From a virus: 39,050 nucleotides of DNA. The stretch's first letter is position 1. Every line of letters starts with the position of its first letter. Positions 1 to 39,050 of this stretch are shown piece after piece. The position numbers and the translations under genes were made by a program. Where the stretch lies: IMG/VR virus record IMGVR_UViG_3300036766_000210, positions 1-39,050 of that record; one strand, given 5' to 3'. The notes under the pieces are model-generated. The model saw only the letters and a list, made by a program, of their open reading frames with translations, was not told the DNA's origin and made no database searches.

Positions 1-399
1 CGGCCCGGTCCAGACGACCGCTTCCCCGATCGCGCGGCCAGGTCCCGGCCCCGTGTTGGGCGCGCGCGCGGGCGGCGGCATCGCGCGATGAAATTCCGCC
101 AGCGTGTGCAGCCAGGCGAGCACCAGGGACGGCGCGTGGCTTTTCCCGCTCCGCCAGCTTCGCACGCTGCTTTCCGCCACCCCGACGGCCGCCGCGAGGG
201 CGCCGGAGCCCCACCGGACGGCTGCCAGATCGGCGTTTAGCTGGTCGTGTGGCTTCATGGTCATGTCGGCCCCTTGGGTTGCTTCTTCGCGCGCCGCGCT
301 CTCTCGCGCGCGCCGCGCTCTCTCGCGCGCGCCGTTCGCGGCATAAACGCGCGGGGGTGTTCTCGGCTTCCGCATATCGAACAGATCAGCGTCCGGCAT
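1..399 (-). CDS. Small HTH transcriptional regulator (partial, 3' end outside window)
   Basis: The minus-strand reading frame is open from a TGA at 496-498 to the window edge, so the C-terminus is missing. The middle part has a helix-turn-helix pattern: LAAAVGVAESSVRSWRSGK, preceded by LNADLAAVRWGSG and followed by LVLAWLHTLAEFH. That suggests a DNA-binding control protein. Two starts are plausible. ATG at 399 has AGGA about 8 nt upstream and adds a charged N-terminus containing RERARRARESAAREE. ATG at 264 has AAGGGG 7 nt upstream and begins right before the HTH part. It is divergent from the rightward gene at 947, so it may act on the control region between them. No CI-like repressor is visible elsewhere, so this is the best candidate for a lysogeny or early regulator; that role is inference. 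Confidence 0.6.
   Translation of the reverse strand, partial: MPDADLFDMRKPRTPPRVYAANGARERARRARESAAREEATQGADMTMKPHDQLNADLAAVRWGSGALAAAVGVAESSVRSWRSGKSHAPSLVLAWLHTLAEFHRAMPPPARAPNTGPGPGRAIGEAVVWTGP
286..334. repeat. Short GC tandem repeat inside the N-terminal part of the HTH gene
   Basis: A unit close to TCGCGCGCGCCGCGCTCTC (19 nt) occurs about two and a half times in a row. On the minus strand it encodes the run RERARRARESAAR, so the charged N-terminal stretch of the regulator comes from repeat expansion. The 19-nt period is not a multiple of three, so a unit gain or loss would shift the frame of the longer form while leaving the shorter start at 264 unaffected. Confidence 0.6.
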
Positions 400-946
400 G
401 ATGATGTCTTCCTGGCGACGGTGCGCGTTTAGCTCCGCCAGCTTATCGCGCGTCACCGTCAAGCGGAAATACGCGGCGGGCCGAAGATCGCAAGATCAGG
501 GCTGTCCAAATGGGCCAGAATAGGCGTATATTCCCATCACGGTCGAGAAGCGTGTCCAGACGGGATAGGCGAGGATAAGCGAGGGATACAGGGCGGCAGC
601 GGGCGCGTGCTTGGCACGGTTCTTGCCCTGCGAAGTGGGACAGCACGCCTGACCCATCGGATGGACGGGCGAAACCCTCGCGGATCGCGCGGGCTGGCGG
701 CCCCGCCCGTCCGGGAAAGCAATATGCGTGCCAGACATGGCGCGGAGGGTCTGGCGGGCTCGCCAGATCGGCCGGATTGACACCAGACAAACACCAGCCG
801 GGCCGGGCATCACGCAAGCTACTGATCTTACTGCGTGTTTCTGGGTAGGACGCTCCCTTCGGTAGGGGGTGCGCTGGGCTTTTGGTGCCTGGCTGGCGTG
901 GTTTTGCAAGGCCGGCGGGCTGACAGCGCGGCGCCGGGGAGGCCCG
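400..946. other. Divergent control region without a convincing gene
   Basis: About 550 bp lie between the leftward HTH gene and the rightward GcrA-like gene. Open frames exist on the minus strand (443-817, 496-1017, 537-794), but none has a recognisable protein pattern or a good ribosome-binding site, and they overlap each other in different frames. The region does hold a near-copy of the 19-nt att-flanking repeat (778-796, inverted), a TTGACA hexamer at 777-782, and a short stem around 851-873 (CTCCC, loop, GGGGG). I read it as promoters and operators for the two divergent units, without being able to place the start sites. Confidence 0.4.
778..796 (-). repeat. Near-copy of the att-flanking 19-nt repeat
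   Basis: Read on the minus strand this is TGGTGTTTGTCTGGTGTCA. It differs at two positions from TGGTGTCTGCCTGGTGTCA, which occurs exactly at 30964-30982 and 31185-31203. It keeps the arrangement of two TGGTGT half-sites 11 bp apart, about one helical turn, as expected for a protein binding cooperatively to one face of DNA. Its position in the divergent control region suggests a regulatory use, but it could be an additional integrase or excisionase arm site. Confidence 0.55.
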
Positions 947-1261
947 ATGCCCCGTAGGTTGATCTGGACGGCGGCGCGCGACGCGGAATTGCTGCGGCTG
1001 CGGACCCGCGAGGGCAAGACCTGGGATGAGGTCAGCGCCGCCCTGGGGGTTTCGCGCTACACCGCGATCGAGCGCGGCCGGATTTTGGGCAATACCCGGA
1101 AGGTCCTAACCCCGGACGCCGAGGCGCGCGCGAAGGCCCGGGCGCAGATCGCCGAACGGACGCGCCCACCCTACGCGGCCGGGCATCCGTTCACCTGGGG
1201 GCTGCTGATCGCCGGGACGCCGATCGTCGGGGCGCCCTACCCGCATCCTGTTTTTCTGTGA
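947..1261 (+). CDS. GcrA/SANT-like small DNA-binding protein
   Basis: The start at 947 is chosen because GGGGAGG lies 4-10 nt upstream; the longer open frame from 869 has no such signal. The 104-residue product begins MPRRLIWTAARDAELLRLR and continues with KTWDEVSAALGVSRYTAIERGRIL. This is the pattern of GcrA-like or Myb/SANT-type short helix-turn-helix proteins: a W-T-x-x-R-D-x-E-L start followed by a recognition helix. GcrA proteins are alphaproteobacterial cell-cycle regulators, and phages of these hosts carry short relatives. The C-terminal 40 residues are Pro-rich and have no recognised motif. It is the first rightward gene, ahead of the HNH and terminase genes, so a role in switching on late genes is possible but unproven. 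Confidence 0.6.
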   Translation: MPRRLIWTAARDAELLRLRTREGKTWDEVSAALGVSRYTAIERGRILGNTRKVLTPDAEARAKARAQIAERTRPPYAAGHPFTWGLLIAGTPIVGAPYPHPVFL

Positions 1262-1324
1262 CCCGGTAACTTTATGCTAAACACCACGCGGCCGGAAGCA
1301 ACGATCTTGCGCGACCGGAATTCC

Positions 1325-1396
1325 ATGGATGACATGAATATGGCGAAGAAACCGAAGCCCAGTAAGAAGCCAAAGCCCGCCCGTAAGGGGAAGTGA
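1325..1396 (+). CDS. Lys-rich micro-ORF (23 aa)
   Basis: This tiny frame encodes a 23-residue peptide; after a start region with three Met (positions 1, 4 and 6) it contains AKKPKPSKKPKPARKGK and ends in TGA 9 nt before the HNH gene. Lys-Pro repeats of this sort look like a small nucleic-acid-binding tail. Three possible ATG starts lie in frame, and none has a strong ribosome-binding site. It could be a real basic micro-protein or a leader peptide whose translation couples to the HNH gene. I do not recognise a family. Confidence 0.35.
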   Translation: MDDMNMAKKPKPSKKPKPARKGK

Positions 1397-1405
1397 GCCT
1401 CGGTC

Positions 1406-1723
1406 ATGGCCGCGGGCGGTAGCGTCGCCTTCTATGCCTCCCCCCAGTGGAAAGCGCTGCGGACCGCATGCCTTGAGCGTGATCGGCGCTGCTGCTTCGT
1501 CCATGGCTGCAACGCCATCGCCACCCACGCCGACCACATCCGAGCCCGGCCACGCTCGCCCACCCTGACCCCCGCCGATCGCATCGACAACCTCCGGTCG
1601 CTCTGCGCCACTCACGACGCGCAGGTCAAGGAGATGGCTTCGGGTGCCAGACGGAGGGGTGGACGGTTCACGGTCAAGGGCGCGGACGCCGAGGGATGGC
1701 CGCTTGAGCCGAGCCGGCGGTGA
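1406..1723 (+). CDS. HNH endonuclease (terminase-associated)
   Basis: The 105-residue product starts MAAGGSVAFYASPQWKALRT, a usual opening for phage HNH proteins. The core motif runs from about residue 20 to 75: ERDRRCC, then THADHIRARP carrying the first HNH histidine, then DNLRSLCATHDAQVKE with the Asn and final His. Cys at about 29, 30 and 34 and at 71 may bind structural zinc. HNH proteins encoded directly before the small terminase are common in cos-packaging HK97-like phages, where HNH and terminase cooperate in specific cleavage of the genome ends. The position here, between a control region and the terminase genes, fits that role. Confidence 0.85.
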   Translation: MAAGGSVAFYASPQWKALRTACLERDRRCCFVHGCNAIATHADHIRARPRSPTLTPADRIDNLRSLCATHDAQVKEMASGARRRGGRFTVKGADAEGWPLEPSRR

Positions 1724-1886
1724 TTCCCGAGCCTTTGTGCTCATCGTCGTAATGACTAATGATACCAACGGGTTAGACTACTGGACCGCCGGGGCCTAGT
1801 GAACTCTGTCATGTTTCATCCCCGCAACCGATTTGGACCTCGACTTTCATCATCGCAAGATAGAGGCGGGTGTCTCAAAAACGATC
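1724..1886 (+). promoter_or_regulatory. Candidate cos / late promoter region upstream of terminase
   Basis: This is a 163-bp gap in a tightly packed block, between the HNH and small terminase genes. It is less GC-rich than its neighbours. A weak promoter-like pair is present: TTGTGC at 1735-1740 and TAATGA at 1757-1762, with 16-bp spacing. In HK97-like phages with an HNH/terminase pair, the cos site usually lies in or next to this interval. I see no clear repeat structure that would fix the cut position. Confidence 0.35.
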
Positions 1887-2396
1887 ATGCCAGGACCGCC
1901 CCGAAAGCCAACCCATCTCAAGCTGATCACCGGCAACCCCGGCCGGCGCCCATTGAACAAGAAGGAGCCGAAGCCTGAACCCGGCATCCCCGCCGTCCCT
2001 GTGCATCTCTCAGATGAGGCGAAGGTCGAGTGGGGCCGCGTCGCGAACGTGCTCAACGATATCGGCTTGCTGACCAAGATCGACCGGGCTGCGCTCGCCG
2101 CCTACTGCCAAGCGTATGCGGACTGGGTTGAGGCCGAGGAACAGCTCCGCCGCTACGGCAAGGTCGTGAAGTCGCCGACCAAGACGACGACGCGGAAATC
2201 GAAGGGCGACGAAGTCACCGAGACAACCGGCGGCTTCCCGATGCAGTCGCCGTTCCTGCCGATCAGGAACCGGGCGCTGGAGATTATGCACAAATTTGCG
2301 GTTGAGTTCGGCATGACGCCGGCGGCGCGCGGCAAGATCAGTGTGGACAATGGCCCCAAAATCCCGGAAGCCGGCAAAGCCGCCGGCTACTTCTGA
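1887..2396 (+). CDS. Terminase small subunit (P27 family)
   Basis: The 169-residue product begins MPGPPRKPTHLKLITGNPG, the characteristic start of P27-type small terminases, so the ATG at 1887 is preferred over the upstream in-frame start at 1833. The body shows DEAKVEWGRVANVLNDIGLLTKIDRAALAAYCQAYADWVEAEEQL, an all-helical segment typical of the family, followed by a flexible Lys/Thr-rich loop (KSPTKTTTRKSKGDE) and FPMQSPFLPIRNRALEIMHKFAVEFGMTPAARGKI. The small subunit recognises the packaging site and recruits the large subunit. The gene overlaps the large terminase start by 47 nt, implying translational coupling. Confidence 0.9.
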   Translation: MPGPPRKPTHLKLITGNPGRRPLNKKEPKPEPGIPAVPVHLSDEAKVEWGRVANVLNDIGLLTKIDRAALAAYCQAYADWVEAEEQLRRYGKVVKSPTKTTTRKSKGDEVTETTGGFPMQSPFLPIRNRALEIMHKFAVEFGMTPAARGKISVDNGPKIPEAGKAAGYF

Positions 2397-4239
2397 CGAC
2401 CCAGTCACAGCCTGGGCCAAGGCCATTGTCGCGGGCGAGATCATAGCTGGACCTCATGTTCGGAATGCCGGGCGTCGTCACCTGCTGGACCTGAAGGAGG
2501 GCAAGAAGCGCGGTCTGACCTGGGATTTGGCCGCCGCCAATCGCGCGATCCAGTTTTTCCCGGACGTGCTGCGGCTCAACGGGGGGCAATTCGAGGGTGT
2601 GCCGTTCGATCTGCATCCGTCGCAGGCTTTCCGCGTCGGTTCGATCTTCGGCTGGAAGCGCGGGGATGGCAGCCGGCGGTTCCGGCGGTTCTACGACGAG
2701 GAAGGCAAGGGCAACGGCAAAAGTCCGCTGCTCGCGGGGATCGGCCTCTACTGTCTTCTGGCCGATGGCGAGGCGCGCGCCGAGGTCTACGCGGCCGGCT
2801 CGAAAAAGGACCAGGCGATGATCCTTTTCCGGGATGCGGTCGCGATGGTCGATCAGTCGCCGGCGCTCAAGGCCCGGCTGACGAAGTCCGGCGGCAACCA
2901 GGTGTGGAACCTCGCCGATGTCAAAACGGGGTCTTTCTTCCGCCCGATTTCCTCCGATGAGGGGCAGTCTGGGCCGCGGCCGAGCTGCGCGCTTTGCGAC
3001 GAGGTTCATGAGCACCGCGACGCTCGGATGGTTGATCTGCTGGAGCGAGGGTTCAAATTTCGCCGGCAACCGCTGCTCGCCATGGCGACGAACAGCGGCT
3101 CGGATCGCAACTCGGTATGCTGGCAGGAACACGAACATGCAGTTCGATGTGCCGCCGGCACGCGGACGCCGGATGCCGATTTCACTTTCGTCGGCGATGT
3201 GGTTGACGACGAGACTTTCGCCTTTGTTTGCGCGCTTGACCAGAACGATGATCCCCTCGAAAGCCCGGCATGCTGGGTCAAAGCGAACCCGCTGTTGGGC
3301 GTGACGGTCACCGAGGATTATCTCGCCGGCGTTGTGCGCCAGGGCAAGGCGATCCCGGGCAAGCTCAACAGCATTCTGAGATTGCACTTCTGCCAGTGGA
3401 CTGACGCCGAAGAAGCCTGGATGTCTCGCGCGGCCCTAGAATCTGTCCTTGCCGATTTCGATCCGCTCGACCACGCTGGAGCTGATGTTTATCTTGGCGC
3501 CGATCTCTCCGGCACACAGGATCTAACCGCGGTCGCCGGCGTCGTGCAAACCGGCATGGTGGACGTGGCGCGCGACGATGGCACGGTTGCCCGCCTACCA
3601 ACCTACGATGCCTGGGTCGAAGCCTGGACGCCCCGCGACACGATGGCCGAGCGCGCGTTGAAGGATCAGGCGCCCTATGATGTCTGGGCCGCGGAAGGCT
3701 GGCTACACGCAGAGTCCGGCAAGACGATCCGCTTGGATTTTGTCGCAGCGCGGATTGCTGAAATGGCGGCGGACTATCGGGTGCGGACGCTGGCCTATGA
3801 TCGCTACAGTTACCGCAAACTGGAAGACGAGTTCGACACGATCGGCCTCACTCTCAATCAAGTAGAGCACCCCCAAGGCGGCCGGCGCCGCGCGAAAGCA
3901 TCGGAAGAGGCCATCGAAGAGGCGCGCCGCGAAGGCGTCGAGACGCCGCAGGGCCTTTGGATGCCGGGCTCGCTGCTGGCGCTGGAGAACCTGATCCTTG
4001 AGGGTCGCATTCGCATCCGCCGCAGCCCGGTGACCATCTCGGCGATCATGTCGGCGGCGATCGAGCGTGATCCGTTCGATAATCGCTGGTTTAGCAAGCG
4101 GCGCGCCACGAATCGGATCGATCCGCTGGTTGCGCTGGCGATGGCGGTGGGCGCGGCGACAGCGACGGTTGAAACTGTGCCTACATCAATTTGGGATAGG
4201 CCAGAGCTTTGGGAATCTTCTCCGCCATCCTTGGTCTAG
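2350..4239 (+). CDS. Terminase large subunit (HK97-like, Terminase_1)
   Basis: The 629-residue packaging motor has an ATPase domain with Walker A GKGNGKS at about residues 119-125 and Walker B CALCDE ending at 217-218. The C-terminal nuclease domain has ADLSGTQD at about 385 (first metal-binding Asp), a conserved LAYDRYSYRKL segment, and RIDPLVALAMAVG near the end carrying a further acidic residue. It pumps DNA into the prohead and cuts it. I choose ATG 2350; a GTG lies three codons upstream. The gene overlaps the small terminase by 47 nt and the portal by 31 nt. Length is normal for the family and no key residue is missing. Confidence 0.93.
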   Translation: MAPKSRKPAKPPATSDDPVTAWAKAIVAGEIIAGPHVRNAGRRHLLDLKEGKKRGLTWDLAAANRAIQFFPDVLRLNGGQFEGVPFDLHPSQAFRVGSIFGWKRGDGSRRFRRFYDEEGKGNGKSPLLAGIGLYCLLADGEARAEVYAAGSKKDQAMILFRDAVAMVDQSPALKARLTKSGGNQVWNLADVKTGSFFRPISSDEGQSGPRPSCALCDEVHEHRDARMVDLLERGFKFRRQPLLAMATNSGSDRNSVCWQEHEHAVRCAAGTRTPDADFTFVGDVVDDETFAFVCALDQNDDPLESPACWVKANPLLGVTVTEDYLAGVVRQGKAIPGKLNSILRLHFCQWTDAEEAWMSRAALESVLADFDPLDHAGADVYLGADLSGTQDLTAVAGVVQTGMVDVARDDGTVARLPTYDAWVEAWTPRDTMAERALKDQAPYDVWAAEGWLHAESGKTIRLDFVAARIAEMAADYRVRTLAYDRYSYRKLEDEFDTIGLTLNQVEHPQGGRRRAKASEEAIEEARREGVETPQGLWMPGSLLALENLILEGRIRIRRSPVTISAIMSAAIERDPFDNRWFSKRRATNRIDPLVALAMAVGAATATVETVPTSIWDRPELWESSPPSLV

Positions 4240-5597
4240 GCCCGACGGCTGATCGGCAACGGATCGAGCCACGCCTTGTCAACGCATCGCCGGAAAATCC
4301 GTCTACCAGCCTCGTCAATCCCGATGCATGGCTGCTCGATTGGGCGAGCGGTGGCGGGGCGCAGTCATTCGGCCCGAGCGTGTCCGAACGCACCGCGATG
4401 GCCTGTTCTGCGGTCTACCGATCCGTCGCCATCTGTTCTGGCCTGATCGCCGAACTGCCGCTGAAAATCTACCGCCGCACACCGGAGGGCCGCGAGGAAG
4501 CGCCGAGCCACCGCCTGGCGCCGATGTTCCAGGTCGCGCCATATCAAGGCCGCCCGATGACAGCGTTTAGCTGGCGCGAGGGTTGGGTCGTCAACGAGAT
4601 GCTGTGGGGCAACCACTATTCGATCATTCGCCGCGACCGCGCGGCACGGGTGGTGGGATTTGAGCCTGTGCTGCCATGGAACGGCGAAGTGCTGCGGCGC
4701 GGCAATCGTAATGTCTATCGCTGCATCACTTGGGGCGATGCGGTTGGATTCTCCGACGCGACAACGGCGCAGAATGTCGAATACATTGACCAAGATGACA
4801 TGCTGCATATCCCCGGCATGGGGTTCAACGGCGTCGTCGGCATGTCGCGCATCCGGGCCTTCGCGCGCAACGCGGTCTCGCTGGCGACGCTGCTAGAGGA
4901 ACAGACAGGATTCATCCACGAAAATGCTTCCAAACCATCCGGTTTGGCGACGCTGGGGGCGGGCAAGATTTCACCGGAAGGTTTTGCGCGGTTTCAGGCG
5001 CAATTCACGAGCGAAAACACCGGGCGACGCAACGCCGGCAAGGTGATTATCGCGGATGCCGGCACTGAATTTCATCCGTTCCAGATGTCGCCAGAAGACC
5101 TTGGCACCATTGAATTCCGCCGTTTTCAGGTCGCCGATATCTCACGCTTCTTCGGTGTGCCGCTGCATCTGTTGAACGAGACGGAGCGCGTGACGAGCTG
5201 GGGCTCTGGACTGTCGGAACAGACCCTCGCCTTCCTGATCTACACGCTCAACCCCGACCTCGGCCGGATCGAAGCCGAGCTGAATTACAAGCTGTTCAAC
5301 GGCACCGATTTCTATATCGAGTTCGACCGCAACGCGATGATGGCGATGGACCCGGTGAAAGCCTCGGACGTGGCGCAGAAAGAAATCGCCAGCGGTGTGC
5401 TGACGATCAACGAACGCCGCAGGCAACAGAACCGACCGCCGGTCGAGAACGGCGACGAACCACTGATCAATTCCACGAATGTGCCGCTGAAGAAGATTTT
5501 CGAGCCTGGGTATCAACCCGGATCAGCGCCGGCCAAGGCTGACGCGCCCGCCGTAGAGCCGGCCCCAGAACCCGGCCCAGAACCGCCGGCTCCATAG
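4209..5597 (+). CDS. Portal protein (HK97 family)
   Basis: The 462-residue product starts MGIFSAILGLGP from a TTG codon that lies inside the terminase gene. Family features include VSERTAMACSAVYRSVAICS (the conserved S-x-x-A-x-x-x-x-A-V-x-x-C-V segment), LIAELPLKIYRR, HLLNETERVTSWGSGLSEQ and a GVLTINERRRQQNRPPVENGD segment near the end, typical of HK97-type portals. The portal is the dodecameric ring at one capsid vertex through which DNA passes. The last 30 residues are Pro/Ala-rich and probably disordered. The order terminase-portal-protease-capsid is the classical HK97 arrangement. Confidence 0.93.
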   Translation: MGIFSAILGLGPTADRQRIEPRLVNASPENPSTSLVNPDAWLLDWASGGGAQSFGPSVSERTAMACSAVYRSVAICSGLIAELPLKIYRRTPEGREEAPSHRLAPMFQVAPYQGRPMTAFSWREGWVVNEMLWGNHYSIIRRDRAARVVGFEPVLPWNGEVLRRGNRNVYRCITWGDAVGFSDATTAQNVEYIDQDDMLHIPGMGFNGVVGMSRIRAFARNAVSLATLLEEQTGFIHENASKPSGLATLGAGKISPEGFARFQAQFTSENTGRRNAGKVIIADAGTEFHPFQMSPEDLGTIEFRRFQVADISRFFGVPLHLLNETERVTSWGSGLSEQTLAFLIYTLNPDLGRIEAELNYKLFNGTDFYIEFDRNAMMAMDPVKASDVAQKEIASGVLTINERRRQQNRPPVENGDEPLINSTNVPLKKIFEPGYQPGSAPAKADAPAVEPAPEPGPEPPAP

Positions 5598-5606
5598 GAA
5601 ACCGCG

Positions 5607-6401
5607 ATGCGATATAAATCCCGCGAGGCGCGATTTTCCAATCGCGTGTTGCTGAACTACGCGGCTACGGCGTTACCGGAGACGCTTGCGATTCGCGCGG
5701 CGGCCAATGGCGTCACCGAAATTCTTTTGTATGACGAGATTGGCTGGTTTGGAATTTCCGCGAAGGACTTCGTTCTCGCGCTGGTCGCGGCTGGCGACGG
5801 CCCGATACATGTGCGAATCAATTCACCCGGCGGCGACGTGTTCGAAGGCATGGCGATCTACAACGCCCTGAAAGCCCGGTCGGCGCCCGTCACTGTGACG
5901 GTGGACGGCATCGCGGCATCGGCGGCTTCCTTCATCGCCATGGCGGGCAGCACGCTTTCGATGTGCGAAACATCGCTGTTGATGGTCCACAACGCCTGGG
6001 GCTTTGTCATCGGGAACCGGCATGACATGCTTGAAACCGCCGCCATCATGGAAAAGATCGACGGGCAGCTTGCCGCGATCTACGCTGCCAAGTGCGGTCA
6101 GTCGGCCGGCGAGATGAGCACGATGATGGACGCGGAGACCTGGTTCACCGCGGACGAGGCCAAGGCCGCCGGGATGTGTGATGCTGTCGTGACGCCGGTC
6201 AAGTCGGACGCGCAGGCATCCATGCGGACGCTGGCGCGCGCCGGTCTCGCGGCTACCGCGCAGGGTCAATTCGTGGTTGACCCGCCCGCAGTCGAGATCT
6301 CGGAGCCCGAAAAAACAGAAGCGCCGCCGTTCGTGCCTGACATCGCCGCCATGACGGCCAGAAACCGCCGCCTACGCCTGGCAGAAGCCGAGGTGGCCTA
6401 A
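5607..6401 (+). CDS. ClpP-like prohead protease
   Basis: The 264-residue product has a ClpP/S14 fold signature: INSPGGDVFEGMAIYNAL, then GIAASAASFIAMAG with the nucleophile Ser at about 105, LLMVHNAWG with His 128, and EKIDGQLAAIYA with Asp 152. All three catalytic residues are present. Such proteins cut the scaffold/capsid N-terminus during head maturation. AGGAAACCGCG precedes the ATG. The C-terminal 60 residues are not part of the protease core. There is no separate scaffold gene, so the capsid N-terminal region probably serves as the scaffold. Confidence 0.92.
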   Translation: MRYKSREARFSNRVLLNYAATALPETLAIRAAANGVTEILLYDEIGWFGISAKDFVLALVAAGDGPIHVRINSPGGDVFEGMAIYNALKARSAPVTVTVDGIAASAASFIAMAGSTLSMCETSLLMVHNAWGFVIGNRHDMLETAAIMEKIDGQLAAIYAAKCGQSAGEMSTMMDAETWFTADEAKAAGMCDAVVTPVKSDAQASMRTLARAGLAATAQGQFVVDPPAVEISEPEKTEAPPFVPDIAAMTARNRRLRLAEAEVA

Positions 6402-6506
6402 CCACACCACTCCCGATGGTGCCGAGACCGCACCACCATCCTACCGGCACCACGCCGGCATCCTACAGGCATCTATGGCGGGTCTACCGGACATCGCCGC
6501 CTAACC

Positions 6507-6598
6507 GACCGGGGCAACCCGGACGCCCTTATCCGACCTTGGGCAAGTCGTTGCAGCGCTGGATAGCGCCGCTTTCCCTCAGATGGAGCCTTCATAAA
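6507..6598 (+). promoter_or_regulatory. Structured leader of the major capsid gene (copy A)
   Basis: This untranslated leader has three parts: a CCGGG-GCAA-CCCGG hairpin with a GNRA-type loop at 6509-6522; a GCCC/GGGC pair spanning the middle; and a GCGCT-GGAT-AGCGC hairpin at 6556-6569 followed by CGCTTTCCCTCAGATGGAGCC, whose GGAG is the ribosome-binding site. The same layout with high identity precedes the tail tube gene (12861-12950), and the 3' half precedes the gene at 9222. An in-frame upstream start at 6416 exists, but conservation of this block as RNA argues that it is leader and not coding. Confidence 0.65.
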
Positions 6599-7831
6599 AT
6601 GACCAGTCGGGAACTGCGCGCCCAGCGCGCGAAGCTGATCGAAGACGCGCGCGCCCTGATTTCCGGCGACGCGCCTACGGCCGAGGACAACGCAAAATTC
6701 GACGCGATGATGCTGGAGGCCGACAACCTGAAAGCGCAGTTCGACCGCATCGAGCGTGCGGACACCGAGTTTGCTGCCGGCCAGGAAGCGCTGCGCAGCG
6801 AACGGCGCCCCACGGCGAGCGGCGATCCCGATCAGGACCGGGAAACGCTTGATCTGGAGGCTTCGACCTTCCGCACATGGATGCGCAGCGGCCCGGGCGC
6901 GCTGAGCGCCGAGCAGCAGCCGATCTTCGCCAAGCGGTTCCAGGCGGCGCAAAGCACGGGACTGGACACCGGTGGCGGATATACCGTGCCACAGGGCTTC
7001 TATGACCAGCTCATGAGCGCCGAAAAAGCCTATGGCGGCATGACCGACGTGGCGTTCGTTTTCGACACGACGACGGGCAATGCGCTGCCGATCCCGACCG
7101 ACAACGATACCACGAACGCCGGCGCGATCCTGAGCGAGAACGTTCAGACCGGCGCGCAGGATGTGACCTTCGGTTCGGTGACCCTGAACGCCTACACCTA
7201 TACCTCCAAACTGGTGCTGGTGAGCAACCAGCTCTTGCAGGACAGCGCGTTCAACCTCGACGCCTTCCTGTCCGACAAGCTCGGCACCCGCCTGGCGCGC
7301 ATCACCAACACGCACTTCACCACGGGGACGGGCGCGAGCCAGCCCACGGGCGCGGTGGCCGCTTCTACCCTCGGCTACACCGCCGGCGGCACAAGCACGA
7401 GCGGATCGACCGCTACGATCAGCTCCGACGATCTTGTCGAGCTGGAACATTCCGTCGATCCTGCCTATCGCCGCGCGGCTCGTTTCATGATGGCCGACAC
7501 CACGCTTAAGGTTCTCAAGAAACTGAAGGACGGCATGGGCCGTCCGCTCTGGATGGCGGGCCTACAGGTGAAGGAGCCTGACACGATCAACGGATATGGC
7601 TACACCGTGAATCAGGACATGGCGGTTCCGGCCGCGTCGGCAAAAACCATGCTGTTCGGCGACTTCAGCAAGTATTTCATCCGCCGCGTGGCGGGCGTGC
7701 AGGTGCTGCGACTGACCGAGCGGTATGCTGACTACAACCAGACCGGCTTCCTCGCCTTCCAGCGTTGGGACGGCAACCTGGTCGACGCCGGCACGCATCC
7801 GATCAAGCATCTGATCCAGAGCGCGAGCTGA
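6599..7831 (+). CDS. Major capsid protein (HK97 fold)
   Basis: The start at ATG 6599 gives 410 residues. An alternative start at 6416 would add a Pro/Arg-rich stretch that is really the leader. Residues 1-100 form a helical scaffold-like delta domain (SRELRAQRAKLIEDARALI, then MMLEADNLKAQFDRIERADTE), presumably removed by the ClpP-like protease. The shell domain follows with TGGGYTVPQGF, LPIPTDNDTTN, FTTGTGASQPTGAV, YRRAARFMMADTT and GDFSKYFIRRVAGVQVLRLTERY, all characteristic of HK97-type capsids. The capsid gene is set apart from the protease by a 200-bp gap holding a structured leader, consistent with separate control of its expression. Confidence 0.93.
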   Translation: MTSRELRAQRAKLIEDARALISGDAPTAEDNAKFDAMMLEADNLKAQFDRIERADTEFAAGQEALRSERRPTASGDPDQDRETLDLEASTFRTWMRSGPGALSAEQQPIFAKRFQAAQSTGLDTGGGYTVPQGFYDQLMSAEKAYGGMTDVAFVFDTTTGNALPIPTDNDTTNAGAILSENVQTGAQDVTFGSVTLNAYTYTSKLVLVSNQLLQDSAFNLDAFLSDKLGTRLARITNTHFTTGTGASQPTGAVAASTLGYTAGGTSTSGSTATISSDDLVELEHSVDPAYRRAARFMMADTTLKVLKKLKDGMGRPLWMAGLQVKEPDTINGYGYTVNQDMAVPAASAKTMLFGDFSKYFIRRVAGVQVLRLTERYADYNQTGFLAFQRWDGNLVDAGTHPIKHLIQSAS

Positions 7832-7858
7832 CCCCGGCGAAATTTTTCACCCGCTAAC

Positions 7859-7887
7859 TGGCGGCCCGGCTGGGCCGTCATAGGAGG
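7859..7887 (+). promoter_or_regulatory. Hairpin leader of the decoration-type gene
   Basis: GGCGGCCC, loop GGCT, GGGCCGTC forms an 8-bp stem with one G-U pair, directly followed by ATAGGAGGC, a strong ribosome-binding site. A hairpin of the same design and sequence (GGCGGTCC...GGGCCGTC) precedes the tape measure gene at 14371-14392. There is no U-tract, so a plain intrinsic terminator after the capsid gene is unlikely; RNA stabilisation, processing or translational control are alternatives. Confidence 0.5.
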
Positions 7888-7892
7888 CTTCA

Positions 7893-8327
7893 ATGGCTGG
7901 CAAAGACCTGCACGACAACATCAAGGTCGTGCGCTCCATCTCTCCCGTCGCGATCGGCACGACCGGCACCGGCCAGACCGGCAAAGTCGTGGATCGCGCG
8001 GGCTATGAGGGCGTCGAATTCCTCGTAAGTTACGGCTCTGTTACCGCGACGAATGCGGTGGCGACGCTGGTGGTCAAGGAAGGCGATGTGACCGGCACGA
8101 TGACCAGCATCGCAGACGCCGATCTGATCGGCACGGAAGCGAATGCCGGCCTTGCCGCCGCGGTGCGAGCCAGCGGCACGACAAAGAATGTGACCAAGCG
8201 CCTCGGTTATGTCGGCAGCAAACGATATGTCCAGGCATTCAAACTCAGCAGCACCATTTCGGCCGGCATACCTGTCGGTGTTGATATCCTGCTCGGGTTC
8301 CCGCACAATGCGCCGGTCGCGACCTGA
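7893..8327 (+). CDS. Virion structural protein, probable capsid decoration protein
   Basis: The 144-residue product begins MAGKDLHDNIKVVRSISPVA and is rich in Ala, Gly, Thr and Val with alternating hydrophobic residues (VEFLVSYGSVTATNAVATLVVKEG), consistent with a small beta-rich protein. Its place right after the major capsid gene, with a strong ribosome-binding site, fits an abundant head decoration or head-fibre protein. Similar small proteins starting with a KDLHxNIKVV motif occur behind capsid genes in alphaproteobacterial phages (from memory, unverified). I see no enzyme motif. Confidence 0.6.
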   Translation: MAGKDLHDNIKVVRSISPVAIGTTGTGQTGKVVDRAGYEGVEFLVSYGSVTATNAVATLVVKEGDVTGTMTSIADADLIGTEANAGLAAAVRASGTTKNVTKRLGYVGSKRYVQAFKLSSTISAGIPVGVDILLGFPHNAPVAT

Positions 8328-8333
8328 TTCATC

Positions 8334-9137
8334 GTGGCGCCCAAGAAGCGGCCGGCCAAGGCGGTTCGATCTGAGCCGCCGGCCGCGCTACACGCCCCGC
8401 CGGCCGCGCTACACACCCCCGAGAGCGTCGCCATCCTCGGCCTAGGACCCTCTCTCGAAGCCTATGCGGATATCACGAAACGCCAGGGCGCGCGCCGGGC
8501 GATGTTCGACGAGGTGTGGGGGATCAACGCTGCGATCGACGTGTTCAACTGCGATCGCGGCCTGCACATGGATGATGTCCGCGTGCAGGAAATCCGCGCC
8601 GCGGCCAGGCCAAAGAGCAACATCGCGGCCATGCTGCCGTGGCTCAAGAAGCACCCTGGCCCGATCTACACCAGCGTTCCGCACCCGGACTATCCGGGTC
8701 TTGTCCCGTATCCGCTCGAAGCAGTGCTGAATTCCTGCGGACGCACGGCATATTTCAACTCGACCGGCGCCTATGCGGTCGCGCTTGCCGTGCACATGGG
8801 CGTCAAGAAGATATATCTTTTCGGCATTGACTATTCGTTCCAGGGATCGCACGAAGCTGAAAAAGGTCGCGCCTGCGTGGAATTCTATCTTGGCATTCAC
8901 AAGGCGCGCGGCGGCATCATCGGCCTGCCGGCGGGCACCACCTTGATGGACGGCATCGCGACCAAACAGGAGCGCCTCTACGGCTACGATGGCATGGATC
9001 TATCGTTCTCAGGCGATGACGATCAGCCGCTGCGCGTGACGTTCACCCCGCGCGATCTGCCGACTGCCGACGAAATTGAGACGCGATACGATCACGGCAA
9101 GCCCACAGTTCCAGAGGAGCTGTTGCGGAAGTCTTGA
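8334..9137 (+). CDS. DUF115/glycosyltransferase-like Rossmann protein inserted in the head block
   Basis: The 267-residue product starts at GTG 8334. After a low-complexity start with a duplicated PPAALH unit (an 18-nt direct repeat around 8379-8414) comes SVAILGLGPSLEAYADI, a nucleotide-binding-like G-x-G-P-S-L motif. FDEVWGINAAIDVF, then YFNSTGAYAVALAVHMGVKKIYLFGIDYSF and GRACVEFYLGIHKARGG follow. The GxGPSL start with a later IYLFGIDY strand resembles DUF115/MAF-type (6-hydroxymethylpterin diphosphokinase-like, sialyltransferase-like) proteins. In a phage head block, a role in modifying virion or cell-surface sugars is conceivable. It is not part of the usual HK97 gene order and looks like an acquired gene. 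The function is not established. Confidence 0.5.
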   Translation: MAPKKRPAKAVRSEPPAALHAPPAALHTPESVAILGLGPSLEAYADITKRQGARRAMFDEVWGINAAIDVFNCDRGLHMDDVRVQEIRAAARPKSNIAAMLPWLKKHPGPIYTSVPHPDYPGLVPYPLEAVLNSCGRTAYFNSTGAYAVALAVHMGVKKIYLFGIDYSFQGSHEAEKGRACVEFYLGIHKARGGIIGLPAGTTLMDGIATKQERLYGYDGMDLSFSGDDDQPLRVTFTPRDLPTADEIETRYDHGKPTVPEELLRKS

Positions 9138-9179
9138 TGCGCGCGCCTGATGTGAATTCGCCTTCCACCGATCCTCGCC

Positions 9180-9221
9180 GCGTCGTGATGACGCCGCATT
9201 CCTCTCAGATGGAGCCCCGAC
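9180..9221 (+). promoter_or_regulatory. Structured leader (copy B, 3' half only)
   Basis: GCGTC-GTGAT-GACGC at 9180-9194 is followed by CGCATTCCTCTCAGATGGAGCC and the ATG at 9222. Compared with the capsid and tail-tube leaders, the last two base pairs of the stem change together (GCGCT/AGCGC there, GCGTC/GACGC here), so pairing is kept while sequence differs. The upstream GCAA-loop hairpin of the other two copies is absent. Confidence 0.55.
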
Positions 9222-9632
9222 ATGGTAGCCGCCTCCAACCCCAACATCCCTGCGAAGGTGCAGCACGTCAACAACGGTGACTCGCTCGTCGTCAAATCCG
9301 GCGGCGAGTTGACAATCGAGGTCGGCGGCACGCTCACCGTCGCGGGCACGCTCACCAGCTACAAGGTGGCGCGCGGCCAGATAATAACGGACTCGGCCTC
9401 CGTCACCGTTGTTACGGGACTGGCGACGGTCGTGGCGGCGGTGGCGAATTTGGAGAGCGCGCCGGTTCTGGCCTGCGATCGCGCAAACGCGAATATCGGC
9501 AATCAGGCTGGCGCTCCGGCGGCTGGGTCAATTCTGATCACCACATGGATGCCAACTTCCAGCAGCGTCACGACGCCGATCGCGGCGACGACCTTCAGCA
9601 AGGTGGTCAACTGGATCGCGATCGGGACTTAG
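9222..9632 (+). CDS. Small virion protein with beta-repeat N-terminus, function unknown
   Basis: The 136-residue product contains VQHVNNGDSLVVKSGGELTIEVGGTLTVAGTLTSY, a run of short Gly-separated beta strands as seen in beta-helix or fibre-like virion proteins. The rest is Ala/Thr/Val-rich with no catalytic motif. The gene has its own conserved leader (copy B), shared with the capsid and tail-tube genes, so I expect an abundant virion component such as a head fibre or decoration protein. That role is inferred from position, composition and leader only. Confidence 0.5.
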   Translation: MVAASNPNIPAKVQHVNNGDSLVVKSGGELTIEVGGTLTVAGTLTSYKVARGQIITDSASVTVVTGLATVVAAVANLESAPVLACDRANANIGNQAGAPAAGSILITTWMPTSSSVTTPIAATTFSKVVNWIAIGT

Positions 9633-9723
9633 TCAACAGAGGCACGATAAATCTTGATGAGCCGATGCGCGCGAGCCTCGATCTGCTGTCAGAATCGAAA
9701 CCCACAGACAAGGGCGACTTAAT

Positions 9724-10101
9724 ATGACCGGTTGGACCAACAAGGGGAAATACCAGATGCTGGGCCGCGCCTACCGTGGTGTGGCACTTCCCACGAATTT
9801 CTATGTCGCGCTGGTGACAAGCGCAGTTGCGCCGGTCGCGGACACCGACGTGAAATCCTCACTGACTGAAATCGCCAGCGGCAACGGCTACACGACGGGC
9901 GGCATTTCGTTGTCGAAGAACTCCACCGATTTTGATGTGTGGACCGAGGACGACACCAATGACCGCGGCCTGATCCAGATCAAGGATCTGGTATGGACCG
10001 CGTCTGGCGGCGCGCTGCCGGCATCGGGCAACGGCGCGCGCTACGGTGCAGGCGTTTCTCGTGGCGCCAGCGGACAAAGGCTCTTATCTGGTGACATTTA
10101 G
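9724..10101 (+). CDS. Virion protein with an abnormal, frame-disrupted C-terminus
   Basis: The first 102 residues look like a small phage virion protein family: TNKGKYQMLGRAYRG, LPTNFYVALVTSA, SLTEIASGNGYTTGGISLSKNSTDFDVWTEDDTNDRGLIQIKDLVWTASGG, ASGNGARY. In relatives I recall, GARY continues into AVLTDDN and a longer tail. Here it runs instead into GAGVSRGASGQRLLSGDI and stops. The same DNA read one base later encodes a sensible unrelated protein end (see 10043-10168). I therefore regard this as a truncated gene joined out of frame to the end of a second gene. The N-terminal part may still fold and be used. Confidence 0.6.
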   Translation: MTGWTNKGKYQMLGRAYRGVALPTNFYVALVTSAVAPVADTDVKSSLTEIASGNGYTTGGISLSKNSTDFDVWTEDDTNDRGLIQIKDLVWTASGGALPASGNGARYGAGVSRGASGQRLLSGDI

Positions 10102-10168
10102 AATCACCACATCGAATGGACGCACGCTAAGCCGCTCTGCATCGGTGGGCGTCGCGGTGCGCTCTTAG
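10043..10168 (+). pseudogene. 3' remnant of a fibre/tail-adaptor-like gene, out of frame
   Basis: In the +1 frame relative to the gene at 9724, this stretch encodes TVQAFLVAPADKGSYLVTF followed by RITTSNGRTLSRSASVGVAV and a TAG at 10166-10168. The SYLVTFRITTSNGRTLSRS pattern is a beta-sandwich strand pair like that at the end of small phage adaptor proteins (R-I-T-T-S-x-G-R-T). It has no start codon or N-terminal part of its own. It is therefore either a remnant left by a deletion that fused two neighbouring genes, or is reached by a +1 frameshift. Confidence 0.5.
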
Positions 10169-10179
10169 GAGATAGCGAA

Positions 10180-10593
10180 ATGGCGAACTTGCTTACTCTG
10201 CCGGTCACAACGGCGGTGGCGGCCGGCGTCGGCCAACCCATGATATTGAGCCGTTCGCCTCGGAATCTCGCGGTGCAATTCAACTTTATCTATGGGTCGG
10301 GCGGCACATCGGTAGACGCCTATCTGCAAACCAGCCTCGATAATGGGGCGACCTGGACGGACATCGCCAACTTTAGCGCCACCACGGCTAGCCTGCGCAG
10401 AATCATCAATCTGATCGCGACAACGCCGAAGACAGCCCAGGTCACGCCCACCGATGGATCGATGTCGGCGAATACCGCGCTGGATGGCATTCTCGGCCCG
10501 CTGTTTCGGGTCAAATACACGACGGTTGGCACCTATGCGGCCACGACGATCGCTGTGGGTGTGCAGGCCGACCAGATCACAGCCGGCCCGTAG
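10180..10593 (+). CDS. Virion protein, function unknown
   Basis: The 137-residue product starts MANLLTLPVTTAVAAGVGQP after a good ribosome-binding site (TAGGAGATAGCGAA). It is rich in Ala/Thr and beta-strand-like patterns: LAVQFNFIYGSGGTSVDAYLQTSLDNGATWTDIANFS, resembling a jelly-roll or Ig-like small virion protein. YLQTSLDNGATWTDIA is common in such proteins. Its position, between head decoration genes and the connector, points to a head fibre or minor head protein. I do not recognise a named family. Confidence 0.5.
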   Translation: MANLLTLPVTTAVAAGVGQPMILSRSPRNLAVQFNFIYGSGGTSVDAYLQTSLDNGATWTDIANFSATTASLRRIINLIATTPKTAQVTPTDGSMSANTALDGILGPLFRVKYTTVGTYAATTIAVGVQADQITAGP

Positions 10594-10599
10594 CCTCCG

Positions 10600-11460
10600 A
10601 TGCTTATTGCAACCACCACCACGATCATGGCGTCGGCAATAACGCACGACCTGACGGACCTCGAAACCGCCAAAGATGAGCTGCAAATCAAGGCGATGGA
10701 CACGGCGAATGATGCGTTCATTGGCCGGGCGATCACTCAGGCTTCTGCTGCGATCGCGAGCTATTGCAACCGGGTGTTCGCGGTCGAAACCGTGCAGGAC
10801 GTGATATATCCACGTATTGGCGCAGGTGGGGGCATCGCGCCTCTCCAGCTTTCTCGTTGGCCAGTTATCCCCGACAGCGCGATCCTGACGACAAGCGCAC
10901 CGACAGCGTCCGGTCTTGTGTTGCACTTCGCAGCTACCGCCGGGGTTTCCGTGGGACAGCCCGTAGCCGGCGATAACATTCCGGTCGGCGCCGTGGTGGC
11001 GTCGTTCGTCACCAAGACCAGTGTGACGCTAAATGTGCCGGTCTCTGGGGCCATTGCCGACGGCGCGACGGTCCGTTTGGGCGTGGCTGTCACGATGACA
11101 GGCGCGAATGGAACGATGACATCGCTTGTGTCCGGGACAGATTATACGATCGACCCGGTCTGTGGTTGGCTGATCCGGCTCGGCGCGGGTGGCATTCCGA
11201 CGGCGTGGACTGCCGCGACGATGACCGTTGTATATCAGGCCGGCTACGATACGATGCCGGCTGATATCGAAGATGCCACGCTGCGGGTCATTGCTCAACG
11301 ATGGGCGGGCCGCGGTCGTGATCCACTACTGAAAAGCCAGTCGCAGCCCGGGCTCGGTGATCAGACATACTGGATCGGCACCGTGCCGGGGGTGAGAGGC
11401 GTTTTCACTGAAGAGATCGCGGGGCTGCTTGATGCCTACCGCGTGCCGCTTATCGGATGA
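10600..11460 (+). CDS. Head-tail connector (gp6-like adaptor) with inserted beta module
   Basis: The N-terminal 65 residues carry the gp6-like pattern: HDLTDLETAKDELQIKAMDTANDAFIGRAITQASAAIASYCNRVF. The C-terminal part has MPADIEDATLRVIAQRWAGRGRDPLLKSQ, also usual for this family. Between them (about residues 98-155) lies an extra module, VGQPVAGDNIPVGAVVASFVTKTSVTLNVPVSGAIADGATV, which makes the protein much longer than the 100-200 residues common for gp6 homologues. This adaptor ring sits below the portal. A second ATG at 10627 is possible. The gene overlaps the next by 4 nt (ATGA). Confidence 0.75.
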   Translation: MLIATTTTIMASAITHDLTDLETAKDELQIKAMDTANDAFIGRAITQASAAIASYCNRVFAVETVQDVIYPRIGAGGGIAPLQLSRWPVIPDSAILTTSAPTASGLVLHFAATAGVSVGQPVAGDNIPVGAVVASFVTKTSVTLNVPVSGAIADGATVRLGVAVTMTGANGTMTSLVSGTDYTIDPVCGWLIRLGAGGIPTAWTAATMTVVYQAGYDTMPADIEDATLRVIAQRWAGRGRDPLLKSQSQPGLGDQTYWIGTVPGVRGVFTEEIAGLLDAYRVPLIG

Positions 11461-11957
11461 CAACCATCGGCATTGAGCTTACGGGCGAACGCGCCGCGAT
11501 CCTGCGCTTCGAGCAGTTCCCGAAATTCGCGCACGACCGGCTCTTCGCCGCACTGCAAAATATCGAACAACGCCTTGAAGCCGCCGTGTTGGCGGCCGAG
11601 CCGGAGAAGACCGGGCAGTTGAAGTCCATCACTGGCGGCCGGGTCTATGACCACGACAATCGGATCGCCGCTGTGGTTGGCGTCAGGACGCAGGATGGCA
11701 ACATTGCCCGAAAGGCGGGGGCTCTCGAATATGGATCGCGTCATGAGTCATTGATGGTCCGGGCCCACACCGCAAAACTTTCGCATCTTTGGGGCCGTGC
11801 GATTTCGCCGATCTCCGTTGAGGTCGGCGCGCACAGCCGAACCCCGAACATCGACGCATTCAGGTTTCTGCGCGGCCCCCTGGACGCGATCCGTTCGACG
11901 GCCATCGCGGAGCTTCAGGCGGCGCTGGATGCCGCGACAAAGGATGGTTCTGCATGA
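11457..11957 (+). CDS. HK97 gp10-like head-tail joining protein
   Basis: The 166-residue product shows the gp10-like plan: a helical start (FPKFAHDRLFAALQNIEQRLEAAVLAAEPEKTGQLKSI), a central beta part (VGVRTQDGNIARKAGALEYGSR), and an RGPLDAIRSTAIAELQAALD C-terminal helix. The A-x-x-L-E-Y-G-S segment is typical of this family, which forms part of the neck in siphophages. It overlaps the connector gene by 4 nt upstream and the next gene by 4 nt downstream, as usual in a neck operon. Confidence 0.8.
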   Translation: MTTIGIELTGERAAILRFEQFPKFAHDRLFAALQNIEQRLEAAVLAAEPEKTGQLKSITGGRVYDHDNRIAAVVGVRTQDGNIARKAGALEYGSRHESLMVRAHTAKLSHLWGRAISPISVEVGAHSRTPNIDAFRFLRGPLDAIRSTAIAELQAALDAATKDGSA

Positions 11958-12589
11958 GCGGCCGGGAACCCATCATGGTGGCGCTGCTGAATCTGTTCAC
12001 GACGGCGATCGCCTCGACGTTCATCGGAACCACTTCCTACAATTCGCCGATCGTCACTGCCATCGCTTCGACGGTTGGCCTCTTTGTCGGAATGCCAACG
12101 GACAGCGCCAAGACGCCGGCCGACGCTACAATTCTGAGCATCGACAGCGCCACGCAGGTTACGCTTTCCGACGCTGCCACGGCCGCCGGCACGGGCGTTG
12201 TATTTACGACGGGCTTCCGCACCACGGGGCGCCGCCTGAAAATGTGGACCCAGACACCGGAGCAGCCCGCGCTTTTCCTGCGCAACGTCGGTGACGAATA
12301 TCCGCCGCGCACGACCCGCATGCTGCCGAAGGTCGCGATGGAAGCCGAGGCGTGGGTCTACAGCAATGCTGGCTCTGACCCGGATGCAGTGCCGGCCGTC
12401 ACGCTCAACTGGCTTCTGGATGCCATCGAGAAGGCCCTGAAGCCGGCACCGGGGTTCGAGGCGCAGACGCTCGGCGGCCTCGTCGCGCATTGTTGGATCG
12501 AAGGCAAAATTGAAATGCACCCCGGTGATCTTGACGGCCAAGCGATCGCGGTCGTGCCGATCAGCATCCTCGTTCCCTCCACCCTGTAG
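11954..12589 (+). CDS. Probable tail terminator / tail completion protein with inserted module
   Basis: The 211-residue product starts MSGREPIMVALLNLFTTAIA. Residues about 28-68 hold a module FVGMPTDSAKTPADATILSIDSATQVTLSDAATAAGTGVVF, similar to the one inside the upstream connector protein. The rest (LKMWTQTPEQPALFLRNVGDEY, TLNWLLDAIEKALKPAPGFEAQTLGGLVAHCWIEGKIEMHPGDLDGQAIAVVPISILVP) matches the layout of tail terminator-type proteins, which cap the tail tube at the head end. Position between gp10-like and tail tube genes supports this. Confidence in the exact role is moderate. Confidence 0.65.
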   Translation: MSGREPIMVALLNLFTTAIASTFIGTTSYNSPIVTAIASTVGLFVGMPTDSAKTPADATILSIDSATQVTLSDAATAAGTGVVFTTGFRTTGRRLKMWTQTPEQPALFLRNVGDEYPPRTTRMLPKVAMEAEAWVYSNAGSDPDAVPAVTLNWLLDAIEKALKPAPGFEAQTLGGLVAHCWIEGKIEMHPGDLDGQAIAVVPISILVPSTL

Positions 12590-12598
12590 GAATCTCAC

Positions 12599-12859
12599 AT
12601 GTCGGATGAACCAACGCGAGGCGCGGAAGCGCCAGACGCCGCCGCGGCGTTTCTGGAAGCCGAGACGGCGCAGACATGGGCCGGTCAGAGGCTCGCCACG
12701 CTAGCGTCTGACCGCTCGGCTGCAACCGAGGCGCTGCTTGCCCGATGGATGAACGATTGTATCCACGGCACCGTCGTTTCGCGCGACACCGAAGTCGTCA
12801 ACTACATCAGCACCCAAGCATTGCCCGAACTTGCGCGGCGGCTCTTTGCCGCAGACTGA
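12599..12859 (+). CDS. Small protein of unknown function in the neck/tail block
   Basis: The 86-residue acidic, Ala-rich helical product contains AAAFLEAETAQTWAGQRLATLASDRSAATEALLARWMNDCIHGTVVSRDTEVVNYISTQALPELARRLFAAD. It lies between the tail terminator and the leader of the tail tube. No motif is recognised. Its frame has high third-position GC like its neighbours and ends right at the conserved leader, so it looks like a genuine gene. A tail assembly helper is possible from position only. Confidence 0.55.
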   Translation: MSDEPTRGAEAPDAAAAFLEAETAQTWAGQRLATLASDRSAATEALLARWMNDCIHGTVVSRDTEVVNYISTQALPELARRLFAAD

Positions 12860-12860
12860 C

Positions 12861-12950
12861 TGACCGGGGCAACCCGGCCGCCCCACCCGGCCTTGGGCAA
12901 GCCGCCGCCGCGCTGTGACAGCGCCGCATTCCCTTTGATGGAGCCTCCCC
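12861..12950 (+). promoter_or_regulatory. Structured leader of the tail tube gene (copy C)
   Basis: CCGGG-GCAA-CCCGG at 12864-12877 is followed by a CCTTGGGCAAG segment and the perfect hairpin GCGCTG-TGA-CAGCGC at 12910-12924. Then comes CGCATTCCCTTTGATGGAGCC, whose GGAG is 7 nt before ATG 12951. The element matches the capsid leader (6507-6598) over its whole length with a few gaps and substitutions, although the two following genes are unrelated. The stem is extended by one pair compared with the capsid copy. Confidence 0.65.
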
Positions 12951-13697
12951 ATGGCATCAACGTATTCGGAACAGATTGGCTTCGGCGCGGGCGTGCTGGT
13001 TGGCACGCGCCTTGATGTCACGCCCGCGACGCCGCGGCGCTTTGGCATCTTGCAGGATGCGCAGATCGATTTTACCGGCGAAATCAAGGAGCTTTTCGGC
13101 AGCCGGCGCTTCGCCGAGGCCGTGGCCACCGGCAAGACCAAGGTTGAGATCAAGGCCAAGTTCGCGGGCATTCGCGGCAGCCTGTTCAATGATCTGTATT
13201 TCGGCAACACCACGGTGGCGACTCAGACCAAATTCGCCGATTCCGAAGCCGGCACCATTCCGGGCACTCCCTACGCTATCACGGTGACGAATTCCGTGAC
13301 TTGGGTGGCTGACCAGGGCGTGTTCTACGCCGCGACCGGCGCGCAACTGACCAAAGTCGCGTCCGCGCCGGCCACGAAACAATACTCTGTGGCCGCCGGC
13401 GTCTACACATTCGCGGCGGCCGACACGACGCTTGGCGTGGTGATATCCTACACCTACAGCACGTCAGCCGGCCTCGTGATCCCGATCGCGAACAGCGCGA
13501 TGGGGTCGGGGCCAAGTTTTTCCGTCATCCTGTCGCAGCCGTTCGACGGACGCCAGGCGAATTATATTTTCAACAATTGTCGGGCGTCGAAACTCGCGCT
13601 CCCGACCAAGGGCGACGACTTCACCATATCGGAAATGGATTTCATGGTGGCGGTCGATTCGTCCGGCAACATCGGCTCGATCAATCTGGAGCAGTAG
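12951..13697 (+). CDS. Major tail tube protein
   Basis: The 248-residue product begins MASTYSEQIGFGAGVLVGTR and has the tube-protein pattern: GILQDAQIDFTGEIKELFGSRRFAEAVATGKTKVEIKAKFAGI in the first half and PFDGRQANYIFNNCRASKLALPTKGDDFTISEMDFMVAVDSSGNIGSINL in the second. It is placed directly before the tail assembly chaperones and tape measure, the standard siphophage order. A middle insertion (about residues 100-180) reads like an Ig-like domain with TPYAITVTNSVTWVADQGVFYAATGAQLTKV. It polymerises into the tail tube, and its conserved leader fits high expression. Confidence 0.88.
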   Translation: MASTYSEQIGFGAGVLVGTRLDVTPATPRRFGILQDAQIDFTGEIKELFGSRRFAEAVATGKTKVEIKAKFAGIRGSLFNDLYFGNTTVATQTKFADSEAGTIPGTPYAITVTNSVTWVADQGVFYAATGAQLTKVASAPATKQYSVAAGVYTFAAADTTLGVVISYTYSTSAGLVIPIANSAMGSGPSFSVILSQPFDGRQANYIFNNCRASKLALPTKGDDFTISEMDFMVAVDSSGNIGSINLEQ

Positions 13698-13700
13698 CCG

Positions 13701-14084
13701 ATGCCAGACCCGATCAAGGTGACGATCGGCGGGGAAGAAATTATCATCCCGCCGATCATGAATTTCGCGACGCTTGAACGCGCGTGGCCTGCCATCTGCG
13801 CGTGGAATGCCACGAGCGAGGATGTGGAGAAAGAGGCGGCAAACATCGCCTTGATTTCTGCCGCTTTGATCGTGACGCGACCGGAGATGAGCGTCGCCGA
13901 AATAAAGCTGCGTCTCAAAGCCGGCCTCTTTGGCCCCGATGGGAAAATTCTGCCCAATTCGGAGCGCATGGGGTTGAGCCGAGCTGCGAACGATCTTCTC
14001 GTCGCGTCCGGGCTAGCGCCATCGGGGCCCGTCTCAGCGGGGGAAGAGCTGCCGCCGGAGCCCCCGGCGGCTCCGGCGAACTAG
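13701..14084 (+). CDS. Tail assembly chaperone (gpG-like)
   Basis: The 127-residue product begins MPDPIKVTIGGEEIIIPPIMNFATLERAWPAI, typical for tail assembly chaperones between tube and tape measure. It has an acidic, Pro/Ala-rich end. In the -1 frame the reading continues without a start codon of its own into a second protein part (14085-14371), as in the gpG/gpGT pair of phage lambda. The chaperone coats the tape measure protein during tail assembly. A perfect XXXYYYZ slip heptamer is not visible. GCG GGG GAA at 14036-14044 allows perfect P-site re-pairing (GGG to GGG) and is my best candidate. Confidence 0.8.
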   Translation: MPDPIKVTIGGEEIIIPPIMNFATLERAWPAICAWNATSEDVEKEAANIALISAALIVTRPEMSVAEIKLRLKAGLFGPDGKILPNSERMGLSRAANDLLVASGLAPSGPVSAGEELPPEPPAAPAN

Positions 14085-14371
14085 ACCTCGAATATATCGT
14101 CGCCCAGCTCGCGCATCACGGCATGGAAGGCGGTTCGCCGTCCCTGATCTGGGAGCGGTGGACCCTGCCGATGTATCGGGTGCAGCTTCGATATTGGGGC
14201 GATCACCCGACGCTGGAGATGCTCGCCGCGGCGTATTTCAAAATTCCGCATAAGAAAACGCCGCCACCACCCAAGGGCGGCGATGCGCCGGCGCCGCCGG
14301 CCGCGGCGGTCGATTGGTCGTTGCTGGATGCGCCGATGCCGAAGTTCGGGCCGGCGCAAAGCACCTTTTAG
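14085..14371 (+). CDS. Tail assembly chaperone T domain, reached by -1 frameshift
   Basis: This frame, offset by -1 from the gpG-like gene, encodes GELDLEYIVAQLAHHGMEGGSPSLIWERWTLPMYRVQLRYWGDHPTLEMLAAAYFKI and a Pro/Lys-rich tail ending VDWSLLDAPMPKFGPAQSTF. The first in-frame ATG (14123) would remove the well-conserved start, so a fused G-T product from ribosomal frameshifting upstream of 14084 is the simplest reading. Its place directly before the tape measure supports this. The T domain recruits the tube subunit to the tape measure complex in known systems. Confidence 0.7.
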
Positions 14372-14392
14372 GGCGGTCCCGAGGGGCCGTCC
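14371..14392 (+). promoter_or_regulatory. Hairpin in the leader of the tape measure gene
   Basis: GGGCGGTCCC, loop GAG, GGGCCGTCC region forms a stem of about ten pairs, including two G-U pairs, followed by TATAGCAG and a CCGGAG ribosome-binding site before ATG 14414. It resembles the hairpin at 7859-7878 in both stem sequence and distance to the start codon. Confidence 0.5.
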
Positions 14393-14413
14393 TATAGCAG
14401 TTCCGGAGACGTT

Positions 14414-17122
14414 ATGGCCTCAAATCTAAACATCGCCGTAACGGCCGACGCGACACAGATGCGGTCGGCGCTCGCGCTCGCGCAGGCCGACCTGAAAGCA
14501 TACGGCGCGGAAGTGCGAGCGACGGCTGTTGCGATGCGGACGGCCGGCGATGCAGCAAAATCCGGGCTGATCACGCAACTTGACCAGTCTTCAGCGCGAT
14601 TTAACTCCGCAAAAGCAGCCGTCGGACAATATCGCACCGCCCTCGGCGAAGGCGCCGCTGCCAACCGGACGATAACCACTGCGATCGAGGCCGAAACCGG
14701 GGCCATGGTGAATAGTGGCACCGCGCGCGAGGCGATGGTCCTGGCTCACGAAATGATGCAAGGGCAATTCAATCGCGTCGGCGGCTCGGCGATGGTGATG
14801 GCGGAGCGGCTCGGCAGCGCCTCGCTCGCAGTGAAAGGCCTCGTCGCCGCGTTCGCCCTCGCGGCACTGGGCGCGGCGAGCCTGATTGAGTGGCTCGGCA
14901 AGGTGGCCAGCGCCAAGGACGCTGCGCAAAGCGGCCGCGCTGCATTCAACATCGGCATTTCGCCCGCGGAAACCGAAAACTTACGCACGCAGTTGGTGGC
15001 AATTTCCGGCGTCTCCACCGAGATGAGCGGCCAAGTTGCGAACGCATTCATGCGTATGCAGGGCGTCGCGATTCCGACGATGAGAATGATGGCGGCGGCG
15101 GTGCAGCCTGTCGCCGCCGCGATCGGTAAGGAGTTCCCCGCCGCCGCGATGGAAATGGCCGTCGCGATGGAGCAGCCCACCTTGCACGGGCGGGCGTTCC
15201 TCGAAACCCTCCGCGCGTCGAACGAACAACTCGACGCCTTCGATAAGGCGGTGGGCGATAATAGCCCACTCCGCGCGCGGGCGGCGATCCTCTCGCGGGT
15301 CAACGAAATCAGTCGCGCAGTGACGGCAGCCACGGGCACGGCGGCCAATGCTGCGGAGACGTATCGCCGGACCATCGAGTCGGGGGCGATCGGCTTGACG
15401 GCGGGATCTCTTGGGGCGCCCTTCACGGCGACGACGGCCGCGATCGCGAGCGCCACCGGCGCCGTGGATCATTACGCCGAGGCGATCGCCGCCCTGACCA
15501 ACACCGAGCGCCAGGCCGCGGGTTCGTCGTGGATTCAAATCCAGGAAGATGGCGTCCACAAACTTGAGCTAGAAACTCTGCAGGCCGCTCGGAAGGAGGG
15601 GTTAACATGGCAGGCCGCGCATGAGCGCGAGCTGACCGCGCGGGCGAAATACTGGAGCGACCTACTGAACGGGGAGAACCTGAACGCCAAGCAGCGCGAA
15701 GATATCCAACGCCGGCTTATCACGGCCCAGGAAGCTCTGGAAACGGCGAAGATCAAGATCGTCGAGGCCGCTGGCCAGCGGGCCTACGAAGCCGTGGTTG
15801 CTGCCTACGACGCCCAAATCGGGGCGTCCCGCAGCAACTTCGCGAGGGTCGTCGAACTTGAGAAACAGAAGCTGGATTTCATCCGGCAGGCGCGGGGGGA
15901 AAATTCGCGCGAATACGCGACCGCGGCGAAGAGTGCGGACGAAAGTCTGCTGCGTTCGGTCACCGAGCAAATGCGCCAGGTCGAGGAAGCCGAGCGGCGC
16001 AAGCTCGAAGTCAAGCGCGCGAGCCTTGCTGAACAGGTTGCGATGGGCCAGATCACCAAGACCCAGGAAATGGAGCAGCTACAGCAGTTCGTCTCCGCTC
16101 AGCGAGCCCTCGAATTGCAGGCTCTCGACAACCTGATTGCCGGGCTGGACGAAGGCACCAACGCCCGGGCCCAGGCCCTGAGGCTGCGGACCCAACTGGA
16201 AGAAAAATTCGACGCCGATCTCAAGAAGCTGCGCGCGGAGGAGGTGAAGGCCGCCGAGGACGCCGCGCACAAGATCGCGCAGGGATACCTGTCCGCCTTC
16301 TCGGGCGTTGAGGGCGCCTTCAAAAGCACCATCACGGGCATGCTCACACGCACGGCGACGTTGCGCCAGGGCATGCAAAAAATCGCAACCAGCATCCTCG
16401 AAGGCTTCGTTGATATCGGCCTTAAAATGCTCGGAAATTGGATGGCAACGCAGATCGCCATGACGATGGCGACCACCGTGCAGTCCAAGGTTCGCAATGC
16501 CATCGATGCGGGACAGTCCGGCATGGGCGCGTTGCTCGGCGCGATCGTCGCGCGGTGGACAGCCGGAGAGGCCGCGAAAACGGGGGCGGTGGCCGCTGGT
16601 GCTACCGCGCGAACCGGAATCGAGGCCACCGCTGCGGCGACTGAAGTCGGTCTGACAACCACGGCGACGGCGATGAAGACGGCAATCAAAGTCCCGGCCG
16701 CCGTGGCTGAAATCACGATGGATGCCGGCACGGCCGCGGCGGGCGCCTTTTCGTCGCAGGCCGCAATTCCCATCGTGGGGCCGGCGCTCGGGGCGGCGGC
16801 GGCGGCCACGGCGATGGCCGCCGTCATGGGCTTCGCGAGCTTCGCCAAAGGGTCGTGGGATGTCCCGGAAGACATGATGGCGCAAATCCACAAGGGCGAG
16901 ATGATTGTTCCTGCCGGCGCCGCCGCGCGCATTCGTGACGGCGGCGGGTCGTCGCAGGGCGGCTCGGCCAGTCTGCATTATGCGCCGAGTCTATCGATGA
17001 ACGGGGCGGGCAATATATCACGGACGCAGGCGCTGAATTTCTTCCGCCGCCACGGCGACGCGATGATGGGTGTGATGGCGACGCTGCGCCGCAACGGCCA
17101 TCCCAATTTCATCAAGGCGTAG
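14414..17122 (+). CDS. Tail tape measure protein
   Basis: The 902-residue product is long, Ala-rich and mostly helical. It starts MASNLNIAVTADATQMRSALALAQADLKAYGAEVRA, as in lambda-gpH-like proteins. A hydrophobic segment (LAVKGLVAAFALAALGAASLIEWLG) lies near residue 140, and coiled-coil stretches run from about 390 to 620 (EDIQRRLITAQEALETAKIKIVEAA, EAERRKLEVKRASLAEQV). The C-terminus has a hydrophobic Ala/Gly block and a small KGSWDVPEDMMAQIHKGEMIVPAGAAARI motif common at the end of such proteins. It sets tail length and helps DNA entry. At about 1.5 angstrom per residue, a tail of roughly 130 nm is implied (rule of thumb). Confidence 0.9.
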   Translation: MASNLNIAVTADATQMRSALALAQADLKAYGAEVRATAVAMRTAGDAAKSGLITQLDQSSARFNSAKAAVGQYRTALGEGAAANRTITTAIEAETGAMVNSGTAREAMVLAHEMMQGQFNRVGGSAMVMAERLGSASLAVKGLVAAFALAALGAASLIEWLGKVASAKDAAQSGRAAFNIGISPAETENLRTQLVAISGVSTEMSGQVANAFMRMQGVAIPTMRMMAAAVQPVAAAIGKEFPAAAMEMAVAMEQPTLHGRAFLETLRASNEQLDAFDKAVGDNSPLRARAAILSRVNEISRAVTAATGTAANAAETYRRTIESGAIGLTAGSLGAPFTATTAAIASATGAVDHYAEAIAALTNTERQAAGSSWIQIQEDGVHKLELETLQAARKEGLTWQAAHERELTARAKYWSDLLNGENLNAKQREDIQRRLITAQEALETAKIKIVEAAGQRAYEAVVAAYDAQIGASRSNFARVVELEKQKLDFIRQARGENSREYATAAKSADESLLRSVTEQMRQVEEAERRKLEVKRASLAEQVAMGQITKTQEMEQLQQFVSAQRALELQALDNLIAGLDEGTNARAQALRLRTQLEEKFDADLKKLRAEEVKAAEDAAHKIAQGYLSAFSGVEGAFKSTITGMLTRTATLRQGMQKIATSILEGFVDIGLKMLGNWMATQIAMTMATTVQSKVRNAIDAGQSGMGALLGAIVARWTAGEAAKTGAVAAGATARTGIEATAAATEVGLTTTATAMKTAIKVPAAVAEITMDAGTAAAGAFSSQAAIPIVGPALGAAAAATAMAAVMGFASFAKGSWDVPEDMMAQIHKGEMIVPAGAAARIRDGGGSSQGGSASLHYAPSLSMNGAGNISRTQALNFFRRHGDAMMGVMATLRRNGHPNFIKA

Positions 17123-17128
17123 CACGGC

Positions 17129-18151
17129 ATGGCGCTTTTGTTTTTCGACGGGTTCGATAATTACGGCACTCCCTCATTTAGCGGGCATCTCGGTTCGTTC
17201 CAATGGGGTGCGGATGGCAGTTCATCGTGGGGATATTCCAGCACAACCCGGCACGGCTATGGGAAGAGCATTCAGCACACCGCATCCGGCAGTCAGCTTC
17301 ATGGATTTATGGGATCGAGCCCGGCGACCATTTATTGTGGTATTGCTTGCAGGGGCGCCCTCACCATCGCTTTTCTGGATAGCTATACCGGCAGCACACA
17401 AGCGACGTTGGTTGTGAACGGCGGGTCAAGTTACGCTGCTCTTTATAGAGGAACATCCGGGGGCACTCTTCTCGCCAGGACGCCAAATAATATCGTTAAT
17501 GTTGGCAACTGGAATTATTATGAAGTCGGCCTGACCGTCGATAATTCTACTGGGTATATGGAATTTCGCTTAAACGGACAAAGTCTGCTTAACCTCACGG
17601 GGATCGACACACAGATTTCGGCAAACGCCCTGGTAAATTATATCGTTTTCAGTGGGTCCGGGAATTTCTATGATGATTTCTACGTTAACGACAGCACCGC
17701 GGGGCCGGGCAGCTTCCCATGCGACTCTTTTAACGGCGATGTAAGGGTCGACACTCTTTTTGCTACGGGGAACAATGCTGTGCAATGGACCCCGCTGTCC
17801 AGCACCAACGTTTCCAATATCGATGAGATCGCTGCGGATGGCGACACCACCTACAACTCGTCGAACACCACTGGACAAGAAGACACGTTTACCTTCGGCG
17901 CCTTGAGCGGCACGATCAACAGCGTGATCGGCGTGCAAGTCCAGGGCGCTTACCGCAAGGACGATGCGGGCACACGCACCATGAAACAGGCGGTCATTTC
18001 GGGTGCGACAGAGGCTTATGGCACGACGTGGTATTTGTCTGGCGGGTATTCGTATATCACCGACATTTTCGCGCTCGACCCCGGTACGTCGGCAAGCTGG
18101 ACGGCCACCGGGGTGAACAACCTCAAGGCGGGCTATAAGTTAGAGAGCTGA
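17129..18151 (+). CDS. Lectin-like (LamG/ConA-type) tail fibre protein, locus 1
   Basis: The 340-residue product begins MALLFFDGFDNYGTPSFSGH. It shows a jelly-roll pattern rich in Gly, Ser, Tyr and Asn, with GNWNYYEVGLTVDNSTGYMEFRLNGQSLLNLTGIDTQ, a hallmark of concanavalin-like domains. The C-terminal part (NIDEIAADGDTTYNSSNTTGQEDTF onward to ALDPGTSASWTATGVNNLKAGYKL) is shared in pattern with the protein at 24654. These are probably receptor-binding or decoration fibres. The gene sits between the tape measure and DUF2460 genes, where GTA-like phages normally have nothing, so it looks inserted. Its DNA is AT-richer than its neighbours. Confidence 0.65.
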   Translation: MALLFFDGFDNYGTPSFSGHLGSFQWGADGSSSWGYSSTTRHGYGKSIQHTASGSQLHGFMGSSPATIYCGIACRGALTIAFLDSYTGSTQATLVVNGGSSYAALYRGTSGGTLLARTPNNIVNVGNWNYYEVGLTVDNSTGYMEFRLNGQSLLNLTGIDTQISANALVNYIVFSGSGNFYDDFYVNDSTAGPGSFPCDSFNGDVRVDTLFATGNNAVQWTPLSSTNVSNIDEIAADGDTTYNSSNTTGQEDTFTFGALSGTINSVIGVQVQGAYRKDDAGTRTMKQAVISGATEAYGTTWYLSGGYSYITDIFALDPGTSASWTATGVNNLKAGYKLES

Positions 18152-18155
18152 TCGC

Positions 18156-19094
18156 ATGGCCGAGCGCGCCTCTCAGATTGTCGTTGAGGCTGCGGTTGAA
18201 CCAGACACAAAAGCCCGCGCAACCCAGGTCATTGTTGAGGCTCAAGTCGAGCCCTCGGCGCCGGCGCAAGCGACGCAGACCGTTGTCGAAGCCCAGATTG
18301 CGCCGAATGCCATCGTTCGCGCGACTCAGATTGTTGTTTCTGCGCCGGTTGCCGGCGACTGGCAGCCAGGCGGCCCGCCGCCGCCGGGGAGTAACCCGAG
18401 CACCGTTCGCGCAACGCAGATTATCGTTTCCGTTCTTCTTTGGAATTGGACGCCCCCCATGCCGGCGACGTATCCGACCCTGCTCGGGCTGACCTATTCG
18501 GTCATCAAACGGCCGATCTGGTCTACGGGTGTTTCGCAACATGCGTCCGGGCGGGAAATGCGCATCGGACATTTTTCTGAGCCGCTATACGAATTTGAGC
18601 TGATCTATGAATTCCTGATGGACCAGCCGCCCCAGGCGCCTACCAGCTATGATCTCAAGAATTTGCTGGGCTTCTATAATCTGGTGCATGGCGGCTTCAC
18701 GCCATTTCTGTTCAAGGACCCAGATGATTACACGGTCACCGCTCAGGCGCTCGGCACGACCGATGGCGTGCTGACCAACTGGGATTTGGTGCGGACCTAT
18801 GGCTATGGCACCAACGTATCGACGGATCACATTGGCTACGTCGATCTGACCGCAACGTTTCACGCATATCTCAACACGGTTCTGGTTGATCCGGCCGACT
18901 ATGATGTGTCGCAGACGGTGCCGGGAACGCAGCAAATTCGCTTTCACACGCCGCCGACCACGGGGCAGGCGCTGACTGTCACCATGACCTATTTCTACTA
19001 CTGCCGCTTCCTGGATGACCAGATGGATTTCGAGAAATTCCTCGACCGCATCTGGCAATTGAAGCGCGTCGTCCTGCGATCGTTGCGCGGCTGA
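18156..19094 (+). CDS. Tail protein, DUF2460 family, with N-terminal repeats
   Basis: Residues from about 105 to the end match the DUF2460/TIGR02217 tail-tip protein: YPTLLGLTYSVIKRPIWSTGVSQHASGREMRIGHFSEPLYEFELIYEFL, then GGFTPFLFKDPDDY and FLDRIWQLKRVVL. This family corresponds to gene 12 of gene-transfer agents and likely forms the distal tail ring. The first 100 residues are an unusual extension made of imperfect 17-residue units (ATQVIVEAQVEPSAPAQ, ATQTVVEAQIAPNAIVR, and more degenerate ones) and a Pro-rich linker. The normal protein is about 210 residues. The same type of repeat stands alone in the gene at 25721. Confidence 0.85.
   Translation: MAERASQIVVEAAVEPDTKARATQVIVEAQVEPSAPAQATQTVVEAQIAPNAIVRATQIVVSAPVAGDWQPGGPPPPGSNPSTVRATQIIVSVLLWNWTPPMPATYPTLLGLTYSVIKRPIWSTGVSQHASGREMRIGHFSEPLYEFELIYEFLMDQPPQAPTSYDLKNLLGFYNLVHGGFTPFLFKDPDDYTVTAQALGTTDGVLTNWDLVRTYGYGTNVSTDHIGYVDLTATFHAYLNTVLVDPADYDVSQTVPGTQQIRFHTPPTTGQALTVTMTYFYYCRFLDDQMDFEKFLDRIWQLKRVVLRSLRG
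18165..18435 (+). repeat. Tandem 51-nt coding repeats (ATQIVVEA units)
   Basis: Three units of 17 residues follow one another, then two more diverged copies separated by a Pro/Gly linker. The conserved part is R-A-T-Q-x-V-V-E-A. The pattern suggests short beta strands in a fibre or a glycine-like tail domain. It is fused to the N-terminus of the DUF2460 protein. Confidence 0.6.
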
Positions 19095-19096
19095 TC

Positions 19097-19957
19097 GTGC
19101 GCACCGCGTCATCCACGCTGATTGCCGCGCTGGCGGCCAAAACGCCGATGTGGCCGGCCGATCTTTATACGATCACGTTGTTCGATGGGACTATTCTGCG
19201 CTGGACGACCGCGGATCGCGCGGTCACGGTGGATGGGTATACGTGGTTGGCTACGGGGGCGCTGCTGTCGCGCTCGTCGATGAGCATGAAAAACACGGTC
19301 GAAGTTTCCGAACTGGTGGTGAAATTCGCCGCCGACAGCACGGTTATGGTTCTAGGCGTGCCGATGAAACTCGCCTTCGTCTGGGGCCTGTTCGATCGGG
19401 CCACCGTGCAGCTGGATCGCTGCTTCGTGGCGGTGTGGGGCGACACGTCGCTCGGGCGCGTGGCGCTATTCGTTGGACGCATGGGGCCAGCGAAGATTGG
19501 CGGGCTTGAGTGTGAATTCACCGCGCGCGGCGCCAACGTCGTCCTCAATCAGAACCTACCGAAAAACCTCTATCAGACGACATGCCTGCACACACTCTAC
19601 GACGCCGGTTGCGCAGTCGATCGGAACTCGTTCAAGGGGTCGTATGTCTACGTCGCGGCAGGATCGACCCCGACATTCTTGGCTTGGATTACCCCCCCGG
19701 GCATTCCCGCCGTGTTGAACCGCGGCTACGTGAAATTCACGTCCGGCCCGGCGCTCGCGCAGTCGCGGACGATTAAGATTTCGGACGCGACCGGCACGAC
19801 GATTTTTTATCCGTTCTATGCCGCGCCCGAGGACGGCGATACTTACGATGTCTTTCAGGGCTGCGACCTAACCTATGCGACGTGCGGCTCGCAGTTCGCC
19901 AATCAACAGCACTATCGCGGGTTCGAGTTCATCCCCGACGCGGAAACCGCGGTGTGA
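19097..19957 (+). CDS. Tail protein, DUF2163 family (lambda gpL-like)
   Basis: The 286-residue product starts at GTG 19097. It shows the DUF2163/TIGR02218 pattern: PADLYTITLFDGTILRWTTADRAVTVDGYTWLATG, SELVVKFAAD, QNLPKNLYQTTCLHTLYDAGCAVDRNSF, and GCDLTYATCGSQFANQQHYRGFEFIP. Four cysteines (about C165, C174, C256 and C263) in this arrangement recall the iron-sulfur-binding C-terminal part of lambda gpL and GTA gene 13. It belongs to the tail-tip assembly and follows DUF2460 by 2 nt. The next tail gene is interrupted by a reverse-strand moron. Confidence 0.85.
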   Translation: MRTASSTLIAALAAKTPMWPADLYTITLFDGTILRWTTADRAVTVDGYTWLATGALLSRSSMSMKNTVEVSELVVKFAADSTVMVLGVPMKLAFVWGLFDRATVQLDRCFVAVWGDTSLGRVALFVGRMGPAKIGGLECEFTARGANVVLNQNLPKNLYQTTCLHTLYDAGCAVDRNSFKGSYVYVAAGSTPTFLAWITPPGIPAVLNRGYVKFTSGPALAQSRTIKISDATGTTIFYPFYAAPEDGDTYDVFQGCDLTYATCGSQFANQQHYRGFEFIPDAETAV

Positions 19958-19966
19958 TCGCGCTCG

Positions 19967-20215
19967 TTATTTCTCCATCCATTCAGGTTCTGTGAATAGC
20001 AACTGTCCTTTGCCTCTGGTTTGCATCTTCATTTCGACTCGAACGAGGATCATGCGCTCGACGCCGTCGACCATAATGGGCATCTCTTTTTCATGGGCCA
20101 TCTTTATTTCCCGCCACTCGTCGTCTCCGATGGTTCCCCCCGTCCATTTTGGCGGCTCCCGGACCAGGGAATCGAAGCCGGCCAATTCGAAGCCTTCGCA
20201 GTGGATAATCGTCAT
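19967..20215 (-). CDS. Reverse-strand moron gene, unknown function
   Basis: The 82-residue product is encoded against the direction of all surrounding late genes. It begins MTIIHCEGFELAGFDSLVRE and has KWTGGTIGDDEWREIKMAHEKEMPIMVDGVERMILVRVEMKMQTRGKGQLLFTEPEWMEK, a compact, charged, Met-rich alpha/beta pattern. A longer start at 20251 exists, but ATG 20215 is better placed. A good promoter (20295-20323) lies upstream on the same strand. The local DNA is clearly less GC-rich than its flanks. It splits the otherwise continuous tail-tip operon. These are the hallmarks of a moron expressed in the lysogen. I do not recognise its family; superinfection exclusion or host modulation are possibilities only. 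Confidence 0.7.
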   Translation of the reverse strand: MTIIHCEGFELAGFDSLVREPPKWTGGTIGDDEWREIKMAHEKEMPIMVDGVERMILVRVEMKMQTRGKGQLLFTEPEWMEK

Positions 20216-20294
20216 CTCTATGCCCCTTCCCGTCGTGTTCATACGCAGCATGGGCCCCGCCAGTGTCTGGGAAAAACGGGGCCGCTGCCAAGGC

Positions 20295-20323
20295 AGAATA
20301 TCACCAAGCTATGGTATAAACAA
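20295..20323 (-). promoter_or_regulatory. Sigma70-like promoter of the moron
   Basis: On the minus strand TTGTTT (20323-20318) and TATTCT (20300-20295) are separated by exactly 17 bp in an AT-rich stretch. It points to the reverse-strand gene at 19967-20215, with the start codon about 80 nt downstream of the -10. Of the promoter-like pairs I noticed in the late region this is the closest to the sigma70 consensus. Confidence 0.55.
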
Positions 20324-20360
20324 GAAAGTTGAGCGCCATTATGGTTCCTCTGGACGCCGC

Positions 20361-20825
20361 ATGATCTTGCCCGGCCAGGAAGCCACCGAACGCGCGCGGA
20401 TGATCGCCGAAGCGCGGTCCTGGCTCGGCACGCCATTTCATTGGTGCGCCGACAAAAAAGGGATCGGTGTCGATTGTGCGATGCTGCTGGTGCGCTGCGC
20501 CGTGGATGCCGGAATTCTGCCTCCGTTCGACCCGCGACCCTATCCATCACAATGGCATCTGCATCAGAACGAGGAACGCTTTCTTGGCTGGATAGAACGC
20601 GCGGGTGCCGTGCCGGTGGACGAGCCGCAGCCCGGCGATATCGGGCTCTGGCGTTTCGGTCGCTGCTTCTCGCACGGATGTATCGTGATCGAACCCGGCA
20701 TGATCGTGCATGCCCATCTGAATGACCGCATCGTCACTTTGGCCAAGACCGACGACGCCGCGTTCTGGTTGACCGACACCGAGCGTCGGCCGGTGCGCTG
20801 GTTCGATCCATGGCGGGGACGCTGA
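20361..20825 (+). CDS. NlpC/P60 family tail peptidase
   Basis: The 154-residue product contains ARSWLGTPFHWCADKKGIGVDCAMLL with the catalytic Cys at about 39, and GRCFSHGCIVIEPG with His at about 105, the NlpC/P60 pair. The TIGR02219 family corresponds to GTA gene 14. In phage tails it is a cell-wall hydrolase of the tip. ATG 20361 is chosen; a 7-codon mini-frame starting at 20341 ends in ATGA at this start, which may be what is left of an original coupling to the DUF2163 gene before the moron arrived. The next gene starts 1 nt after the stop. Confidence 0.85.
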   Translation: MILPGQEATERARMIAEARSWLGTPFHWCADKKGIGVDCAMLLVRCAVDAGILPPFDPRPYPSQWHLHQNEERFLGWIERAGAVPVDEPQPGDIGLWRFGRCFSHGCIVIEPGMIVHAHLNDRIVTLAKTDDAAFWLTDTERRPVRWFDPWRGR

Positions 20826-20826
20826 G

Positions 20827-23800
20827 ATGGGAGGCTTGTTCGGTGGCGGTGGTGGCGGCGCAAAGGTGCCGAAATACACCGGCATTCAGATGCAGACCTC
20901 CGCGCAGGGGCTGCCTATACCGATCGTCTATGGCGCCAACCGCATCGGCGTAAATCTGATCTGGTATAATGACTTCAAGCGCCACGCGCACAGCGCGGGC
21001 GGCAAGGGCGGCCTCATGGGGGGCGGCAAGGGTGGACAGACCTATACCTACACCGCCGCCGTGATCATGGGCCTTTGCGAGGGCGCGATTACGGGCATCG
21101 GCAAAGTGTGGGCGGACAAAAACAAACCTACACTGACCAAACTGAATCTCACGCTCTACACCGGCACGGCGGCACAGGTCGCCTTCGGTTACGTGACGAC
21201 CAAGCATCCGTCCGAGGCGCGGACATACGCCTACACCGCCTACCTGGCGTCGTCGAACTATAATCTCGGGTCTTCGCCCAACCTACCGAACCACAATTTT
21301 GAGGTGCGGGGGTTATTCCACGGCAGCCTATCGCCCTACAGCGCGAACGATGTCAACCCGGCGGATTTCATTCCCGACGTGCTCACCAATACGCGATATG
21401 GCGCCGGCCTATCCGCCGGAGAGTCGGGCGATGTCACCGCGCTGCGCGCCTACACGCAGGCTGCTGGACTGTGGTTCTCTCCCGTGCTGGACAGTCAGGA
21501 AACCGGGGGCTCGAGCCTCGATCGCTGGGCGCAGATTTGCAACAGCTGGATTTTTTGGGACGGGACGAAGATGCGCTATCTCCCGTTAGGAGATGAAGCG
21601 ATCTCGGCGAACGGCGCGACCTATACGCCGGTCACCACCATCGTCTACGCCCTTGGGCCTGATGATTTCGTCCTCGACGATCCGAACAGCAATCCCGTCG
21701 ATGTGGATATCAGCGACCCCGCCGACGCCTGGAACACGGTCAATGTCTCGATCAAAGATCGCGATAACAAGGATTATGCCAACGTCAATGTCGAGGCGAA
21801 GGATCAGGCGAGCCGGGACGGATTTGGCCGCGTTGTCGGCCCGTCGATTGGGTCCGGTGAAATCTGTGATCTCGCGGTTGGCAACACCATCGCCAACCTG
21901 TTGCTCCAGCGGAATCTCTACGGCCGGCGCGCATTTGCGTTCAAGCTGTCGTGGGAATTCATTCTGCTGGAGGTCGGCGATCTGGTCAGCCTGACCGAGC
22001 CCGGCATCGGCTTGAACGCATTCCCTGTGCGCGTCCGCGAGATCAGCGAGGACGATTCCGGTCTGCTGTCGATTGTCGCCGAAGAATACCCTGCGGGCAT
22101 CGCGGCGGCGGCAAGCTACAACACTGCCGGGGCGGGCGGCACCGGCAACGTCGATACCGGCGTTGACCCTGGCGACGTGAACGCTCCGGCCGTGATCGAG
22201 CCCAGCTCGGCGCTCACCGCGGGCGTGGCGCAAATCTGGATCGGCCTGTCGGGTGGCGTAAATTGGGGGGGCGCGAACGTCTGGGCATCGCTCGACGACA
22301 TCACCTATAGCCAAATCGGCGTCATCACGGAATCGGCCCGCCAAGGCACGTTGACGGCCACACTGGCAAGCCACGCCGACCCGGATGCGGTCAACACGCT
22401 GGCCGTCGATCTGGCGATGAGCGTCAGCAACATCGGCACGGTGACGCACGCCGATGCCGATGCCGTGCCGCCGCTCACCCTGTCGCTGGTGGGCGATGAG
22501 ATGGTTGCCTTCGGTGCCGCGTCTTTGACCGGCACCTATGCCTACGATTTGACTTATCTGCGCCGGGCGCTCTATGGCACCGCCGCCGCGGCACATTCGG
22601 CGGGCGCCCTGTTCACGATTCTGGATGACGCCGCGCTGCTGAAATTCAACCTGCCGGCGAGCTATGTTGGCGCCACGCTCTACCTGAAATTCGTCAGCTT
22701 CAACATTTTCGGCGGCGCGGTGCAGGATATTTCGACCCTGACGCCGACCGTCTATGTCCCGGCCGGGACCGGATTTTTCATCGCGCCGCCGACATCGGTC
22801 ACGTTGACGCGGAGCTTGGTGACGCAGGCTGACGGCACGACGATTATTCAGATGCTTGTGGGATGGACCGCCAGCGCCGGGCCGCTGCTCGCCAATTACG
22901 ACGTGCAGTTTTCTATCGACGCGGGCGCGACCTATACCCCGGCGGGCACGGCGGGCGCGACCGCAGTCAGCTTTCCGATCAAACCAGCGGTTCCGTCCAC
23001 CAACTATCTCGCCAGAGTGCGCGCGGTGGCGCAGGGTGGCGTTAATGTCTCAGCCTGGGCCACGTCCTCGTCGGTCAGTTCTGGCGCCCTGGCGGCCGGC
23101 GTGCCGAGCGCGCCGGCGGGCCTCGCGGTTGCTGCTGCGTCGCTGGGCTACGCGGCCACATGGGCGGCGCCGACAGATCATACCATCACCGTCTTCAAGA
23201 TTTATCAGGTGGCCGGACCTGCCGGAGCATTCGGCTCCGCCGTGCTGGTTGGCAGCGTCGCCGCGCCGGGCACGTCGTTCTCGCGCAGCGGCCTGGCTGC
23301 CGGCTCGGTCTACACGGTATTCCTGGTGGCGACGAACGCGGTGGGCGACAGTCCCCCGACTTCTGGCATCGATGTCACGCCCACTTCGGCTGGCGGCTCC
23401 AGCGCCTTAATTGCTGCCGGTCTGACCGCGACCGGGACGAACCAGGCAACGGCCTACGCGATCATCGCCGATGTGTCGATCTTCACCACCGTAGCGGCGG
23501 GCGCGCCGAACGCCGGCGCCCGGCTGCCTGCCGCCCCGGGCCGTTACAAGGTGTTGAACCGCGACGGGGCGAACGCGCTGCCCGTCTACCCGCCATCTGG
23601 CGGCACGATCGAGACGCTGGCGCTCAACGCGGCGGCCACGGTGCCGGCGATCGCTGGCGAAACGGAATTCAGTTCAGCAGATGGTGTGGCATGGTTCGTC
23701 GGTGCGCAAACGATCGAGAATCGGTTCTCGTTCCCCGGTGCCATGTCGGCAGCCGGCGCGTCTCCGAGTGTCCCACTGGCAATCGCCGTCGCACAGACAG

Positions 23801-24063
23801 TGCCGGCGAATTTCTCCGGCACTGTCGGCGCCGCGCTCACGGCGGCCACGTCGGCAAGCAATGTCTTCAACGTTGGATATTACCGAGCCGGTGTGCCGAC
23901 AAACATCGGCACGGTGACGATCAGCAATACCGGCACGATCACCCTTTCCACACAGGCAGCCGTTGTCCTGAATGTGGGCGATCTCTTTGTCGTTACTGGG
24001 CCGGCTTCCGCTGATGTAACGCTCGCCGATTTTGCCTTCACCATTTCCACAACGAGGAACTAG
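20827..24063 (+). CDS. Tail tip/hub protein (lambda gpJ-like, with FnIII domains)
   Basis: The 1078-residue product starts MGGLFGGGGGGAKVPKYTGIQMQTSAQGLPIPIVYGANRI, the usual opening of phage tail proteins of this class. Residues about 1-400 form the hub part (RGLFHGSLSPYSANDVNPADFIPDVLTNTRYGAG; KLSWEFILLEVGDLVSLTEPGIG). Beta-sandwich, FnIII-like domains follow (PTSVTLTRSLVTQADGTTIIQMLVGWTASAGPLLANYDVQF; PSAPAGLAVAAASLGYAATWAAP). The C-terminal 250 residues are Ala/Thr-rich and may bind receptors or attach fibres. It forms the central tail tip spike complex. The length and domain order fit; a GTA-type TIM-barrel domain was not recognised. Confidence 0.85.
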   Translation: MGGLFGGGGGGAKVPKYTGIQMQTSAQGLPIPIVYGANRIGVNLIWYNDFKRHAHSAGGKGGLMGGGKGGQTYTYTAAVIMGLCEGAITGIGKVWADKNKPTLTKLNLTLYTGTAAQVAFGYVTTKHPSEARTYAYTAYLASSNYNLGSSPNLPNHNFEVRGLFHGSLSPYSANDVNPADFIPDVLTNTRYGAGLSAGESGDVTALRAYTQAAGLWFSPVLDSQETGGSSLDRWAQICNSWIFWDGTKMRYLPLGDEAISANGATYTPVTTIVYALGPDDFVLDDPNSNPVDVDISDPADAWNTVNVSIKDRDNKDYANVNVEAKDQASRDGFGRVVGPSIGSGEICDLAVGNTIANLLLQRNLYGRRAFAFKLSWEFILLEVGDLVSLTEPGIGLNAFPVRVREISEDDSGLLSIVAEEYPAGIAAAASYNTAGAGGTGNVDTGVDPGDVNAPAVIEPSSALTAGVAQIWIGLSGGVNWGGANVWASLDDITYSQIGVITESARQGTLTATLASHADPDAVNTLAVDLAMSVSNIGTVTHADADAVPPLTLSLVGDEMVAFGAASLTGTYAYDLTYLRRALYGTAAAAHSAGALFTILDDAALLKFNLPASYVGATLYLKFVSFNIFGGAVQDISTLTPTVYVPAGTGFFIAPPTSVTLTRSLVTQADGTTIIQMLVGWTASAGPLLANYDVQFSIDAGATYTPAGTAGATAVSFPIKPAVPSTNYLARVRAVAQGGVNVSAWATSSSVSSGALAAGVPSAPAGLAVAAASLGYAATWAAPTDHTITVFKIYQVAGPAGAFGSAVLVGSVAAPGTSFSRSGLAAGSVYTVFLVATNAVGDSPPTSGIDVTPTSAGGSSALIAAGLTATGTNQATAYAIIADVSIFTTVAAGAPNAGARLPAAPGRYKVLNRDGANALPVYPPSGGTIETLALNAAATVPAIAGETEFSSADGVAWFVGAQTIENRFSFPGAMSAAGASPSVPLAIAVAQTVPANFSGTVGAALTAATSASNVFNVGYYRAGVPTNIGTVTISNTGTITLSTQAAVVLNVGDLFVVTGPASADVTLADFAFTISTTRN

Positions 24064-24066
24064 CGT

Positions 24067-24633
24067 ATGAGTCTTCAATCATGGCAAGAGACTTTGATCT
24101 CGTCGCAGGTGGACGGCACGGCCCTGACCGCCAGCACGACGCCGACAAGTATTCTCCCACCCGCCGCTATCTTCACTCTGCCGAACAATTTTTTCAGAAT
24201 CGGCAAGGTTCTTAGGATCGCCGCTAAGGGGCGAATTTCCAACGTGATCACCACGCCGGGCACGTTGACGTTTTCCGTGCAGCTTGGCACCGGGCCGGTG
24301 ATCGCAGCCACGAGCGATGCCCTCGCGTTGAACATCGTGGCGAAAACCAACTTGGCGTGGGAATTGGAGTGGCTTCTGACGTGCCGGGCGATCGGCGCCA
24401 GTACCAGTGCGAACTTGATGCACAATGGGCATTTTACTTCAGAATCCGTAATCGGTTCTCCGCTCCCATCGGTCGGCGGCGCGGGCACGCTGGCGCTAGT
24501 AAATTCCGCGCCGGCGGTGGGGACCGGGTTCGACAGCACCGCAGCGCAGAAGGTCGATCTCTTTGCGGCATGGAGCATCAGCAACGCGAACTCGATTTTG
24601 GTGCATCAGTATATTCTTGAAGCATTGAATTAG
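24067..24633 (+). CDS. Jelly-roll virion protein, probable tail spike/fibre
   Basis: The 188-residue product begins MSLQSWQETLISSQVDGTALTASTTPTSILPP and continues FTLPNNFFRIGKVLRIAAKGRISNVITTPGTLTFSVQLG, then LEWLLTCRAIGASTSANLMHNG. This is a recurrent small beta-rich phage protein with a head or tail location (from memory). The pattern of alternating strands with a 'F-x-I-G-K-V-L-R-I-x-A-x-G' core is characteristic. It starts 3 nt after the tip protein stop, so a tail-tip attachment or receptor role is likely. No enzyme motif is seen. Confidence 0.6.
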   Translation: MSLQSWQETLISSQVDGTALTASTTPTSILPPAAIFTLPNNFFRIGKVLRIAAKGRISNVITTPGTLTFSVQLGTGPVIAATSDALALNIVAKTNLAWELEWLLTCRAIGASTSANLMHNGHFTSESVIGSPLPSVGGAGTLALVNSAPAVGTGFDSTAAQKVDLFAAWSISNANSILVHQYILEALN

Positions 24634-24653
24634 ATGGCGTGAGGAACTAACCG

Positions 24654-25718
24654 ATGGCCAAGTCACTGCTATATTTCACAGGGCTTTATCATCAGGATTG
24701 GTTAAGACAATTCCCTGGTGGTGGGGGACCGACCGGTTATTCTAGCACGGTCAGATTCTCTGGTTTTTCTATATCTACGCTGTCTACCAACACTAACTCG
24801 ACCGTTTGGCCTATGCCAAATATCATTGACACTGGGCCACTTGGCACAGATTATACTGATGGGGCGATGACTTGTGCCATTGCCACTAACAACCCCGGTC
24901 AGGGGCAATGGTTTTGCGCTCCCGGTGATACGGGTGTTGGCGGCCAAGTGATATTCAAAATTGACTACGTGGCCAACACGATCACCGTCTATCGTGGCAC
25001 TACCAGCGGAACAATTATAGCCGGACCCACTTCACTCGGCACGTCGCTCAATCGTATAGCGAATAATTTCACACCGATTCAGCTTGCCTGGAAAATTCAC
25101 GGCTCTGCGGGCACTCTATATGCTCGCGTTGGTGGCGTAGAATTTATCAATCTGGGATCACTGAACACACAAAACACTGCTAATACGCGATGGAATAGAC
25201 TTAATTTTCATGGGCAGGGTGCAGGATTGTCGTTATTTTCCTGCGACATCGGCATTTGGAATATGGGCGGTGACGCCGGTAACACGCTGAACCTCGAATA
25301 TCGCACCACCTACACGCCGCCCACCGCTGACAACGCGGTGCAGTTCACCCGCAGCACCGGGGCGAACAACTGGGCGCTGGTAGATGAAACGCCGTTCAAC
25401 TCGGACACCGATTACAACTCGGACACGGTGGCAGGCCACGAGGACAAGTTCAATATCTCAAGCTCTTGGGTCGCTGCGGGGGCGACCATCTACGGCGTAA
25501 AGACGGTGCGCTATTCGCGGATCGACGACGCGACGCCGCACACGATGAAATCAAGGCTGTATGGCAGCGCTGCCGGTGTCACCGACGGCGCGACCACGAC
25601 TGAAACCAGCTCGTATCATTTGTGGGAAGACCGGATTGATAACGATCCTGGCACTTCGGCGCCCTGGACCGCGGCGAATCTTCAAGCCGCGAAACCCGCT
25701 TACAATCTGGTGTCGTAG
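24654..25718 (+). CDS. Lectin-like (LamG/ConA-type) tail fibre protein, locus 2
   Basis: The 354-residue product is a second member of the fibre type at 17129. It starts MAKSLLYFTGLYHQDWLRQF and has ITVYRGTTSGTIIAGPTSLG, IQLAWKIHGSAGTLYARVGGVEFINLG (typical ConA-fold strands) and a C-terminal domain NSDTDYNSDTVAGHEDKF ... NDPGTSAPWTAANLQAAKPAYNLV that parallels the first protein (TTYNSSNTTGQEDTF ... LDPGTSASWTATGVNNLKAGYKL). The first 600 nt are AT-rich compared with the window. Receptor binding or capsid/tail decoration is inferred. Confidence 0.62.
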   Translation: MAKSLLYFTGLYHQDWLRQFPGGGGPTGYSSTVRFSGFSISTLSTNTNSTVWPMPNIIDTGPLGTDYTDGAMTCAIATNNPGQGQWFCAPGDTGVGGQVIFKIDYVANTITVYRGTTSGTIIAGPTSLGTSLNRIANNFTPIQLAWKIHGSAGTLYARVGGVEFINLGSLNTQNTANTRWNRLNFHGQGAGLSLFSCDIGIWNMGGDAGNTLNLEYRTTYTPPTADNAVQFTRSTGANNWALVDETPFNSDTDYNSDTVAGHEDKFNISSSWVAAGATIYGVKTVRYSRIDDATPHTMKSRLYGSAAGVTDGATTTETSSYHLWEDRIDNDPGTSAPWTAANLQAAKPAYNLVS

Positions 25719-25720
25719 CG

Positions 25721-26041
25721 GTGGCAGAGCGCGTCACTTCAGTCGGGGTCGAGGCATACCAGACCTCGGCGGCAGGCGCCGTCCGCGTTACCTCAGTCGG
25801 GGTCGAGGCATACCAGACATCAGCCGTCGGCGCGGTGCTCGTCACCGCTCTTGGGGTTGAAGTGTACTGGACGCCAGCGGAGTCTGTTTCAGAGATTTTC
25901 CCTCAAGGCCGCACCGGCAACCCGAACCATCCTGGCCGGACGCCGCTTGCTCGCGCGCGATTTTTTCAGACGCCTAGCGCTTACGTTGATCCGGTGATCA
26001 CCGCGTCAACTCGCGCCAGACGTTTCGGGGCGGCGGCTTAA
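25721..26041 (+). CDS. Repeat protein paired with the locus-2 fibre
   Basis: The 106-residue product starts at GTG 25721 with MAER, as does the gene at 18156. It consists of three 18-residue repeats (VTSVGVEAYQTSAAGAVR, VTSVGVEAYQTSAVGAVL, VTALGVEVYWTPAESVSE) followed by a basic C-terminal part (GNPNHPGRTPLARARFFQTPSAYVD). The first two units are almost identical in DNA as well. It appears to be a free-standing version of the N-terminal repeat region of the DUF2460 protein. It could be an attachment partner for the fibre encoded 2 nt upstream. Confidence 0.55.
   Translation: MAERVTSVGVEAYQTSAAGAVRVTSVGVEAYQTSAVGAVLVTALGVEVYWTPAESVSEIFPQGRTGNPNHPGRTPLARARFFQTPSAYVDPVITASTRARRFGAAA
25733..25894 (+). 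repeat. Three tandem 54-nt coding repeats
   Basis: The units are 25733-25786, 25787-25840 and 25841-25894. The first two share CAGTCGGGGTCGAGGCATAC and are nearly identical, while the third is diverged. Each encodes one V-T-x-x-G-V-E unit, so copy number may vary in related phages without a frame change. Confidence 0.65.
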
Positions 26042-26093
26042 GCGGCCCCGCGTAACTGTGCCACAACCGCCGCCGAAGACAGGAAATGCCCGC

Positions 26094-26276
26094 ATGACCG
26101 ATGAACAGCTCGGCCGAACCATCATGGCGGGGTTAGAGAAGCCCGATCTCTCGGGACAGTCCGGCCGATTGGAACAGTGGTTCCGCGCGGTCGGTAAGGC
26201 TGCGCGTCCGATCCGGCGTCGCCGCATCATAGCCGTCACATCCGGCGCGGCCCCCGCCGGCCGCGCGTCTGCATAG
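26094..26276 (+). CDS. Small basic protein, unknown function
   Basis: The 60-residue product begins MTDEQLGRTIMAGLEKPDLSGQSGRLEQWFRAVGKAARPI followed by a strongly basic PIRRRRIIAVTSGAAPAGRASA end. ATG 26094 has AGGAAA upstream; a longer GTG start at 26058 is less likely. No family is recognised. It lies between the tail fibre locus and a small membrane protein. Confidence 0.45.
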   Translation: MTDEQLGRTIMAGLEKPDLSGQSGRLEQWFRAVGKAARPIRRRRIIAVTSGAAPAGRASA

Positions 26277-26287
26277 GAGCCGCCACG

Positions 26288-26587
26288 TTGGGATCAACGG
26301 ATTGGGGTTTTGTCGGCGCCCTTACGGCGATCAGCACGTTGGCGGTAACGATCGTGGGCGGCATCGCCGGGCAGTTTCATTGGCGCCTGGAAGCGCACAA
26401 GCGCGAAAACGCCAAGACGACCGCCGAGCATAAGGCCGACGACGCGCGCGTGCACGATGGGTTGTGGGAAAAACTCGACAAGCACGAGGCGCTGTTCCGC
26501 GACGTTGCGACCAAGAAAGACGTTGAAAACCTGCGCGGCAATATCCGTGAAGACATGCGGCTACTGCTCGGCCGACCAGGCGCCTGA
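26288..26587 (+). CDS. Membrane-anchored coiled-coil protein (holin or spanin-like candidate)
   Basis: The 99-residue product starts at TTG 26288. A hydrophobic N-terminal segment (FVGALTAISTLAVTIVGGIAGQFHW) is followed by a charged helical stretch KRENAKTTAEHKADDARVHDGLWEKLDKHEALFRDVATKKDVENLRGNI that reads as a coiled coil. One membrane span plus coiled coil is seen in i-spanin-like and accessory lysis proteins. It is, however, separated from the endolysin by four genes. Function is inferred weakly. Confidence 0.5.
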   Translation: MGSTDWGFVGALTAISTLAVTIVGGIAGQFHWRLEAHKRENAKTTAEHKADDARVHDGLWEKLDKHEALFRDVATKKDVENLRGNIREDMRLLLGRPGA

Positions 26588-26609
26588 CGACATCAAGGAG
26601 CGCGGCATA

Positions 26610-27890
26610 GTGCAAGGCGTCAAGATGACGGTCGCGGAACTGCGCGTGGCCGTCAAAGCCGTGAAGCAGCACGGAACGATTTCCGGAGCGGCTCGGGCGC
26701 TCGGCGTCGGGCGGTCCTGGATGACTGACAGGATCAACGCCGCGCGGGCACGTTGGCCCGGCTGTCTGCCTGATCCGATACCGGGGCAGCACCGCGCATG
26801 GGCGGCCAAGCCCGGCGGCGCCGGCGATGCGGCGGCCCAGGACATTGCGGCGCGGCGCACGCGCGACGAAATGGAACGGTTGAGGGCGCGCGCGAAGGCG
26901 CTGGAAGCCCAGGTGATCGCGCACCAAAACTGGCAGGCGAAGGTGGATCGGCTCCACGCCGCCGACGTGCGGCCGGCCTCATGGCCGAAGCCCCGGCCGC
27001 CGAGCAAGAAAAACATCCTGACGCCGATCCTGTTCACGTCGGACTTCCAGGTGGGCGAAGTCGTGCGCGCCGCCGAGATTGAAAACATCAACGAATACAA
27101 CTCCGACATTTTCGCGCAGCGGTATCAGACCATGATCGAAAAAACGATCATGCTGGCCGAGCGCAACACCGGGGCGACGGGGTTCAACGGCATCATCTAC
27201 TTGCGCGGCGGCGACGCGATCTCGGGAGAAATCCACGAGGAGCTTGCCGAGACGAACGATCTGAGCGCCATCCCGGCGGTGCGACTTCTGCAACAGCAGG
27301 AACGAGCCGGCATCCGGCGGCTGAAAGAGAAATTCGGCCGCGTGCGGGTGATCTCGATCCCCGGCAACCACGGCCGCACCACTAAGAAATCCCACGCGAA
27401 ACGCTACGCGGAACGGAATTTTGAGACGATGCTTTCGTGGTGGCTGGCGTCGAGCTTCGAGAGCGACCCCAACGTGACGTTCTGGACCCCGGCCTCGGGG
27501 GAAGCATACTTCGAGGCGGACGGCTGGAACTTCCTGCTGAGCCACGGCGATCGCATGGGGAGCCGGGGCGGCCAAGGGTTCATCGGCCCCGCGGCGACGA
27601 TCGGACGCGGACATCGGCAGTTGCAGAACAATTGGGCGCGCACCGGGCGGCCCGTTGACCTGGTGCTGACCGGCCACCTTCACACGAGCTTGAAGCTCGA
27701 AATGGGCTACGCGAACGGCGCGCTGGCGGGCTACAACGAATACGCGCGCGACCTTCGCGCGATCCCCGATGCGGCGAAGCAATGGCTGCTGTTCGCGCAT
27801 CCGCAAGAAATGATCTCGCACGCTTTCGAGCTGCGGCTGAGCCCGATGCCCCGGCGCGCGTTGATGGACCCGCACGCGGCGGTGCGCTGA
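26610..27890 (+). CDS. HTH + calcineurin-like metallophosphoesterase
   Basis: The 426-residue product starts at GTG 26610, chosen because AAGGAG lies 9 nt upstream. Residues 7-48 form a helix-turn-helix (VAVKAVKQHGTISGAARALGVGRSWMTDRINAA). The phosphoesterase domain (about 137-400) has the metal-binding series LFTSDFQVGE (Asp 145), LRGGDAISGEIHEE (Asp 202), IPGNHGR (Asn 253, His 254), FLLSHGDRMG (His 312) and TGHLHTS (His 356 and 358). All metal-binding motifs are present except that the usual D-x-H becomes D-x-Q in the first. It likely hydrolyses phosphodiesters, and the HTH suggests a nucleic-acid substrate or control. The substrate is unknown. Confidence 0.82.
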   Translation: MQGVKMTVAELRVAVKAVKQHGTISGAARALGVGRSWMTDRINAARARWPGCLPDPIPGQHRAWAAKPGGAGDAAAQDIAARRTRDEMERLRARAKALEAQVIAHQNWQAKVDRLHAADVRPASWPKPRPPSKKNILTPILFTSDFQVGEVVRAAEIENINEYNSDIFAQRYQTMIEKTIMLAERNTGATGFNGIIYLRGGDAISGEIHEELAETNDLSAIPAVRLLQQQERAGIRRLKEKFGRVRVISIPGNHGRTTKKSHAKRYAERNFETMLSWWLASSFESDPNVTFWTPASGEAYFEADGWNFLLSHGDRMGSRGGQGFIGPAATIGRGHRQLQNNWARTGRPVDLVLTGHLHTSLKLEMGYANGALAGYNEYARDLRAIPDAAKQWLLFAHPQEMISHAFELRLSPMPRRALMDPHAAVR

Positions 27891-28129
27891 TGGCCCGCAC
27901 GCTCCGGCTCGCAACGGCGGCCGATCCACCGGGCGAGATCAGCATGGCGGAGGCGATCGACGGCCTGGCGCGCGAGTGCGCCGCCGCGGCGCCGGCCTGT
28001 GTGCTGATCGCGTGGGAAACCGCGGACGGCAAGATTGAGATCAGGACGCTCCCGCAGGCCCGTGCCGTCAGGGCCGGGATGACCGAGTGCATTTACGAGG
28101 TCGTGTTCCCCCCCCCAGAGGTCGAATGA
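27890..28129 (+). CDS. Small protein of unknown function
   Basis: The 79-residue product begins MARTLRLATAADPPGEISMAEAIDGLARECAAAAPACVLIAWETADGKIEIRTLPQARAVRAGMTECIYEVVFPPPEVE. The pattern looks like an alpha/beta domain with ACVLIAWETADGKIEIRT as two strands. Start and stop both overlap neighbours (TGATG and ATGA), so it is translationally coupled to the phosphoesterase and the next gene. No family is recognised. Confidence 0.5.
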   Translation: MARTLRLATAADPPGEISMAEAIDGLARECAAAAPACVLIAWETADGKIEIRTLPQARAVRAGMTECIYEVVFPPPEVE

Positions 28130-28500
28130 GCGCCGATCCGACCAATCCGAAAGATGGCATCGCGGCGCGCAAGGTGGCGCTGGGGCTGTTCCCGGCTGCG
28201 GGCACGATCATGGGCGCGCTGGCGTTCACGGATGGCGCGCGGAAATACGGACCCTACAATTGGCGCACCGCGAAGGTCCGCATGACCGTGTATCTCGATG
28301 CGATGGAGCGGCATTTGCTGGCGCTCCGCGACGGCGAGGATGACGCGCCGGACAGCGGACTTCCCCACGTCGCGCACATCATCGCCTGTGGGGCGATCAT
28401 CGCCGACGCGATGGCGTGCGGATGTCTGATCGACGACAGGCCGCCGCCGGGCGCCGCCGCTGCGCTGCTGGCCCGCCATGAACGCAAGACGAGGGAGTGA
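28126..28500 (+). CDS. dATP/dGTP diphosphohydrolase-like domain protein (DUF5664)
   Basis: The 124-residue product contains NPKDGIAARKVALGLFPAAGTIMGALAFTDGARKYGPYNWR, then YLDAMERHLLALRDGEDDAPDSGLPHVAHIIACGAIIADA. This is the pattern of the phage dATP/dGTP diphosphohydrolase N-terminal domain (DUF5664). The E-R-H-x-x-x-x-x-x-G-E and H-x-x-H-I-x-x-x segments are likely metal/phosphate ligands. The family is linked to nucleotide pool control in phages. It sits in a four-gene run with the phosphoesterase and a DUF1937 protein. Confidence 0.72.
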   Translation: MSADPTNPKDGIAARKVALGLFPAAGTIMGALAFTDGARKYGPYNWRTAKVRMTVYLDAMERHLLALRDGEDDAPDSGLPHVAHIIACGAIIADAMACGCLIDDRPPPGAAAALLARHERKTRE

Positions 28501-28505
28501 CGCCG

Positions 28506-28871
28506 ATGAACTGGCATCTATTCTGGTATCTCGCCACCCCCTACAGCAAATATCCCGCCGGGCTTGAGGCCGCGTTTCATCTTGCACTGGACGCCGCGGG
28601 GCTGCTGATCCGCGCCAAGGTGCCGGTGTATTCGCCGATCGCCCATACGCACCCCATCGCCATCCTGACCGGAATGGACCCGCTCGACCACGCGATCTGG
28701 TTGCCGGCCGACAAGCCCATGATGGATGCCGCCGGGGGCCTCATCATGCTGCGCGCCGAAAGCTGGGAACAATCCTACGGCATGAAGCACGAACTCAACC
28801 TTTTCCAGGGCGCGAAAAAGCCCGTGGTCTGGATGGACCCCGGCGTTCTGCCAAAGGAATTCGTCGCGTGA
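28506..28871 (+). CDS. DUF1937 protein, nucleoside 2-deoxyribosyltransferase-like
   Basis: The 121-residue product begins MNWHLFWYLATPYSKYPAGLEAAFHLALDAAGLLIRAKVPVYSPIAHTHPIA, then LDHAIWLPADKPMMDAAGGLIMLRAESWEQSYGMKHELNLFQGAKKPVVWMDPG. 'YLATPYSKY' and 'YSPIAHTHPI' are hallmarks of DUF1937, which resembles the nucleoside 2-deoxyribosyltransferase fold. A GGGAG site precedes the ATG. With the neighbouring diphosphohydrolase-like gene it suggests handling of modified or salvaged nucleotides. The substrate is unknown. Confidence 0.78.
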   Translation: MNWHLFWYLATPYSKYPAGLEAAFHLALDAAGLLIRAKVPVYSPIAHTHPIAILTGMDPLDHAIWLPADKPMMDAAGGLIMLRAESWEQSYGMKHELNLFQGAKKPVVWMDPGVLPKEFVA

Positions 28872-29368
28872 GCATCTTCGAACGCGCGTTCGCCAACACG
28901 GTTGGGGAAGAAGGTGGCTACACGACCAACCCGGCCGATCCGGGCAACTGGACCGGCGGCGCCGTGAACGCGGGCGAATTGAAGGGCACGAATTACGGCA
29001 TCAGTGCTGCCTCATATCCGGCGCTCGACATCTCGGGTCTGACGCTCGATCAGGCGCACGCGATCTACCGGCGCGACTATTGGGACCGCTTGCGTGCCGA
29101 CGATCTGCCGCCCGCGCTGGCGCTGCTGGCCTTCGACGCGGCGGTGAACAACGGCGTCGGCCGCGCGCGTGCCTGGCTGATCCTTGCCGAGCGCCCCGAT
29201 ACCAAGGCGGCCTGCATCGAATTCATGGCCCAGCGCACCTTTTTCATGGGCGGCCTGCACAACTGGCAAATCTTCGGCCTCGGCTGGTCGCGCCGCCTGG
29301 CGCGGCTTCCCTATGAGGCGGCGGACCTGATCGCCGCGGAGGCGCCCGGCGCCGTCCCGACTTCCTGA
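28868..29368 (+). CDS. Endolysin, glycoside hydrolase 108 family
   Basis: The 166-residue product (GTG start overlapping DUF1937 by 4 nt) has the GH108 pattern: FANTVGEEGGYTTNPADPGNWTGGAVNAGELKGTNYGISAASYP, with the catalytic Glu at about 14-15, then LTLDQAHAIYRRDYWDRLRADDLPPALALLAFDAAVNNGVGRARAWL and GGLHNWQIFGLGWSRRL. GH108 enzymes are peptidoglycan muramidases used for phage lysis. Length is normal. It is followed directly by small membrane and lipoprotein genes, forming the lysis block. Confidence 0.9.
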   Translation: MSIFERAFANTVGEEGGYTTNPADPGNWTGGAVNAGELKGTNYGISAASYPALDISGLTLDQAHAIYRRDYWDRLRADDLPPALALLAFDAAVNNGVGRARAWLILAERPDTKAACIEFMAQRTFFMGGLHNWQIFGLGWSRRLARLPYEAADLIAAEAPGAVPTS

Positions 29369-29556
29369 TGCGCCGCGCCGCCATGCTCGCTCTGGCGCTG
29401 CTGGCGCTCGGGGCGCTGCTCGCGGGGTGCGGCGCTTTTTCTCTCGCGCTACCCAGCAACGGCACCGATTACCTGCCGCGCGGCTGCGAGAGCAAACCAC
29501 CGTCGGGCGAATGTGCGGCCGGCGGGATCATCGCTTACCACACATGGAGGTTTTGA
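29368..29556 (+). CDS. Small lipoprotein, lysis region (o-spanin-like candidate)
   Basis: The 62-residue product begins MRRAAMLALALLALGALLAGC, a signal peptide with lipobox LLAGC, so it should become a lipoprotein of about 42 residues. Its rest (SKPPSGECAAGGIIAYHTWRF) has Pro and Cys. Being next to the endolysin and very short, it could be an Rz1-like outer-membrane spanin subunit, but no partner in an embedded frame is evident. Confidence 0.55.
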   Translation: MRRAAMLALALLALGALLAGCGAFSLALPSNGTDYLPRGCESKPPSGECAAGGIIAYHTWRF

Positions 29557-29750
29557 TGACGCAGTTCTGGCGTGGCCTACAAGGCTATCGGTCGTATCTC
29601 ATCCAAGGGATATTGTTTCTCGCGGCCGTGCTGGGCGAGCTTGGCTATTTGCCCAGCGATACAACGCGGACCCTGCTGGCTTTGGGCGGGCCGATTTTAA
29701 GCGGGATAATGCGGACCGTCACCACTACTGCGCCGGGGGTGAAACCATGA
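29556..29750 (+). CDS. Small hydrophobic protein, putative holin
   Basis: The 64-residue product has two hydrophobic stretches, SYLIQGILFLAAVLGELGYL and TLLALGGPILSGIMRTV, with a charged N-terminus (MTQFWRGLQGYR). Its size, hydrophobicity and place beside the endolysin suit a holin, which would open the inner membrane to release the muramidase. It overlaps its neighbours by 1 and 4 nt. No sequence family is recognised, so the call rests on features and context. Confidence 0.5.
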   Translation: MTQFWRGLQGYRSYLIQGILFLAAVLGELGYLPSDTTRTLLALGGPILSGIMRTVTTTAPGVKP

Positions 29751-30130
29751 ACCGCCTAGCCATCCTGATCGCGGCCGGCGTCCTCGCGCTCGCCGCCTGC
29801 ACGGCCGCGCCGAGGACCCCGGCACAGGCCGTCTTTGCCTTGGAGGCCAGCTATGACGGCGCGCTCAGCGGCGTCGTCGCCTACGCGATGCTGCCACGCT
29901 GCGCCGAAGGCGGCCCGGTGGTGTGTTCCGAGCCCGCCGTGGTGCGGCAGGTGAACGAGACCGCGCATCGCGCCTGGGTGGCGATCCGCGCGGCCCAGGC
30001 CATCGCGGTATCCTACCGGCCCGACGCCACGGCGCTCGCCAACGCGACCGCGGCGGCCGTGGCGGCGCTCGGTGAACTGACCAGCCTGACGGCGGCCTTT
30101 GCGTCGCCGGCAACCCAGGGAGTAAAGTAG
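29747..30130 (+). CDS. Lipoprotein in lysis region, unknown function
   Basis: The 127-residue product starts MNRLAILIAAGVLALAACTAAP, a lipoprotein signal with Cys 18. The mature part is Ala-rich and helical: PAQAVFALEASYDGALSGVVAYAMLPRCAEGGPVVCSEPAVVRQVNETAHRAWVAIRAAQAIA. The pair of cysteines (LPRC...VVC) may form a disulfide in the periplasm. Similar lipoproteins stand next to lysis genes in alphaproteobacterial phages (from memory). A spanin-like role is possible but unproven. Confidence 0.55.
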   Translation: MNRLAILIAAGVLALAACTAAPRTPAQAVFALEASYDGALSGVVAYAMLPRCAEGGPVVCSEPAVVRQVNETAHRAWVAIRAAQAIAVSYRPDATALANATAAAVAALGELTSLTAAFASPATQGVK

Positions 30131-30382
30131 ATGTCGGCAGCCGTCGCGCTCGCCTTTGCCACGCAGGCCCTGGCCGCCTTGCCGGCGATGATCCAGGCCG
30201 GCCAAACCGTCATTCGCCTGATCGAAACCACCAACGCGGCCCTGCACGCGATGGGGATGGAAAACCGCGATCCGTCGCCGGCGGAATGGGCGGCCTTGAA
30301 CGCGCAGACGGTGGACCTGCTGGCGCGGCTCGATGCCGCGTCGGCCGATCCGGCGCCCCCCCAGCCTCCGGCCGCCGCGTGA
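30131..30382 (+). CDS. Small Ala-rich protein downstream of lysis genes
   Basis: The 83-residue product MSAAVALAFATQALAALPAMIQAGQTVIRLIETTNAALHAMGMENRDPSPAEWAALNAQTVDLLARLDAASADP is helical, with an amphipathic hydrophobic first half and a Pro/Ala-rich end. 'DPSPAEWAALNAQTVDLLARLD' is a recurrent motif in phage lysis-region proteins. The first half could insert in membranes. Its function is unknown. The stop overlaps the next start by 4 nt. Confidence 0.5.
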   Translation: MSAAVALAFATQALAALPAMIQAGQTVIRLIETTNAALHAMGMENRDPSPAEWAALNAQTVDLLARLDAASADPAPPQPPAAA

Positions 30383-30573
30383 GCGATCCAGATCCCCACA
30401 AGGTCGCGGACGATCTGCGGACGCTTCCCGGCTTACTCGATCACGCGGAGGCGTGGACCGACGAACAGGCCGCCGCCGTCATGGCGAGCCACCTGGGCGG
30501 CGATATGGTGGCGATGCTGCGCGATGCCGGGACCCGGCTGCACAAACTCGCGGCCCGGTTCGCCTTCATCTGA
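30379..30573 (+). CDS. Small helical protein, last gene of the late operon
   Basis: The 64-residue product starts at GTG 30379 with MSDPDPHKVADDLRTLPGLLDHAEAWTDEQAAAVMASHLGGDMVAMLRDAGTRLHKLAARFAFI. It is predicted helical, mildly acidic, and has no recognised domain. It is translationally coupled to the preceding gene and followed after about 50 bp by a strong terminator, so it marks the end of the rightward transcription unit. Confidence 0.5.
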   Translation: MSDPDPHKVADDLRTLPGLLDHAEAWTDEQAAAVMASHLGGDMVAMLRDAGTRLHKLAARFAFI

Positions 30574-30621
30574 GGCCCGAACGCCAAAATCGACGTAAAT
30601 TATTCCGATCCTATTCCTGAG

Positions 30622-30660
30622 ACGCCCCGCTGGCCCCGTGCCGGCGGGGCGCTTCTTTCG
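30622..30660. terminator. Bidirectional intrinsic terminator
   Basis: CGCCCCGCTGGC, loop CCCGT, GCCGGCGGGGCG forms a stem of about 12 pairs followed by CTTCTTTCGTTT on the plus strand. It lies between the end of the rightward late genes and the end of the leftward gene at 30663. The stem serves both directions, although the U-rich stretch is only evident for rightward transcription. Confidence 0.8.
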
Positions 30661-30662
30661 TT

Positions 30663-30944
30663 TCAGCGGATCGGTGGAACGGGCAGGACGGCGGTGTAGA
30701 TGTTGCCGGCGGGATCGGTCGCCTGATATGTGGCCGGCGGCCCTGCGGCATATTCGGGGTGCGCAGCATCGAACGCCTTGCCGGCCTCGACCGCCGCGCG
30801 GACGGTCAGGAAGGGGCCGAACATGCCGTAGGGTTGAATGGATTCGTTCTTGTCCACCCAATACCCGAAGCCATCTGCCCCGATGTGCTGGCCCTCGATC
30901 CAGTCACCGTTGAAGCTATCTTTCAAAAAAAGATCGTCGGCCAT
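30663..30944 (-). CDS. Small protein of unknown function, convergent to the late operon
   Basis: The 93-residue product begins MADDLFLKDSFNGDWIEGQHIGADGFGYWVDKNESIQPYGMFGPFLTVRAAVEAGKAFDAAHPEYAAGPPATYQATDPAGNIYTAVLPVPPIR. ATG 30944 is preferred over an upstream start because GGAAGG lies 6-11 nt before it. The protein has one compact alpha/beta domain and no recognised motif. One att-flanking repeat lies just upstream of its start. It lies on the opposite side of the att core from the integrase, so it may be expressed in lysogens. Confidence 0.55.
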   Translation of the reverse strand: MADDLFLKDSFNGDWIEGQHIGADGFGYWVDKNESIQPYGMFGPFLTVRAAVEAGKAFDAAHPEYAAGPPATYQATDPAGNIYTAVLPVPPIR

Positions 30945-30963
30945 GAGAACCTTCCGTGAACCC

Positions 30964-30982
30964 TGGTGTCTGCCTGGTGTCA
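30964..30982 (+). repeat. Att-flanking direct repeat, left copy
   Basis: TGGTGTCTGCCTGGTGTCA, containing two TGGTGTC half-sites 11 bp apart. An exact second copy is at 31185-31203 in the same orientation. The two bracket the tRNA-like core at 31085-31121, as expected for integrase arm-type sites. Confidence 0.75.
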
Positions 30983-31084
30983 CTCTTGCACGACTTTCTG
31001 TGCCTGTTCGTGCCTTGTTCCGCCGGTCGGGGCTTGCGCGACCCGAGGAAAATCAATAGGAAAGCCCGTGGCTTAGGCCGCGTG

Positions 31085-31121
31085 GCTGCCGTAGCTCAGT
31101 GGTAGAGCACCCCCTTGGTAA
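31085..31121 (+). other. attP: attP core: 5' half of tRNA-Thr(GGT)
   Basis: From GCTGCCGTAGCTCAGTGG through the D-arm to CCCCCTTGGTAA (anticodon GGT with the flanking loop bases) this equals the 5' half of a proteobacterial tRNA-Thr. Right after the anticodon loop the match ends: the 3' strand of the anticodon stem reads AGGAG, leaving two mismatches, and no T-arm or acceptor 3' strand follows. A tRNA gene is therefore not encoded. The integrase gene points toward it from the right and exact 19-nt repeats lie on both sides. I read this as the phage attachment site, with the crossover within or near the anticodon arm. Confidence 0.75.
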
Positions 31122-31154
31122 AGGAGCGGCGACTTGTGAGAAACCCTTACAGGT

Positions 31155-31301
31155 TCAACCACTTAGCTCTTCCCCTGGATCGGTTGGTGTCTGCCTGGTG
31201 TCAGCCGACTTGTCCGCCGCCCCCAGGGGCATTTTGAGATTGTCCGCCGCGACGCGCGGGAGCGGCGCGTTCGCTTTCGCGCAATCGTCGCAATAAAACA
31301 T
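31155..31301 (-). CDS. Very small protein with Cys pair, last gene of leftward operon
   Basis: The 48-residue product begins MFYCDDCAKANAPLPRVAADNLKMPLGAADKSADTRQTPTDP. The CxxC at residues 4-7 resembles a single zinc-knuckle half. Its final third is encoded by the right att-flanking repeat, so the C-terminus probably has no selected function. It begins 4 nt after the preceding gene ends. It may be genuine or a chance frame. Confidence 0.4.
   Translation of the reverse strand: MFYCDDCAKANAPLPRVAADNLKMPLGAADKSADTRQTPTDPGEELSG
31185..31203 (+). repeat. Att-flanking direct repeat, right copy
   Basis: An exact second copy of TGGTGTCTGCCTGGTGTCA, 64 nt to the right of the tRNA-like core; the left copy is 102 nt away on the other side. 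Orientation is the same as for the left copy. It lies inside the small frame 31155-31301. Confidence 0.75.
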
Positions 31302-31305
31302 CGCG

Positions 31306-31488
31306 CTATATCCTCGCTTCCATGGCCGCGCCCGGCGGCGTGACGGTCCAGCCGCGCGACCGCAGCCACGCGACATACTGATCTGCCATGATGTCGTCCA
31401 GCCATTCCGCGATCCGCGCGGCATCGGGGGATGCGATCTTAACGGTGAACCCAGGGAAGGTATGCGTTGCCTCCGGCATCTCGCTCAC
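31306..31488 (-). CDS. Small protein of unknown function
   Basis: The 60-residue product reads MSEMPEATHTFPGFTVKIASPDAARIAEWLDDIMADQYVAWLRSRGWTVTPPGAAMEARI from a GTG start that overlaps the stop of the preceding gene (GTGA). It has a beta strand followed by two helices. Nothing else is recognised. It is co-transcribed with the integrase. Confidence 0.5.
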   Translation of the reverse strand: MSEMPEATHTFPGFTVKIASPDAARIAEWLDDIMADQYVAWLRSRGWTVTPPGAAMEARI

Positions 31489-31862
31489 GCCGTCCTCGCT
31501 TCCATGGCATGGATGGCTGTGATGATCCTCTCTTGGCTTTCGTCCGAGAGTCTACCCGTGAACGAGAGCCCGTCTGTTTTTTGCAAATCGTCGAACAGGT
31601 TCACGAAATCCGCGACGATGGCGGCTGGCGTCGCTGCCGGGATCGTGATGGTTAAGTGGACCGCAAAGGCGTTAAGCGTTTGGGGGTCCTTTAACAAGCC
31701 GGCCAGCACGCCGGCCCCGCGCCCGAAACGGGGGCGAGCTTCAAGGTTGAACCAAATGCCCGTCGGACCCTCCGGCGCCCGCTTCATCGTCAGTTCCACG
31801 CGCCTCCCCAAAGCGATAGTTTTTGTCTCCATGGCGGCCGGGATGTCGGCGGCGGTAATCAT
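31485..31862 (-). CDS. Protein of unknown function downstream of integrase
   Basis: The 125-residue product begins MITAADIPAAMETKTIALGRRVELTMKRAPEGPTGIWFNLEARPRFGRGAGVLAGLLKDPQTLNAFAVHLTITIPA and ends in a helical part (DGLSFTGRLSDESQERIITAIHAMEARTA). The ATG overlaps the integrase stop (ATGA), so the true start is 31862 and not the long upstream frame. No domain is recognised. Coupling to the integrase suggests a role at integration or as a small accessory protein. Confidence 0.55.
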   Translation of the reverse strand: MITAADIPAAMETKTIALGRRVELTMKRAPEGPTGIWFNLEARPRFGRGAGVLAGLLKDPQTLNAFAVHLTITIPAATPAAIVADFVNLFDDLQKTDGLSFTGRLSDESQERIITAIHAMEARTA

Positions 31863-32923
31863 GCTCGCTTCTCCACCACGGCGGCGCCGGGGACCAATCC
31901 CCACACGCGCCGGATCGCGGCTTCGTGCCCCTCGGGCAGCAGGTGCGCGTATCGCTCGACCAGCACCACCGTTGACCAGCCGCCGTCCGCCTTGAGCCGC
32001 AGCAAATCCTTGTGCAGCGCGTAGTGCCACGAAGCCCAGGAGTGCCGCATCCCGTGCGGCGTGACGCCGACAACCCCCGCCGCCTCGCAGATGCGCGCCC
32101 AGGGCTTCCGTAGCTGCCCGCCACCGCCTTCCTCGGTGGCCCGGTAGGGATCGCCCCGGCGGTTGCGGAAGATGTGCCCGGTGCGGCCCTTTATGCCAGC
32201 CAGCGCCACGATCGCGGCCGGGGGAAGCTGCACGACGCGGAGTTTGCCCGCCTTGGTCTTGTCGGCCCAGAGAAACACCCGGCCCTCGGCGAGCCGAACG
32301 TCGGTTTCCCATTCCAGACTGAGAGCTTCGCCCATGCGGGCGCCCGTGCAGATCAGGAACGTCCAGAGGGGATTGAGCCGTTCATCGGCCGCCTCGATCA
32401 TGGCCGAGACCTGCGCGGGCGTCAGGAACACCGTGCGGCCTGGCCCGACGCTCGGGGCGTCGAACCGCGGCGCGTCGCACCATCCGCGCTTTGCCGCGTG
32501 GTTCAGGATCGCCGTCAAGGGGCCGATTATGTCGCGCCGCACCGTCGCGGGCTTGGCGTCGGGTTTCAGTAGCGCGCGCCGGGCCTTATCGACAGCCTCC
32601 TGCGTGATCTCCGCCAGCGCGGCGTTGTCGCCGAAATGTCGCAGCAGGCGGTTTATCAGCCCGAGCGTGCCGGCGCTGCGGGCTTCGTGGCCCGTGTAGG
32701 ACACAACGGCGTCTGAGAAGGAACGAATGCCACGACGTTCCCCGTGCCATGCGGTGTTGAGGATTTGCCGCTCCATGACCGCGGCTTCTTGGCGCGCGGT
32801 CTTGGTGTCGTCGCTGCCAGCGCGGCAGCGAACGAGGACACCCTTCGCGGCCCCGGCGGCGCGGACGGTGCCGGTGATCCAGAGCCCTTTGCGGCCGGGC
32901 CGTTTGCCGACTTCGAGAGACAT
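31859..32923 (-). CDS. int: Tyrosine recombinase integrase
   Basis: The 354-residue product has an N-terminal arm-binding/SAM-like part and a C-terminal catalytic domain: CTGARMGEALSLEW with Arg 196, DKTKAGKLRVVQL with Lys, TPHGMRHSWASW with His 290 and Arg 293, GGWSTVVLVERYAHL with Trp 316 in the second His position and the nucleophile Tyr 325. All active-site residues of the family are present (a Trp is a known variant there). GGAGG lies just upstream of ATG 32923. The gene points to the tRNA-like att core 740 bp beyond its stop. It catalyses integration at a tRNA-Thr gene, by inference. Confidence 0.93.
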   Translation of the reverse strand: MSLEVGKRPGRKGLWITGTVRAAGAAKGVLVRCRAGSDDTKTARQEAAVMERQILNTAWHGERRGIRSFSDAVVSYTGHEARSAGTLGLINRLLRHFGDNAALAEITQEAVDKARRALLKPDAKPATVRRDIIGPLTAILNHAAKRGWCDAPRFDAPSVGPGRTVFLTPAQVSAMIEAADERLNPLWTFLICTGARMGEALSLEWETDVRLAEGRVFLWADKTKAGKLRVVQLPPAAIVALAGIKGRTGHIFRNRRGDPYRATEEGGGGQLRKPWARICEAAGVVGVTPHGMRHSWASWHYALHKDLLRLKADGGWSTVVLVERYAHLLPEGHEAAIRRVWGLVPGAAVVEKRA

Positions 32924-33087
32924 TTTTCCTCCAATTCTTCGATGGCTTCAATCCGGAATACCACGCGACGGCCGAGTTTCAGAAACGGAATTTCGTGCTG
33001 CTTCACGAGGTCGGTCAGGTGCCGGACGCTGATCGTCAGCCGGGCGGCGGCTTGCTCGCGGGTCAGGCGGCGCGGGGCGTCAGCCAT
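32656..33087 (-). CDS. Excisionase-like HTH protein overlapping the integrase start
   Basis: Residues 8-55 read LTREQAAARLTISVRHLTDLVKQHEIPFLKLGRRVVFRIEAIEELEEK, the winged-helix pattern of MerR-like excisionases and helix_turn_17 proteins. This part ends about where the integrase begins (32923). The frame then stays open for another 89 codons inside the integrase gene, giving a Pro/Ala/Ser-rich tail (KSANGPAAKGSGSPAPSAPPG). That tail may be a by-product of high-GC DNA or a real extension. An 11-codon mini-frame (33080-33115) links the upstream gene's stop to this start by overlaps at both ends. It is likely the directionality factor or early regulator. Confidence 0.75.
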   Translation of the reverse strand: MADAPRRLTREQAAARLTISVRHLTDLVKQHEIPFLKLGRRVVFRIEAIEELEEKCLSKSANGPAAKGSGSPAPSAPPGPRRVSSFAAALAATTPRPRAKKPRSWSGKSSTPHGTGNVVAFVPSQTPLCPTRATKPAAPARSG

Positions 33088-33111
33088 CGGCGTTCTTCCA
33101 GGACATCGGTT

Positions 33112-33450
33112 TCATGCGACAATTCCTTTCACGCGCAGAGGCCGTTCGAGGGCGCGCAGGGCTTCGTGCCATAGGCGGTAATCGGGCTGCTCGCTCGGCA
33201 CCGCCGCCGACGGCTCCGTGCCGCGCTCGCCCCAACGGCGCAGGACATGAACCTGCACGAGGTCGATCCGGCGCTGGCGATACAGCGTGTCGAGCGCCTT
33301 CACGACATCATCGGGATCACACGGGCGTTCGGTGCCGCCCGGTGTGCTGCGGCGGCCCCCGCGGCGGGCCACGAGTGCGGTCATGGTCCAGAGCCACGCA
33401 TCGCGCGCGGATCGGAACGGCACGCCGGGCGCTGACAGCGCGGCGCTCAT
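33112..33450 (-). CDS. Phage protein of unknown function
   Basis: The 112-residue product begins MSAALSAPGVPFRSARDAWLWTMTALVARRGGRRSTPGGTERPCDPDDVVKALDTLYRQRRIDLVQVHVLRRWGERGTEPSAA. The segment A-x-D-A-W-L-W-T...C-D-P-D-D-V-V-K-A-L-D-x-L-Y-R-Q-R-R-I is highly patterned and typical of a conserved early phage protein (from memory, no function known). It looks like an all-helical DNA-binding-type domain. The start overlaps the preceding gene (ATGA). Confidence 0.6.
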   Translation of the reverse strand: MSAALSAPGVPFRSARDAWLWTMTALVARRGGRRSTPGGTERPCDPDDVVKALDTLYRQRRIDLVQVHVLRRWGERGTEPSAAVPSEQPDYRLWHEALRALERPLRVKGIVA

Positions 33451-33761
33451 GCGGCCCTCGCGCGCTCATCCAGGATGCGCCGATCCCCCCACTGATCGCA
33501 GTCCCGCGGCAGATCGGCGCTCAAGCCCGGAAGCTCGATCTCTTTGACCGAACAAGCCGCCGGTTCGTAGTGATCCGGCTCCCTGCCTCTGCCATACTCA
33601 AACAAGTCCTTGATGAAATGGACACACGACATGCACCCGCGCCGCGCCGGGTCTTTATAGCAGTCCGCGACGTGTCGGTTGGCCCGCGTCACGTTCGCCC
33701 ATGACCGTCTGCAATGCGGGCACCTGTGGCGCGTGACCGTGATCGCCTCCGCGTCGCTCAT
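33447..33761 (-). CDS. Zinc-finger-type small protein
   Basis: The 104-residue product starts MSDAEAITVTRHRCPHCRRSWANVTRANRHVADCYKDPARRGCMSCVHFIKDLFEYGRG. The CPHC...H(3)C arrangement at about residues 14-34 forms a C2HC-like zinc site, and GCMSC plus later cysteines (ACSVKEI, PRDCDQW) a second cluster. It probably binds zinc and possibly nucleic acid. It starts at ATG 33761, overlapping the DUF5131 stop by 4 nt. No named family. Confidence 0.6.
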   Translation of the reverse strand: MSDAEAITVTRHRCPHCRRSWANVTRANRHVADCYKDPARRGCMSCVHFIKDLFEYGRGREPDHYEPAACSVKEIELPGLSADLPRDCDQWGDRRILDERARAA

Positions 33762-34519
33762 GCCGGAAACTCCCGCACAAGCAGATCGTCGGGGATCGGT
33801 GCTTTCTTGCTCATCTGCTTCATGAAAAACGCCACGCCGGCAGCCTTGCATTGATCGCGCAAAGACCGGGCCCACTCGGCTGACATCGGCCGCGCGTGCG
33901 GGCCACTTTCTCCGCCCACAATGGTCCAGCCGATGCCAGACAGGTTGATATCGCCCAGGTCGCCCAGCAGCGGTTCCAGCGAGAGAAAGCGAAGCGCGGC
34001 CGGCGTGTCGCGCAGCTTGTCGATGCGCCATTTCCGGGCGCGATCCTCAACGCTGACGCCGAGCCAGACATTCGGGAGAGGCCACGAGCGGGAAAACCCT
34101 TCGCCATCGTCCCGCCTGTCCATGCGCGCGACGATGTATGCGTGCATCCGCTCGTCGCGCTTGGTCAGCACCTGAAAAGTGTGGTGCGGGGCAAGTGCCA
34201 TCCCGGCGAACACCCGGTCGATCCAAGCGTCCGACACGCTTTCATGGAACAGATCGCCGTGCGCACAGACGAATATGCGACGCGGCCGTTTCCAGTGGAT
34301 CGGCTGATCCAGCCAGGCATCAATCAGCCGAACCTCTCCGTTCCAGACGGGACCGGCCTTCGTGTCGATCGTGAGACCGGCCCGCGAGGGGTGGTGCTTC
34401 AAGCGCGTGCCGGCCAGGCGCATCGCATAGCAATTCGTGCAGCCGGGCGTGACGACACTGCACCCGACAATCGGGTTCCACGTCGCGTCCGTCCATTCTA
34501 TGGCGCTGTTCTCAGCCAC
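33758..34519 (-). CDS. DUF5131 / phage Gp37-Gp68 family protein
   Basis: The 253-residue product from GTG 34519 starts MAENSAIEWTDATWNPIVGCSVVTPGCTNCYAMRLAG. This is the hallmark of Gp37/Gp68 proteins (DUF5131). The Cys trio (GC-x6-C-x2-C) lies where a metal cluster could sit, and later blocks IFVCAHGDLFHESVSDAWIDRVFAGMALAPHHTFQVLTKR, NVWLGVSVEDRARKWRIDKLR, LSLEPLLGDLG and IVGGESGPHARPM complete the pattern. GTG 34519 is favoured by a GGGGGG-type site just upstream; a TTG start at 34582 would add a stretch that fits no family. The biochemical function is not established. Confidence 0.85.
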   Translation of the reverse strand: MAENSAIEWTDATWNPIVGCSVVTPGCTNCYAMRLAGTRLKHHPSRAGLTIDTKAGPVWNGEVRLIDAWLDQPIHWKRPRRIFVCAHGDLFHESVSDAWIDRVFAGMALAPHHTFQVLTKRDERMHAYIVARMDRRDDGEGFSRSWPLPNVWLGVSVEDRARKWRIDKLRDTPAALRFLSLEPLLGDLGDINLSGIGWTIVGGESGPHARPMSAEWARSLRDQCKAAGVAFFMKQMSKKAPIPDDLLVREFPA

Positions 34520-34586
34520 GATCACCCCCCAGCGCCCGCGTGTATCTCCGCTCCGCAACGGGATCTTGGATTGCGAATTCAACCAT
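34512..34586 (-). CDS. Micro-ORF coupling two early genes
   Basis: A 24-residue frame, MVEFAIQDPVAERRYTRALG plus four residues, starts by overlapping the stop of the gene at 34579 (8 nt) and stops inside the DUF5131 start region (8 nt). Its placement fits re-initiation between the two genes. The peptide looks protein-like, but is too short to classify. It may be genuine or only a coupling device. Confidence 0.3.
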   Translation of the reverse strand: MVEFAIQDPVAERRYTRALGGDRG

Positions 34587-34914
34587 CGTCGTCATCCTCT
34601 TTCGGCGTCACGTCGATGCCGCGCTCGGCGAGCATCGCCCGGTAGGCCGGCGGCGCCTCGCTGGCGCCCCACAGGTTGACCGTGGCCCAGATGACGAATT
34701 CTTCCGCCGTGGCGTCCGTGTGGCCCGTGGCCTTGTCGATCATCGCCTCAAGGCCGTTCTTCGGTGGGACGAAACTGAGCCCCGTCGCGGCCTTGAACGC
34801 GGCGAGGATTTCGGGCTCCGCGCTGGCGTAGAGGATGAAATCCCGCCACGCGATCGCGCCGATGCTGCTGTCGCGGAACGGCGGCCATGCGAGGGCGGGA
34901 TCGGGCGCCGTCAT
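34579..34914 (-). CDS. Protein of unknown function, early operon
   Basis: The 111-residue product reads MTAPDPALAWPPFRDSSIGAIAWRDFILYASAEPEILAAFKAATGLSFVPPKNGLEAMIDKATGHTDATAEEFVIWATVNLWGASEAPPAYRAMLAERGIDVTPKEDDDDG. It is an acidic, mostly helical domain with an acidic tail (EDDDDG). No motif is known to me. The ATG at 34914 overlaps the preceding stop by 4 nt; the longer frame to 35067 lacks protein character. Confidence 0.55.
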   Translation of the reverse strand: MTAPDPALAWPPFRDSSIGAIAWRDFILYASAEPEILAAFKAATGLSFVPPKNGLEAMIDKATGHTDATAEEFVIWATVNLWGASEAPPAYRAMLAERGIDVTPKEDDDDG

Positions 34915-35210
34915 GCGTGCCCCGCCGCCGGCGCCTCGGCCAAAGCCGCGTTGGCGCGGTGCATCTGCATGACCGCAACCCAGACAACCGCGCCGCAATA
35001 CTTGATGCGATCTTTGGCGGGACACCCCATCAACATCGAGGTCATGATCATGCCGCAGATGGCCCATTGATCGGGCGGGGCCTGTTTTTCCAGGATGTCG
35101 ATCATCAGCTCCAAGGCTGCGTTGACGCGGCCCGGATCGCTCTCATGCTCCATCCTGCCGGATAGCTCGAGGGCGTCGGCGGAGAGCAGCAGCGGCGTTT
35201 TCTCGGGCAT
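34911..35210 (-). CDS. Protein of unknown function, early operon
   Basis: The 99-residue product starts MPEKTPLLLSADALELSGRMEHESDPGRVNAALELMIDILEKQAPPDQWAICGMIMTSMLMGCPAKDRIKYCGAVVWVAVMQMHRANAALAEAPA. It has a helical N-terminus and a hydrophobic Met/Cys-rich centre that might be a buried helix rather than a membrane span. ATG 35210 overlaps the upstream stop (TGATG). Function is unknown. Confidence 0.5.
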   Translation of the reverse strand: MPEKTPLLLSADALELSGRMEHESDPGRVNAALELMIDILEKQAPPDQWAICGMIMTSMLMGCPAKDRIKYCGAVVWVAVMQMHRANAALAEAPAAGHA

Positions 35211-35860
35211 CACGCGCTCTCCCGCGTCGGCTCGGGCGGGATGCAGATGCCGGGCGGGATCAGGGCCGCGAGCCGGCGCCGTTCCGCCAGTCGAAAAACT
35301 TCACTCCCCAGCGTGACTGGCCCGCCATGCCAAAACATCGCATCAAGCTCTCCGATAAGCGCGAGGTTCACGCGCGCCTTTTCCAGATCGGCGGCGGTCA
35401 GCAACGGGCGCTCGGGCGCATCGGCCTCCGTGCCAAGCTCGCGCATGGCGGCCCGGGCGGCTATCCGCGCAAGGACCGCGCGCTCACCAATAGACGCACG
35501 AGGATTCCCGCACTCAGAACTCCAATCATCGCGTATCTCCTGCGCCAGTTTCACCTCGGTAATCTCCCTCCCCGCCGGCGCGCGATGGTCCCGCCATGCG
35601 GGAAAGCGTGGGTCCGGGGCCTGTGCGATTTTCAAGGCCCGCCATTCTTCCATATCGGTGGCGCACCGTCGCGCTTCGGCGACCTGTGCCATGTCGCTGC
35701 CCGGCCGCGCGCCCCGCGCGATGATCCCCGCGCGGATATCCGCCCATCGGCGGACCATCACGGGGGAACTTGGATCGCGCGCCAGCAGCACGAACATGGG
35801 TTCGTCGGGCAACGCCGCCGCGTAGCAATCGAACGGCGAAGGTTTCTGCTTCGTTCCCAT
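35210..35860 (-). CDS. Protein of unknown function, early operon
   Basis: The 216-residue product begins MGTKQKPSPFDCYAAALPDEPMFVLLARDPSSPVMVRRWADIRAGIIARGARPGSDMAQVAEARRCATDMEEWRAL. 'F-D-C-Y-A-A-A-x-P-D-E-P-M-F-V-L-L-A-R-D-P' is a recognisable opening of phage early proteins of unknown role. The C-terminal half is helical (RPLLTAADLEKARVNLALIGELDAMFWHGGPVTLGSEVFRLAERRRLAAL). A start at 35860 (TGATG overlap) is preferred to the longer frame up to 35941. Confidence 0.55.
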   Translation of the reverse strand: MGTKQKPSPFDCYAAALPDEPMFVLLARDPSSPVMVRRWADIRAGIIARGARPGSDMAQVAEARRCATDMEEWRALKIAQAPDPRFPAWRDHRAPAGREITEVKLAQEIRDDWSSECGNPRASIGERAVLARIAARAAMRELGTEADAPERPLLTAADLEKARVNLALIGELDAMFWHGGPVTLGSEVFRLAERRRLAALIPPGICIPPEPTRESA

Positions 35861-36000
35861 CACGGCACCGGCATCAGCAGCAGCGTGACGGCCACGGTGA
35901 AGATCGCGGTGGCGATGCAGGCCAGCGTCATGCGCGACCATACCTCGCGGCTCTCGTAAAGGCGGTGGCGGCGACGGTCGCGCGGGAATGCCGTCGTCAT
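35860..36000 (-). CDS. Small single-span membrane protein
   Basis: The 46-residue product has a charged basic start (MTTAFPRDRRRHRLYESREVW) and one membrane span near the C-terminus (LACIATAIFTVAVTLLLMPV). It overlaps both neighbours, ATGA upstream and TGATG downstream, so it is well embedded in the operon. No family is recognised. Small early membrane proteins of this sort may affect host membrane functions or superinfection; that is only a possibility. Confidence 0.5.
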   Translation of the reverse strand: MTTAFPRDRRRHRLYESREVWSRMTLACIATAIFTVAVTLLLMPVP

Positions 36001-36239
36001 AGCGCGGCCTCCTGGTTCTTCGCTCGCGCGGGCTTCGTGGATGCCCCGAGCTTCACGTCGGCGGCGGGCCAGAAGATCGAGGCGGCCAAGACAGAGCCCT
36101 GCCCTTCCGATGGTTCCGAGCCCGAGACGGTGTGGACCGACATCGCGCGCAACGCGGTTCGCAGCACCGCCTGCACGGTCAGGACCGGCACGCCGTCATC
36201 GGCGGGCACCTGCACCCGCAGTTCAACCATTCTCGTCAT
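35997..36239 (-). CDS. Small protein of unknown function
   Basis: The 80-residue product begins MTRMVELRVQVPADDGVPVLTVQAVLRTALRAMSVHTVSGSEPSEGQGSVLAASIFWPAADVKLGASTKPARAKNQEAAL. Its first part alternates strand and helix like a small alpha/beta domain; the tail is basic and flexible. The start overlaps the upstream stop by 1 nt (TGATG). Nothing known matches. Confidence 0.45.
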   Translation of the reverse strand: MTRMVELRVQVPADDGVPVLTVQAVLRTALRAMSVHTVSGSEPSEGQGSVLAASIFWPAADVKLGASTKPARAKNQEAAL

Positions 36240-36424
36240 CAGTCATTCTCCTTCAATGTTCGTAGGCTCATCGTCCAATCGACCGCCGCGGCGGTAGGTG
36301 TGATCTCGTAGTTATCGAACCGCTGGCCCTCGACCTTCGCGCGCGCCTCGGCGAGCGTGCCGGCCTCGATCTCGAACGTGACGCCTTCCAGCGTCAGCCG
36401 GCCCGTGGCGTAGAAGGTCGCCAT
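36239..36424 (-). CDS. Small protein of unknown function
   Basis: The 61-residue product MATFYATGRLTLEGVTFEIEAGTLAEARAKVEGQRFDNYEITPTAAAVDWTMSLRTLKEND has a beta-rich start and one helix, resembling small phage proteins of a beta-grasp-like plan. ATG 36424 is chosen because AAGGAG lies 9 nt upstream, overlapping the RecT stop region. It follows recT by 4 nt and may act with it, but there is no direct evidence. Confidence 0.5.
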   Translation of the reverse strand: MATFYATGRLTLEGVTFEIEAGTLAEARAKVEGQRFDNYEITPTAAAVDWTMSLRTLKEND

Positions 36425-36428
36425 GCGA

Positions 36429-37958
36429 TTAAGCTCCTTCGCCATCGGGTTTCATCACGCGCCCGTAAGCACGGCTGATCCGCCGCGCGAGCCACGCGGC
36501 CAGGTCGGGAAACTGTTCGCGCAGCGCGTCATTGTCCGTGCGAAATTTCGGATCATCGACCAGCTTGAAATAGCTCGGCGCGTCCACGACGGCGGCGAAC
36601 GCGACGGACTGCTTCAACGCCCATGTGCGCGGCCCCTTGGGTGCGTCCGGGATCGGGTCATCGTCCGCCGCCGCCGGCGGGGCAGCATCCCCGCCGGCGG
36701 CAGTCCCGGCGGGAGCGTGGGTTGTGCGCCCCAGCTCGACCGTCGCGGGTTCGGGATCATGGCCGGCCGACGCGGGGTGTAGGGTGGTCCCCGCGCCGGC
36801 CTGGACGGTGGTGGTGGGCTCCAGATCAACCCTCCTGGCGGCTTGCACCCCCGCGCTCACCAACGTCGTCTCGTGATTGTGTGCGGTTGCCGCCGGGGGA
36901 GGCGGAACCCCGGCGGCAACCTGGGTGCTTGCGGCAACGGGCGTCTGGCTGGTCGCCCCTTCGCCGGCAAGCACCGTCTCGCGCTCGGGATGCAGCCCGA
37001 GCTTTACTTCCATGTTGTGCAAGTTCACGTCCGGCGCCGGCAGCGCGGCTTGCGCGCGGCCACGGCCGCGCGGCGCCGCGTCCTCGCCGAAGTCCAACGT
37101 CAGATCGGTTTCCAGCGCGGCGCGGAACCGCCCGATCGCCGCCGCGTCGCCGCTCAGGTCCACCCATTTGAGCGTGAATAGGATCATCGCCTTGATGAAC
37201 ATTTCATCGCGGAACGGGCCGTTCCAGGGGCCTCGGCTGGCCTTGGTGGCCGCATAGAGTTGGGCAAGGCGGCCCCGCGGCATGAAGCGTTTCGTCGGCT
37301 CCCCGACCGTTGGGGTGATGATGCAATACGCGGCCTTGATGTGCGCGAGAAAGGAGGCCGTGTCGGGCGCCCGATAGGCGATCTCGCGGATTGCCAGATC
37401 GACCTTGTGGATGATCTTGTCATCCTCGCCGGCCAGGATTTCAAAATCCTCGCCCTCGAAAACCAGGTGCGCGCGGATGTTCTGGATCGCGCCCGTCTGG
37501 CGGCCGAGCTTGAGAAGGCCCCATACCATCGGCTGCCAGGCAACGCGGATTTCCCGCGCCTTCTCGTCCCAGCGCGGCACAAGCGCGCCCTCGCGCCCGT
37601 CCGGCTTCAAGCCCTGCGCGGCGGCCTTGCTGACGGCGGCAAGGAGCGACGGCCGCAGGGCGGGTTGCAGAAGTTTCGGATCGTTGAAGACGGCGGATTT
37701 CGCCGTGGCGATAAACACGTCCAGGTCGATCGTATCGGGCAGGACCAATTTCAGATCGGTGCGCGTGGACGGCTCGGCCAGCCATGCGTAAAACTTTTCC
37801 GCTTCCTCGCGCTGATCGAATTCCGGCGCCGGCTCTCGCGGCGCATAGCCGCCCTTGCCGCCACCGCCACCGCCCCCGCGCGGCGCCGCGCGGCCGCCCT
37901 GATCGGGACCGTCCGCCGGCGGCACGTCGGACCAATCTGGCGCCTCTTTGCCGCTCAT
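36429..37958 (-). CDS. recT: RecT-family single-strand annealing protein
   Basis: The 509-residue product has the RecT core at about residues 50-300: FIATAKSAVFNDPKLLQPALRPSLLAAVSKAAAQGLKPDGREGALVPRW, then RVAWQPMVWGLLKLGRQTGAIQNIRAHLVFEGEDFEIL, then YCIITPTVGEPTKRFMPRGRLAQLYAATKAS. It anneals complementary single strands in phage recombination and works with the exonuclease encoded upstream. The N-terminus is Gly-rich and likely disordered. A long Pro/Ala/Thr linker (about 315-445) carries imperfect repeats (E-x-T-x-V/L-x-x-G), then a helical C-terminal domain TWALKQSVAFAAVVDAPSYFKLVDDPKFRTDNDALREQFPDL. It is much longer than the usual 250-350 residues. Confidence 0.88.
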   Translation of the reverse strand: MSGKEAPDWSDVPPADGPDQGGRAAPRGGGGGGGKGGYAPREPAPEFDQREEAEKFYAWLAEPSTRTDLKLVLPDTIDLDVFIATAKSAVFNDPKLLQPALRPSLLAAVSKAAAQGLKPDGREGALVPRWDEKAREIRVAWQPMVWGLLKLGRQTGAIQNIRAHLVFEGEDFEILAGEDDKIIHKVDLAIREIAYRAPDTASFLAHIKAAYCIITPTVGEPTKRFMPRGRLAQLYAATKASRGPWNGPFRDEMFIKAMILFTLKWVDLSGDAAAIGRFRAALETDLTLDFGEDAAPRGRGRAQAALPAPDVNLHNMEVKLGLHPERETVLAGEGATSQTPVAASTQVAAGVPPPPAATAHNHETTLVSAGVQAARRVDLEPTTTVQAGAGTTLHPASAGHDPEPATVELGRTTHAPAGTAAGGDAAPPAAADDDPIPDAPKGPRTWALKQSVAFAAVVDAPSYFKLVDDPKFRTDNDALREQFPDLAAWLARRISRAYGRVMKPDGEGA

Positions 37959-38119
37959 GTCACATGGCCCGCCTTACCCGAAGTCGTTTCAGCCGGCCGG
38001 GTTTGCCCATGCCGCGCGCAAATGTCCGTTGGGGCACGCGCGGGTAGGGAGGCGGGCCGTCGCAGCGACAGTGCGGGCCGCTGTTGGATCGCCGACGCCC
38101 CAATTCGATATTCAGCCAT
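37955..38119 (-). CDS. Small gene between exonuclease and RecT
   Basis: The 54-residue frame starts inside the exonuclease stop (ATGGCTGA) and ends overlapping the RecT start by 4 nt (ATGA), exactly filling the 153-bp gap. The product begins MAEYRIGASAIQQRPALSLR and has a basic, Thr/Pro-rich end with HGQTRPAETTSGKAG. A competing frame through the same DNA encodes CRCDGPPPYPRVPQRTFARG. I prefer the frame with perfect overlaps, but confidence is limited. Confidence 0.4.
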   Translation of the reverse strand: MAEYRIGASAIQQRPALSLRRPASLPARAPTDICARHGQTRPAETTSGKAGHVT

Positions 38120-39014
38120 GCTGTCTCAAGTCCTCTTTCACACGCAGCGCGCCGTTCTTGGCCTGGCGCGCGATCCAGCCTTGGGTTTCCAGCGTCGTGG
38201 CATCGCCGATCAGATGCCGCAGCCGGTTCTTGGCTTCCAACTCGATCTTTTCGGACTTCAACCGATCGGCCTGCGCGGCGGCGAACGCCATGCAGATTTC
38301 CGCCGCGTCCGGGTGGTCGAGCAGGTCGAGCGTCTTTGCGGGATCGGGCTCGGGCCAAATCGCGCGCAGCGTCGCGGCGGTGCTCTCGGTGCCGTCAAGG
38401 TTCGGCTCGCGGCCGGCGGCGATGTCGGCCCAGAATTCCGTCACGAGTTCGCGTGTGCGACCGATGATCTTCTCGCTGCGCCCGTAGTGCAGGATACGAA
38501 GATCGTTGCCGCCGATCAGGTGCGGGATCGCGCCCCACATGAAGCCCGAGCACGCCAACTCGTGCTGTAGCTGCAAGCGAATTCCCAACGTGGGCTCGCC
38601 GCCTGGCCAGGTCATGCGCCAGTTCAGCCAGTCGATTGCCTTGATCTGGATGATGCCGGGGCCGGTGAAGCCCTCCGCTTGCTCGAGGAAGCCCGGCGCC
38701 GCCGCGACGTAATCGAGCGAGCATCCCATGCCGGGTGTGCTGTCGTCGGTCGCGTAGCCGCCTTTGCTGATCTGCCAGCCGCGTTGCCGCGCCGCGATGC
38801 GGGCGATCGTGGGCTCGAATTCAATGCCCCAATCGGCGCGCTCGCTGTCAAGCCTCGGCTCGGGAATCCGCTTCGTCTTGACGTGGTGCAGCGTGAACTT
38901 GCTCATCTGGTAGGCGGACTGCACGCCCCACAGCGCCGCGATCTCGGAGCCGCCGATGTTCTCGGCCCGGACGGCATGCCACTGTGGCGTTCTCTCCTCG
39001 ATGTCGCGGATCAT
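38112..39014 (-). CDS. YqaJ-type phage recombination exonuclease
   Basis: The 300-residue product has the YqaJ/lambda-exonuclease-like pattern: RAENIGGSEIAALWGVQ (about 16-32), DWGIEFEPTIARIAARQRGW with acidic residues 65/67, MGCSLDYVAAAPG with metal-binding Asp 101, and GIIQIKAIDW, where Lys 125 follows a Gln in place of the more usual Glu, then LQLQHELACSG. It degrades the 5' strand of duplex DNA to prepare substrate for the RecT-type annealase next to it. ATG 39014 overlaps a preceding stop (ATGA). The C-terminal 70 residues are an extra helical part. Confidence 0.85.
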   Translation of the reverse strand: MIRDIEERTPQWHAVRAENIGGSEIAALWGVQSAYQMSKFTLHHVKTKRIPEPRLDSERADWGIEFEPTIARIAARQRGWQISKGGYATDDSTPGMGCSLDYVAAAPGFLEQAEGFTGPGIIQIKAIDWLNWRMTWPGGEPTLGIRLQLQHELACSGFMWGAIPHLIGGNDLRILHYGRSEKIIGRTRELVTEFWADIAAGREPNLDGTESTAATLRAIWPEPDPAKTLDLLDHPDAAEICMAFAAAQADRLKSEKIELEAKNRLRHLIGDATTLETQGWIARQAKNGALRVKEDLRQHG

Positions 39015-39050
39015 GCAATCACCACGGCCACATCGCCGACCAATGGGTGA
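39011..39050 (-). CDS. 3' end of an early gene (partial)
   Basis: On the minus strand the last codons before the exonuclease read HPLVGDVAVVIA and stop at a TGA that overlaps the exonuclease ATG by 4 nt. The rest of the gene lies beyond the window edge. If the window ends were directly joined as a circle, this frame would not continue the HTH gene at 1-399, so the window probably does not contain the entire genome. Confidence 0.45.
   Translation of the reverse strand, partial: HPLVGDVAVVIA

Follow-up and report, generated by a model that had tools for sequence, protein, structure and literature searches.

The leaders of the major capsid gene and the probable tail-tube gene of this phage, at positions 6518-6601 and 12872-12953 of the window (the whole 39,050-nt stretch of viral DNA analyzed here), are members of a structured RNA family. 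The element measures ~80 nt and consists, from 5' to 3', of a pseudoknot combined with a hairpin (P2), a second hairpin (P3), a UCCC motif, the Shine-Dalgarno sequence, and the start codon. We consider that it acts, with a probability of about one in two, as a portable cis-acting leader that provides strong and independent translation, perhaps also stability, to abundant virion mRNAs via the host machinery.

A sequence-only reading of this DNA had reported similar leaders in front of three genes, and the sequence features it named were found at their positions: the CCGGG-GCAA-CCCGG hairpin at 6509-6522 and 12864-12877; the stems GCGCT/AGCGC, GCGTC/GACGC, and GCGCTG/CAGCGC; and GATGGAGCC, which precedes the start codon in all three leaders. 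The two full leaders aligned locally with a score of 98, compared to a mean of 15 and a maximum of 34 for 4,962 random 92-mer pairs from the same genome. The third leader scored 38 to 40 against either full leader, just over the random maximum. Furthermore, we searched the window with a covariance model, R2, built from other phages only and excluding the window as well as L005, L006, L007, and L095. R2 independently recovered all three copies, with scores of 70.6, 65.8, and 39.3 bits (E values of 2.4e-26, 2e-24, and 8e-14, respectively), and the next-best place in the 39-kb window reached 11 bits.

All features described here for the window lie on the plus strand. Copy 1 (6518-6601; 65.8 bits) ends with the start codon of the major capsid gene (6599-7831), whose product is of the HK97 type (phrog_10). 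Downstream of the upstream hairpin P1 (6509-6522), this leader contains the proposed 5' strand of the pseudoknot, GCCC (6525-6528), whose partner is GGGC at 6541-6544; P2 (6534-6550; CGAC-C(bulge)-UU-GGGC-AA-GUCG); P3 (6553-6572; GC-A-GCGCU-GGAU-AGCGC-C-GC, with an A·C mismatch); and UUCCC with the Shine-Dalgarno block GAUGGAG (6574-6588). Copy 2 (12872-12953; 70.6 bits) ends with the start codon of the probable tail-tube gene (12951-13697) and, together with P1 (12864-12877), takes up the entire 91-nt intergenic gap. It shows the same arrangement, with the proposed pseudoknot strand GCCC at 12880-12883 (partner GGGC, 12895-12898), P2 at 12888-12904 (CGGC-C(bulge)-UU-GGGC-AA-GCCG), P3 at 12907-12927 (GC-C-GCGCU-GUGAC-AGCGC-C-GC, or alternatively GCGCUG-UGA-CAGCGC), and UUCCC plus GAUGGAG at 12929-12943. 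The downstream gene belongs to phrog_8234, a family listed with unknown function in PHROGs, and its product is probably the tail-tube protein according to gene order and a weak fold match: an AlphaFold model was too poor for firm use (pLDDT of 41), and its best but weak PDB matches were tail-tube proteins. Copy 3 (9152-9224; 39.3 bits) is a shorter form lacking P2 and the pseudoknot and limited to the second hairpin (P3, 9177-9197) and the ribosome-binding site, with UUCC and GAUGGAG. It leads into a small gene (9222-9632) whose 136-aa product had no PHROG match and, by its position only, would be a virion protein.

The claim that these leaders carry a selected RNA structure was supported by compensatory changes in P2, P3, and the pseudoknot, since all three helices covaried more than shuffled controls and, where the stems were slid, more than the slid versions. 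P2 is a covarying stem with CUUNGGCAA and a bulged C. Its stem pairs were formed in 68/73, 63/73, and 56/73 cases, compared to permuted means of 32 to 36, slid registers did not exceed chance, and RNAalifold also recovered P2 from an unguided alignment. P3 is a covarying stem with a GNRA-like loop and a conserved A·C or C·C mismatch, and sits closely 5' of the Shine-Dalgarno sequence. RNAalifold returned its exact structure from sequence-anchored 20-mers; it was paired at 86.7% versus 65%, with a covariation score of 0.507 versus 0.173 (0/500 shuffles), and slid versions remained at or below 0.172. The pseudoknot pairs GCCN with NGGC. GCC occurred at the expected spacing in 84% of 141 nonredundant elements compared to 21% after shuffling, and the fourth pair was formed in 88/124 elements against 65 expected, a level reached in 0/10,000 permutations. 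The invariance of CUUNGGCAA and of GGAGCC was partly built in by our search patterns, and we dropped an apparently invariant CC 3' of GGAG because the patterns had produced it. In contrast, apart from one C-G pair, the patterns contained nothing of the stems, and they included neither the mismatch nor the GCCN strand. The predicted folding energy of the element was not below that of shuffled sequences (mean z of -0.3), so the case for structure rests on covariation. Pairing of UCCC with the Shine-Dalgarno sequence (UCC/GGA) was suggestive in one lineage only, that of L348, L393, and L395, which carry CUUUCU...AGAAAG or AGAGAG; copies in which both strands are invariant carry no information on it. 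For a pairing between UCCC and the loop of P2, no clear relation to the identity of the loop base was seen.

The same data bear on whether the element might act as DNA, for instance as a late promoter, an operator, or a recombination linker that allows modules to be swapped at gene junctions. Copies do recur within one genome, at gene boundaries and before nonhomologous genes, which fits such a role. However, a DNA element would conserve its sequence, whereas here both sides of the stems change and pairing is kept; in addition, the loops are GNRA-like, and orientation and distance to the start codon are fixed. We thus regard a DNA-level function as very improbable.

The sequence-only reading had proposed to search phages with a covariance model upstream of capsid and tube genes, and this search was strongly positive. 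Two gene-blind pattern scans of IMG/VR and covariance-model searches yielded 239 distinct copies, 229 of which precede an ORF; in about 190 cases, this ORF encodes a major capsid or tail-tube protein. By gene cluster, copies precede tube genes (100, plus 7 of phrog_8234), capsid genes (84), and phrog_13692 (6), and more rarely scaffold (5 to 6), decoration (4), and sheath (1) genes. Full copies are mostly found before capsid and tube genes, and copies reduced to P3 are more often before minor genes. The distance between P2 and the Shine-Dalgarno sequence is sharply peaked. The proteins behind the leaders had been described as unrelated, and this holds across the family: they comprise at least nine unrelated capsid families (phrog_10, 1005, 212, 1328, 264, 283, 1357, 29, and 371 among the representatives) and five tube families, from siphovirus-, myovirus-, and podovirus-type phages. 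Among named phages, a short-element blastn gave clear cases only in Microcystis phages Mae-JY02 and Mel-JY03 and in Pseudanabaena phage Pan4; the remaining rows looked like chance, and a megablast search with the region gave no match to any named phage.

As the two full copies of the window are alike even in the variable upstream hairpin, one of them may derive from the other in this lineage. Yet coincidental similarity or a recent duplication in this phage is refuted as the full explanation by the 239 distinct copies in many unrelated phages and by E values of 2e-24 or better for the full copies with an independent model, leaving it a negligible probability. The CCGGG-GCAA-CCCGG hairpin, put forward as part of the shared leader, is indeed common to both full leaders, but its sequence is conserved within this phage only. 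Other phages often have a hairpin of different sequence at the P1 place, with stems of at least 7 pairs in 40% of cases versus 12% of shuffles, and the conserved core begins 3' of it. The hairpin at this place is sometimes terminator-like.

The leader had also been suspected to be a binding site for a phage protein, which is not supported so far. The model for such control is the RNA-phage coat operator (MS2 or PP7 type), a bulged hairpin near the ribosome-binding site with a conserved loop and a variable stem, which is bound by the phage's own coat protein. Our element resembles it in that a bulged hairpin (P2) and a hairpin immediately before the Shine-Dalgarno sequence (P3) adjoin the ribosome-binding site, and differs in its additional pseudoknot and second hairpin. 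A phage RNA-binding protein on P2 or P3 could similarly switch all late virion messages together: carrier genomes hold two to four copies each before coexpressed genes, the loop, bulge, and mismatch are conserved in a way that resembles a binding site, and the Shine-Dalgarno sequence is predicted to be somewhat occluded. However, no conserved encoded binding protein was found at BLAST sensitivity. Because the downstream proteins are mutually unrelated, common autoregulation is excluded in practice, and control by an encoded virion protein is hard to reconcile with the use of one element by at least nine capsid families. At BLAST sensitivity, 20 near-complete carrier phages had no non-virion protein family in common; their common families were terminase, portal, capsid, tube, and assorted HNH genes only. 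An apparent family in 12/20 carriers proved to be such assorted HNH endonucleases, and the next best was a methylase group in 8/20. It is possible that a factor common to the carriers has diverged past BLAST detection, and overall we consider an operator of this type unlikely.

The element was nearly absent from bacterial genomes, with copies in 2/385 alphaproteobacteria, both at prophage virion genes, and one weak and doubtful match in 398 Pseudomonadota. The latter, before an agmatinase-like gene (L517), looked like chance. Apart from this doubtful match, the element was not found across these 385 and 398 genomes as a leader of host genes, whether ribosomal-protein genes or others. This distribution also weighs against a riboswitch-like sensor of a small molecule or ion signaling the lytic state, since the genes behind the element are virion genes almost throughout, with a single doubtful weak match before metabolic or host genes. 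The compact pseudoknot, the conserved unpaired bases, and the adjoining, partly occluded Shine-Dalgarno sequence would suit such a sensor, which we nevertheless hold to be improbable. Together, the absence of a common non-virion family in the 20 carriers and the near absence from bacterial genomes favor the host machinery over a phage factor as the partner of the leader.

The sequence-only reading knew of no named family that fits, and we agree: none of the 4,227 families of Rfam 15 matched at gathering score anywhere in the window, and a permissive Rfam scan of five carrier loci gave only subthreshold, chance-like matches that do not explain the element. The structured 5' leader of T7 gene 10 favors high translation of the major capsid message and makes it stable. 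It is likewise a stem-loop before a major capsid gene, but it is known only from T7-like phages, at RNase III sites, and is not known to have the pseudoknot/GNRA architecture; as described, it is set apart from our element, which is common to unrelated capsid and tube genes. The T4 gene 32 leader has a pseudoknot upstream of the ribosome-binding site and mediates autogenous control by gp32 of a single gene of T4-like phages, whereas our element serves multiple genes and families. Viral exoribonuclease-resistant RNAs, known from eukaryotic viruses, place a compact pseudoknot on the 5' side of the protected RNA, a likeness that is an analogy only. Our literature search found no earlier description of the element. 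Comparative genomics has provided candidate structured RNAs such as manA and wcaG in cyanophages (PMC2864571) and a human-microbiome set (PMC8040213), which are similarly cis RNA motifs recognized by covariation, some of them in phages. However, manA and wcaG are described before metabolic or light-response genes (PMC2864571), and the main text of neither article (PMC2864571, PMC8040213) mentions capsid genes.

How the portable leader would work is our inference, and its action may concern translation, mRNA stability, or both. On a late polycistronic mRNA, it would give its gene a strong ribosome entry of its own: the fold may shield the Shine-Dalgarno sequence from the coding sequence upstream and either offer it to the host 30S subunit or gate it. 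According to prediction, the Shine-Dalgarno sequence of the element is a little less exposed than those of other genes on the same contigs (0.26 versus 0.36 unpaired, p = 0.007), which fits gating better than simple enhancement. The compact 5' fold may also prolong the life of the mRNA. The leader would rely on conserved machinery of the host, with no dedicated phage protein, and would in this way increase the output of the few proteins required in hundreds of copies per particle. Alternatively, the element may serve in RNA processing and decay, with the upstream hairpin ending one stable mRNA and the pseudoknot and hairpins forming the protected 5' end of the next, such that capsid and tube messages, cut out by RNase E or III or protected against 5' exonucleolytic decay by RNase J, outlive the rest. 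The enrichment of the upstream hairpin, its occasional terminator-like form, and the compact 5' pseudoknot are consistent with this proposal. Yet the hairpin is missing in L346 and L402, where the upstream gene ends ~10 nt before the element, and a role in decay does not require rigid Shine-Dalgarno spacing, so that we consider it rather unlikely.

Phages need a few proteins in hundreds of copies and other products of the late operon in ones or tens. One RNA fold placed before nonhomologous capsid and tube genes would be a general, transferable answer to this copy-number problem. In metagenomic phages whose proteins escape annotation, the element serves as a marker of abundant virion genes, and it points to phrog_8234 and phrog_13692, the latter with an AlphaFold model too poor for firm use (pLDDT of 27), as virion proteins. 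More tentatively, the pseudoknot-plus-GNRA fold may be a portable module, passed among unrelated tailed phages with each of the three tail types, that directly recruits the host ribosome or blocks a 5' exonuclease of the host (RNase J, for example) and so lifts the downstream virion gene; if true, viral RNAs that recruit ribosomes or resist exonucleases would have an equivalent in bacteria. Should the leader increase translation or mRNA lifetime in the host with no phage factor involved, it would provide a compact expression part for hosts such as alphaproteobacteria and perhaps cyanobacteria.

The sequence-only reading had placed leaders before three virion genes of this 39,050-base record of an uncultivated virus, and its positions proved exact for all of them. 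The two full leaders align with a local score of 98, compared with a maximum of 34 for random stretches of the same genome, and the third, as described, has only its 3' half in common with them. A BLAST search of leader 1 against its own genome returned matches at the three leader places only. The upstream hairpin CCGGG-GCAA-CCCGG is identical at positions 6507-6522 and 12862-12877, a part of the leader in which phages differ freely, as though recombination or gene conversion had copied one of the two leaders from the other.

Outside the window, the CTTNGGCAAG hairpin precedes the capsid gene in five loci with related capsid proteins (L005, L006, L007, L013, and L095) and a tail-tube-like gene in locus L101. 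We scanned IMG/VR with two gene-blind DNA patterns in which the CTTNGGCAAG hairpin was joined to a Shine-Dalgarno sequence. These matched at least 105 and at least 119 stretches, respectively, with a sharp peak of hairpin-to-Shine-Dalgarno distance near 34-40 nt, which is not expected by chance. Covariance model R1 found many more copies missed by the patterns, often two or three per contig, and 239 distinct elements were collected in all. A second model, R2, built from 29 sequences with the window and its relatives left out, recovered all three window copies, at 6518-6601 (major capsid), 12872-12953 (tail tube), and 9152-9224 (partial), and nothing else there above 11.1 bits. Across the window, Mae-JY02, Pan4, and 17 near-complete phages from IMG/VR, together 985 kb, R2 gave 43 matches, some from overlapping pieces.

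Pairs 2, 3, and 4 of the P2 stem formed in 68, 63, and 56 of 73 non-redundant sequences anchored on the loop sequence only (permuted means, 32, 36, and 33), and shifting the register by one or two bases left pairing at or below chance; given only a plain MAFFT alignment, RNAalifold also found P2. Downstream, five pairs (NCGNN/NNCGN) make up the P3 stem, the loop is GNRA-like or GGAN, and a mismatch is conserved (A·C in 35/70, C·C in 13/70); two outer pairs each formed in 61/70 sequences, against 33 and 32 after permutation. From 50 sequence-anchored 20-mers, RNAalifold returned the exact P3 structure; its covariation score was 0.507, versus 0.173 for shuffled and at most 0.172 for slid versions. 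Of 141 elements, 84% have a GCC strand able to form a pseudoknot 11-16 nt 5' of the bulged C, against 21% after shuffling; the next base and the variable position of the NGGC loop form a pair in 88/124 cases (65 by permutation), and GCCC/GGGC is kept in some copies with an altered loop or stem (e.g., L381:922). The search patterns partly dictated both the CUUNGGCAA loop and the GGAGCC block, and folding energies were unremarkable. The covariation claimed from the sequence was upheld, with P2, P3, and the pseudoknot all above permuted or shuffled controls; redundancy filtering and slid registers, rather than R-scape, served as the control for relatedness. We put the probability that the element is a real structured RNA family at about 0.97.

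The elements run into an ORF in 229 of 239 cases, and these ORFs form 39 protein clusters. HMM searches of cluster representatives revealed at least nine different major-head families and five tube families, of which phrog_8234, the family of the window's probable tail-tube gene (12951-13697), was assigned by gene order only. Other representatives were a contractile sheath, scaffolds, a head-tail adaptor of podovirus type, and a tail tubular protein. Capsid or tube genes follow 191 elements (84 + 100 + 7, the last being phrog_8234). Full copies mostly precede such genes, and P3-only copies are commoner before minor genes, as at 9152-9224. Six further elements precede the uncharacterised phrog_13692 (about 497 amino acids), of which the six members in this set (L379, L382, L400, L413, L428, and L439) each follow a full element; by analogy, this family may be a capsid protein or another abundant protein of the virion. 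Within the window's head gene cluster, with capsid genes on one side and tail genes on the other, a 267-amino-acid ORF (8334-9137) weakly matches a sialyltransferase-like PHROG (E 2.8e-5).

Most carriers are metagenomic. The named ones found are Microcystis phages Mae-JY02 and Mel-JY03 and Pseudanabaena phage Pan4, whose isolation host was Pseudanabaena sp. Chao 1811 (PMC9837993); in all three, the element precedes the major tail gene. Matches occurred in 2 of 385 alphaproteobacterial genomes, both before prophage virion genes, and in 1 of 398 genomes across Pseudomonadota, where the match was weak and doubtful. The element therefore belongs to phages and is not a host leader.

Close capsid relatives without the element (L008, L009/L010, L011, L012, and L015) share a different candidate leader, which may be a second type: within the roughly 100 nt that precede the start of the capsid gene (e.g., L011:4580-4656), a nested hairpin, GCGCGCGGGCAACCCGCCCCGCGC, is followed by a second hairpin and a Shine-Dalgarno sequence. 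At L101:5497-5576 and L012:5280-5365, the place of P3 is taken by a hairpin that resembles an intrinsic terminator and has a T run; it lies 5' of the Shine-Dalgarno sequence and 3' of P2 in L101 or of the alternative leader in L012, directly before the tube and capsid genes, respectively.

The conserved fold always has one orientation and a nearly constant distance to the Shine-Dalgarno sequence, before unrelated, mostly abundant virion genes, and very probably influences in cis how the virion gene behind it is expressed. Autoregulation by the encoded protein is ruled out as a common rule, since the downstream proteins are unrelated. A dedicated phage regulator, such as the binding protein first suggested as a possibility, was not seen: 20 near-complete carriers, some of which lack an HK97-type capsid, had no non-virion protein family in common at BLAST sensitivity. 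Translation by the host machinery has about an even chance of being the main target. The Shine-Dalgarno sequence is predicted to be slightly less accessible than those of other genes on these contigs, which makes gating by the element possible. In three related loci (L348:2350-2434, L393:2768-2852, and L395:10057-10141), UCCC...GGAG is replaced by the still complementary CUUUCU...AGAAAG (AGAGAG in L395), which hints at a short hairpin that would hide the Shine-Dalgarno sequence.

Rfam 15 had no family match in the window or to the element, consistent with the initial view that no named family fits, and we found no earlier description in the open literature searched. Individual phage genes are known to have structured leaders, and the element is a cis-acting leader of this kind; to our knowledge, one element common to non-homologous virion genes across tail types has not been described before. 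Such a leader would give each virion gene strong, independent initiation and perhaps also lengthen the life of its mRNA.
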